In this document: positions 1 to 38,321 of the stretch, in pieces
Position numbering within the stretch: position 1 is the stretch's first letter
How the letters are laid out: each line of letters starts with the position of its first letter
IMG/VR virus record: IMGVR_UViG_3300047319_001509
Location: 1-38,321 of that record
Length of the DNA: 38,321 bases
Direction: 5' to 3' (one strand)
Origin: a virus
The notes under the pieces: generated by a model
The model's database searches: none
What the model saw: the letters and a program-made list of their open reading frames with translations, nothing else
Told to the model about the DNA's origin: nothing
Made by a program: the position numbers and the translations under genes

Positions 1-1341
1 AACAGTGGCGACTATCCCGTTCAATTCTTCGGCTGCATGTTTCAGGACAACTCGCAACAGGCAAGCGGCAGCTACTCTCATGTGCTGGCTTCGAGCCGCG
101 CCAATGTCGCGTTTCTCGGCTGCAAATTCCTGACGCCAAATTCCGGCGTTGCGACGCCGAAGTACCTTGTGGAAATTACCGGAACGGCCGGGCCGGTCAT
201 TTTCAGCGGCTGCACCGTCATGGCTGGCAGCTACACAGTCGCAATTTCTAACAACACTCTCGCCGCGCCGTCAAACGGGGTGGCATCTACCGGATTGCAG
301 ATCAATGGTGGGTTTGAAATCAATCAAGAGAAAACGGGAGTCGCAACGTCTACCAACAACGGCTACATCGTTGACGGATGGGTGTTGGGCTTAACGCTTG
401 GCGGCGGCGGTACTGTAAGTGCATCACAACAGTCGAGCCCATTGGTTCCTGGCTTTCCGAATTGGCTTGGGCTTGGGGTGGGGACCGCGCAACCAACGCT
501 GAGCGCAACTGATTGGTTGGCCGTCAGTCAGAGACTTGAGGGCAATCGCGTCGCCAGATTGTCATGGGGTACAGCAGGTGCGCGACCGCTTACTATAGGC
601 TTCTGGACTTGTCATACAGTGGCCGGAACGTATTCCGTTGCTGTGCGCAATCCTTCATTCAATCTAAGTTACGTTGCGTCCTACACGCAGAACGTGGCAA
701 GTGCTCTGGAATACAAAACGATCACAATCCCCGGCGCAACGACCGGGACGTGGAGCAGCGACAATACTCTTTGGGGAAGCGTTGATTTTTGCGTTGCCAC
801 CGGGGCGAATTACGTCGCTCCGTCAGCGAATAGTTGGAATAGCGGAAATTTTCTCGGTGTGCCAGGACAGACAAATCTACTCGCAGCCTCGGGGAATGGG
901 TTTCGGCTAACCGGTGTGATTTTTTTGGCTGGCAACGAGGCGCCAAGTGCAGCTATGTCGCCATTTTGCATGCCGACGCCTGATCAGGCGCTGGCGCTCT
1001 GCCGCCGCTATTATCAAAAAAGTTTCGAGCCAGGGACAAATCCCGGCACTGCATCAGCCGGAAATATACGATTGTTCTACCAAGATGGTCTGTCTGCCGC
1101 CAGCCATGATTGCTATCGAACAATCGAATTGACTCCTGCGATGCGAGCCAACCCAACGGTAACTATGTTCTCTGGTGTTTCTGGTGCGGCGGGCAAAGTA
1201 TACGACGGCATGGCAGGAGGAGACGTTGCTGCCAGTATTTCTTATTTAGGGCAGGCCGCTTTCACGTTCCATTCCACTACTGCTGGTTCTAGTTCGTACC
1301 TCAACATGCAGGCGCATTGGGCCGCCGACGCGAGGCTTTGA
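1..1341 (+). CDS. Tail fibre/tail spike protein, C-terminal part (5' truncated by window)
   Basis: The reading frame is open from base 1, so the first ATG at 37 is not the true start and the 5' end lies outside the window. The visible 447 residues begin with three turns of a repeated V-x-F-x-G-C pattern ([27 protein letters not shown]), the look of a right-handed beta-helix as in phage tail spikes and fibres. After about residue 100 follows a Gly/Ser/Thr-rich beta domain resembling the receptor- or sugar-binding ends of such proteins. It should act outside the cell in host attachment. A small tail protein and membrane proteins follow at once, which fits the end of a late operon. The fold is inferred from repeat spacing only. 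Confidence 0.7.
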
Positions 1342-1342
1342 G

Positions 1343-1624
1343 ATGGCAGACTATCAACTAACAAGCACCGATGTTGTTATCCGCACTTCGGACGGCGCGT
1401 GCATTCCCAACGACCCGGCCAATCGTGATTGGATCGAGTACCAAACATGGCTCGCGGACGGCGGCGTTCCAGATCCCTACGTGCCGCCCGAGCCGGTGGC
1501 GCCAGAGCCGCAGCCGGAAAGCACCGTGCTCTATGACCACGAGAACCGGCTGCGCGCGATCGAGGGCGCACCGCCGCTGACGCTCGTGGACTTCATCACG
1601 AAGATGGCGAAGCCGCCGCCATGA
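1343..1624 (+). CDS. Small tail-associated protein (93 aa)
   Basis: The ATG sits one base after the tail fibre stop, so translation is probably coupled. The protein has an N-terminal part ([20 protein letters not shown]) like short phage proteins that follow tail fibre genes, a proline/glutamate linker with repeated PEP units around residues 48-60, and a short helical C-terminus. Such proteins are often described as tail fibre assembly or tail-associated proteins; that role is inferred from position and general resemblance. Its stop overlaps the start of the next gene in an ATGA. Confidence 0.65.
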
Positions 1625-1758
1625 CGCGCGAGAGCCGCAAAGCCTTTGGCAGTCAGTGTCGTGCAGCCGCTTGGGACTTGATCCTGATCGTCGGCTTTGT
1701 GCTGTTCCTCGCGGGCGGGATCTGGGCGGTGCATACGCTGGAGGCGATGTACCCATGA
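1621..1758 (+). CDS. Tiny single-span membrane protein (45 aa)
   Basis: A 45-residue reading frame overlaps the genes on both sides by ATGA/ATG junctions: its ATG overlaps the stop at 1622-1624, and its stop at 1756-1758 overlaps the next ATG at 1755. It has a basic N-terminus ([12 protein letters not shown]) followed by one strongly hydrophobic stretch (residues 18-38). The position after the tail fibre and before two other membrane proteins suggests a lysis-cluster role (holin or spanin component). That is inference; no family was recognised. It is easy to miss because of its length. Confidence 0.6.
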
Positions 1759-2030
1759 TGACATCGGTGAAATCGTGGTTTTCGGAAAACCACACGCTCG
1801 TCGTCTTTCTCATCGCGCAAGGCATCGCTGTCGGCGCCGCGGTTCTCAGCATGACGGCGTACATGGTGCGGCTGGAAACACGGGTCACGACGCTGGAGGT
1901 CCGCGGCTCACCGCATCTTCAGGAGATCAACAATCGCCTGACGGTGCTGGAGGCTCAGACCAGGGACAACAAGGAATCGCTCAACCGCATTGTCGATGTG
2001 ATGACCAAAAAATTAAACATCAACCCGTAG
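1755..2030 (+). CDS. Membrane-anchored coiled-coil protein, lysis-cluster candidate (91 aa)
   Basis: Starts at the ATGATG overlapping the previous stop. One transmembrane helix lies at about residues 14-40 (VVFLIAQGIAVGAAVLSMTA), then a charged, heptad-like helix (LETRVTTLEV...INNRLTVLEAQTRDNKESLNRIVDVM) runs to the end. A membrane anchor plus a long amphipathic helix is the layout of many phage inner-membrane spanins and holin-accessory proteins, and also of generic phage DUFs, so the function is open. Position in the late operon supports a lysis or membrane role. Confidence 0.65.
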   Translation: MMTSVKSWFSENHTLVVFLIAQGIAVGAAVLSMTAYMVRLETRVTTLEVRGSPHLQEINNRLTVLEAQTRDNKESLNRIVDVMTKKLNINP

Positions 2031-2040
2031 GAGGATGCAC

Positions 2041-2277
2041 ATGAGCATTCTGATCAGCTTCGCCTATCTGTTGCTCTACATCGCAATCGTCATCTTCGTC
2101 GCGTTCTGCATCGTGTGGCTGATCCGTGGCTTCATGGGCTGGACGATAGACCCGGAGGTCTACAAGTGGGGCAAGATCATCGTCGGTTTGATCTGCATCA
2201 TTGCCGTTCTGGTCTGGCTCTCCGGTCTATTCGGCTTCGGCCCAGGTATTCCGCAGCTTCACCTGAACTACCGGTGA
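2041..2277 (+). CDS. Two-span membrane protein, putative holin (78 aa)
   Basis: Two ATGs lie six bases apart at 2035 and 2041. The Shine-Dalgarno sequence taggagg ends at 2034, so the second ATG has the proper spacing and is chosen. The protein has two hydrophobic segments (about residues 4-29 and 43-65) joined by a short charged turn (WTIDPEVYKWGK). Small size, two spans and position at the end of the tail/lysis operon fit a class II-type holin, which would form the lesion that releases the endolysin. No family motif was recognised, so holin is an inference. Confidence 0.65.
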   Translation: MSILISFAYLLLYIAIVIFVAFCIVWLIRGFMGWTIDPEVYKWGKIIVGLICIIAVLVWLSGLFGFGPGIPQLHLNYR

Positions 2278-2343
2278 CTTTGCCGGCCGCGGCAGGCTAT
2301 GCTCCGCGGCGTTGATTGTTCAAACCCAACCCACCTTCACACA

Positions 2344-2370
2344 CCGCCAACGCAAGGCGGGGTCTTTTTT
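2344..2370. terminator. Intrinsic terminator between converging operons
   Basis: Stem CCGCC (2344-2348), loop AACGCAA, stem GGCGG (2356-2360), then GGTC and six T on the plus strand. It lies 67 bases after the last late gene and 8 bases before the stop of the leftward gene at 2378, so it would end rightward late transcripts. The leftward transcript meets the same stem without a clear T-tract. Confidence 0.75.
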
Positions 2371-2377
2371 GACAAGC

Positions 2378-2614
2378 TCAAACAGAGCCAGGGGTCATGG
2401 GGATTTGCTCCAGGGCGGTTTTTGCTACCGCATGGCATAAAGCGGCGCGATAGCCATTATCCTGGATTTCCTTGAGCGCCGCTCGCAGCCGCACGATCTC
2501 GACCTCGCGGTTGCCGATAAGCGCGTGCAACAGCGCGTTGGCCTTCATCAGGTCATCGCGTTCGGCCCGCAACCGTTTGAGGTCGATAATGTTGATTGGG
2601 GGCGTGTCAGTCAT
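2378..2614 (-). CDS. Hypothetical coiled-coil protein (78 aa)
   Basis: Unrecognised. After a short N-terminus (TDTPPINIIDLKRL) the protein is almost entirely helical and charged (RAERDDLMKANALL, REVEIVRLRAALKEIQ), so it is likely a small coiled coil. Its ATG overlaps the stop of the upstream DUF6166-like gene (2611-2614), so it is the last member of a leftward operon with that gene and an XRE regulator. No enzyme motif or membrane segment is present. Confidence 0.6.
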   Translation of the reverse strand: MTDTPPINIIDLKRLRAERDDLMKANALLHALIGNREVEIVRLRAALKEIQDNGYRAALCHAVAKTALEQIPMTPGSV

Positions 2615-3129
2615 GTCAAGCCCTCTTTCTTGCCGTGGTGCGCCTTGGCGGCGGCGCCCACTTGCTCGGCGGTGTAGCCGGGCGCGATGTCGAGCACGCC
2701 GGCTTCGTCCGCGTTCGCCATGCCGCGGCTTTGCAGGAAGCGCCCGCAGTCACCGCAGATGCGGAATATCCGGCCGGCATCGCGCAGCAGCGCGCACGGT
2801 TCCGCGACCTCGACGGCGGCCTTGAGCACGTCCGGCAGGTACAGCTCCCACGATTTGTTGCGGTCGAGCGCGGCGATCACCTTGAACTTGAAGCCCTGGT
2901 GCAGCGCCAGGGCGGCCCTCGCATCGCCCAAGGCGTCGGCCAGGATCGCGAGCGCGAGCTGCGCCGGGCCGCTGCCGCCATAGCCCCATTCAAAGCCGGT
3001 GGGCGAATGATTGGACAGATCGAGCCGCGGATCGAGCAGGCCGCTCTTGACCAGCTCGATCCCATCCGTCTCGATCACGCGCACGACGCAGCCGCCGGGA
3101 TTGTTCCGGTGTCCGTGGTAGCTTTTCAT
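2611..3129 (-). CDS. DUF6166-like phage protein (172 aa)
   Basis: The central stretch FEWGYGGSGPAQLALAIL (about residues 46-63), followed by a helix with DALGD, is the signature I associate with DUF6166, a family of unknown function common in mobile elements. The N-terminal half forms the short beta-rich domain. The C-terminal half (from about residue 90) is distinct and contains CGDCGRFL (C-x2-C), which could bind zinc or be a degenerate knuckle. It overlaps the XRE gene upstream and the coiled-coil gene downstream by four bases each, so the three genes are one transcription unit. The family call is from memory of the motif. Confidence 0.7.
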   Translation of the reverse strand: MKSYHGHRNNPGGCVVRVIETDGIELVKSGLLDPRLDLSNHSPTGFEWGYGGSGPAQLALAILADALGDARAALALHQGFKFKVIAALDRNKSWELYLPDVLKAAVEVAEPCALLRDAGRIFRICGDCGRFLQSRGMANADEAGVLDIAPGYTAEQVGAAAKAHHGKKEGLT

Positions 3130-3467
3130 GCTGCGATCTCATCAGGTTCCGCTTGAGCGCGCCACTTCGCTTCGAACAAGACAAGGTCTAGAGGTTGGTA
3201 GTCTTCCACGCGAAACTTCTTCCGCATTCCTGCCCGTGGCACCGGCGCGGTTGTAGGAGCGTACAGATCATCGACAGCGACAAACAAGACCTCGGCTATG
3301 CGCTTCGCGCGCAGCCCCTTTAGTGCCGTGCGACCGCTTTCAAGGTTTTTGATGATGTCCCGGCTCTCACCGATCTTCTGACCAAGCTCATCTTGCGACA
3401 TGGCACGGCTCGTGCGGATTTGTCGGATGCGCCTGCCGATGTCACGGTCTTCTGGTGTCACAGTCAT
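3126..3467 (-). CDS. XRE/Cro-CI family transcriptional regulator (113 aa)
   Basis: Residues 9-70 form a classic lambda-repressor-like HTH: GRRIRQIRTSRAMSQDELG, then a recognition helix region (SRDIIKNLESGRTALK) and LRAKRIAEVLFVAVDDLYAP. The C-terminal 40 residues are basic then mixed, with no LexA-type peptidase motif, so it would not be cleaved like CI. It heads a leftward three-gene operon and is divergent from a LuxR-type gene at 3782, with the 314-base space between them as the likely operator. Whether it is the lysogeny repressor or a local regulator cannot be told from sequence. Confidence 0.85.
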   Translation of the reverse strand: MTVTPEDRDIGRRIRQIRTSRAMSQDELGQKIGESRDIIKNLESGRTALKGLRAKRIAEVLFVAVDDLYAPTTAPVPRAGMRKKFRVEDYQPLDLVLFEAKWRAQAEPDEIAA

Positions 3468-3781
3468 GATTGTTCCACTCCCATTTTGCCTCAGTTGATT
3501 TCTCGGGCGCCGCGGAAAGGGCTGCCCATGTCGAAATACTTTCCCCGCTATTCACGGCCGTCCAGGGGTTGCATTGCACAGTTTCAGGGCATGGTATTGC
3601 GGTGCCTGCGACAGATTATCCTGGCCACAACCCATAGCGGTGGATCGCCTCGGGACGCCCGACCACTTGTGGAAGACCGCTGCCGATCACATTATTGTGC
3701 AGTACTCCAATTGGATATGGTCGCAAAGCAACATATTGCAGCGGTCCATTCGGAGGGTACAGAATACAGGGAGATCGGTTC
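3468..3781. other. Divergent intergenic region between XRE and LuxR-type genes
   Basis: No convincing gene here. The space separates two divergent regulator genes and must hold both promoters. A TGCACA near 3574 and a TGTGCA near 3696 are inverted copies of one hexamer, which is too short to call an operator. Overlapping frames across it are composition-like and were not accepted as genes. A good Shine-Dalgarno (agggaga, 3768-3774) ends the region before the ATG at 3782. Confidence 0.4.
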
Positions 3782-4039
3782 ATGTACGTAAGGCAAGAAG
3801 AAAGCGGCGTGGCAAAACCACCATTTGTGCAAGAAGGGCGCCGCCGGCCATTGACGGATCGACAGTTGGAAGTCCTGCGCCTGATCGCTCAGGGCCTCGC
3901 CACGGACGAAATTGGCCTGCGGTTGAAGGTCAGCAAGAACACTGTCCGCGGCTATGTTCGCGTGATTCTCCTGAAACTCGGCGCCAAGGATCGCGCCCAC
4001 GCGGTCGCCATCGCGATGCGCGAGGGACTGCTGCGATGA
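3782..4039 (+). CDS. LuxR-type (GerE) HTH DNA-binding protein (85 aa)
   Basis: The start at 3782 is chosen because agggaga sits seven bases upstream; longer starts lack a ribosome site. Residues 22-85 are a full LuxR C-terminal HTH: RPLTDRQLEVLRLIAQG, then LATDEIGLRLKVSKNTVRGYV and a third helix with LGAKDRAHAVAIA. No receiver or autoinducer domain precedes it, so it is a stand-alone effector domain of the size of short phage-borne GerE proteins. It is coupled by an ATGA to the next gene and is divergent from an XRE regulator, suggesting a regulatory pair. Confidence 0.85.
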   Translation: MYVRQEESGVAKPPFVQEGRRRPLTDRQLEVLRLIAQGLATDEIGLRLKVSKNTVRGYVRVILLKLGAKDRAHAVAIAMREGLLR

Positions 4040-4299
4040 GCAGCGAGCAAGCGGACACCGCCATCGAGCTGGTCGATAAGATCGCGCCGCTGCTGGCCGG
4101 CTATCCGCCGCACGTGCAGAGCGCGGTGCTGGCCGATCTCATGGCGATGTGGCTCGCCGGCCATCAGGATTTTGCGAATCACGAAAGCGATGACGTGAAA
4201 AAACTGCGCAAGCAGTTGTTTGGTCTATGGTGCAAGACGGTGCTCGATCTCGTCCCGGTCAACGTCGCGAGGTTGCTGGAGCGGGCGCAGAAGCAATAA
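4036..4299 (+). CDS. Hypothetical protein, paralogue of the 5900-6223 gene (87 aa)
   Basis: Starts at the ATG overlapping the LuxR-type stop. It is helical and soluble, with no known motif. Its middle (IAPLLAGYPPHVQSAVLADL, then AGHQ) matches the middle of the protein encoded at 5900-6223 (IAPILQGGDPDVVGIVLAVL, then AGFQ), so the two look like distant paralogues. The last 41 bases overlap the 3' end of the converging gene at 4259. Confidence 0.65.
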   Translation: MSSEQADTAIELVDKIAPLLAGYPPHVQSAVLADLMAMWLAGHQDFANHESDDVKKLRKQLFGLWCKTVLDLVPVNVARLLERAQKQ

Positions 4300-4507
4300 G
4301 GGTGTCCCGGCGAATTTGCTTGCTGACGTTCTCCAGAATGTCGGGGATCGCCAGCGTGGTGGCGGCGTCGGCCTGACAGGAGAAGCCGTCGCCACGATCG
4401 CCGCCCAGGACGATCACCAGCACGCCGCCGCCGGTCTGATCGGTGATGCCGACTTCGGCCCGCACGCGGCTAGTGATGTCATCGTATTTGCCCGGTCCAA
4501 ATGCCAT
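4259..4507 (-). CDS. Conserved phage hypothetical protein (82 aa)
   Basis: A compact alpha/beta protein: FGPGKYDDITSRVRAEV, then strand VLVIVLGGDRGDGFSCQA, then ATTLAIPDILENVSKQIRRD. I recognise this arrangement (FGPGKYDD...GG..GDGFSCQ) as a small protein frequent in alpha- and betaproteobacterial phages, of unknown function. Its 3' end overlaps the rightward gene ending at 4299 by 41 bases in opposite orientation; both look real from their protein sequence. It is the last gene of a leftward run coming from 6223. Confidence 0.7.
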   Translation of the reverse strand: MAFGPGKYDDITSRVRAEVGITDQTGGGVLVIVLGGDRGDGFSCQADAATTLAIPDILENVSKQIRRDTLIASAPAPATSRR

Positions 4508-4522
4508 TGGTCATTCCTCGGT

Positions 4523-4966
4523 TCATTGCATCGCTCGCGGCTCGACCAAGAACACGGCATTGACCGCCAAGCCACCGGGCTTGCCGTCGATGGTGAATTC
4601 CTCGATCCACGTGCGGCCGGGCTCCTTGATGCCGCAGGCACGCAGCACGGCAGCAAATTTGGTGGGGTGCGGCGCCGCGCCCGGTTTATTGTCCACGGAC
4701 ATCGACAGGTGCAGGCACAAGCCCGCCGGCTGTTCCTCGTAGCTGATCGCAAGCCGGTAGCCGATCGGCAACAGGACTTGCTCCGAGATCGGCCGATGGA
4801 AATCGCCACGCGGGCCTTTGCGGCGTTCCTCCAGCGTGACGACGCCGGTTGATTGGTCGATCGCGGTGGCGGCGAGCACATCGAACGGGATCACCTTCTT
4901 GCGCGCACGCGCCAGCGCGGCCTTGATGGCGTCTTGCTCCTTCACGCCGATGATCAGCACGCTCAT
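4523..4966 (-). CDS. Hypothetical protein (147 aa)
   Basis: The start at 4966 is chosen because the ATG overlaps the stop of the upstream DUF3846-like gene; an upstream extension reads as low-quality arginine-rich shadow. The product is an alpha/beta protein beginning with a helix (EQDAIKAALARARKKVIPFDVLA), with a middle LPIGYRLAISYEEQPAGLCLHLSMSV and an acidic C-terminal part. No family was recognised. It is the downstream partner of the DUF3846-like gene. Confidence 0.7.
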   Translation of the reverse strand: MSVLIIGVKEQDAIKAALARARKKVIPFDVLAATAIDQSTGVVTLEERRKGPRGDFHRPISEQVLLPIGYRLAISYEEQPAGLCLHLSMSVDNKPGAAPHPTKFAAVLRACGIKEPGRTWIEEFTIDGKPGGLAVNAVFLVEPRAMQ

Positions 4967-5322
4967 AGCTCGGCCATCCATTCGTCGTCGCCAAACAGGA
5001 CCACCACCGGCCCGACGAGATAATCCGGGCTGGACGGGCGGTCGCCCGCCGGCTGTTTCTTGAACTGCGGTAGCTGGCGCAAGGCAGCGTCCCAGCACAG
5101 ATGGGCGAGCGCGTTGTAGGGCAGTTGCTTGCGCTTGCCGTCCTCGTCGCAGAACGCCACGCAACGTCGCCACTTGCCGCGATAATTGATCGCGTTGAAA
5201 TAGGGCACGGCCTCAATGTAGCCGCCGACCGCCTTCTGCAAAGCCGGCAGATCGGGCGGCCCGGCAAAGTCTGTAGCCACCGGGTCGGCGCCGGGCGCAA
5301 TGACCAGCATGGTGCCTTTCAT
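4963..5322 (-). CDS. DUF3846-like phage protein (119 aa)
   Basis: The order of blocks fits DUF3846: an N-terminal strand (MLVIAPGADP), LPALQKAVGGYIEAVPYF, then CVAFCDEDGKRKQLPYNALA, and a closing GPVVVLFGDDEW. The family is small, common in phages and plasmids, and of unknown biochemical role. It overlaps its neighbours on both sides by ATGA junctions (4963-4966 and 5319-5322), placing it inside a co-translated leftward operon. Confidence 0.75.
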   Translation of the reverse strand: MKGTMLVIAPGADPVATDFAGPPDLPALQKAVGGYIEAVPYFNAINYRGKWRRCVAFCDEDGKRKQLPYNALAHLCWDAALRQLPQFKKQPAGDRPSSPDYLVGPVVVLFGDDEWMAEL

Positions 5323-5903
5323 GGCTGCTCCCCCAAAACCACTATTTGCACTCCGATCGCGGACGCTATCTGAGCCGGCGTGTGCGTTGTCTCCCGCATG
5401 GCGCCGGTGACCTCATGCCATTGTCTGTCGTCGCTACAGGATGGCGGCATCAGATGCAGCGCGTCGGTGGTGCTAAAGCGCACGAGCCCCGGCATCCGCT
5501 TGGCTTCGAGGAACGCGCGCAGCGCCGGATCACGATGAGCATCCCGAAATCCAGGGTCGCACCATATCTGCACGACCTCGATCTCGGTTCGCGCGCCGGT
5601 CGCGTTGTCTACGAGCGTGACGAAATCCGGCATCATGTCGATGCAATAGTGGGCACGATCGGGACGCCGCAGGCTCTCGGTGCCCGGCTCATGCAGGAGC
5701 CAGCGGCAGGACCAGAAATGGCATTCACGTGGAAAGGCTGACTGTCGATAGACCGCGCAGCCCTTGCCGACTTTCTGATGCTTGCAACGCTCGTTCGCCG
5801 TCTTTGCCAGCGAACGCACCGGCAGCAGCTTGCAGCACAATTGACAATCGCCGCAACGCCGCGGCCCCTTGCGATCAGCGTCGTAGAGCGTGCGCTCTGT
5901 CAC
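5319..5903 (-). CDS. YkgJ-like cysteine-cluster protein (194 aa)
   Basis: The N-terminal 70 residues hold eight cysteines in the order CGDCQLCCKLLPV (C17, C20, C23, C24), C40, C49 (GCAVY), C61 and C66 (ECHFWSC). This matches the YkgJ/zinc- or iron-chelating cysteine-cluster domain. The remaining 120 residues are a soluble alpha/beta region without recognised motifs. The family binds metal; its function in phages is not known. It sits between the DUF3846-like gene and the gene at 5900, overlapping both by four bases. Confidence 0.75.
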   Translation of the reverse strand: MTERTLYDADRKGPRRCGDCQLCCKLLPVRSLAKTANERCKHQKVGKGCAVYRQSAFPRECHFWSCRWLLHEPGTESLRRPDRAHYCIDMMPDFVTLVDNATGARTEIEVVQIWCDPGFRDAHRDPALRAFLEAKRMPGLVRFSTTDALHLMPPSCSDDRQWHEVTGAMRETTHTPAQIASAIGVQIVVLGEQP

Positions 5904-6223
5904 TTGAATCGCCCCGACTTATCGGCCGTCTTGATTCTGTCGCTTGTGATCTCGCCACGCGCCAGGGCGTCATCGAGGGCTTTGGCTTCTATGGGAATGA
6001 ACAGGTTTACGGAATCGATATGTTGAAGCAGCATTTTAGTTTGCAGGCTTACGATGTCTGTTGGGGTGCCCGCCGACAACTGAAAGCCGGCAATCCCCCT
6101 CGCGACGAGAACGGCGAGAACGATGCCGACAACGTCAGGATCGCCACCTTGCAATATCGGAGCAATACGATCGAGCAGCGCGTTCGCCGCAGCTATTTCG
6201 TCTTCCATGCCAATCTCGGTCAT
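5900..6223 (-). CDS. Hypothetical protein, first gene of leftward operon (107 aa)
   Basis: The start at 6223 has GGAGGT seven bases upstream; a longer frame to 6382 runs through the G-rich intergenic repeats and is rejected. The protein is helical and soluble. Its middle (IAPILQGGDPDVVGIVLAVL) resembles that of the 4036-4299 product, so the two are likely paralogues. It is the promoter-proximal gene of the 6223-4259 leftward operon, so the promoter should lie in the repeat-rich region just upstream. Confidence 0.7.
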   Translation of the reverse strand: MTEIGMEDEIAAANALLDRIAPILQGGDPDVVGIVLAVLVARGIAGFQLSAGTPTDIVSLQTKMLLQHIDSVNLFIPIEAKALDDALARGEITSDRIKTADKSGRFK

Positions 6224-6272
6224 CGGGGACACCTCCAAATGGATAGTATCCCAGGGGGCGGCGCCGGGCCAA

Positions 6273-6316
6273 GGGGGCGAAAGCCCCCCCTGTTTTGGCC
6301 CCGACTTTCCACCCCC
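6273..6316. repeat. Inverted-repeat element, copy 1 of 2
   Basis: A G-run, CGAAAG, a C-run, TGTTTTGG, then CCCCGACTTTCCACCCC. It aligns block for block with 6471-6514 (five G, CGAAAG, C-run, ATTTTGG, GACTTTC, CCCC). The arms are less perfect than in copy 2. The two copies are 198 bases apart in the same orientation. Confidence 0.6.
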
Positions 6317-6424
6317 CGAAAAAGGGCCTGGGAAGGGCCGTGGGTGGGCGATGTCCGGGGCGCCCCTCCGGTGGCCGGGCACGCCGGGGAGCCTCTGGGC
6401 GCCCTCCTGGCGCCAAATTCCCGG

Positions 6425-6464
6425 CCCTTCCTTCTCCCTACCTTCTCCCTTCCTTCTCCCTACC
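6425..6464. repeat. 18-base direct repeat, period 22
   Basis: CCCTTCCTTCTCCCTACC occurs at 6425-6442 and again at 6447-6464, making a pyrimidine-only tract of about 40 bases just before inverted-repeat copy 2. It may be a simple slippage product; no coding function is seen. Confidence 0.7.
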
Positions 6465-6470
6465 CAAAAA

Positions 6471-6514
6471 GGGGGTCGAAAGTCCCCCCGATTTTGGGAC
6501 GGACTTTCGACCCC
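6471..6514. repeat. Inverted-repeat element, copy 2 of 2 (perfect 14-bp arms)
   Basis: GGGGTCGAAAGTCC (6472-6485) is the exact reverse complement of GGACTTTCGACCCC (6501-6514), with a 15-base centre that can pair further (CCC/GGG around GATTTT). A strong hairpin or protein-binding palindrome follows directly from the sequence. It lies six bases before the first GTTAGACA repeat. Confidence 0.75.
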
Positions 6515-6519
6515 TGGAC

Positions 6520-6701
6520 GTTAGACAGTCCCGGAAATACCCCAACGGCCTCAATGGGCCACCGGGAGCCTGTTAGACAGGTAAGCCATTGATTTTGCAC
6601 TGAACTCTGAATTCGGCACGGGCTCGGAGGGCAGGAAGCGGCTCCATAGATTTCAATGGCTTACACCCAGGTTAGACAGTCGGGGCGCTCGACGTTAGAC
6701 A
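6520..6701. repeat. Four direct GTTAGACA repeats, candidate integrase arm sites
   Basis: GTTAGACA occurs at 6520-6527, 6572-6579, 6671-6678 and 6694-6701. Two copies extend to GTTAGACAGT, and two share the longer GACGTTAGACA. All are on the same strand, and the last overlaps the integrase stop codon. Short direct repeats beside an integrase gene are the usual form of arm-type integrase or excisionase sites. The assignment is inference. Confidence 0.55.
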
Positions 6702-7732
6702 CCACCCGATGCCGATTCGTTCTCCAGCTTGCGGGTGGCGGCTTGCGCCAGCAGCGTCTTGCTCGCGGCCGCGGTGTAGCGGGCAACCTCCCGCAGCGTC
6801 GTGTGCCCACTGATCGAGGCGATCTCCTTTTCGGTGCAGCCGGCCTCGGCCAGCCGGCGGCACGTCGCCTTGCGCAGCCCATGCGCGGCGAGCGCGGGAA
6901 TGCCCGCCTCATTGCAAACCGTTCGGAACCAGTGCCCGAAGCCATCGACCGAAAACGGCTTGCCCTCCCCCGTGGTCAGGAACGTCAGGTGATCGCGCGG
7001 CGTGGCATCGATCGCCGCCCGCAGCTCGGGGCGAATCGGGATCACGACCTCGGCGCCGGTCTTGCCTTGCTTGACGTGCAAGGCGCTGCCGCGCACATGC
7101 TGCCGGCCCATCCGCACCACGTCGCTGCGCCGCTGCCCGGTGTTCAGCAGCAGCTCGAAGGCCAGCCGCGCGCGGGTGCCGCTGGCGTGATGCGCGCGGA
7201 ACCGGGCAATCTGGCCCTCGTCCCATTCCTTGAAACCGTCGCTCTTGGGCGTCTTGACCTTGATGGCGAGGGTCGGATCATCGGAACGCATCCCGATCGC
7301 GACGGCAAATCCCATCAGGGCACGAATGCCTTTGAGCCAGTTCCGGCGGGCGTGCGGCTTCTCGATCTTCGCAAGCAGCACGCGGACGACCTCGCTGTTG
7401 ATCTGGGCCGCACGGTGCTCGCCATACTGCTCGCGCAACCGCTCCAGCACGGCGCGGCGCGTGCGGCGGGTGTTGTCGGCAATCTCATGCTTGAACTCGG
7501 CGCTGTTGTAGTAGGCGGCCACCAGGGCGGCGATGGTGCCCGGCCCGCTGCGGCTGGCACCGATCTCGGCCGGCGCGCTGCCGGCGTGCGCCGCCGCATA
7601 GGCTGACATGAATTCCGCGCTGCCGGGGAGGCCGGGCAAGGGCACACGCCGGCCGTTACGGCGATAGTAGTGCCGGGGCTTGCCGCGCACGTCGCGGTAG
7701 GCTTGCACGAATTGCAGCTTGATCTTGCTCAT
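6695..7732 (-). CDS. int: Tyrosine recombinase / phage integrase (345 aa)
   Basis: All residues of the tyrosine recombinase active site are in order: Arg in GQRRSD (about 201-202), Lys in KQGKTG (221-224), H-x-x-R in AHGLRKAT (H284, R287), His in SGHTTL (H310) and the nucleophile Tyr in ARYTAAA (Y319). Residues about 64-160 form the core-binding SAM-like domain, and the short N-terminus (HYYRRNGRRVPLPG) resembles an arm-binding region. Length is normal for the family. It catalyses integration and excision between attP and attB. It is the last gene of the long leftward operon and overlaps its upstream small gene by four bases. Its stop lies in the GTTAGACA repeats. Confidence 0.95.
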   Translation of the reverse strand: MSKIKLQFVQAYRDVRGKPRHYYRRNGRRVPLPGLPGSAEFMSAYAAAHAGSAPAEIGASRSGPGTIAALVAAYYNSAEFKHEIADNTRRTRRAVLERLREQYGEHRAAQINSEVVRVLLAKIEKPHARRNWLKGIRALMGFAVAIGMRSDDPTLAIKVKTPKSDGFKEWDEGQIARFRAHHASGTRARLAFELLLNTGQRRSDVVRMGRQHVRGSALHVKQGKTGAEVVIPIRPELRAAIDATPRDHLTFLTTGEGKPFSVDGFGHWFRTVCNEAGIPALAAHGLRKATCRRLAEAGCTEKEIASISGHTTLREVARYTAAASKTLLAQAATRKLENESASGGV

Positions 7733-7914
7733 CTTGCTCCTTTGCGAGCGGCATCCAAAAGCTCGTTCTTCTCGTCTTGGGCCGCATCCTTGGTCATCAC
7801 CACGACCATCCTGCCGTCCGGGGCGATCTCGACCCTGGCAACCTCAGATCCGGCCGCTTTGGCCGCTTTGAGCGCCTTGGTCAGGTCGCTTTGCCGGAAC
7901 GCGCTTCGACGCAT
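7729..7914 (-). CDS. Small protein upstream of integrase (61 aa)
   Basis: Overlaps the integrase start by an ATGA, so the two are co-translated. The sequence has an N-terminal helix (QSDLTKALKAAKAAG), a beta pair (VARVEIAPDGRMVVVMT) and an acidic-basic tail. Similar short proteins with an APDGR-hairpin often precede integrases in alphaproteobacterial prophages. An excisionase-like role is possible, but no winged-helix motif is visible and none is claimed. Confidence 0.7.
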   Translation of the reverse strand: MRRSAFRQSDLTKALKAAKAAGSEVARVEIAPDGRMVVVMTKDAAQDEKNELLDAARKGAR

Positions 7915-7968
7915 AACATTGTGGCTCCGCTTTTGACAAGGCCAGCTTATCTGGCGTCCCCAGAGGCT

Positions 7969-8217
7969 TTATTGATCTCTGCCGCGTCCAAGCGGCACAC
8001 CGCCCACCGTGATGATCGGTACGGACGGAATGACTTGTTGCGCCAGATGCAGCGCAGCCATCTCCACCTTCAGCGTGTCGAGGATCGCACGCGCCACGCT
8101 GATGTGCAGGCGGGCTTCGGACGATGAGATTTTCTTTTCATCAATCTGTTTCCAGATGTCCAACAGCTTCGCGCGGATGTCCGCCGTGTCTTTAACAACC
8201 GTCGCAGGAACTTTCAT
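7969..8217 (-). CDS. Hypothetical helical protein (82 aa)
   Basis: The ATG at 8217 is preceded by ggagga, which also contains an in-frame TTG at 8235 that would add six residues; the ATG is preferred. The product is soluble and mostly helical (VVKDTADIRAKLLDIWKQID, SSSEARLHISVARAILDTLKV). The pattern recalls small phage proteins that accompany replication genes. No function is recognised. It overlaps the zinc-ribbon-like gene upstream by 26 bases. Confidence 0.65.
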   Translation of the reverse strand: MKVPATVVKDTADIRAKLLDIWKQIDEKKISSSEARLHISVARAILDTLKVEMAALHLAQQVIPSVPIITVGGVPLGRGRDQ

Positions 8218-8464
8218 GTTTCCTGATCCTCCCAAAAAGCCGCCTAATCAACATTTCTGTCCTCTCGATTTGCTGCTCCGCTGCCGCAATCTCCTTGCGC
8301 TCGCGCCGCCGTTCCGCGCCGGTTGCCACCGCCTGCGCGCTCAGTACCGGGCGGCAATCAGTGCATCGTACATCGTCGCGATCGGAGACGGCTGCGCCAC
8401 ACCCAAGGCAACGATTGTTCGGCGCCATTCCTGGCAACTTGGTTTCAGAGTGAATTCTTTTCAT
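8192..8464 (-). CDS. Small zinc-finger-like protein (90 aa)
   Basis: Contains CLGCGAAVSDRDDVRCTDCRP, that is C-x2-C-x12-C-x2-C at about residues 19-38, a four-cysteine zinc ribbon. It is followed by a charged helix (ERRRERKEIAAAEQQIERTEMLIRRL) likely to be a coiled coil. A DNA- or protein-binding adaptor is plausible. It overlaps the upstream gene by four bases and the downstream gene by 26. Confidence 0.7.
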   Translation of the reverse strand: MKRIHSETKLPGMAPNNRCLGCGAAVSDRDDVRCTDCRPVLSAQAVATGAERRRERKEIAAAEQQIERTEMLIRRLFGRIRKHESSCDGC

Positions 8465-9399
8465 TGGTTCAACCGTATCGCCCCTTCTGCCACCAACTCA
8501 TCGAGGCACGCATCAAGCAACGGGCGGTCATCGCAATAAAGCGAACGCGCCATGTTATCTACCGACCAGACATAGGGCGCGCTGCCTCTCATCAGCATGA
8601 GAATCGATCGCTTCAGATACTCTCGCGTGTAGGGAATGCTGATGTGTCTGGCCTGCATCTGCGCACGAAGCACGGCATCAGCCGCGACTTTGCGTGCGTC
8701 AAGCGACGCAAGCTCTGCGCCTGTGTACTGCGTTTCCGGTTTCGTCACTGGCGGCTCGTACACCGGCGTTATCCGGCTTTCCATCTGCTCCTGCTCGTAT
8801 TGCTGAAGCCGCTGCGCCGCCCGTACTCGCTGCTTCTCGATCAAGAGCGTCTTGCGGTTGCGCTCCGCGGCCTTCTCGGTCTTCTCATGGTCAAGCTTCC
8901 ATTGCGGGACATGGTGCCGCTTAACGGTCTTGCCAATCTTGTTTTTGTGCGGAGCGGCGGCATCCCATTCCGCGTCGGTTAACAATTCGCGCAGCTTGCG
9001 CGTGCGTGCAGCCTTCTCAAATTCGATGCGCTCGCGCTCCAACTCAGCGTCAGCAATTGCCTTGTATTGCGCACGCACCGCTCGCAATTCCCGTCTGGCC
9101 TCCGTGGCCGCCTGCCGCGCCGCCATCTGCTCCACTGTTGGTCCGACACGCGGTCTTCTACCAACCCTGCGTTCGATGTTAGGAGAAAGTGCATAGGGCA
9201 GGCACCAGAATTCCAATTCCTCGACCAGTACGGTGTTTGTGTTTGGTAGGTCGCCATTGGCAATGCCGCGGCGCTTTACTTGCTCAAGAAATTCAAAATC
9301 GTCGGCGTCAAGCTCGCGTGTGTAGAACCCGCTGACCGCGAGATTGTGCAGATGCTTCGAAAATGATTTCCGGTAAATGAAATGATTAGTGTGGTACAC
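8461..9399 (-). CDS. Hypothetical protein with long charged helix (312 aa)
   Basis: The frame begins with GTG at 9399, four bases past the upstream stop; no better start is seen. Residues about 90-215 are a long, highly charged helical region (repeats rich in R, E, K, A, Q), probably coiled coil. The last 60 residues (YLKRSILMLMRG...LDACLDELVAEGAIRLNQ) look like a small winged-helix-type domain. The N-terminal 85 residues are a distinct, less charged domain. No known family was recognised. The position in the early leftward operon suggests a DNA-related role. Confidence 0.65.
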   Translation of the reverse strand: MYHTNHFIYRKSFSKHLHNLAVSGFYTRELDADDFEFLEQVKRRGIANGDLPNTNTVLVEELEFWCLPYALSPNIERRVGRRPRVGPTVEQMAARQAATEARRELRAVRAQYKAIADAELERERIEFEKAARTRKLRELLTDAEWDAAAPHKNKIGKTVKRHHVPQWKLDHEKTEKAAERNRKTLLIEKQRVRAAQRLQQYEQEQMESRITPVYEPPVTKPETQYTGAELASLDARKVAADAVLRAQMQARHISIPYTREYLKRSILMLMRGSAPYVWSVDNMARSLYCDDRPLLDACLDELVAEGAIRLNQ

Positions 9400-9402
9400 C
9401 TT

Positions 9403-9768
9403 TCATGCTCCGTGATCCTCACCATTGCCGCGCTTGCTGTCCAGCCGTTCCTGCAGCGCGCGAATACTCTCGATGACGGAGGTAGCCTTGCCGCAAAACT
9501 GCTCGACATGCTCGCCGGCAACGCGGCTGTGCTCGCGCACGGCGCCGGCAAGCTCGCGTAGATTCTCAGCGATCTTGGCGGCGGCTTCTTCGAGGCACCT
9601 TGCGGCATCCTCAATCTCGGTTGCGGCGGCGCCGCCAATGCGATCAACAGCTTTTATCGTTATGTTCGCGAGCTTGATCGGATCGTGGACAGGCGGCAGC
9701 TCGTCCAGCAGCTCGACCGGCAACACGCGCTTCGACGCCGGCAATCCGTATTCGTCAGGTCCGTTCAT
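9403..9768 (-). CDS. Hypothetical helical protein (121 aa)
   Basis: The start at 9768 has ggagg six bases upstream and overlaps the TGA of the gene ending at 9765. The protein is a single run of amphipathic helices (IEDAARCLEEAAAKIAENLRELAGAVREHS, then VIESIRALQERLDSK), resembling a small coiled-coil or four-helix protein. No membrane segment and no enzymatic motif are present. Function unknown. Confidence 0.65.
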   Translation of the reverse strand: MNGPDEYGLPASKRVLPVELLDELPPVHDPIKLANITIKAVDRIGGAAATEIEDAARCLEEAAAKIAENLRELAGAVREHSRVAGEHVEQFCGKATSVIESIRALQERLDSKRGNGEDHGA

Positions 9769-9982
9769 GGTCGTCCTCCCGTGGGTCGATTGCAGCGCCA
9801 ATATCGCCAGCCGTTCGCTTTGCTGTACCAAGTGCGTCCTTTGACGCCGCACACCGGATCGCTGCTTGATTGACGTGCTTGTTGATTTCGTGAATCGCGC
9901 GCAGGTAGCTCACGCGATGGCGCGTCATGTACTGGTCGGAGGTCATCAGCTCCCCGTCGATCAGGTAGCGGAGCATCCTCAT
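9755..9982 (-). CDS. Hypothetical protein nested in an overlapping frame (75 aa)
   Basis: Starts at an ATG with agggac just upstream. The first half (LIDGELMTSDQYMTRHRVSY, LRAIHEINKHV) has protein-like composition and mostly G/C third bases, so this frame looks coding between about 9982 and 9875. In the second half the GC-third-base bias weakens and the competing frame (9765-10139) looks better. Either both overlapping genes are real or a frameshift separates two parts of one gene. Confidence 0.5.
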   Translation of the reverse strand: MRMLRYLIDGELMTSDQYMTRHRVSYLRAIHEINKHVNQAAIRCAASKDALGTAKRTAGDIGAAIDPREDDHERT

Positions 9983-10139
9983 CGTCCCTGTGCAGCGGCG
10001 GCAGGCGATCTCCCTTGCCGTCGGTGGCCGGCGCCTGCAGCTCGGGCACAGCGGCCCGCAGCAGCACCGGCGACGGCCGGGTGAAATAAACCAGCAGCAA
10101 GGCCGCGGTCACGCCGATCGCCACGGCCAGCAGCTTCAT
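9765..10139 (-). CDS. Membrane-anchored hypothetical protein (124 aa)
   Basis: The ATG at 10139 overlaps the stop of the upstream frame, and the stop at 9765 overlaps the next ATG; both junctions favour a real gene. An N-terminal hydrophobic helix (LLAVAIGVTAALLLVYF, residues 3-19) is a signal anchor. The C-terminus has a W/C-rich end (VCGVKGRTWYSKANGWRYWR) that could be a small zinc-ribbon-like fold. The middle overlaps the 9755-9982 frame and is arginine/aspartate-rich, as shadow frames are, so the gene may be shorter or frameshifted. Confidence 0.5.
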   Translation of the reverse strand: MKLLAVAIGVTAALLLVYFTRPSPVLLRAAVPELQAPATDGKGDRLPPLHRDDEDAPLPDRRGADDLRPVHDAPSRELPARDSRNQQARQSSSDPVCGVKGRTWYSKANGWRYWRCNRPTGGRP

Positions 10140-10381
10140 GGTGACCCACCCGGCGATACGTGTTTGGCGCACGCCGGGTGGGGCACGCGGGAGGCGAGCC
10201 TTTCTGTCGGACGGTCAAAGTCAGGTACGACATTAACCATCTCAGTTGTTGCCGGTGGTCGCTCGCGACCGGGCTCCCGGCTTGACCCGGCCAAACGCGC
10301 GACCGGAAAGCACAACGAGTCGAAGCTGCCGCGCCGAAAGCAGAGCAGGCAAACGAATTCGGTGTTCGCGAAATCGCTCAA
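10136..10381 (-). CDS. Small hypothetical protein with TTG start (81 aa)
   Basis: The start is a TTG placed directly after the TGA of the preceding gene, with GGAGG at proper distance inside that gene's 3' end. The stop overlaps the ATG of the next gene. These two coupled junctions are the main evidence. The sequence has a short C-x2-C (FVCLLCFRRG) and no other recognisable feature. It could instead be an untranslated spacer of the operon. Confidence 0.4.
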   Translation of the reverse strand: MSDFANTEFVCLLCFRRGSFDSLCFPVARLAGSSREPGRERPPATTEMVNVVPDFDRPTERLASRVPHPACAKHVSPGGSP

Positions 10382-10564
10382 TCAATCCTCCGGTCGCTTG
10401 TCGGGCGGCCAGGGGCCGGCGTCGAGTTGCTGTTTGATGATCTCGCCTTCCTGCGCCATCGCTTCCTCGCGCAGCATTTCCATGATCGCCCTGGCCGGCA
10501 GATGCGGCGAGGCGCGCAGCACAAGCTCGGCCAGTTCCTCTCCGAATTGCTCGGGCGTCACCAT
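10382..10564 (-). CDS. Small acidic helical protein (60 aa)
   Basis: The start at 10564 is supported by ggagg upstream and a seven-base overlap with the gene ending at 10558. It is helical and acidic (TPEQFGEELAELVLRA, AIMEMLREEAMAQEGEIIKQ), ending with PWPPDKRPED. The product is a typical small phage early protein; function unknown. Confidence 0.6.
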   Translation of the reverse strand: MVTPEQFGEELAELVLRASPHLPARAIMEMLREEAMAQEGEIIKQQLDAGPWPPDKRPED

Positions 10565-10773
10565 GCCTGATCCTCCACCGGCTTGATCAGCCTCCATTGC
10601 CCATTGATCAGATCAGCCTCGTAAAATCGTTTGAGCGCGTCACCGAATTGCGCGCGCTGCCGTGGCGTCGGCGTAACGCGGGGTTGCCAGTGCCGTTTTC
10701 CCTCGGCATAGACCAGCCACGGCAAACTGTTCTTGCCTTGGGTGCCAACCGGTCGTTGAACTTTCACGATCAT
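10558..10773 (-). CDS. Hypothetical basic protein (71 aa)
   Basis: The ATG at 10773 overlaps the TGA of the gene at 10770. The protein reads MIVKVQRPVGTQGKNSLPWL, then a beta-rich turn (VYAEGKRHWQPRV) and a closing FYEADLINGQWRLIKPVEDQ. The order of strands and the W/F residues suggest a small beta-barrel-like fold. Position directly after the putative recombination gene suggests an accessory role in DNA processing. No family was recognised. Confidence 0.65.
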   Translation of the reverse strand: MIVKVQRPVGTQGKNSLPWLVYAEGKRHWQPRVTPTPRQRAQFGDALKRFYEADLINGQWRLIKPVEDQAW

Positions 10774-11864
10774 TTCGGTTGCTCCGTGGTGGGGAATGTC
10801 GGCAGCGGGTTGCCGTCGAAGCCGGCCATCCACGCGATCTGTTCCTTCATCCTGGCGGTGTCGCGGAATTCTCCCGGCATCGCCTTTTTCGCGCCGTTCT
10901 GCGCACGCCACTCGACACCGCGCTTGTGGGCGGCCACAATGGCGTCGTCACCCCCAGCCGGCGCAGGGTCACCAGCGGCAGGAGCTTTCGCCGCCTCACC
11001 GCCAGTGCCCTGCGCCTCCCCCTCCGTAGCCTTCGGCTCATCAGGTTTGGCCGGCTCCGCTTTGGGCTCATCGGCCTTGGGCGGCTCCAGCGGCGGGAAG
11101 GTTTCGTCAGCCGTCGCCATGCCGTCCGCGATGCTTTTCGCCATCGCGATGACTTGCGCGACATCGTGCGCCAACCAGTCCTTGCTGGCGCGGCCGATGA
11201 CGCGCTCGACGCGCCTGACATCGACCGGCAGACGACCAAGGCCATCAAGAATGCCCTGGCGATATTTGGGCAAGTCCTTGCCGATCTTATCGACCAGCGA
11301 GTTGCGCGCTTCCTCGAATGCAAAGTCCGCGAATGTTTGCAACGCGTTCACGATGCAGTTGCGGATCGCTTTGCTCTGGCCGATTTGATAGGCGATGTCC
11401 AAGCGCCGGTCGGCATCCTTGGTTTTCAGCGAGCTTTGCGATTTGCGTTGACGATAGGCGCGCTCCATAGAGAAGCCGGTTTCGATGTCGGTGAACCGGG
11501 CATAGAAAATCCAGGCATCGCCTACGTCCAGCTCGCGCACCTCGTTCACGTTGTTGCCGTACACGCGCGCAATGTCATTTGCGAGTTTGATTGAAGGCCC
11601 TTCAATCCAATCCGTGCCGCCGCCATCCTTCTTGACCGGGAAGCGATAGAACCAATCGGTGCCGGCCCTGGCGGCGAGCGCGGTGAGCTTGCCGAAGATT
11701 TTGCCCTCGTCGCGATACACGGCCACCTGCTGCGCGCCGATGATGCGATCGGCAAGCCCGGTGGTCGCGCGCACAAGCGCATGACCATGCGGTTGCTGTG
11801 GCTGGCCGCCGGCATTGGCGAACTCGGACAGCTCGCGGCGGCGATCCTCGATCTCGTTCATCAT
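10770..11864 (-). CDS. Conserved phage protein, candidate recombination/annealing factor (364 aa)
   Basis: The core (about residues 50-190) has the blocks WFYRFPVKKDGGGTDWIEGP, SIKLANDIARVYGN, WIFYARFTDIETGFSM and DIAYQIGQSKAIRNCIVNAL. This is the layout of a widespread phage family of about 300-400 residues with a GPS-x-KLA block and a conserved closing helix with R-N/R-x-C. The family has no settled biochemical role. It often occurs in the same early operon as YqaJ-type exonucleases, as here, so a strand-annealing partner is plausible but unproven. The C-terminal third is a low-complexity Pro/Ala/Glu linker (about 235-300) ending in a small basic domain (VAAHKRGVEWRAQNGAKKAM). Starts at an ATGATG overlapping the upstream stop. 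Confidence 0.7.
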   Translation of the reverse strand: MMNEIEDRRRELSEFANAGGQPQQPHGHALVRATTGLADRIIGAQQVAVYRDEGKIFGKLTALAARAGTDWFYRFPVKKDGGGTDWIEGPSIKLANDIARVYGNNVNEVRELDVGDAWIFYARFTDIETGFSMERAYRQRKSQSSLKTKDADRRLDIAYQIGQSKAIRNCIVNALQTFADFAFEEARNSLVDKIGKDLPKYRQGILDGLGRLPVDVRRVERVIGRASKDWLAHDVAQVIAMAKSIADGMATADETFPPLEPPKADEPKAEPAKPDEPKATEGEAQGTGGEAAKAPAAGDPAPAGGDDAIVAAHKRGVEWRAQNGAKKAMPGEFRDTARMKEQIAWMAGFDGNPLPTFPTTEQPK

Positions 11865-12832
11865 GCATCCTCCTGGGTAAGCCCGATGCAGGCTTGCACC
11901 GCGCGGAACATATTGTCGGCCTCACGGCGCAGCTCGACCTCCTTGCGATTGATCGGCCCGTAGTGCTGGCGCAGATTGCGCAGCACCAGGGCGCAGCTCT
12001 CGACCGCGAATGCCGGCGCCCGCTTGGACAAGTCCTGAAATGTGAAACCGGCGCCGCTGCCGTAGCAGTCCCAATCAGACTCGGAGCACGACACGCCTTC
12101 GGCAAACACCGTGCCGAAGCCGGCCACGGTTTCCTCGCGCTCGAATTCCTCCATCAGCGGATCGAAGCACGGATGGCAGACGTGCGCGTTGTAGCTGGTC
12201 TGGAACAAGCCGGCCTCGCATGTATCGCTCGACGTGTTGGACGCCGATTGATCGCGGCCCTCACAGTGCCGCCCGCTGCTCTCGCGCATACCGAGCCCGA
12301 GCAGCAGCACGTACAGGTGGCGCAGCGTGTCGATGCCGGGCCGCTCATTGCTCATGTCGAGCGCGGCGAAATCGGAATTGAACCACGACAGCGCATCAAG
12401 CTCGTCATCGTGGGTATTGGCGCACGACATGCCGATCACCGCCGGATGCCGGGCTTCCAGCCTTATGCAGCTTTGCGCGAAGGCGAGCGCCATGCCCATG
12501 ATGTAGCCGGCCGGCGCCGTGCCGCGGTCCTGCCACTCATAGCTGGCGATGGCCGACGCGCTGGCGATCCACATGACCGCGGCGGCATCGCTCGCCGGCA
12601 GGGACGGCAGCACGGGCGGTGCCTCGGACTCGAGCGCATCCCAGGTCGTTTGATTGACGATGCCGGTGACGGCAAGCCCACGCGTGCGCTGGAACTCGCG
12701 CACTTCCTCCTGGGTGATCGGCCCGAAGTCACCGTCGAAGCCGTGCGGCAGCAGCGTTTGAAGATAAGAAACCGCTGGGCCGCTCTCGCCTATGATCAGG
12801 GTCGGTCGCGGCGGGAGAATGTCATTGGGCAT
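11861..12832 (-). CDS. Peptidoglycan-binding endolysin/lytic enzyme (323 aa)
   Basis: The start at 12832 has ggagg seven bases upstream. Residues about 15-70 are a PG_binding_1 domain (GESGPAVSYLQTLL, GFDGDFGPITQEEVREFQ, TGIVNQTTWDAL). The C-terminal half has a lysozyme/transglycosylase-like centre, MRESSGRHCEGRD (E184) then CEAGLFQTSYNA (E206), resembling goose-lysozyme-type enzymes in which Glu cleaves the glycan. Several cysteines (C190, C205, C219 and others) may form disulfides. No signal peptide is visible, so export would need a holin. It sits inside the early leftward operon rather than beside the membrane proteins at 1621-2277, which is unusual for an endolysin. Confidence 0.75.
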   Translation of the reverse strand: MPNDILPPRPTLIIGESGPAVSYLQTLLPHGFDGDFGPITQEEVREFQRTRGLAVTGIVNQTTWDALESEAPPVLPSLPASDAAAVMWIASASAIASYEWQDRGTAPAGYIMGMALAFAQSCIRLEARHPAVIGMSCANTHDDELDALSWFNSDFAALDMSNERPGIDTLRHLYVLLLGLGMRESSGRHCEGRDQSASNTSSDTCEAGLFQTSYNAHVCHPCFDPLMEEFEREETVAGFGTVFAEGVSCSESDWDCYGSGAGFTFQDLSKRAPAFAVESCALVLRNLRQHYGPINRKEVELRREADNMFRAVQACIGLTQEDA

Positions 12833-13463
12833 GGGCGTCCTCCGGGTGGGGTGCGTCATCAGGTGCGTCATGGCGCTCGCCGTCCTTCAACTGCCGGCGC
12901 GCACGCCTAACTGTCGGTTCCGACACGCTAATTTCGGCGGCGATGGCCCGGTTGGATTTCTCTGGGTGAGCCGCGACCGCCGCGGCGGCGCGTTCCAGGG
13001 CGCTCGCCTTGGTCAGTGGATCGGCATTGGCCCACGGGTGATCGCTGACGTAGGGCACGCCGCAGCCGCAGGGACACTTCGCCGTGGTGCCGCAGCTCGT
13101 GCAGCGCAGCAGAGCGCCCCGATGCACCATCCGGCCGATCAGCTCATCGACCCGATCGCGTGCCAGCGGGACATGCCGGCGGGCAAAGTCGGCCCACGGC
13201 TCCGCGGGATTGGTCGTCTCATGGAATTCGCGCAGGCGCGCAAGGCCCAAAGCGGCAAGCACCGGGCGGCCACCCGCCTCGGCCTGGGTGATCTGCTCGA
13301 TCATGCCGGCGATCGACAGCGGCTCATCGCTGGCGGCTGGCACCGGTCGCGGCTCCGGGAAGGTGGCACGGTGCGCAATCCGCGTGATCTGATCGCTGGC
13401 GCGATGCACGATGGCTTCGCCCTCCGCGATGTTTTTGCGAGCGGTGGTGATCTCGTCGTCCAT
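12822..13463 (-). CDS. Zinc-motif plus HTH DNA-binding protein (213 aa)
   Basis: Starts at 13463, nine bases after the upstream stop, with gggtga as a weak ribosome site. A cysteine cluster lies at residues 121-134 (CTSCGTTAKCPCGCG). The C-terminus holds a helix-turn-helix, SNRAIAAEISVSEPTVRRAR (about 170-189), of the kind in which a replication or regulatory protein reads DNA. The N-terminal 110 residues are helical. It overlaps the endolysin gene by 11 bases. The role could be regulatory or replicative; the neighbouring possible initiator favours the latter slightly. Confidence 0.7.
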   Translation of the reverse strand: MDDEITTARKNIAEGEAIVHRASDQITRIAHRATFPEPRPVPAASDEPLSIAGMIEQITQAEAGGRPVLAALGLARLREFHETTNPAEPWADFARRHVPLARDRVDELIGRMVHRGALLRCTSCGTTAKCPCGCGVPYVSDHPWANADPLTKASALERAAAAVAAHPEKSNRAIAAEISVSEPTVRRARRQLKDGERHDAPDDAPHPEDAHAQ

Positions 13464-13471
13464 TGTCACGG

Positions 13472-14722
13472 TCACCCAAGAACCAACGGCGTCAGCGGCT
13501 CTTTGCATTCGCCCTCGGGGTTCTGGTCCATCAACTGCGCGATAGCGTGCACGAGCTGATAGATACGATCGACCTTGAAGCGCAGATCGCCGCTATCTTT
13601 CAGCAACTCGCCGATATGATGCCGATCCCATTTGGTCGAGTTGCGGATGTTGATGGCGCGGCTGCGCGGCGACTCGCGATGGAGCCAACGATTGAGATCG
13701 GTGAACTTCCACACCGCAACTTGTAGCGTGGCGAAGTCGTAAGCGCCGATGGTTTCGCCTTCGACGATTGGCCACATCCGCTTGCCAAACATGATGACTT
13801 CGCTCTCGTCGGGTGGCAGTGATGCCATGGCCTTTACGGCTCGTTGCGCAATAGTCGCCGCCCTATGATCGGCCGTTCGCTTGCGTTGTGCGTCCTCCAG
13901 TATTTTCTCAATTTGATCCGGCTGGGCGAACAGGGCTTCCTTATGCTCAATCATCAGAGGCAGAAGATGATCGCGGATGTGCTCGCGCGTCTTTTTGTCG
14001 GTCAGATCGAGCCGCGCGCAATAGCGACCGCGAGCCGTTGGAAACAGGATTCGCAGATTGGCATCGCGGATTTCGGTCTCGGTCGGGATCATTATTCCCG
14101 CATCGAGTGCTGTCAGGATCAATTGCCAGATTTGTGCAAAATCGCGCCTGGGTTTGAGTTTTGACAGGGCCGTTCGCGTGTTCTTGTTCAGAAAGATTGC
14201 GAAGACTTCCGCAGCGCGCGGAACACCGTACAAGCGATTGCGCCTATCGACATCCTCGTTTTGAGTTCCGACTGATTTTGTTGCCTCGGGCGGCGTTGAC
14301 GATTTCGAATTTTCCGATGAAACAACGGCAATTGCCGACTGTTCTGGAATTTGTTCCGTAACAACTGTCGGTTTCACATGATGTGAAACCGACATCAAGT
14401 CCTCGATCGCCTCCCAAATCGTTCGCGGCGAGATCAGGTTCGTCGTCCGCACAAACTTGGTGGCGAATGCGTCGTGCTTGCCAATCTTGATCAGTGCTGC
14501 ACGTTCATTGTATTCGATTTCCCGATAAGAGGATGTATGGAGCCAGTCACTGAAATCCTGATCGCTTGGATACTTTTGCCGCGCGGCAAACAGCCCCCGC
14601 GCCATCGGCATGATGCGGGCGCGCGCATTTTTCAAATCCTTGTTGTAGAGGTCTACGGCGGCCTCGCCATCGCGGATCAGCCGCTCATCGTCAAGATTGC
14701 TGACAGTTGCTTCGGTTAACAT
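13472..14722 (-). CDS. Two-domain phage protein, possible replication initiator (416 aa)
   Basis: The start at 14722 has taggagaa upstream. Residues 1-108 form a helical domain (ARIMPMARGLFAARQKYPSD, FSDWLHTSSYREIEYNERAA, LIKIG). Residues about 109-155 are a low-complexity linker rich in S/T/E/Q. The rest is a larger helical/mixed domain (ALSKLKPRRDFAQIWQLILT, IRDHLLPLMIEHKEALF). No family motif was recognised with certainty. The DNA encoding the linker holds three palindromes in 70 bases (14326-14394). In lambda the origin lies inside the linker-coding part of gene O, so an initiator role is suggested by analogy only. An intrinsic terminator lies just upstream. Confidence 0.6.
   Translation of the reverse strand: MLTEATVSNLDDERLIRDGEAAVDLYNKDLKNARARIMPMARGLFAARQKYPSDQDFSDWLHTSSYREIEYNERAALIKIGKHDAFATKFVRTTNLISPRTIWEAIEDLMSVSHHVKPTVVTEQIPEQSAIAVVSSENSKSSTPPEATKSVGTQNEDVDRRNRLYGVPRAAEVFAIFLNKNTRTALSKLKPRRDFAQIWQLILTALDAGIMIPTETEIRDANLRILFPTARGRYCARLDLTDKKTREHIRDHLLPLMIEHKEALFAQPDQIEKILEDAQRKRTADHRAATIAQRAVKAMASLPPDESEVIMFGKRMWPIVEGETIGAYDFATLQVAVWKFTDLNRWLHRESPRSRAINIRNSTKWDRHHIGELLKDSGDLRFKVDRIYQLVHAIAQLMDQNPEGECKEPLTPLVLG
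14326..14394. promoter_or_regulatory. Cluster of three palindromes inside a coding sequence, candidate origin or parS-like site
   Basis: CGGCAATTGCCG (14326-14337) is a perfect 12-bp palindrome. TTGTT-CCGT-AACAA (14351-14364) is an inverted repeat. TGTCGGTTTCACAT (14366-14379), one G, and its exact reverse complement (14381-14394) make a 29-bp near-palindrome. The inner part reads GTTTCAC-ATGAT-GTGAAAC; the halves equal those of the bacterial parS core (GTTTCACGTGAAAC) but are split by five bases. The cluster lies in the linker-coding part of 13472-14722 and close to a ParB-like gene. The function is inference. Confidence 0.6.
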
Positions 14723-14735
14723 CGGGTTCTCCTAG

Positions 14736-14764
14736 AAAAAAGGCCGGGGCATTCGCGCCCCGGC
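14736..14764 (-). terminator. Intrinsic terminator between ParB-like gene and downstream gene
   Basis: On the minus strand: GCCGGGGC (14764-14757), six-base loop, GCCCCGGC (14750-14743), then C and six T (14741-14736). It ends only about 14 bases before the ATG of the 13472-14722 gene and right before its ribosome site, so it could separate the operon or act as an attenuator that phage antitermination overrides. Confidence 0.8.
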
Positions 14765-14773
14765 AAATCGACT

Positions 14774-15793
14774 CTACGCAACGGCCGGCTGCTCGCCCGA
14801 CACTTCGCCCGGATAACTCGGGTCCGGGAGACTCTTTTTGATTCCGGCAAGCAGTTGATTGCGCTTGATGGCCTTTACCCCACTGGCGGTCATGCGCATG
14901 ACTGAGAGCACAACACCGATCTCCTTGTTGGTACTGAGTCGATCCTTGGTATCCGTCTTTTTGCGGGCATTGGTGATCGTCTCGCCAGCGACGAAAAACG
15001 GATCATTCTCGCCGACTTGGCTATAGTTGCCTTGATTAAACAAAGCGAGCTTTTCACGCACGCGCATTTCCGGCCAGTGATGGGTCAACATGAGATAGCC
15101 GATCACGCTCGCGACGGTTTCCTTGAGCACCGGATTTACAATATTCGTGGCGCTGGCCCTGGCGATTTCGACCGCCAAGTCGAGAGTGTTGCTGTTCTTG
15201 TCGATGGCGTCCGCCATCTCGGTCAACGACAGCAGCGGCTTGACGGTCTGGTCGCCCGCCTTGATGAGATACGCTGTCGCTTGACGCAGAACCGTTTCCT
15301 TGAGCGCGGCCTGCTGTACGCCACTGAGTTTGGCGGCATCGTAGCCGTGGCGCTTTCTGCCGTCATCGATGGTGGTGATCGCGTCTTTCTGAACGCCGAA
15401 CACAATGCCAGTTTCCCAAGTAAATCCAGCAATTGCCCCGGCGGCAAGGCGATGCCCAGCGTCGGCCAGCTCGCCTGAATCATAGAAGCCGGGCAACTCG
15501 TTGTTCCATCGCCATTGTCCGGCTTTCATCCGCCGGGCAAGCTCCCGAACCCAGCTTGGATTGGTATCTCGGTTGTGTGGATTGTGCCGGGAATGTAGGG
15601 TTGCCATTACGGCAGGCGTCAACACATATTGCACGACACGGCGCTTGCCTTCTTTTGCCGCTGCCAAAATCTCGCTGACGGTCTTCACATCGTCGGGATT
15701 CGTAGTGGCAGCAGCGGCCGCGATCTCACTCCGCAACTCTGCGAGCTGGTTCGCGGCCGTTGGCATTTTGAGGATTTTATTATCATCGGTCAT
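14774..15793 (-). CDS. ParB/DGQHR-like protein (339 aa)
   Basis: aaaggag eight bases before the ATG fixes the start. Residues about 55-150 follow the ParB/DGQHR-type fold: LTPAVMATLHSRHNPHNRD, RRMKAGQWRWNNELPGFYDS, ADAGHRLAAGAIAG and ITTIDDGRKR. The usual D-G-Q-H-R-L is here D-A-G-H-R-L (111-116), and D-D-G-R-K-R (143-148) is kept. Related phage proteins use this domain for DNA binding or nucleotide-dependent functions; members of ParB clans can be nucleases or CTPases, which cannot be decided here. The C-terminal 180 residues are helical. The gene follows a small gene and a hairpin and precedes a terminator. Confidence 0.7.
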   Translation of the reverse strand: MTDDNKILKMPTAANQLAELRSEIAAAAATTNPDDVKTVSEILAAAKEGKRRVVQYVLTPAVMATLHSRHNPHNRDTNPSWVRELARRMKAGQWRWNNELPGFYDSGELADAGHRLAAGAIAGFTWETGIVFGVQKDAITTIDDGRKRHGYDAAKLSGVQQAALKETVLRQATAYLIKAGDQTVKPLLSLTEMADAIDKNSNTLDLAVEIARASATNIVNPVLKETVASVIGYLMLTHHWPEMRVREKLALFNQGNYSQVGENDPFFVAGETITNARKKTDTKDRLSTNKEIGVVLSVMRMTASGVKAIKRNQLLAGIKKSLPDPSYPGEVSGEQPAVA

Positions 15794-15848
15794 CTATTTA
15801 TCTCCTTTCAGCCGGATGCCGTCCGGTACGGTTTCTGGGCATGAGGCC

Positions 15849-15878
15849 CCGACTAAGCGTCCGAAGACGCCAAGTCGG
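15849..15878 (-). promoter_or_regulatory. UUCG-capped RNA hairpin in leftward leader
   Basis: In the minus-strand transcript CCGACU (15878-15873) pairs with AGUCGG (15854-15849), and inside it GCGUC-UUCG-GACGC (15870-15857) makes a five-pair stem closed by a UUCG tetraloop. A two-base internal loop separates the stems. No U-tract follows, so it is not a standard terminator. It lies between the stop of 15883-16128 and the start of the ParB-like gene and may be an mRNA stability or processing element. Confidence 0.6.
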
Positions 15879-15882
15879 CGCA

Positions 15883-16128
15883 TCACGTCGCATTGATAGC
15901 TGCTCTGGCGAGCTGTAAGGCGTAAACCCATGTCAGAACGCCGGGGAATTTTCTGATGATCGCCTTTGCGCCGGCAATTTCACGTTCGTTAAATCCAAGC
16001 TTCACCGCCGCATCGCTTTCCTTTGCGGTGACCGGGCCGCTCGCGGCGGCTGGATCGGGCTTCTTTTGCACAACGATGAAACCGTCGCGCTCAAGCAAAT
16101 CTTGTGTCTTCTGATCGACAATGCTCAT
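15883..16128 (-). CDS. Hypothetical protein (81 aa)
   Basis: The ATG follows the exonuclease stop directly, with ggagg before the junction, so it is coupled to that gene. The protein has a short N-terminal helix (DQKTQDLLERDGFIVVQKK) and a C-terminal helical domain with LGFNEREIAGAKAIIRKFPG. The product is soluble. It was not recognised; placement between a YqaJ-type exonuclease and a ParB-like gene suggests a DNA-metabolism accessory. Confidence 0.65.
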   Translation of the reverse strand: MSIVDQKTQDLLERDGFIVVQKKPDPAAASGPVTAKESDAAVKLGFNEREIAGAKAIIRKFPGVLTWVYALQLARAAINAT

Positions 16129-17070
16129 TCATGCCTCCAGCACACGGAGAACGCGGAAGCTCGACGGCTCGACCACATGCCCTTTGCGATTTTGCAGCTT
16201 CCACGACAGCAGGCGCCCATCGGCCAGCCGGCCGAAGGTGGCGGCGCCGAGCTTGCCGGTCAGCTCGGCCTTTAGCGCCGTCTCGTTTTTCTCCAGCCGT
16301 TTGATCGCAGCTTTCGTCTCCGTCAGCTCATCGACCGCGACAAGCGCGCGGTTATCACCGCGCAGATCGACCTCGCTGCCGTCATCAGTTGGGAATAGTT
16401 GTTTGATCAGCGCCGTGTCGCGCTGCGGCTCGAACGGAGGCATGATTCCGGGATCGAGGTAGTTGCGATGGAATGCGAGAACATCGCCACAGATAGTATC
16501 CTCAATATCCTGACTGTATTCGACATCGAACAAGCGGAACGTCCAGTCGAACTCGCCGTTTATGAGCACCGCGAGCACCGCCCACTTGCAGCGATCAGCG
16601 TTGAGCATGCGCTCGGTGATAGTCTGCAAGCGGAAATGCACCGGCGGCGTTGCCGGCCCGTCGATCGTGCTGTCGGGATCGTGCAGCCACTTCTGCCGAA
16701 ATATGGAACGGCTCACGACTTTCGCCTGCACCAGGCCGAACCCGTCACGGTCGGGCGCCTCGGCATAGCCGTCCGGCGTGCAGGCGATTCGTCGCTCGCG
16801 GTCGATGACGTGGACGCGCGCGCGCACCACCCGCCATTCGGGCCGTTCGTCCGCAAGTGCCTGAAACACGGCACTTTCGCCCCATCTGCCGCGGCGCAGC
16901 ACGCCGTTGTCGATGAGTGGCGGGCGCAATCCCTTCTTTTCCGCGAAAAGCTCCGCGAGCGATCCGTAGGCGGCGACACCGCACACCGTTGCGACCTCGC
17001 TGGCGCCGATGAATTGGCGGCGTGCAGCCAGCCAATCGTAGTTCTGCGTAATCTCGATTCGCTCGACCAC
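16129..17070 (-). CDS. YqaJ-like viral recombinase / exonuclease (313 aa)
   Basis: The frame starts with GTG at 17070; no ATG is available upstream. The PD-(D/E)XK exonuclease blocks are in order: FIGASEVATVCG (20-31), GRWGESAVFQAL (61-72), CTPDGYAE (97-104) and VQAKVVSRSIFRQKWL (114-129), then a conserved HFRLQ region. In the last block the usual E-x-K is Q-A-K, a variant I recall in other viral YqaJ proteins. The enzyme should resect double-stranded DNA for phage recombination, normally with an annealing protein. The C-terminus carries a helical tail. It is the first gene of the long leftward operon and is preceded by a good promoter at 17106-17134. Confidence 0.85.
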   Translation of the reverse strand: MVERIEITQNYDWLAARRQFIGASEVATVCGVAAYGSLAELFAEKKGLRPPLIDNGVLRRGRWGESAVFQALADERPEWRVVRARVHVIDRERRIACTPDGYAEAPDRDGFGLVQAKVVSRSIFRQKWLHDPDSTIDGPATPPVHFRLQTITERMLNADRCKWAVLAVLINGEFDWTFRLFDVEYSQDIEDTICGDVLAFHRNYLDPGIMPPFEPQRDTALIKQLFPTDDGSEVDLRGDNRALVAVDELTETKAAIKRLEKNETALKAELTGKLGAATFGRLADGRLLSWKLQNRKGHVVEPSSFRVLRVLEA

Positions 17071-17358
17071 GGCGGCACCGATTTTTGATTATCCGATCGA
17101 CGCGGACTATTTGCGTTCAAAAATATTTCGTCAAGACGAGCGCGCCGACGACGATCGAAAATGGGTAATCATTGCCCAAAAACCGAAAACTACCCGAGTA
17201 GGGAAATGTTGGAGGATCAAACACAAGCAGCGTTCAAATGGGTATAGTTTACACCACGACTTTTATTTCAAAGCGATTTGAACGGTTCAAGCCGTGCTCT
17301 TGACGGGCGCGAGCGATAAGCAGCAGGGTCGCAAACTCATTTGAACCGGAGGAATCCC
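17071..17358. promoter_or_regulatory. Divergent early control region with promoter and operator-like repeats
   Basis: On the minus strand TTGACG (17134-17129), a 17-base spacer and AATAGT (17111-17106) make a sigma-70-type promoter for the exonuclease operon. A half-site GTTCAAA (17115-17121) lies in the spacer. The same word recurs at 17232-17238, as part of the 13-bp palindrome TTGAACGGTTCAA (17278-17290), and as TTTGAAC at 17340-17346, next to the ribosome site ggagg (17349-17353) of the rightward operon. A TATAGT (17243-17248) is a -10-like element for rightward transcription without a clear -35. This looks like a two-way early switch region. Confidence 0.6.
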
Positions 17359-17736
17359 ATGACGGCAGGCAACGGCTATGACGGCGAGGAATTACATGCG
17401 TTCCTAAAATCGATCGCCACGCAGCACGACGAACTCGACAAGCTCAAGGCTGCCCACATGGCCAAATGCAAAGGCCCGCGCGGCAAGATCAAGAGCACGA
17501 TGAAGTCGGTGCGCGAGTCCGAAATCAACGTCAACGCATTCCGCGTCGAGCTGAAAAAGTTTCTGGACGATCGCAAGCATCAGAAGCGGGTGGAAGCGCT
17601 AGAGCCCGACGATGCGGAGGCGCACGAGATGATCCGCCAAGCGCTCGGTCCCTACGCCGACACGCCGCTCGGGCAGGCCGCAGTCAAGCGCGGGCGGTCG
17701 AAGGGTGGCGAGGCGCAGGACAGCGTTGCGGGGTGA
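17359..17736 (+). CDS. GapR/DUF2312-like helical protein (125 aa)
   Basis: The start at 17359 has ggagg six bases upstream. The protein has YDGEELHAFLKSIATQHDEL (about 7-26), a charged middle (KGPRGKIKSTMKSVRESEIN) and LKKFLDDRKHQKRVEALEPD, then a C-terminal LGPYADTPLGQAAVKRG. The spacing of helices resembles GapR-type DNA-binding proteins of alphaproteobacteria, which bind overtwisted DNA, though the signature is weak. It heads the rightward early operon and lies behind the operator-rich region. Confidence 0.6.
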   Translation: MTAGNGYDGEELHAFLKSIATQHDELDKLKAAHMAKCKGPRGKIKSTMKSVRESEINVNAFRVELKKFLDDRKHQKRVEALEPDDAEAHEMIRQALGPYADTPLGQAAVKRGRSKGGEAQDSVAG

Positions 17737-17738
17737 CA

Positions 17739-18026
17739 ATGCCGATCTGTCCGCGTTGCCATCAGCCGATCAGGGATGAGCGCTGCGGCGTCTACTTGCC
17801 GCCGCGCAAGTCACGCATCATCGGTGTTCTGGAGAAAGCGGGTGAAGACGGCATCAGCATCGACAAGTTCATTGCTGCCGTCTGGGACGAGCCGCGCTCA
17901 CAGAACACGGTGAAATCCCACATCACCCAGCTCAACCGTCTACTCGCTTCAACAGACTACGAAGTGCGGTTCGATCGAGAGGCGCGGCGCATCTATCTGA
18001 CCCGCGAGCGAAAGAAGGTCGCATGA
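17739..18026 (+). CDS. Small winged-helix regulator with zinc knuckle (95 aa)
   Basis: Starts two bases after the preceding stop. The N-terminus has CPRCHQPIRDERCG (C4, C7, C16) as a possible metal site. The rest is a winged-helix of the OmpR effector type: SRIIGVLEKAGEDGISIDKF, NTVKSHITQLNRLLASTDYE, then a closing beta hairpin VRFDREARRIYLT. Such proteins occur in phage early operons and bind DNA. The stop overlaps the methyltransferase start (ATGATG). Confidence 0.7.
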   Translation: MPICPRCHQPIRDERCGVYLPPRKSRIIGVLEKAGEDGISIDKFIAAVWDEPRSQNTVKSHITQLNRLLASTDYEVRFDREARRIYLTRERKKVA

Positions 18027-18643
18027 TGAGCAAGCTGGCGTGCCGTTATGCCGACAAGAAACGGCGCCGCGCGCTGCGTGAACGGCAGCTCGGCAAGAAG
18101 CAAAGGGCGATGCCGGCAAAGCTTTACGGCGTGATTTATGCCGATCCGCCCTGGCGCTTCGAGCCCTACAGCCGCGACACCGGCATGGATCGTGCCGCCG
18201 ACAACCACTATCCGACGATGGATCTGAACTCGATCATGGCGCTGCAGGTGCCGGCGGCGCCGGATTGCATCCTGTTTTTATGGGCGACGGTGCCAATGCT
18301 GCTGCAAGCACTCGCGGTGATGAGCGCCTGGGGCTTCAAGTACAAGACGCACTTTGTTTGGATGAAGGACAAGACCGGGACCGGCTATTGGAACCGGAAC
18401 AATCACGAAATTCTGCTGCTCGGAACGCGCGGCGGCGTGCCGGCACCGGCAAGCGACAATTACCCGTCCGCCATGCAGGCGAAGCGCACAAAGCACAGTG
18501 CCAAGCCGCCGATGTTCCGCGAGCTGATCGAGCAGACATTTCCGACGCTGCCGCGCATCGAGCTGTTCGCGCGCGAGCGGCACGCCGGATGGGACGCATG
18601 GGGGAATGAGGTCGAGGACTGCGGCAAGAGGGCGGTGGCATGA
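18023..18643 (+). CDS. MT-A70 family DNA adenine methyltransferase (206 aa)
   Basis: Residues 41-44 are the DPPW catalytic motif of MT-A70/beta-class N6-adenine methyltransferases, preceded by KLYGVIYA. The family pattern continues with HYPTMDLNSIMAL, ILFLWATVPMLLQAL (the S-adenosylmethionine fold), THFVWMKDKTGTGYWNRNNHE and the closing FPTLPRIELFARERHAGWDAWGNE. Length is normal for phage members. It probably methylates phage DNA at N6-adenine, which can guard against restriction or act in regulation; the target sequence cannot be read. It overlaps both neighbours by four bases. Confidence 0.9.
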   Translation: MMSKLACRYADKKRRRALRERQLGKKQRAMPAKLYGVIYADPPWRFEPYSRDTGMDRAADNHYPTMDLNSIMALQVPAAPDCILFLWATVPMLLQALAVMSAWGFKYKTHFVWMKDKTGTGYWNRNNHEILLLGTRGGVPAPASDNYPSAMQAKRTKHSAKPPMFRELIEQTFPTLPRIELFARERHAGWDAWGNEVEDCGKRAVA

Positions 18644-18978
18644 GTGGCGAGCGCGATCTATTCGGATACCCGCACTATGACGGTAATCCACCGTCGCAGC
18701 GACACAGCGACACCTCGCGCGCGGCGGCTGACAGCATCCGAAAGCGCGTCGGTCCGCTGCATGTCGAGATCATAGAGTTTCTAGCGGGGTGCGCGGGCGC
18801 AACCGATGAGGAAATGCAAGGCGGGATTCCCATGCCTGCAAACACGCAACGTCCGCGGCGTGTGGAGCTGACGCAGATGGGCCGTGTCATCGACAGTGGC
18901 CGCCGACGCGCCACAAAATCAAGGCGGCAAGCGGTCATATGGGCGCTCGGGCCGGCTCATTCGAAGGACGAGCCATGA
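18640..18978 (+). CDS. Small phage regulatory-like protein (112 aa)
   Basis: The sequence begins with RDLFGYPHYDGNPPSQRHSD, then TSRAAADSIRKRVGPLHVEI, TDEEMQGGIPMP and RPRRVELTQMGRVIDSGRRR, ending VIWALG. This order (TS-x-AA, then a helix-turn region, then R-x-x-EL-x-x-x-G-x-I) is that of short phage winged-helix proteins found beside replication and methyltransferase genes. DNA binding is likely; the target is unknown. Overlaps at both ends place it in the early rightward operon. Confidence 0.65.
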   Translation: MSGERDLFGYPHYDGNPPSQRHSDTSRAAADSIRKRVGPLHVEIIEFLAGCAGATDEEMQGGIPMPANTQRPRRVELTQMGRVIDSGRRRATKSRRQAVIWALGPAHSKDEP

Positions 18979-19511
18979 TCGTGCTCGCGCTCGACCTTGC
19001 CACCGAAACCGGGTGGGCGCTCGGCAGACCCGGCGATGAGCCGCGCTCGGGCACGATGCGATTCGCCGCCAAGGGTGCCTCGCACGGCGCGATCTTGGGC
19101 CACGCGCTGGAAATGTTGACCACTTTCATGAAGGACAACCCCGTCGATCACTTGGTCATCGAGCAGGAGGTCCGCAAGCGTCAGAGTTGGAAAAGCTCGA
19201 TCGCGGCCGACACCCTTCTGATAAAACTGATCGGCATCGCGGAGGCGGTGACGTTCAATGCCGGCGTCTACAGGCCGGCGTTTGCGCCGGTGAATACGGT
19301 GCGCAAGTTTTTCCTGGGCGACGGTAGCCTGGATCGTGACACCGCCAAGCACCGCACCGTGCAGCGATGCGAAGCGCTCGGCTGGGCGCCGGCAGACGAC
19401 AACGCGGCCGACGCGCTCGCAATCTGGGCGTGGCGCTGCTCGATCATCGACCCGACTTTCGGCACCACGCTGTCACCGCTGTTCGGCAAGCGGAGGATCG
19501 CTGCAGCATGA
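18975..19511 (+). CDS. RuvC-like Holliday junction resolvase (178 aa)
   Basis: The ATG overlaps the previous stop. The RNase H-fold acidic residues are in place: LALDLATETGWA (D7), VIEQ (E63) and the C-terminal DDNAADALAIW (D141/D142 and D146). This is the pattern of phage RuvC-type crossover-junction endonucleases, which resolve branched DNA before packaging or during recombination. Length is typical. It is the last well-supported rightward gene before a hairpin region and a leftward gene. Confidence 0.85.
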   Translation: MIVLALDLATETGWALGRPGDEPRSGTMRFAAKGASHGAILGHALEMLTTFMKDNPVDHLVIEQEVRKRQSWKSSIAADTLLIKLIGIAEAVTFNAGVYRPAFAPVNTVRKFFLGDGSLDRDTAKHRTVQRCEALGWAPADDNAADALAIWAWRCSIIDPTFGTTLSPLFGKRRIAAA

Positions 19512-19582
19512 TCTTGGTTTGGATGGAGAGAAGGAGGGCGATGAGCAGAGACACACCGTCTGAGAGAAAGAATAGGACTTAA
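19508..19582 (+). CDS. Possible micro-ORF after resolvase (24 aa)
   Basis: ATG overlaps the resolvase stop, and a second ATG at 19541 has a strong agaaggagg ribosome site. The product is very short and basic (ending SRDTPSERKNRT). The overlap and the ribosome site are the only support, so this may be chance. Confidence 0.2.
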   Translation: MILVWMERRRAMSRDTPSERKNRT

Positions 19583-19632
19583 AATGAGTTTCCTGCCCTG
19601 CTGATCCGTCCACAACACTCAGTAAGCAGGAA

Positions 19633-19677
19633 GGCCCGCCGGGGGAAATTGTCGAGGCATCGAACCCTTGGCGGGCC
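19633..19677. terminator. Long hairpin between converging genes
   Basis: GGCCCGCC (19633-19640) pairs with GGCGGGCC (19670-19677). Inside, the G-run 19641-19645 can pair with CCC, and TCGA-GGCA-TCGA makes a further short stem. It lies between the rightward resolvase and the leftward gene at 19709, where a bidirectional terminator is expected. A strong T-tract is absent on both sides, so Rho-independent termination is uncertain. Confidence 0.5.
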
Positions 19678-19708
19678 ACTTTAGACAGAGCAAAGGATCG
19701 GCATGACC

Positions 19709-19921
19709 TTAGCCAAACAGCTTGAAAAGTGTGAAGGCGGCTGCGAACAGGGCGGCGCCGGTGCCCATACCGGTCGTCACCGCCAGCCAAGGCGCGAATC
19801 TGATCTCCTGCCGCTTGCGGTCGCGGTCAGCAAAAATACGATCAATGTCGGCAAGCATCTGATCGATACGCACGAAGCGCTCGCGCACGGTCAAGCCGTC
19901 CATCTCCGGGTGTTCTGTCAT
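19709..19921 (-). CDS. Small membrane protein (70 aa)
   Basis: Runs against its neighbours. The N-terminal 45 residues are charged and helical (VRERFVRIDQMLADIDRIFA, DRDRKRQEIRF), and the C-terminus is a single transmembrane helix (WLAVTTGMGTGAALFAAAFT, about 45-68). I recall this pattern (DRKRQEIRFAPW then a Gly/Ala-rich span) in phage-encoded small inner-membrane proteins of unknown role. The competing rightward frame over it reads as shadow. Confidence 0.65.
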   Translation of the reverse strand: MTEHPEMDGLTVRERFVRIDQMLADIDRIFADRDRKRQEIRFAPWLAVTTGMGTGAALFAAAFTLFKLFG

Positions 19922-19992
19922 AGCGAATCCTTTCGACCCGCCATCCTAGCCTTGATAAGCCCGGCTTACAACCGGGGGCGGAGGGCAGCCGT

Positions 19993-20205
19993 ATGGACGA
20001 GCTGATTGTGCCAACACCGGCGCCGCGGCTGCGCAGCTCATTGCGCCCTCACAACATGCGCGTCAAGCTGACTGCTGCCCAATTCAACCGCCTGCTGAGA
20101 GCGGCCGACAAGCGCGGAACGCAACCGCGCGAGCTGATCGAGCGAATCGCTCACACCGTACTGAACCACAGCCTCATCGATGCTGTGCTCGATGACGGCA
20201 TCTGA
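19993..20205 (+). CDS. Small hypothetical protein, possible DNA-binding (70 aa)
   Basis: A basic N-terminus (PTPAPRLRSSLRPHNMRVKL) is followed by LTAAQFNRLLRAADKRGTQP and LIERIAHTVLNHSLIDAVLD. The beta-strand then two-helix order (MRVKLTAAQFNRLLRAADKR, RELIERI) resembles ribbon-helix-helix repressors, but the match is loose. It is followed by a run of eight T without a clear stem. No strong ribosome site was seen. Confidence 0.5.
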   Translation: MDELIVPTPAPRLRSSLRPHNMRVKLTAAQFNRLLRAADKRGTQPRELIERIAHTVLNHSLIDAVLDDGI

Positions 20206-20228
20206 ATTTTTTTTGTGCTGGAAAATCT

Positions 20229-20432
20229 ATGTCGGATGCCGCACATCCTATTCTTGTGCTCCGCGCGCGCGCCGAAGCGCGGGCAATGCTTTATGGCTTT
20301 GGCGAATTCAGTGACATCGAACAGGCGACCGAGCCGCTGCGCCTCTATGCGGTGCGCGCCGGCATCCTCGACATGCTCGGCCGCGAGGCCGTCGAGATCA
20401 TCATCCTCGATCCGTTCAGGAGGTTTGAATGA
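20229..20432 (+). CDS. Small hypothetical protein before the helicase gene (67 aa)
   Basis: A soluble alpha/beta protein (ARAEARAMLYGFGEFSDIEQ, LRLYAVRAGILDMLGREAVE). The stop overlaps the start of the RepA-like ATPase, so they are co-translated. Not recognised; likely a replication accessory by position. Confidence 0.6.
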   Translation: MSDAAHPILVLRARAEARAMLYGFGEFSDIEQATEPLRLYAVRAGILDMLGREAVEIIILDPFRRFE

Positions 20433-21844
20433 GCACGGATCGTTTCAGCGAAGGCTTTGCGTCCTGGCGCATGGTGCTCGCCAGCCTACCGAATGACGAC
20501 ATCGAAACGCGCAGCACGATCTTCGACAACGCGTGCAAAGATGTTGCCGGCTACGTCGCCAAAGGGCTCGATCGCGCGCATGCGGTCGATGAGCTGCGCG
20601 CCATAGCGTTGGCCTACGGGCTGATCCAACATTTTGGCGAGGACAACATCCAGGCCCGCATCGCGGAAGCGTTCGCGAAGATCGAGCGGCCTACGGATGA
20701 ACATGAGCCCGGCAAGCCCAACGGCAAGTCACCGCCGGTGCCGCTGCTCAAGCTCATCGACATCACGGCCTGGGACGGCGTCGATCCACCGAAGCGCCGA
20801 TGGATCGTGAACAACCGCATTCCGGCGAGAAATGTCACGCTGTTCTCAGGTGAGGGTGGCGTCGGCAAGACCCTTCTGATGATGCAGCTCGCGGTCGCCA
20901 CTGTCATCGGTAGGGATTGGATTGGCGAGACGCCCGAGCCCGGCCCGGTCATATTCATCAGCGCCGAAGACGACGAGGATGAAATGTTTTACCGCATGGC
21001 CAAGATCGTGGAGCACTACCACAAGCTCTACGGCACCAGCTTTCGCGACCTGGCCGATCTGCATCTGCTCAGTCTCGCCGGCAAGGACGCCGTCATGGCC
21101 GCGGTCGATGGCAAAGGCATCGTGCGGCCGACGCCGCTGTTCGCGCAGCTCAACGCCACCGCACGCGTGATCAAGCCGAAGTGGATCGGGCTCGACACCG
21201 CGGCCGACATCTTCGTGGTGGACGAGCGCAACCGCACCGAAGCGCGCCAGTGCATAAGCTTGCTGCGCGGCCTGTGCCTGGAGATCGATACGACCATCGT
21301 GCTGTTGTCGCATCCGTCATTGTCAGGCATCGCCAGCGGCACCGGCATGTCAGGCTCAACCGGCTGGAATAACTCGGTGCGCTCGCGCCTCTATCTCAAG
21401 ACACCGAAAAAGGAGTCTGGTGCCGAGATTGAGAATGTGCGCGTGCTCGAAACCATGAAGGCAAATTACGGCCCGATCGGTGACCCAATCCCGCTCGTGT
21501 GGGAAGACGGCCTTCTGATGAACAAACCAACCCCGACGCCACTCGAAAAGATCGTGCTCGATGCCGAGGCGCAAACGATATTCCTCATGCTCCTGCAACG
21601 CTTCAACAAGCAAGACATGACGGTGAGCGCAAGCCAGAACGCACGCAATTTCGCACCCACGGTGTTTGCCGAATTACCCGAAGCCGCGGCCCTCGACAGC
21701 CATCCAAAGGCGCGCAAAAAACTACTGCGCGAGGCGATGGATTACCTCACTTCCAAGGAGCGAATTTACCAGGGCGCAGGCCCGATGGCGGTGGTGAAAT
21801 CTAAACGCCATCCGTGTCTTTATGCTGGTGGAGTCTTGCTATGA
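20429..21844 (+). CDS. RepA/AAA_25-type helicase ATPase (471 aa)
   Basis: Walker A is GEGGVGKT (141-148) within VTLFSGEGGVGKTLLMMQLA. Then come a strand PGPVIFISAEDDEDEM (172-187), and Walker B-like WIGLDTAADIF (252-262), and later VLLSHPSLSG. This order is that of RecA-fold hexameric helicases of the RSF1010 RepA/AAA_25 type used by phages and plasmids for replication. The N-terminal 110 residues form a helical domain; the C-terminal 90 residues could be a winged-helix-like tail. It should unwind DNA at the fork or act in recombination. Translation is coupled with the gene before it. Confidence 0.85.
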   Translation: MSTDRFSEGFASWRMVLASLPNDDIETRSTIFDNACKDVAGYVAKGLDRAHAVDELRAIALAYGLIQHFGEDNIQARIAEAFAKIERPTDEHEPGKPNGKSPPVPLLKLIDITAWDGVDPPKRRWIVNNRIPARNVTLFSGEGGVGKTLLMMQLAVATVIGRDWIGETPEPGPVIFISAEDDEDEMFYRMAKIVEHYHKLYGTSFRDLADLHLLSLAGKDAVMAAVDGKGIVRPTPLFAQLNATARVIKPKWIGLDTAADIFVVDERNRTEARQCISLLRGLCLEIDTTIVLLSHPSLSGIASGTGMSGSTGWNNSVRSRLYLKTPKKESGAEIENVRVLETMKANYGPIGDPIPLVWEDGLLMNKPTPTPLEKIVLDAEAQTIFLMLLQRFNKQDMTVSASQNARNFAPTVFAELPEAAALDSHPKARKKLLREAMDYLTSKERIYQGAGPMAVVKSKRHPCLYAGGVLL

Positions 21845-21911
21845 GAGTATTGCAAATCGCGCATGGCAGGCTTTGTGACGGTCGTTTACTGGTAGCGCGG
21901 TGGGTGAAATC

Positions 21912-22055
21912 CGTTCCTCACATCGTTCCTCACTCCGAGTCTCAGGTTGGTTTTGGCATGTGCGGAAATGGTCTATGCACCAAGCGCATAGCTTCGAAAA
22001 ATGAATTCAACATCAATAGCTTGTCCGTTCCTCACATCGTTCCTCACATCGTTCC
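21912..22055 (+). repeat. Two clusters of 12-bp direct repeats (iteron-like)
   Basis: CGTTCCTCACAT is present at 21912, 22026 and 22038, with CGTTCCTCAC at 21924 and a partial copy at 22050. Two clusters lie 114 bases apart, directly downstream of a RepA-like ATPase gene. Spacing within a cluster is exactly 12. A reading frame starting at 21841 (ATG overlapping the ATPase stop) would read them as Val-Pro-His-Ile/Val-Pro-His, but it runs antisense through the HTH gene at 22179. Iterons bound by a replication protein, or a repetitive coding sequence, are both possible. Confidence 0.5.
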
Positions 22056-22088
22056 GTGGTCGTTCCCTGCTGCACCCTCAGACTCCCT

Positions 22089-22145
22089 ACCCCGACCAAG
22101 AAAGAGGTCGGGGTTCTACAGAGAACCCCTCCATCTTGGTCGGGT
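22089..22145. promoter_or_regulatory. Nested, mutually exclusive inverted repeats (attenuator/terminator-like)
   Basis: Stem 1: CCCCGACC (22090-22097) with GGTCGGGG (22106-22113). Stem 2: GGGGTTCT (22110-22117) with AGAACCCC (22122-22129). Stem 3: ACCCCGACCAAGA (22089-22101) with TCTTGGTCGGGT (22134-22145), one bulged C, enclosing stem 2. Stem 1 shares bases with both 2 and 3, so two alternative folds exist. It lies between the rightward ATPase operon and the leftward HTH gene. No long T-tract is seen. Confidence 0.55.
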
Positions 22146-22178
22146 GACTGGAGAACAGAACACGACAGCACCGGTGAC

Positions 22179-22376
22179 CTATCGCCGCCGGGCCGGCTTG
22201 AAAAAGTCCGGTCGGACCTGCTCGGGTTTGATGCCCAGAACCTCGGCCACGACATGCACACGCGAAAGCGGAACCTGCTCCCATTGGTACACCGCGGTCC
22301 GCTTGATGCCGCACGCTTCCGCCACCCGCACCGATAGGCCACGTTCTTTGCGGATGCGCTCAACAATCTTGTCCAT
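22179..22376 (-). CDS. YdaS/Cro-like HTH repressor (65 aa)
   Basis: Residues about 14-50 read VRVAEACGIKRTAVYQWEQV, then PLSRVHVVAEVLGIKPEQVR. This is a short HTH of the YdaS/Cro type, in which the helix IKRTAVYQW contacts DNA. The basic C-terminus (FFKPARRR) is typical. No C-terminal peptidase domain is present. It is divergent from the gene at 22447, with promoter elements and a short GATAA/TTATC inverted repeat between, so it probably represses the divergent genes and itself. Confidence 0.8.
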   Translation of the reverse strand: MDKIVERIRKERGLSVRVAEACGIKRTAVYQWEQVPLSRVHVVAEVLGIKPEQVRPDFFKPARRR

Positions 22377-22393
22377 TCAATCGTTCTCCTGAT

Positions 22394-22432
22394 TTGCGTG
22401 CGATAATGTATCCTTATCATAGCGAATGACAA
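22394..22432. promoter_or_regulatory. Divergent promoters and operator-like repeat between HTH and rightward gene
   Basis: Leftward: TTGTCA (22432-22427), 18 bases, CATTAT (22408-22403), with the HTH start at 22376. Rightward: a weak TTGCGT (22394-22399) with TATCAT (22415-22420), spacer 15. GATAA (22402-22406) and TTATC (22414-22418) form an inverted repeat overlapping both -10 regions, the right place for an autoregulatory operator. Confidence 0.5.
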
Positions 22433-22446
22433 GAAGGACTACTCAC

Positions 22447-22641
22447 ATGAAAAACGCGGTGCGGATGGAATACGATTTCGAAACCAAGACCGCTATTGTC
22501 GAGTTCGCAGAAGGCGCGGCCTACAGCACGCAAGCGGTCGCGCTCTACTTCGATGAGGCCAGCGACAGCAAGGTCGAGCTGATCAAAATCATGCAGCGCG
22601 GCAAGCCGACAGTCGAGATCAGGCGACCATTCGTGGTGTAG
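22447..22641 (+). CDS. Small hypothetical protein (64 aa)
   Basis: The start at 22447 is preceded by aagga at a fair distance. A compact beta-rich protein: MEYDFETKTAIVEFAEG, then AVALYFDEA, then VELIKIMQRGKPTVEIRRP. No motif was recognised. It lies four bases before the next gene and is divergent from the HTH gene that probably controls it. Confidence 0.6.
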   Translation: MKNAVRMEYDFETKTAIVEFAEGAAYSTQAVALYFDEASDSKVELIKIMQRGKPTVEIRRPFVV

Positions 22642-22645
22642 GACA

Positions 22646-23236
22646 ATGATCAAGCTTGAATTCGACTTCGATGACTTCGCAAAAGAAGCGGTCGCACTCG
22701 GCGTGGCCGCAGATCAATTGCCCTATGCGCTATCGCTCGCCATGAACCGCGCGGCCGATGTCACCCGAAATCTACTGATCAAGACGACTTGGCCGCAGCA
22801 TATCGTCCAGCGTAACGCGAGCTTCATCGCGGCTTCGCTCACCACCAAGGACTCGCGTGCCAGCAAGCAATCGCTTTCAGTCGAAATCTTCGACAAGTTG
22901 GAACGCGGCAATCTGGTGATGCAGTCTTTAGGCGGCAGCAGAACGCCGCGCGGTGGATCGAACCTTGCTGTGCCTCTGAGTAATATCCCACGCAGCTCGC
23001 GCGGTGTGCCTGCTCGCCTGCGTCCTCGAAACATGCCGACAGCGTTGCGAAAGGGCGATGCGCTCTACGCGCGCGATCGGAAGGGTAAGTTAACGCTGCT
23101 CTATATCTTGAAATCAGCGACTAAGATTCCGAAGCGCGTTCCGTTCTACGAAGACTTTGCGAAGTGCATGCAGGATGAACTGCAGAGAACGATTCCAATG
23201 GCGATCGAGAAGGCGATGGCGACGCGTAGGAAATGA
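22646..23236 (+). CDS. Putative minor tail/virion protein (196 aa)
   Basis: The order is a helix at 8-30 (FAKEAVALGVAADQLPYALS), LAMNRAADVTRNLLIKTTWP, a middle with VQRNASFIAASLTTKDSRA and SLSVEIFD, and a closing helical domain with RVPFYEDFAKCMQDELQRTI. The pattern of a helix, then a strand pair with VEIFD, resembles minor tail protein Z or gp10-type head-tail proteins, but weakly, and its place outside the late operon argues for caution. Codon use is less GC-biased than its neighbours. Confidence 0.45.
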   Translation: MIKLEFDFDDFAKEAVALGVAADQLPYALSLAMNRAADVTRNLLIKTTWPQHIVQRNASFIAASLTTKDSRASKQSLSVEIFDKLERGNLVMQSLGGSRTPRGGSNLAVPLSNIPRSSRGVPARLRPRNMPTALRKGDALYARDRKGKLTLLYILKSATKIPKRVPFYEDFAKCMQDELQRTIPMAIEKAMATRRK

Positions 23237-23424
23237 ATTGTTGATTAGTGTTTGATTGATTGCGTGTGTTGTGTGTGATGTGTGATGTGTGATGTGGTGA
23301 TGTGTGCGTGTTGTGTGTGTTTGATTGATTGATTGAATGTGTGCGTGTTATTGTGTGTGTGCTTGTTCGTTGTTGTGTGTGATGCGGTGATGCTGGTTTG
23401 TTTGATTGATGCGAGTATGATGAT
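23237..23424. repeat. T/G-rich low-complexity tract
   Basis: About 188 bases with only about eight C on the plus strand, made of recurring TGTG, TGTGATG and TTGATTGA words. It carries no gene. The complementary strand is C/A-rich and G-poor, which resembles a Rho-utilisation site for leftward transcripts. Slipped repeats of this kind are also prone to replication errors. Confidence 0.75.
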
Positions 23425-23634
23425 ATGACGTGCCAGGCATGCAGACGAAGACGTGAGTTGTTGTTGATGCTCTACGCGCGCGTGGTGCGTGGTGCGTCGA
23501 TAGATGTGAGGCCAGGATGGCTGGGGGTGGGCGGCAAAGGTACTGTGAGCCCTCCGGGATGGCGCGGGGACCGCGCGACCGCGGCTTATAAACGTATTTC
23601 CAACCTTCGCATTCGGCCTAAATTTACCGGATGA
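23425..23634 (+). CDS. Small hypothetical protein (69 aa)
   Basis: The N-terminus MTCQACRRRRELLLMLYARV has a C-x2-C and a basic helix, a pattern of short phage proteins often found near tail or packaging genes. The rest is glycine/arginine-rich. The stop overlaps the ATG of the ParB-domain gene, which supports translation. No clear ribosome site precedes it, since it emerges from the T/G tract. Confidence 0.45.
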   Translation: MTCQACRRRRELLLMLYARVVRGASIDVRPGWLGVGGKGTVSPPGWRGDRATAAYKRISNLRIRPKFTG

Positions 23635-24281
23635 GGCGACCGCGGATGACCGAGTTTCGAAACCGGATCGTAGAATTGCGGCGCGTGCGGGCCTCCGAGC
23701 TGCGGCGCAATCCGCGGAATTGGCGCCAACACCCCGAGGGCCAGCGCTCTGCGCTCACCGAATTGCTCGGCACGGTCGGCTTCGTGGGCGCCGGAATAGG
23801 ACGCGACACGCCGGAAGGGGTCGAATTGATTGATGGGCACCTGCGCGCCGACCTCGCAGATGACAGCGAGATGCCGGTTTTGATCGTAGACCTCACCGAC
23901 GACGAGGCAGCCAAGGTGCTGGCGACATTCGACCCGCTCTCGGCCCTCGCGATACCGGACGTGGACGCCTTCAAGTTGTTGTTGACCGGCATCGAGCTGG
24001 ACGAGCATGCCGAGCTGCGCAAGATGGTCACCGATCTGACCCGCAAGTATGCGGAGCGTGAAGGCAGCAAGGAGGATGACCGGCTCGACGTGCCCGGCAT
24101 GGCCCTGCAGCCGCATGAGCACTACGATTATTTGGTGGTGCTCGCCTCGACCACGCACGAATGGAATGTGCTGTGCGATCGGCTCGACCTCCCGGCGATC
24201 AAGCGCAGGAACCGGATGGGCACGGCGCACGCGATCCGCGCCGACAAGCTGATCGAGCTGATGGCGAGCAAGAAAAAATGA
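23631..24281 (+). CDS. ParB/Srx-domain protein of modification-like cassette (216 aa)
   Basis: Residues about 12-105 show the ParB N-terminal/sulfiredoxin fold: RRVRASELRRNPRNWRQHPE, QRSALTELLGTVGFVGAG, VELIDGHLRADLADDSE and VLIVDLTDDEAAKVLATFD. The box GHLRA replaces the usual G-x-x-R-x of nucleotide-binding ParB members (GERR). In phages this domain is often joined to a DNA methyltransferase. Here it is separate, and its C-terminal 110 residues are a different alpha/beta region with no methylase motif. It overlaps the glycosyltransferase by an ATGA. A CTPase, DNA-binding or nicking role is possible. Confidence 0.75.
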   Translation: MRRPRMTEFRNRIVELRRVRASELRRNPRNWRQHPEGQRSALTELLGTVGFVGAGIGRDTPEGVELIDGHLRADLADDSEMPVLIVDLTDDEAAKVLATFDPLSALAIPDVDAFKLLLTGIELDEHAELRKMVTDLTRKYAEREGSKEDDRLDVPGMALQPHEHYDYLVVLASTTHEWNVLCDRLDLPAIKRRNRMGTAHAIRADKLIELMASKKK

Positions 24282-25045
24282 AATATCAGATCGTCATCCC
24301 ATCGCGCGGACGGCCGCACAACGCCAAGACCATGCTGTCGCTGATGCCGGACGCATGGATCTGCGTCGATGAGCGCGAGCGCGAGGACTACAAGCCGCAC
24401 GTCCCCAAGAAGCAGCTCCTATTGCACCCGCCATCGACCGGGGCGCCGGCGGCGCGCAACTGGATCATCAACAACGTGAAGGCGCCGTGCCTGATCCAGA
24501 GCGACGACGATCTGGTGGGCATCAGGAGCAACATCGGTTCCAAGCGTTTCATCACCGATCCCGACGAGGTCATGGCCATCATCGAGAATGCGGTGACGTG
24601 CTGCGCCGATCTCGGCCTCACCACGTTCTGTTGGTCGCGCACCGCCAACACGACAGTCGTGCGACCGGAGGAAAAGCCGATCGTTCCGACGCAACAGGTG
24701 TACGGCTGTTGGGGTGTGATGAACAAGGCACGCGCGCGGCAGTACGATGAGACGCTGCGCAGCCGCGCCGATCTTGATTGGACGATGCGGACATTGCTCG
24801 AAGACCGCATCGTGCTGGCGGACATTCGGTATTATTTCGACTTTGGTAGATCGTTCAGCGGGAGCGGCGGACAGTCGGGGCTGGTCACACCGGAGGACTT
24901 CAAGCGCTCGACCGAGATCGTGGCGAAGCGGTGGGGCACGGCCATCAGCTTTCGCCGGCCCGGCTACATGAAGCAGGGCGACACCGTGGCAGGCGTGCCG
25001 CATGTGCGGCGGCAAAGCACACTGGCCAAAACAGGGAGCAAATGA
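24278..25045 (+). CDS. TET-associated-type glycosyltransferase (255 aa)
   Basis: A GT-A glycosyltransferase of the TAGT/GREB1-like type: MKYQIVIPSRGRP opens the Rossmann strand, WICVDEREREDY follows, then TGAPAARNWIINNV (RN at 60-61), and LIQSDDDLVG with the metal-binding DDD at 76-78. VYGCWGVMNKARARQYDE and LDWTMRTLLEDRIVLADIRY complete the domain. It lacks membrane segments, so it acts in the cytosol, as enzymes that add sugars to DNA bases do. The sugar and acceptor cannot be read. It is coupled to a ParB-domain gene and followed three bases later by a sulfotransferase. Confidence 0.8.
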   Translation: MKYQIVIPSRGRPHNAKTMLSLMPDAWICVDEREREDYKPHVPKKQLLLHPPSTGAPAARNWIINNVKAPCLIQSDDDLVGIRSNIGSKRFITDPDEVMAIIENAVTCCADLGLTTFCWSRTANTTVVRPEEKPIVPTQQVYGCWGVMNKARARQYDETLRSRADLDWTMRTLLEDRIVLADIRYYFDFGRSFSGSGGQSGLVTPEDFKRSTEIVAKRWGTAISFRRPGYMKQGDTVAGVPHVRRQSTLAKTGSK

Positions 25046-25048
25046 GAA

Positions 25049-25663
25049 ATGGCGTTTGTCACTGAGAAAACATTGTTCATCCACGTCCAGAAGACCGGCG
25101 GCATGAGCGTGCGCGAAATCCTGTACCGCTGCACCCCGACAGGCCACGAGAGCGGGGACGCGCAAGGCGAACGGCATCTCGGCTTGCCCGAGCTGCGCGC
25201 GCGGCATCCCGGCATCGACAGCGGGCGCATCGTGTTCGGCTTCGTGCGCCACCCGGTTGATTGGATCGTGTCGCGGTGGTCGTTCGCATGCGCCAGCGGC
25301 TTCCCGATCCATGTCCAGCACCGCGACACCGCGGCGCAAGTCTGGATGGCGTGTTGTTGGTCGTATCGTTTCGAGGAATTTGTGGACCGATACCTTGAGC
25401 GGTTCGCCGGCATCGCCACGCAAACCATGTTCCAAAAGCTCGGCCTGTGGAGCGACCGGCCGGCCGATCGCATCGGCAAGACCGAGACGCTGGCCGACGA
25501 CCTCGCAAAAATTCTCGATGACGCTGGCGAGCGGTGGAGCCGGCCCAACACGGCGCCGCACCGCAATGCCGATGAACCAGGGCTGCGACCGCAGGTGAGC
25601 GCGGGCGTTCGGCAGCGGATCATGGACGCGGAACGGCGGCTTTGTGACCGGTTCGGCTATTGA
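25049..25663 (+). CDS. PAPS-dependent sulfotransferase (204 aa)
   Basis: The two PAPS-binding elements are present: the 5'-phosphosulfate loop LFIHVQKTGGMSVREIL (9-25) and the 3'-phosphate element FGFVRHPVDWIVSRW (63-77). This is the sulfotransferase family 2 pattern, which transfers sulfate from PAPS to a hydroxyl or amino group of a sugar or protein. A conserved Trp/Phe-rich middle (WMACCWSYRFEEFVDRYLER) follows. It starts three bases after the glycosyltransferase stop, so both probably work on one product. The substrate is unknown. Confidence 0.85.
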   Translation: MAFVTEKTLFIHVQKTGGMSVREILYRCTPTGHESGDAQGERHLGLPELRARHPGIDSGRIVFGFVRHPVDWIVSRWSFACASGFPIHVQHRDTAAQVWMACCWSYRFEEFVDRYLERFAGIATQTMFQKLGLWSDRPADRIGKTETLADDLAKILDDAGERWSRPNTAPHRNADEPGLRPQVSAGVRQRIMDAERRLCDRFGY

Positions 25664-25854
25664 GCGGTGGCAGGGTACGGTAAGGGCCGCAAACCGCCTG
25701 GGGAGGCCGTGGGTGCGTCTTGGGCCGGGGGGGCTGTTGGGGTAGCGGGCCGGGCCGGCCGGCTTACGGGCGCCCTCCTGGCCAAGGCCGGCGGGGCGCC
25801 TGTAGAGGGCCGGGTGGCGCCCCGGCTTTGGGGGCCGGGGGCCGGGGGGGGCGG
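25664..25854. other. G-rich gene-free region
   Basis: About 190 bases, with runs of up to eight or more G on the plus strand and CCGG/GGCC clusters. A GTG-initiated frame spans it, but its product is only Gly/Ala/Arg/Pro composition and is not accepted. GCCGTGGGTG (25706) and GGGCGCCCTCCTGGC (25768-25782) recur in the same order, with nearly the same spacing, at 6337 and 6397-6411, so part of this region is a dispersed repeat. G-runs could form quadruplex structures. Confidence 0.6.
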
Positions 25855-26115
25855 TTAGCACCCCCCCTCGCCCTCCTGCGGGTGGCGCCTATGGTGCGGC
25901 GGCTTGGCCGGTATCGGGGGAATCGGGGCCGGTCGCGGGCCGCTTTCCCGCCCGATCACCCGCCCATCGGGGCCGTACAGCGTCGTGGTGCCTTGGGTAT
26001 CGGTCAGGGCGCGACCAGCAGGGCGCCCGGCGGCATCGTAGAATTGGCGTTGCTGCGCCTCCGCAACAGGCGTCATCAGCAGCGCGAGCGCCGTAGTTAT
26101 TGCAATCAGTCTCAT
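25855..26115 (-). CDS. Small secreted protein (86 aa)
   Basis: A classic signal peptide (MRLIAITTALALLMTPVAEA, cleavage near 21) precedes FYDAAGRPAGRALTDTQGTT and LYGPDGRVIGRES, two turns of a G-R-x-G/DG-R beta-strand repeat, and a Pro/His-rich tail. Short secreted proteins of this kind are frequent in Bradyrhizobium-like genomes. It would act in the periplasm or outside. The start has caggagcaag upstream, a leader shared by other genes of this block. Confidence 0.75.
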   Translation of the reverse strand: MRLIAITTALALLMTPVAEAQQRQFYDAAGRPAGRALTDTQGTTTLYGPDGRVIGRESGPRPAPIPPIPAKPPHHRRHPQEGEGGC

Positions 26116-26669
26116 CGTCCTTGCTCCTGTTTGATTGTCCAAAGCCTGTAAGCTTCCTCGACATACGGGTCCGGCTCTGTCGGTTCCGGCACCAGCACGG
26201 CGCCTTCGTCGCGGAAATGTTGTAGACCGCGGCCCATCCGCCGGCCGGCGAGCGTGTGCTGATCGTTCGCCCAATCGGGAATGGTTGGCGCGTAGTCCTC
26301 CAGCATCGAGCGCAGGCCGATCGCGGCGCCGAAATGGCAGCCGGCGCGCGACTTGGGAGCGCGGCACATCATCCGAATGGCGTTGCCGATCATCAGCCGC
26401 GCCTCTCCGATTGATTTGCTGTATCGCTCCTTCGATTGCGCGATGGCGGTGCTGACGAATGGCACCACCCAAGGCGCGGCGAGCGTGTCGAGGTCTTCGT
26501 GGCAGATGACCTCCAATCGATTGCACACCATCGAGTGCAGCGGCTTCGACGTGTGCATCAGCTCAACGGCGAATTCCATCGCCTCGCGCTCCATGCCGCG
26601 GCGGATGCATTTCTGCATGGCCGAAACGCAAGCCATCGAGGGAAGGTTGTTGTTGGTCGCGGGTATCAT
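26112..26669 (-). CDS. Protein resembling RarA/MgsA C-terminal domain (185 aa)
   Basis: The sequence follows the collar domain of RarA/MgsA-like clamp-loader proteins, but without the AAA ATPase part: ACVSAMQKCIRRGMEREAME, then NRLEVICHEDLDTLAAPWVV (compare R-R-L-x-x-x-A-x-E-D-I-G), then IRMMCRAPKSRAGC (compare APKSN). This is inference from order of blocks and needs a profile search. A stand-alone form might bind single-strand-binding protein or compete with host RarA. It overlaps the secreted protein gene by four bases and is preceded by a terminator. Confidence 0.5.
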   Translation of the reverse strand: MIPATNNNLPSMACVSAMQKCIRRGMEREAMEFAVELMHTSKPLHSMVCNRLEVICHEDLDTLAAPWVVPFVSTAIAQSKERYSKSIGEARLMIGNAIRMMCRAPKSRAGCHFGAAIGLRSMLEDYAPTIPDWANDQHTLAGRRMGRGLQHFRDEGAVLVPEPTEPDPYVEEAYRLWTIKQEQGR

Positions 26670-26683
26670 TCGGCTCGCTCCTG

Positions 26684-26710
26684 AAAAAAGGGCCGGCGCA
26701 ATGGCCGGCC
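26684..26710 (-). terminator. Intrinsic terminator just upstream of the RarA-like gene
   Basis: Minus strand: GGCCGGC (26710-26704), loop of six, GCCGGCC (26697-26691), one C and six T (26689-26684). It ends the transcript of the tiny secreted gene and lies right before the ribosome site (aggagc) of the gene starting at 26669. Confidence 0.8.
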
Positions 26711-26721
26711 TGTGAGTGGCC

Positions 26722-26745
26722 CCCGGCAGGAACAGCCCTGCCGGG
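26722..26745. terminator. Strong hairpin downstream of the tiny secreted gene
   Basis: CCCGGCAGG (26722-26730), loop AACAGC, CCTGCCGGG (26737-26745), nine perfect pairs. It lies just after the stop at 26755 in the leftward direction and before the terminator at 26684-26710, so it may form a tandem terminator or an RNA stability element. No T-tract follows leftward. Confidence 0.6.
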
Positions 26746-26754
26746 AGTAGTGTT

Positions 26755-26886
26755 TTAGTAACAGGTCGTAGTGCAGGTTTGGGTGTTGCCGTACCCGGTG
26801 CAGGTCGTGGTACAAGTCCTAGCCTGCGCAGGGATTGCCGTTGCGAGGACCGTTAGCGCGGCCAACGCAGCAAACAACTTAGTCAT
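26755..26886 (-). CDS. Tiny secreted cysteine-motif protein (43 aa)
   Basis: aagga eight bases upstream of the ATG. Residues 1-20 are a signal peptide (MTKLFAALAALTVLATAIPA), then QARTCTTTCTGYGNTQTCTT and a final TCY, with the C-x3-C motif (TCTTTC) repeated twice. The mature protein would be about 20 residues with four cysteines, so probably disulfide-bonded outside the cytoplasm. It is too short for most gene finders. The function is unknown; an exclusion factor or envelope effector is a guess. Confidence 0.65.
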   Translation of the reverse strand: MTKLFAALAALTVLATAIPAQARTCTTTCTGYGNTQTCTTTCY

Positions 26887-26907
26887 CGAGTTTTCCTTCT
26901 CGTTTTC

Positions 26908-26954
26908 GGCAGGATTGCCGGTCATGTCCCTGCGGATTTACCCGCCGGGACATG
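26908..26954. terminator. Two hairpins in the space upstream of the tiny secreted gene
   Basis: CGGCA-GGAT-TGCCG (26908-26921) and CATGTCCC (26923-26930) with GGGACATG (26947-26954), the latter enclosing GCGG/CCGC around ATTTA. They lie after the stop of the leftward gene 26977-27354 and probably end or stabilise its mRNA. No strong T-tract. Confidence 0.5.
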
Positions 26955-26976
26955 GGCTGCAATCAGTGGGGTTTGT

Positions 26977-27354
26977 TTAGTTGGCGCGCGAGCGCCGCGA
27001 CCGTGCCGGCGGTTCGGCCACCGGCTCGACCACCGATTCGGCCGGCTGTTCGGCCGGCTGTTCGGCCGGGGCCGCGTCGGTCGAAACCGGTTGCGCGAGC
27101 GCGAGCGGATTGATTTCGCCGCCGGCCACCAGCGCGGCGAGCTGCACCGGCGTTTCGATGATAGCGAAGCCGCCACCATCATTGAACGTGATCCGGGTGC
27201 CCGGCTTGCCGTCCTTGCGCGCGTAGAAGGCGCGGATTGCGTCGGCGTTGATGACCGCCGGCTTGCTGGACTCGTCGCGTACCTCCCGGCCCAGGTCTTC
27301 ATCAAACCTGACGACGCCGGGCTCGACCATGTTGATTGCTACAAACTTGCTCAT
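26977..27354 (-). CDS. Hypothetical protein with Pro/Glu repeat tail (125 aa)
   Basis: The N-terminal 85 residues are a compact beta-rich domain (SKFVAINMVEPGVVRFDEDL, KPGTRITFNDGGGFAIIETP). Then comes a low-complexity tail EQPAEQPAE coded by a triple 12-base repeat (about 27027-27068), ending in a basic SRRSRAN. No family was recognised; the domain resembles small phage proteins in which a strand pair surrounds DGG. It heads the third accessory unit behind a copy of the promoter-like repeat. Confidence 0.6.
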   Translation of the reverse strand: MSKFVAINMVEPGVVRFDEDLGREVRDESSKPAVINADAIRAFYARKDGKPGTRITFNDGGGFAIIETPVQLAALVAGGEINPLALAQPVSTDAAPAEQPAEQPAESVVEPVAEPPARSRRSRAN

Positions 27355-27401
27355 CTTGTTTAACCCTTCCGATTGGCGGTGCTTGTTCCGGTGACCGCCT
27401 T

Positions 27402-27455
27402 GAACCGTCGAAAAAGAGTAGGCCAGCGAATTAGTGGAAAGTCTAGCTTATCTTT
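27402..27455 (-). promoter_or_regulatory. Promoter-like repeat, copy C
   Basis: Minus-strand order GATAAG, CTTT, TACTCT, then TTTTTCG-ACGG. It aligns with copies A and B (GATAAGTTTGGCTTTAC then TACTGT) with some divergence and lies about 48 bases upstream of the ATG at 27354. It is the weakest of the three copies. Confidence 0.45.
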
Positions 27456-27481
27456 CGCATGGCGTGGCCGCGTCCTGCGCA

Positions 27482-27817
27482 TCAGCCCGAGAACGGCTCA
27501 TCATCAATCGGGCCGACCGGTTCGTGCAGCGGCGTCAGAATGTGCCGCACCGCACCGGACACGCGCCGCGCCCTGTTGCGCGCTCGCGTGGCGCTGTTGC
27601 TGGCGCGCAGCGCGGCGAGATTGGCGAAGCCCATCGCGCGGGCCGCGACCTCGCGGAATGCCATTTCAGGCAGCGGGGCGGTGGCGGCATGGACACCGAT
27701 GCGGCCAACGTAGTCGATGCCGTTCTCGGCACGCCGCACGCTGCCGACATAGCGCCGGCCTTGCTTGATCGGCGTCTGCCCGTTGGAGGTTTGTGAAGTC
27801 ATCAGACGGAAACGCAT
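27482..27817 (-). CDS. Hypothetical protein (111 aa)
   Basis: aaggagc upstream of the ATG at 27817. The centre has RRYVGSVRRAENGIDYVGRI, PLPEMAFREVAARAMGFANL and AALRASNSATRARNRARRVS, with a DNA-binding-like basic helix at the end of the domain. No motif was recognised. It is the last gene of the second accessory unit. Confidence 0.6.
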   Translation of the reverse strand: MRFRLMTSQTSNGQTPIKQGRRYVGSVRRAENGIDYVGRIGVHAATAPLPEMAFREVAARAMGFANLAALRASNSATRARNRARRVSGAVRHILTPLHEPVGPIDDEPFSG

Positions 27818-27831
27818 TGGTTGATTGCTCC

Positions 27832-28032
27832 TTATCGGCCGGTTAGCGGCTTGTCGGCGGTGGTGGTGGTGGGGACCGGCATGGCCGACCAAACAAGCGC
27901 ACCAACCCAACCGAGGATCGTCCAGCCGAGCAACAGGTTCAGCAGGAAGATCGGCATCAGGTGTTGGTGCCCTCGAAAGTTCGCGACCACAGCAGGCAGT
28001 AGGTAAATGATGATCAGCATAAGCGTTAACAT
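27832..28032 (-). CDS. Superinfection immunity protein, Imm-like (66 aa)
   Basis: Two transmembrane segments: LTLMLIIIYLLPAVVANF (about 2-19) and IFLLNLLLGWTILGWVGALV (28-47), joined by RGHQHLMP. The pattern Y-x-L-P, R-G-H, LNLLLGWT-x-x-GW matches the superinfection immunity family named after T4 Imm, which sits in the inner membrane and blocks DNA entry of related phages. caggagcaag upstream gives a strong start. Its presence suggests lysogen protection. Confidence 0.85.
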   Translation of the reverse strand: MLTLMLIIIYLLPAVVANFRGHQHLMPIFLLNLLLGWTILGWVGALVWSAMPVPTTTTADKPLTGR

Positions 28033-28062
28033 TGGGCTTGCTCCTGTTGTTTGATTGAAGGG

Positions 28063-28086
28063 CCGCGGCCCGGTAGTGGGCCGCGG
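28063..28086. terminator. Perfect nine-pair hairpin between Imm-like and DUF6011 genes
   Basis: CCGCGGCCC (28063-28071), loop GGTAGT, GGGCCGCGG (28078-28086). Leftward it follows the DUF6011 gene and precedes the Imm-like gene's leader. There is no T-tract, so termination may be partial or absent. Confidence 0.55.
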
Positions 28087-28100
28087 GCGTGTTGTTGGAT

Positions 28101-28727
28101 TTAGGCGGCTTGCGCGGACCGCTCGCCCCACGGGAGGCCGAAATTGTCGGCGCACACCGGGCCGTAGCCGACCAGCTTCGAGCGCTCGTCAGTCAGCGCC
28201 GCGTTGCAGAAGCAGCAATTGTGGGTGAGCCGGCCGTGGGCGCCGGCCACGCCGGCCGGGTCGGCGGCGAATGCTCGAAGCTTGTCGCCTAGTGCCGGAT
28301 CGGTGTCGCGCGCGGGCTCGAATTGGCCGGCCCGTGTGATTCGGCCGAGCCACTTGCGGCGCCCGTCGAAACCTTTGTCGGGGCTTGTGATGGTCAAGCA
28401 TCCCGGCTCGCGCGCGCGGTCGCCTGCGACGTTGATTCGGTAGTCGGTGAAAACGATGGCCGGCGGCTTGCGGCGGTTCGGTTGCGCGGCGCGGACGTTG
28501 TCGAAAAGCCGCATGATGGCGGAGAGGTCGCCAACATTTTGCGCGGCTGGCGCCGGCCGCTCCGCAATCGCGTAGTAGGTTTGGGAAAATCCCTCGCCAA
28601 CCTTGGCGCCGAGCTGCACCTGTTTCGATGCACCATTCCGCTTCGTGACCGAAACCGTCTGGCCGGCGGAATTCGCGTCCGTCGAGCGGACGCACCATTG
28701 GTCGTTTAGTTTGATGTACGCGTACAT
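28101..28727 (-). CDS. DUF6011-containing protein (208 aa)
   Basis: The C-terminal CCFCNAALTDERSKLVGYGP, then VCADNFGLPWG, is the DUF6011 signature (a C-x2-C pair plus a further Cys, probably zinc-binding). The N-terminal domain is beta-rich (MYAYIKLNDQWCVRSTDANS, KQVQLGAKVGEGF). A DNA- or protein-binding role is suggested, but the family is not characterised. It belongs to the second accessory unit, after a 58-residue gene. Confidence 0.7.
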   Translation of the reverse strand: MYAYIKLNDQWCVRSTDANSAGQTVSVTKRNGASKQVQLGAKVGEGFSQTYYAIAERPAPAAQNVGDLSAIMRLFDNVRAAQPNRRKPPAIVFTDYRINVAGDRAREPGCLTITSPDKGFDGRRKWLGRITRAGQFEPARDTDPALGDKLRAFAADPAGVAGAHGRLTHNCCFCNAALTDERSKLVGYGPVCADNFGLPWGERSAQAA

Positions 28728-28755
28728 TTTGATTGTTCCTGTTGTTTGGTTGGAA

Positions 28756-28932
28756 TTAGACCGCGGCGGGCCGCTTGTGGCTCAACCCGCTGATGGGGCT
28801 GAAAGTCGCGTAGAGGGCGCCCGCGAGTGTGATCGAGGACTCGAAACCCGCCTTGCGCGCGGCTTCAACCGCCTCGCCAAGCGTGGCGAATTGGCGCGAA
28901 TAGCCGAAATTGATGAAATTGACCGAGTACAT
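28756..28932 (-). CDS. Small hypothetical protein (58 aa)
   Basis: The start at 28932 has gcaggagcaag upstream. The protein is MYSVNFINFGYSRQFATLGE, then AVEAARKAGFESSITLAGA and a short end. A strand, helix, strand order is likely; I recall this VNFINFGYSRQ-like pattern in small phage proteins of no known role. It is the first gene after promoter-like repeat A. Confidence 0.6.
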   Translation of the reverse strand: MYSVNFINFGYSRQFATLGEAVEAARKAGFESSITLAGALYATFSPISGLSHKRPAAV

Positions 28933-28960
28933 TTGGCTTGCTCCTGCTCTTTGGTCGCGG

Positions 28961-29030
28961 CTCCGTGCCCGACCGTCTGGAAAAACAGTAGCCAAGCCCT
29001 GCACGCAGTAAAGCCAAACTTATCATTTTT
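28961..29030 (-). promoter_or_regulatory. Promoter-like repeat, copy A
   Basis: Seventy bases nearly identical to 30917-30986. On the minus strand it has TTTACT-N16-TACTGT, a possible weak sigma-70 pair, preceded by GATAAG and followed by GACGG-TCGGGCACGG. It starts right upstream of the 28932 gene and follows the terminator at 29066-29099, as expected for a separate accessory transcription unit. Confidence 0.65.
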
Positions 29031-29065
29031 GGTAGGAGAAAATTTCAATGATTAGCAATCGAAAC

Positions 29066-29099
29066 AATAAAATTCCCCGGCGAAACAGCCCCGCCGGGG
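29066..29099 (-). terminator. Intrinsic terminator of the cyclotransferase gene
   Basis: CCCCGGCG (29099-29092 on minus) pairs with CGCCGGGG (29082-29075), nine-base loop, then AATTTTATT. It lies 24 bases after the stop at 29123 and before promoter repeat A. Confidence 0.75.
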
Positions 29100-29122
29100 T
29101 TGTATTGATTGCATCTGCCCGT

Positions 29123-29806
29123 TCAGTATCGATCGCCGCCGGATGCTCGATCGCGCAGCCAATCGGTGAGGTTCATCACCTTGCGGCGCCGCTGTTCCGC
29201 CGGCACGTCCGCGGCCCACGGATCGTGATAGGTCAGCTTCGCTTTCGGCGGCTCCTGCACCATGCCGTGTGGCTTGCGCGGCTTTGCCGCCGGCTTGCTT
29301 GATTGGAGCGCTGGACGAGGCGCCAGCGCGGGGCGCCCCATCCGACGCGTGCGCTTGCGCTCGATATGTGAGGGGCGCTTGTCCGCGTAGGAATGCTCAA
29401 GCGCCGCCTTGAGTCCGGCTTGCTTCAAGCCGAAATCCCGATAACCCTCCTGCAGCACCGCGTAGTAGTAATCCGAAGGCGGATAGATGCCGGTCGAGTT
29501 CATCGTGTAGAGCATGATCTCCGTCTCACCATCCGGCAGGCCAGCAATCTCGACATACTCTTTCGCGTACATGCCGCCACCATCCGGTCGGTAGCCTTCA
29601 TAGCGATCGAGCGCAGCCTCGCACGCTGGCGTGATTCGCCAGATGCCGCCGCGGCATTCGAAGCCGGGCGCGTGGATCACATCGGCAACGCCGCGAAAAA
29701 CGAGTCGGGTGTCGCGAAGGATAAGCGGGCCGAGCGGTTCCGCGGCCGGGCAACGCCGCGACATCTGATCCTTGTGAAGGTTTGACCCGTAGGCGAAATA
29801 CAGCAC
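29123..29806 (-). CDS. Gamma-glutamylcyclotransferase-like (GGCT/AIG2) protein (227 aa)
   Basis: Starts with LYFAYGSNL (2-10), the glycine-loop signature of the GGCT fold, followed by LILRDTRLVFRGVADVIHAP, GGIWRITPACEAALDRYEGY with the likely catalytic Glu (E70), and KEYVEI, VMLYTMNS-type strands. The C-terminal 90 residues are a basic, proline-rich tail (RMGRPALAPRPALQSSKPAA). The GGCT fold cyclises gamma-glutamyl or related amine bonds. It follows an amidoligase gene, so one enzyme may make and the other break such bonds. The residue match is clear; the substrate is not known. Confidence 0.85.
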   Translation of the reverse strand: MLYFAYGSNLHKDQMSRRCPAAEPLGPLILRDTRLVFRGVADVIHAPGFECRGGIWRITPACEAALDRYEGYRPDGGGMYAKEYVEIAGLPDGETEIMLYTMNSTGIYPPSDYYYAVLQEGYRDFGLKQAGLKAALEHSYADKRPSHIERKRTRRMGRPALAPRPALQSSKPAAKPRKPHGMVQEPPKAKLTYHDPWAADVPAEQRRRKVMNLTDWLRDRASGGDRY

Positions 29807-29840
29807 GTTGATTGCTCCTGATTTTTGATTGTTGGTTATG

Positions 29841-29870
29841 GGAAAAAAGAGAACCGCCCTTAGAGGGCGG
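29841..29870 (-). terminator. Intrinsic terminator of the amidoligase gene
   Basis: Minus strand: CCGCCCT (29870-29864), loop CTA-type, AGGGCGG (29860-29854), then TTCTCTTTTTT. It begins inside the stop region of the amidoligase gene and ends 35 bases before the next ATG, so the downstream cyclotransferase gene is expressed by readthrough or its own promoter. Confidence 0.8.
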
Positions 29871-30894
29871 CTGACCGTTGCGCGCGCGACCGCAGGAAGG
29901 CAGCTTCCTCGGGGGTCGCGTCGATGACCTCGAAAAGGCCGTCAAGCGTGGCCGGCACCGTGGCGCCCGGCGCAACTTGTGCGACGAGAAAAAACCGCTC
30001 CTTGCCGCGCGACTTGACCACGCGAACCTCCAAGCCTGCGACCGCGGCTTGACGTTTGATTGAAAGCGCGCGGAACCCATGCGCGGCCCTGATTTCTTCG
30101 GCCGTCGCGCCTTCCGGCTTGGCGACCGCCTCCGCAACCGCACGCGCCTTTGCGTCGAGTCGGGAGAAATCGCGGGCGATGGCCGGGCCGGCGCCGGTCT
30201 TGCCGGCTTTGGCCGCCGCAACTAAGCGCAGGCAAATCGTGATCCAATTGATTGCCTTGTCCGCGTTTACCGTTCCGGCATGTTGGCGAAATTCAACCGT
30301 CCGCGGGCCGGAACGATTAGCGTCTTTCGAATGCAGCCCCTCGATATTAACCTTGTGATACCGGCCGGCATGTGCGCCCGATGCGCGCGCAAGAGCGGTG
30401 GAAAGCGCCCGCACAGAAGTAGCCGAATCGATTGCCTCCTTATCGGTAAGTTTGACCGACTTGCAATAAGTCGCATCGTTCCCGCGCCGGCTTGGCGGCA
30501 TGATTTGGTCGAGCGAGTCTTCGAATCGGCCGTATAGTTTCAGGAGGTCTTGAAAGAAACCGATGCTATTTGTAGGGGCGCCGACGTGAACGTGAAAACC
30601 GGTCGTGGTATTGACGGTGCAACCCGCCGCGTTAAGCGCTTGTGCAATTTTGGCGACTTGCTCTAAGCCGGCATCGCCGGAGAGAACCGGGGCGACAAAT
30701 TCGAAACCGTAGCCGTTGCCCCGAATCGAGCCGTCGCGAACGATCTTCCAAGAGTCGCTAGGGCAATTGCCGAAACCGCTGTAAACCGGAAGGCCCGAAA
30801 TTTCGGAAACGCGGCGGGCGATTGGCTCGCGATCGAGGGGCGAAAGTATTTCGAATTCGGCGCCGAATGTAAGAGTAGAGAGAGAGGGGTGCAT
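29860..30894 (-). CDS. Putative amidoligase with C-terminal DUF3489-like domain (344 aa)
   Basis: The start at 30894 has aggag six bases upstream. The COOH-NH2 ligase (amidoligase_2) motifs appear in order: FGAEFE (10-15), RDGS (53-56), GFEFV (63-67), HVHVG (101-105) and TVEFRQHAGT (199-208). The residues serve ATP and metal binding in the glutamine-synthetase-like fold. Residues about 257-304 (KPEGATAEEIRAAHGFRALS, IKRQAAVAGLEVRVVK) form a DUF3489-like winged-helix module. It should ligate an amine to a carboxylate, maybe making a peptide tag or a wall modification. It pairs with a GGCT gene, as proposed for phage amidoligase operons in the literature on this family. Confidence 0.8.
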   Translation of the reverse strand: MHPSLSTLTFGAEFEILSPLDREPIARRVSEISGLPVYSGFGNCPSDSWKIVRDGSIRGNGYGFEFVAPVLSGDAGLEQVAKIAQALNAAGCTVNTTTGFHVHVGAPTNSIGFFQDLLKLYGRFEDSLDQIMPPSRRGNDATYCKSVKLTDKEAIDSATSVRALSTALARASGAHAGRYHKVNIEGLHSKDANRSGPRTVEFRQHAGTVNADKAINWITICLRLVAAAKAGKTGAGPAIARDFSRLDAKARAVAEAVAKPEGATAEEIRAAHGFRALSIKRQAAVAGLEVRVVKSRGKERFFLVAQVAPGATVPATLDGLFEVIDATPEEAAFLRSRAQRSAAL

Positions 30895-30916
30895 TTTAGG
30901 CTCCTGGGGGGTGGGG

Positions 30917-30986
30917 CTCCGTGCCCGACCGTCCTGAAAACAGTAGCAACCGCCTGCACGCAGTAAAGCCAAACTTATCATTTTTT
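30917..30986 (-). promoter_or_regulatory. Promoter-like repeat, copy B
   Basis: Seventy bases nearly identical to copy A, with TTTACT-N16-TACTGT on the minus strand, lying 22 bases before the amidoligase ATG. The same intergenic region also holds TATAAT on the plus strand (30991-30996), a possible -10 of a rightward late promoter before the small terminase gene. Confidence 0.65.
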
Positions 30987-31066
30987 GGGGTATAATTTTT
31001 CAATCTTTAGTTCATATTGGGAAAAATCGTTCAATCGGGGGCTGTAGCCCTGGGAAAGGGGCCAAA

Positions 31067-31804
31067 ATGGCCGAAAATGAGCCTTCGAAAACCGAAGCCG
31101 GGACCGTTTCGACAGCTTTGGCGATGTCGCTCCTATTGATGGAGCACCCCGACGAATTGAGAAAATTGCAGCGCGCCGGCTACATCAAGCCGATCGGCAA
31201 GGACAGTTGGCGGCTGGCCGATCTCATCCGCGGCTTCGCCAAGGCCGCGCGCGACACCGCGCAGCTCACCGATAGCGCCACGCTCGCACGTTGTTGGGGC
31301 CTCGCCGTCTCGCGCATCTCGCAATTTGTTGCTGAAGGCTGGCTGAAGGCCGCGGGGCGCAAGGGCCAATACAATTGGTTTGAAGCCAATCAGAGTTATG
31401 TCCGCTGGCTGCGCGATCAGGACCGCAAGACATCGAAATCCGCCAGCGACAGCCGCATGCGCGATGCCAAGGCACACGAGATCGAGGTTCGCACCCGGCA
31501 GCGGCTCAGTCGTTTGGTCCCACTCGAAATCTACGAGGAAATGATCGACAGCTTCGCGGGCGTGGTAAGAAGCGAGTTCGCGGGATTGCCGGCGGCAGCC
31601 ACCCGCGACCTGACGCTGCGCCGGATCATCGAGCGGGAGGTCAATGCAAGACTTCGTAGGATCGCAGAGCACGCACTGGCACAGGCCGTTCGCTTGGAGA
31701 CGGTTCGCGGGCTTGATGATGCCATCGGAGCCGATGGAGCCGGACCAGTGGGCGGCGGCCAACAGGACATATCCGGCAACGGCAGCGGTTCCGGGGCCGC
31801 GTGA
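31067..31804 (+). CDS. Terminase small subunit-like protein (245 aa)
   Basis: Directly before the large terminase. Residues about 25-100 show two helix-turn-helix-like segments (LRKLQRAGYIKPIGKDSWRL, SATLARCWGLAVSRISQFVA, then EGWLKAAGRKGQYNWFEAN) followed by a helical coiled-coil tail. A DNA-binding N-terminus plus helices fits Nu1-type small terminases, which recognise the packaging site. The overlap of about 89 bases with the large subunit is unusual and reflects the start chosen for that gene. Confidence 0.65.
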   Translation: MAENEPSKTEAGTVSTALAMSLLLMEHPDELRKLQRAGYIKPIGKDSWRLADLIRGFAKAARDTAQLTDSATLARCWGLAVSRISQFVAEGWLKAAGRKGQYNWFEANQSYVRWLRDQDRKTSKSASDSRMRDAKAHEIEVRTRQRLSRLVPLEIYEEMIDSFAGVVRSEFAGLPAAATRDLTLRRIIEREVNARLRRIAEHALAQAVRLETVRGLDDAIGADGAGPVGGGQQDISGNGSGSGAA

Positions 31805-33680
31805 TCCGCTCCTAACGCCCTACGTGGTCGAGCCCGAGCGCGCCATCGCCAGCGGCGCCTACAAGCGCGTCGTCATGGTGATGGGCGCGCAATCCGGCAA
31901 GAGCGAAGCAATGCTCGATGTGGCCGGGCAGCGGCTCGACCAGCGGCCGGGGCCGATCCTCTATGTCGGCCCCAACAAGCAATTCCTCACCGAGCAATTC
32001 GAGCCGCGCGTGATGGCGCTGCTGGACGAGGCGCCAACCCTCATGGCGAAGGTGGCGCGCGGCAAGCGCATGACCAAGACCCGCAAGGTGGTGGCCGGCG
32101 TGCCGTTCCGCTTGGCGCATTCGGGATCTAGCACCGCACTCAAATCCGATCCGGCAGTCCTCGCGTTGGTCGATGAATACGACGAGATGCGCGACAACGT
32201 GAATCAGCAGGGCGGGCCGCTTGGCCTGGTCGAGCGCCGCGGCGACACCTTCGCTGACTTTGTTTGTGTCGTGACCTCCACGCCCAAACGCGGCAGAGTG
32301 GCCGCGACCAAGGATGAAATTTCCGGTCTGTGCTTCTGGGACATCGCCGTGGCCGAGGACATCGAGAGTCCGATCTGGCAGCTCTGGCAGCAAGGCACGC
32401 GGCATCACTGGTGCTGGCCATGTCCCTGGTGCGGCGAATTTTTCGTGCCGCGCTTCAACCTCCTGCGCTATCCGCTCAAGGCCCGGCCGCTCGAAGCCGC
32501 ACGCGAAACATTCTTGGAATGCCCGCACTGTGCCGGCGTCATCGAGGACCAGCACAAGGCCGACATGAACGCGCGCGGGCGCTATGCGGCGCCGGGCCAG
32601 AACATCGACAAGAGCGGCGTGGTGCATGGCGCGCCGGCCGAAAGCAAAACCATCTCGTTCTGGGTGTCGGGGCTGGCATCACCATTCGTCACGTTCGGAG
32701 AGCGGGTCGCGGTGCTGGTCGAGGCGCAGCAGTCGGGCGACGACGCGATGGTGCAGCAGGCCATCAACGCCGGCTTTGGCGAGCTGTATTCACCCGGCGG
32801 CGGCGAGGTTCCCGAGTGGGTCGAGATCAAGGAGAAATCCCGACAGGCCACCTACAAGCGCGGCGAAGTGCCGGCGGACGTGCTCTATCTGACGCTGGCG
32901 TGCGACGTGCAGCGGCATTCGATTCCGTGGGTGCTGCGCGGATGGGGCGCGCGCGCGACCTCATGGCTGATCGAGTACGGGTATCTGCGCGGCGACACCG
33001 CCGAGGAAGACATCTGGCTCGCGCTGGCCGATCTGGTGGTGCAGCCGGTCGGCGGCTTGCCGATCAGGTTGGCATTCATCGATTCGGGATTCCGGCCCGG
33101 CAAGATCGACATGCTGCCGCTCAATCGCGTTTACGAGTTCTGCCGGCGCTTCCCACGGCGCGTGCGCCCCACCAAGGGGTCGAGCACCCCGATGCGAACC
33201 CCGCTGATCCTGAACAAGATCGAGGTCAGCCGCAAAGACGGGCGCGCGGCCAAGTACGGGCTCGACCTCGTGCGGCTCGACACCGATCACTGGAAAAGCT
33301 GGGTACATGAAAGACTTAGGTGGCCCGACGCCCACCTCGGCGGCTGGCATGTGTTCCGCGGCGTGGACGATGATTACTGCCACCAGCTCGTCAGCGAGGC
33401 GCGCATCAAACAGCCAACCGGGCGCGTCGAATGGGTCCAGCGATCGCGCGACAACCACTTTTTTGACTGCGAGGCGATGCAGGCAGCCGCCGGCTATTTG
33501 CTGAACGTGCAGCGCATCCCATTGCAAAACAAGAAAGATGGGACTAAGGAGGAAATTGGCAGGCAGCCGGAAACCCAAACCGAGACAGTGGCTTCGACCG
33601 AAGCGCCGCCCATTCCATCGCCATTATCGCGCACCCGCAGGGTCAGGCGCATTATCAGATCGAGCTATCTCGGGGCCTAA
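31716..33680 (+). CDS. Terminase large subunit, GpA family (654 aa)
   Basis: The start at 31716 is chosen because EPDQWAAANRTYP matches the usual N-terminal GpA region; an earlier in-frame ATG at 31644 would add 24 residues. Walker A-like GAQSGKSE (57-64) and Walker B VDEYDE (152-157) form the packaging ATPase. The nuclease half has LACDVQ, IDSGF and a conserved C-terminal WxQRxRDNHFFDCE region. The zinc-ribbon-like CPWCGEFF and CPHC insert sits between. It cuts concatemeric DNA and drives it into the head. The family is that of lambda. Confidence 0.9.
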   Translation: MMPSEPMEPDQWAAANRTYPATAAVPGPRDPLLTPYVVEPERAIASGAYKRVVMVMGAQSGKSEAMLDVAGQRLDQRPGPILYVGPNKQFLTEQFEPRVMALLDEAPTLMAKVARGKRMTKTRKVVAGVPFRLAHSGSSTALKSDPAVLALVDEYDEMRDNVNQQGGPLGLVERRGDTFADFVCVVTSTPKRGRVAATKDEISGLCFWDIAVAEDIESPIWQLWQQGTRHHWCWPCPWCGEFFVPRFNLLRYPLKARPLEAARETFLECPHCAGVIEDQHKADMNARGRYAAPGQNIDKSGVVHGAPAESKTISFWVSGLASPFVTFGERVAVLVEAQQSGDDAMVQQAINAGFGELYSPGGGEVPEWVEIKEKSRQATYKRGEVPADVLYLTLACDVQRHSIPWVLRGWGARATSWLIEYGYLRGDTAEEDIWLALADLVVQPVGGLPIRLAFIDSGFRPGKIDMLPLNRVYEFCRRFPRRVRPTKGSSTPMRTPLILNKIEVSRKDGRAAKYGLDLVRLDTDHWKSWVHERLRWPDAHLGGWHVFRGVDDDYCHQLVSEARIKQPTGRVEWVQRSRDNHFFDCEAMQAAAGYLLNVQRIPLQNKKDGTKEEIGRQPETQTETVASTEAPPIPSPLSRTRRVRRIIRSSYLGA

Positions 33681-33692
33681 CGTGGCTTCCGA

Positions 33693-34106
33693 ATGCCATC
33701 CAATCGCGAAGACTTGCAGGCCAGGATCGCCGCGTTGCAGTCCGAGCTTGCGGCGTTGCCGTCAAGCCCGTTCGTGCAAGAGGTAGCTGGCGCAGCTCGA
33801 CCGGATGAGCAACCGGCAAAGACCATGCAGGTGCCGCCGCGCCGGCCGGCACCAAGCTCGCTGCCATTGCCGCCGATGCCATCGAACGATCCGGTGGTCA
33901 TTGCCGGGCAGATCGCCCAGATCACGCAGCTCATCTCGTCGGGCGTCAACAGCGCCGGCTACGGCGACAAGCGCACCGAATTCCGGTCGCTGTCCGACCT
34001 GCGGCAAATCCTTGACGACCTCAAGCAGGATTTGGCGGCGGCGCTCGGATTCGGCGGGCGCATCCGTCAGATCAGGATGACCATGCAAGCGGACAAAGGG
34101 CTCTAG
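33693..34106 (+). CDS. gpW-like head-tail joining protein (137 aa)
   Basis: The C-terminal part, ISSGVNSAGYGDKRTEFRSL then SDLRQILDDLKQDLAAALG, matches the gpW-like pattern (a beta turn with R-x-E-F-x-S and a closing helix) but with a long N-terminal extension. The first 80 residues are low-complexity (P/A/Q-rich). Position between terminase and portal is that of lambda gpW. It would form part of the head-completion ring. Confidence 0.7.
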   Translation: MPSNREDLQARIAALQSELAALPSSPFVQEVAGAARPDEQPAKTMQVPPRRPAPSSLPLPPMPSNDPVVIAGQIAQITQLISSGVNSAGYGDKRTEFRSLSDLRQILDDLKQDLAAALGFGGRIRQIRMTMQADKGL

Positions 34107-34107
34107 C

Positions 34108-35688
34108 ATGGGCTTGGTCCGCGACCTCCTGTCAGAAGGCATCTTGGGGCGCTTCGTCTCGCGCACCAACAAGTCGGCAAGCAACTACTATTTCGACGGC
34201 GCCGGCCAGCGGCGGCGGCTCAAGTCGTGGATGCCGACGCAGTACACCACCAACGTCATCATGTCCGCGACCGGCGCGCTCCTGCGCTCGCGCGCGCGCG
34301 ACGCGCTGCGCAACAACCCGCACGCCAACGCGGCCTGTGACAGCTTCGTCGCCAACCTCATCGGCACCGGCGTCAAGCCTTCGTCGCTGCTCACCGATCA
34401 GCCGGACCTGCGCGAACAGGTCATGCAGCTTTTCATGGATTGGACGGACGAGGCGGACGCCGACGAGATCGCGGACTTCTACGGCATGCAAACAATTGTG
34501 GCGCGGGCGCTGTTTGAAGCCGGCGAATGCTTTGTGCGCTTCCGCAATCGCAAGGTCGAAGACGGCTACACGGTGCCGCTGCAGGTCCAATTGCTCGAAA
34601 GCGAAATGTGCCCGTACTGGTTCAACCAGCAGGCGCCGAACGGCAACTGGATCATGAACGGTGTCGAGCTTGATATGCTGGGCAAGCGCGCAGCCTATTG
34701 GTTCTATCCGGTGCATCCGGGCGACGTGCCGATCGAGCCGCACGGAACATTGTGGCCGGTGCGCGTTCCGGCTTCCGAGGTCTTGCACATCTTCAAATGC
34801 ACCCGGCCCGGCCAGATGCGCGGCGTTCCCCTGATCACGCCCGCGCTGGTGCGCATGTTCCTGCTCGATCAGTACGACGACGCCGAGCTGGAGCGCAAAC
34901 GCATCGCGGCGATGTTCGCCGGCTTCATCACCACCGCGACCCCCGAGGACGTGGTCCCGATCGACGGCATCGATGACAGCGCGCAGCAGGACAATATCGG
35001 GTTGAGCGGCCTAGAGCCGGGCACCATGCAAACGCTGCTGCCCGGCGAGGACATCAAGTTCTCCGAGCCGGCCGATGTCGGCGGCGCCTACGAGGCATAT
35101 CAGTACCGGCAGCAGCTCGCTTTGTTTGGTGGGCTCGGCATGCCCTATTCGGTCGTCACGTCAGACTTGCGGCGGGCGAACTACTCATCGCTGCGCGGCT
35201 CGATCGTGGAGTTTCGGCGCAAGCTGGAACAGTTCCAGCACAACATCATCGTGTTTCAGATGTGCCGGCCGATCTGGAAACGCTGGCTGGATACAGCCGT
35301 GCTCGCGCAGGCAATCCCGATCGAGGCGAGCGCCTATCTGGCGGATCAGGTCACCTTTCAGCGTGCCAAATGGATACCGCAGCGCAACGATTGGGTCGAT
35401 CCGCTGAAGGATCGTCAGGCTGAAAAGCTTGCGGTGGACGCTGGCTTCAAATCACGCAGCGACGTGGTCGAGGCCGAGGGCACCGACCCGGAGGAAACCG
35501 ACCGGCGCATTGCAGCCGACAAGGAGCGCGAGGAAAGCCTCGATCTGATTTTCCCGGTTGTTTATTGCGCCCCCACGCAGCCGATGTCCCCGAGCGATCA
35601 GGCTGCGGCCGATCAAGCACAGCAGGATGCCGCGGACGCCGCCGACCAAGCGGCGCAGGACGCCGCCGACGAAGCCGCAGCAGCGTAG
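34108..35688 (+). CDS. Portal protein, lambda gpB family (526 aa)
   Basis: Starts one base after gpW. The order of blocks is typical: TNVIMSATGALLRSRARDAL, NNPHANAACDSFVANLIGTG, then the DQPDLREQVMQLFMDWTDEA region, QVQLLESEMCPY and FKCTRPGQMRGVPLITPALV (the conserved R-G-x-P). The C-terminus is an Ala/Asp/Gln-rich tail (AADQAQQDAADAADQAAQDA). It forms the ring through which DNA enters and exits the head. Confidence 0.9.
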   Translation: MGLVRDLLSEGILGRFVSRTNKSASNYYFDGAGQRRRLKSWMPTQYTTNVIMSATGALLRSRARDALRNNPHANAACDSFVANLIGTGVKPSSLLTDQPDLREQVMQLFMDWTDEADADEIADFYGMQTIVARALFEAGECFVRFRNRKVEDGYTVPLQVQLLESEMCPYWFNQQAPNGNWIMNGVELDMLGKRAAYWFYPVHPGDVPIEPHGTLWPVRVPASEVLHIFKCTRPGQMRGVPLITPALVRMFLLDQYDDAELERKRIAAMFAGFITTATPEDVVPIDGIDDSAQQDNIGLSGLEPGTMQTLLPGEDIKFSEPADVGGAYEAYQYRQQLALFGGLGMPYSVVTSDLRRANYSSLRGSIVEFRRKLEQFQHNIIVFQMCRPIWKRWLDTAVLAQAIPIEASAYLADQVTFQRAKWIPQRNDWVDPLKDRQAEKLAVDAGFKSRSDVVEAEGTDPEETDRRIAADKEREESLDLIFPVVYCAPTQPMSPSDQAAADQAQQDAADAADQAAQDAADEAAAA

Positions 35689-35700
35689 GGAGCAACAGCA

Positions 35701-36714
35701 ATGCGCCAATGGTTCACGATGAAAGCCGCCGAGGACAAGACCGCGGAGATCGTCATCTACGACGAGATCGGCAAATCGTTCTGGGGCGAGGACACCGTAA
35801 GCGCCAAGCAATTTGTTGCTGATCTCGATGCGCTGGGCGAGGTCGATAACATCACGCTGCGCGTCAACTCGCCCGGCGGCGACGTGTTCGATGGCGTGGC
35901 AATCCACAACGCGATCAAGAACCACAAGGCCACGGTGACCGCGCATGTCGATGGCATCGCGGCGTCGGCGGCGTCCTTCATCGTGATGGCGGCCGACAAG
36001 ATCGTGATGCCCTCGAACAGCTTCATGCTGATCCACGGCGCATCGGGATTTGCTTACGGCAGCTCCGACACCGTGCGCGCGTTAGCCGACGATCTCGATC
36101 GCATCGACAAGTCGCTCACCGCGACCTACGCGGCGCGCTCGAAAAGCACGACCGCCAAGGTCAAGACGCTGATGAAAGAAGATCGGCTGATGGACGCCGA
36201 CGAAGCATTGAAGCTCGGCTATGCGGATGAGGTCACCGAGCCGGTCAAGATGGCGGCGAAATTCCCGCTGCGCCTGTTGCCCACGGCGGCAGCAGAGAGG
36301 TTTCGAGCTGCAGCAGGCGACCCGGAGGACGAGCCCGAGGACGAGCCCGAGGACAAGCCGGCCGAGCCGGCGACAGATCCCGCGCAGCCAAAGCCGGCGC
36401 CGGTGGTCGAGCCGCCGCAACAACCTTCCGCGAAGGTCATCACGCTGGACGCCGCCAAGCAGCAAGGGGTCGAGGAACATCGCGCCTACGTGGCCAGCGT
36501 CACCGACCTCTGCACGCTCGCCGCCGCGCCGGAACGCGTGGGCGCCTACGTGCGCACCAACACGCCGCTCGATCAGGTCCGCAAGGAGTTGCTGGCAAAG
36601 CGGGCCGAGGAACCGGTGGTGATGCCACACCACCCGCTTGTGCCGCCAGCGCAAGCCGCTGCGTCGTCGTGGTCGAAGATCACCGACAAGATCAACGCCC
36701 GGCTCAAGAAGTGA
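35701..36714 (+). CDS. ClpP-like prohead protease (337 aa)
   Basis: gggagcaacag precedes the ATG. The ClpP/crotonase-fold serine protease domain has LRVNSPGGDVFDGVAIHNAI (53-72), HVDGIAASAASFIVMAADKI with the likely catalytic Ser at 89, and MLIHGASGFAYGSS with His112. An EDEP triple repeat (12-base unit near 36325-36360) and a Pro-rich linker join a C-terminal helical scaffold-like region (KVITLDAAKQQGVEEHRAYV). It cleaves head proteins during assembly; the tail may serve as internal scaffold. Confidence 0.9.
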   Translation: MRQWFTMKAAEDKTAEIVIYDEIGKSFWGEDTVSAKQFVADLDALGEVDNITLRVNSPGGDVFDGVAIHNAIKNHKATVTAHVDGIAASAASFIVMAADKIVMPSNSFMLIHGASGFAYGSSDTVRALADDLDRIDKSLTATYAARSKSTTAKVKTLMKEDRLMDADEALKLGYADEVTEPVKMAAKFPLRLLPTAAAERFRAAAGDPEDEPEDEPEDKPAEPATDPAQPKPAPVVEPPQQPSAKVITLDAAKQQGVEEHRAYVASVTDLCTLAAAPERVGAYVRTNTPLDQVRKELLAKRAEEPVVMPHHPLVPPAQAAASSWSKITDKINARLKK

Positions 36715-36735
36715 ACCCAGGAAGGAGTCTCGAAT

Positions 36736-37449
36736 ATGAGCGACGAAAGGCAGGAGCACAGGCAGCCCGCCGCAAGGCACGACCCGAAGCCGCAGCACGA
36801 CGCGAAGCAGCAGGCCGACGAGCAATTCCGTGCTGAGGAAAAGCGCCGTGCCGATGAGCACAAGGAGAAGCAACGGCTTCGCGACCTTGTGCAGAAGCAC
36901 ACGGAGGCCAAGCGCAAGGAGAACGAGCGCCGCGCCGCACTCTCACCGCCCGAGCGGCTGCAGGAGGACGAGAAGCGCGCGGCCATGTCACCGGAGCAAC
37001 GCCGCGAAGATGACGAGAGCAAAGGTCTGTTGGCGCCCGAGCAGTTCGATCAGATAAACCTGCTCGCTGGCAATCCATCATTCCCGGTGCTGACCGAAGG
37101 CCCGCACCCGGCCGAGTTCATCCTCTCGGAGGGCAACGGACAAATCTCGCGCGCCTATGGGTATCTGGCCGACCCGATCACGATCAAGCCGGGTCAGCCG
37201 TTGAAGCAGACGGTGGCGCCGACCGCGACCACGCCGGGCACGTTCGTCCCGGCAGCGGTGGGCGCCGATTGCACCGCAATCGCGATCTACGGCGGAACAT
37301 CGAATGCAGCGAACGGGCTGCGGATCGCGGTGCTGGTCAGAAATGCCGAGGTCAACGGCACCATGATCCAGTGGGGTGCGATCACCGTGCCCGAGCAGGC
37401 AATCGGCCTGGCCACCCTCGCGACCGTAGGCATCATCGCCCGCTTCTGA
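36736..37449 (+). CDS. Head decoration protein, gpD-like, with charged N-terminal extension (237 aa)
   Basis: The C-terminal domain (about 110-237), EGPHPAEFILSEGNGQISRA, YLADPITIKPGQPLKQTVAP, then ADCTAIAIYGGTSNAANGLR and VRNAEVNGTMIQWG, matches the lambda gpD-type decoration protein. The first 100 residues are an unusual highly charged helix (KRRADEHKEKQRLRDLVQK, KRKENERRAALSPPERLQE). It stabilises the expanded capsid; the extension may contact DNA or the capsid interior, which is inference. Confidence 0.8.
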   Translation: MSDERQEHRQPAARHDPKPQHDAKQQADEQFRAEEKRRADEHKEKQRLRDLVQKHTEAKRKENERRAALSPPERLQEDEKRAAMSPEQRREDDESKGLLAPEQFDQINLLAGNPSFPVLTEGPHPAEFILSEGNGQISRAYGYLADPITIKPGQPLKQTVAPTATTPGTFVPAAVGADCTAIAIYGGTSNAANGLRIAVLVRNAEVNGTMIQWGAITVPEQAIGLATLATVGIIARF

Positions 37450-37506
37450 GCGAGCACCCATCAACGCGCTGGCCGCAAAAGGCGCAGCAGATAAAGGAAC
37501 ACGACA

Positions 37507-38321
37507 ATGCTCGACATCTTTCGCGGCGACGGCTTCGGTGTGGTGCCGCTCTCACTCGCAATCAATAAACTGATCTTTATCCCCGGCTTCATCTCGGGCA
37601 GAGGCTTGTTCAGCGAGATAAGCATCGCGCAGACAGCGGTGGCAATCGAGGAACGCAACAACATCCTGACACTTGTTGCGCCGACCCCGCGCGGTGCTCC
37701 CGGCCATACCATCGCAAAGCCACGGCGCGCGCTGCGCATGCTGGGCGTGCCGCATTTCGAGATCAACGACTCCGTCATGGCCGAGGAAGTGCAGGGCGTG
37801 CGGCCCTTCGGGCAGGAGACGGGCACCGAAGCGGTGATGACGAAGGTGGCCGAGCGCATGCAGATCGCCGGCCAATCGCTGGAGTACACGCAGGAGCACG
37901 CGCGCGTAGGAGCGATCAAGGGCATCGTCACCTATGCGGACGGCACCACGCTCAATCTCTACAACGAGTACGGCATCACGGCGCCCGGCGTGATCAACTT
38001 CCCACTCAGCGGCGCGACCGCGACCGGAGCCGTTCGGCAGGCGTGCGCGGCTCTGATCCGAACGATGGGCAACAACCTCGACGGCCAGGGCTTCACCGGG
38101 GTCGAGGCCATCTGCGGCGATGCGTTCTTCGACGCGCTGATCATGTCGCAGGAAGTCCGCGCGACCTACCTCAACATGATGGACGCCTCCGAGCTGCGCG
38201 GACAGTACATCTCCGGCGGCCAGTCGTGGGGCACGTTCGCTTTCGGCGGCATCTCATGGACGAACTACCGCGGCTATGCGCAGGGCGCCGCGATGGTCGA
38301 AACCGACAAGGCATATTTCTA
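37507..38321 (+). CDS. Major capsid protein, gpE-like (3' end outside window)
   Basis: aagga before the ATG at 37507. The frame is open to the last base. The visible 271 residues start MLDIFRGDGFGVVPLSLAIN, then FIPGFISGRGLFSEISIAQT, TIAKPRRALRMLGVPHFEIN and later AICGDAFFDALIMSQEVRAT. This is the order of the lambda gpE capsid family (HK97 fold). The C-terminus, with the last beta-strands, is missing because the window ends. Position after the decoration protein agrees. Confidence 0.9.
   Translation, partial: MLDIFRGDGFGVVPLSLAINKLIFIPGFISGRGLFSEISIAQTAVAIEERNNILTLVAPTPRGAPGHTIAKPRRALRMLGVPHFEINDSVMAEEVQGVRPFGQETGTEAVMTKVAERMQIAGQSLEYTQEHARVGAIKGIVTYADGTTLNLYNEYGITAPGVINFPLSGATATGAVRQACAALIRTMGNNLDGQGFTGVEAICGDAFFDALIMSQEVRATYLNMMDASELRGQYISGGQSWGTFAFGGISWTNYRGYAQGAAMVETDKAYF

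Follow-up and report, generated by a model that had tools for sequence, protein, structure and literature searches.

A recurrent phage module of ParB-like, TAGT-family glycosyltransferase and sulfotransferase genes that may modify phage DNA

Introduction

Among the glycosyltransferases encoded by phages, the TAGT of phage T6 puts glucose onto glucosylated hmC in DNA, and many phages have solitary TAGTs without an assigned role, which have been listed as probable novel transferases (PMC13216743). In the present work we studied a compact cassette of three genes in an IMG/VR viral DNA record of 38,321 nt (the whole stretch analysed, here called the window). An initial annotation had read the cassette as a ParB/Srx-like domain, a GT-A glycosyltransferase and a PAPS-type sulfotransferase, and had proposed that together they could place a sulfated sugar on phage DNA, or else modify a host glycan such as LPS or a Nod factor. 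The locus thus raises the question of whether these genes form a functional unit, what this unit would make, and on which acceptor.

Results

The cassette consists of three open reading frames on the plus strand, at 23631-24281, 24278-25045 and 25049-25663. Their coordinates were checked, and the joints are as first described, with an ATGA overlap at 24278-24281 and a three-base gap at 25046-25048. The first frame opens at 23631; since its homologs begin at the internal ATG at 23646 (MTEFRNRIV...), the true gene is probably 23646-24281. All three genes are evidently real and under selection, because dN/dS between relatives is 0.05-0.19 for each of them (purifying selection). The features considered are as follows.

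23646 to 24281, plus strand: ParB/Srx-like protein with an N-terminal ParB-like domain (DGHLR motif) and a C-terminal partner domain (PHROG 498/620, Spo0J profile match, alignment A5)
24090 to 24263, plus strand: C-terminal domain of the ParB-like protein (VPGMALQPHEHYDYLVVLA...), an invariant block in alignment A5
24278 to 25045, plus strand: TAGT-family GT-A glycosyltransferase (GT), 255 aa (PF20691, PHROG 842, structure model, Foldseek)
24503 to 24511, plus strand: DDD, GT residues 76-78, putative metal/NDP-sugar site (alignment A4)
25049 to 25663, plus strand: PAPS-type sulfotransferase (ST1), 204 aa (PF03567, PHROG 3347, conserved in 9 loci)
25091 to 25102, plus strand: KTGG, ST1 residues 15-18, predicted 5'-phosphosulfate-binding loop (invariant in 9 sequences, alignment A8)
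25241 to 25279, plus strand: FVRHPVDWIVSRW, predicted 3'-phosphate-binding element, including FVRHP (ST1 residues 65-69) (alignment A8)
26112 to 26669, minus strand: stand-alone RarA/MgsA C-terminal-like protein, as a rule the fourth gene of the module (PF12002 match with E=0.001, under the family cut-off)

The glycosyltransferase was recognized by Pfam TAGT PF20691 with 48.4 bits (cut-off 27.5) and by PHROG 842, 'beta-glucosyl-HMC-alpha-glucosyltransferase' (4e-16). Its predicted structure (pLDDT 74, pTM 0.76) was matched by Foldseek to viral TAGTs (TM about 0.66-0.69) and to GT2-like GT-A enzymes; TAGTs, including a T-even-type beta-glucosyl-HMC-alpha-glucosyltransferase, were the best viral fold matches. 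The DDD lies at residues 76-78 as annotated, and in an alignment of 19 GT sequences D77 and D78 were invariant and D76 nearly so. A profile search of solved structures with the GT gave no credible sequence relative, and tblastn searches of named phages with the window GT and sulfotransferase, and of plasmids with the GT, returned nothing; Microbacterium phages were reached only when a distant GT relative was used as the query.

The sulfotransferase carries both the KTGG and the FVRHP elements noted at the outset, and it passes the Sulfotransfer_2 model PF03567 marginally (22.8 bits, cut-off 22.0), while its Bradyrhizobium homolog reaches 25.2 bits. PHROG 3347, 'galactose-3-O-sulfotransferase', matched it at 7e-7, and the VR.PV.W..SRW core of the 3'-phosphate element was invariant in the 9 ST1 sequences.

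For the first gene, the ParB/Srx-like assignment draws on matches to PHROG 498 (DNA methyltransferase, in its ParB-like N-terminal part, 2.5e-6) and to PHROG 620 (ParB-like, 1e-3), in addition to a profile match to Spo0J (1vz0, E=0.005). The window protein had no Pfam hit, and a distant Microbacterium member scored above the ParB_N cut-off. Among the phage genes scanned, no ParA-type ATPase family exceeded its cut-off. The most conserved part of the protein is the C-terminal domain (PHEHYDY...). This domain predicts a GT partner almost perfectly: where it is present, a GT lies at most 3.5 kb downstream in 27 of 28 viral loci, and where it is absent, in 0 of 50; these counts include a few near-duplicate rows and two truncated ones that were classed by inspection. 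The lone exception, L098, has the C-terminal domain on a ParB-like gene followed by a sulfotransferase-like gene and an APS kinase (3992-6088), with no GT on its 13.5 kb fragment. Among the 50 relatives without the domain, 18 are fused to DPPY/SPPY-type DNA methyltransferases, and this kinship suggests that the N-terminal domain would target DNA. Since AlphaFold modelled the ParB-like protein poorly (pLDDT 54), it is from co-occurrence that we infer a docking of the GT by the C-terminal domain.

Two variants of this architecture were seen. At L019 (9917-10360), an HNH-like segment takes the place of the N-terminal ParB-like domain and the C-terminal partner domain is retained. In L112, L114, L115, L125, L128 and L132-L134, ParB relatives bear a different conserved C-terminal domain (EPKNEKP...RHLVFDYEMIADFYAHS), which perhaps has a partner of its own.

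The order ParB-GT was found in all 19 distinct GT loci first collected, with GT identity down to 44-48%, and again in further loci; the adjacency is therefore not peculiar to this contig but is repeated in many distant phages. When divergent phages were compared, the ParB-like, GT and RarA-C-like genes were the only ones widely shared, any other gene of the window phage being present in at most four of ten genomes. The RarA-C-like protein, which is also matched by PHROG 16866 and 33349, is encoded near the ParB-GT pair in 24 of 30 loci. Cultured Microbacterium phages carry ParB-like, GT, UDP-glucose dehydrogenase-like and RarA-C-like genes in that order, and their GTs scored 52-57 bits with a profile built in the present analysis. 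In Streptococcus phage Javan291, a prophage, a ParB-like gene and, after it, a GT scoring 44 bits lie immediately before the terminase genes. As judged from these comparisons, the cassette genes form a conserved, mobile unit.

The position 3' of the GT, in most cases bounded on its far side by the RarA-C-like gene, behaves as a slot whose contents vary. A sulfur enzyme occupies it in 23 of 30 loci: ST1 in 9, a second sulfotransferase-like family (ST2) in 12 and an SQD1-like protein in 2. Along its whole length, the SQD1-like protein matches structures of plant SQD1, a UDP-sulfoquinovose synthase (E=5e-90). ST2 has an NSGSTW motif and weak Sulfotransfer_3 matches; its assignment as a sulfotransferase, drawn mainly from the motif and from APS-kinase neighbours, is weaker than that of ST1. 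Profile comparison gave no link between ST1 and ST2, and a profile search of solved structures with either gave no match to a solved sulfotransferase. APS-kinase genes occur in three loci, beside ST1 in L008 and beside ST2 in L046 and L098; that of L098 is a bona fide APS kinase (E=2e-45), and those of L008 and L046 are APS kinase-nucleotidyltransferase fusions. Other slot genes encode UDP-galactopyranose mutase (UGM), an RGP/UDP-arabinopyranose-mutase (UAM)-like protein and UDP-glucuronate decarboxylase. Slot content clusters on the GT tree, with 7 changes where shuffling gives 15.4 on average, and some swaps have taken place. Around 48 ParB loci without the C-terminal domain, none of ST1, ST2, the SQD1-like protein, GT or RarA-C was found. 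Because three kinds of sulfur-sugar enzyme converge on one slot, which is the strongest evidence, it is a well-supported prediction that the product of the module is a sulfated or sulfonated sugar or glycan.

Two further groups of genes near the cassette were considered and set aside. A small protein whose start resembles a signal peptide and which contains YGxDGRV repeats (25855-26115, minus strand) was ruled out as a general acceptor, being in the slot of only 7 of 30 loci. An Amidoligase_2 gene (29123-29806, minus strand) adjoins a GGACT/AIG2-like gene (29860-30981, minus strand); the two are kept in closer relatives and missing from many module loci, so they were left out of the system, and they look like a separate peptide- or metabolite-ligating pair.

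The window is contained with more than 99.7% identity, over its entire length, in a record of 59,166 bp (G001). Because its two ends share about 290-310 bases (92% in the alignment, which contains an indel), the phage genome, of about 58.9 kb, appears to be complete and either circular or circularly permuted. Terminal repeats, suggestive of completeness, were also present in two other records (G011 and G012). The soil phage is temperate and contractile-tailed, with genes for a tyrosine integrase, a YqaJ/RecE nuclease, an MT-A70 methyltransferase, a lambda-type portal, a gpA-type terminase and a Mu-like contractile tail. The same gene order is present in a Bradyrhizobium sp. BRP22 prophage, with 92% identity in the GT and 72% in the sulfotransferase. 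In the genus of this host the GT was found in 1 of 196 genomes, the one already known, and its prevalence in hosts is therefore low. Upstream of the ParB-like gene, at 23240-23450, there is a TG-rich stretch of low complexity with strong GC skew, which was missing from the two close relatives inspected.

A source of hydroxylated bases was sought in the records that bear the module. In 19 of them, three seemingly complete, neither Tet_JBP (PF12851) nor the thymidylate-synthase family (PF00303) was matched. A Pfam scan of nearly all predicted genes of the complete phage detected no dioxygenase and no member of the TET or thymidylate-synthase families; the initial statement that the window has no TET or base-hydroxylase gene is thus confirmed and extends to the complete phage. 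Furthermore, in the ten genomes compared, the divergent phages had no candidate hydroxylase gene in common outside the module. PADLOC models of known anti-phage defence systems gave no match for the ParB-like, GT, sulfotransferase or RarA-C-like proteins. A literature search of open-licence papers found none on the combination of ParB, GT and sulfotransferase.

Discussion

We consider, at slightly better than even probability, that the best explanation is a phage hypermodification module in which a ParB-targeted GT and a sulfotransferase act on phage DNA. The ParB-like protein would be the targeting subunit, with an N-terminal domain of the kind fused to phage DNA methyltransferases and a C-terminal domain that would dock the GT. 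The TAGT-family GT would move a sugar from an NDP-sugar to the acceptor, and in the step that presumably follows, the PAPS-dependent sulfotransferase would sulfate the transferred sugar with host PAPS; some relatives carry an APS kinase of their own. The target would be the phage's own DNA, most likely its bases, and the bulky, negatively charged mark could protect against restriction or other nucleases.

DNA as the acceptor is a modestly favoured choice. The TAGT family, the kinship of the ParB-like domain with DNA methyltransferases and the RarA-C-like neighbour all argue for it, while the missing base hydroxylase counts against it. The original proposal of a sulfated sugar on phage DNA therefore stands in one part, since the slot enzymes make a sulfated glycan likely; for the other part, DNA is the best fit to the neighbouring genes, with no source of hydroxylated bases found. 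A precedent is Shewanella phage Thanatos, which has a pentose on cytosine with a hydroxyl source that its authors left unexplained (PMC12838424), but Thanatos encodes a protein of the thymidylate-synthase family. A bolder form of the proposal is possible, and we advance it tentatively, with more doubt than belief: guided by the ParB-like protein, the TAGT would glycosylate DNA bases on which no TET or hydroxymethylase has acted beforehand, and the sugar would be sulfated or be delivered as sulfoquinovose, giving a sulfated-sugar DNA.

Other acceptors were weighed against the same data. Prophages commonly carry O-antigen-modifying glycosyltransferases and Sulfotransfer_2 enzymes act usually on glycans, so the GT and the sulfotransferase might alter host LPS, capsule or a Nod-factor-like molecule, blocking superinfection or masking the lysogen. 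The Bradyrhizobium host of the closest prophage and the sugar-nucleotide enzymes in the slot are in keeping with this. However, no flippase or lipid-linked GT was present among those genes of the complete phage that were scanned, and the constant partners are ParB-like and RarA-C-like proteins. Moreover, lytic Microbacterium phages and a Streptococcus prophage, whose hosts have neither LPS nor Nod factor, possess the ParB-GT pair too. With Gram-positive hosts included, LPS or Nod factor, as suggested initially, is unlikely as a general target, and we regard a surface glycan of any of these kinds as an unlikely acceptor. Decoration of a virion or host protein is a little less probable again: the enzymes look soluble, the ParB-GT pair is often beside packaging or structural genes, and the exported repeat protein is a conceivable substrate in its 7 loci, but that protein is missing from the other 23, and no structural gene is common to the divergent phages that bear the module.

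Action on tRNA, the nucleotide pool or a signalling nucleotide would be suited by the lack of a hydroxylated-base source, since a ready-made hydroxyl, for example that of ribose, would then serve, and ParB/Srx folds include small-molecule enzymes. The nearest relatives of this ParB-like domain are nevertheless parts of DNA methyltransferases, and we consider such an acceptor improbable. That the genes stand together merely through phage kinship, without a joint function, is very improbable and was already disfavoured by the data: much of the region is indeed common to close relatives, but divergent phages share only the module genes, the coupling to the GT is specific to one domain (27/28 against 0/50), and one slot has received three kinds of sulfur enzyme.

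Compared with known systems, the proposed hypermodification module resembles T-even phages in its GT, which shares the Pfam family (PF20691), PHROG 842 and, by model, the GT-A fold of the T6-type TAGT. T-even phages make hmC by a thymidylate-synthase-family enzyme and use an alpha- or beta-glucosyltransferase; no such synthase was found in the module-bearing records, and the module adds the ParB-like and sulfur enzymes. In TET and TAGT cytosine hypermodification, a phage TAGT-family GT likewise stands near DNA-linked proteins, but the 19 module-bearing records had no TET/JBP family match. Cytosine arabinosylation in phages (RB69, NP; 5-ara-dC) also employs a dedicated GT with adjoining sugar-nucleotide enzymes, and furanose mutases (UGM, RGP/UAM) and UDP-glucuronate decarboxylase are encoded in some module loci. 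RB69-type phages rely on a 5-hydroxy-dCMP synthase that belongs to the thymidylate-synthase family (PMC13390438), which was not found in the module-bearing records, and sulfation is not described for them.

The ParB-domain DNA methyltransferases of PHROG 498 have a related N-terminal domain, the nearest viral ones being about 50% identical; there it is fused to a catalytic methyltransferase, whereas in the module it is joined to a small C-terminal domain and the GT is separate. The right arm of Microbacterium cluster EC (ParB-like, glycosyltransferase, UDP-glucose dehydrogenase, AAA-ATPase) has the same four-part order in cultured phages, and its glycosyltransferase and UDP-glucose dehydrogenase have been noted (PMC7302621). 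Its slot, however, holds a UDP-glucose dehydrogenase-like gene without a sulfotransferase, and its GT is only distantly related to that of the window, without a Pfam TAGT hit. In gtrABC-like O-antigen conversion there are a membrane flippase and a lipid-linked GT, both absent among the scanned genes of our phage.

The module supplies a specific context for the solitary TAGTs (PMC13216743), in which the ParB C-terminal domain marks the glycosyltransferase partner. Sulfated or sulfonated sugars would be a kind of phage modification that was not found described in the open-licence literature. Because related modules exist in cultured Microbacterium phages and the same cassette in a Bradyrhizobium prophage, the proposal is directly testable.

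Two minor observations concern the remainder of the phage DNA. The end-overlap region of G001 corresponds to 27667-27953, where the two copies differ by an indel of about 24 bases, possibly a variable repeat or an assembly difference. The open reading frames of the small (31067-31804) and large (31644-33680) terminase subunits overlap by 161 bases, and the true start of the large subunit may lie later.
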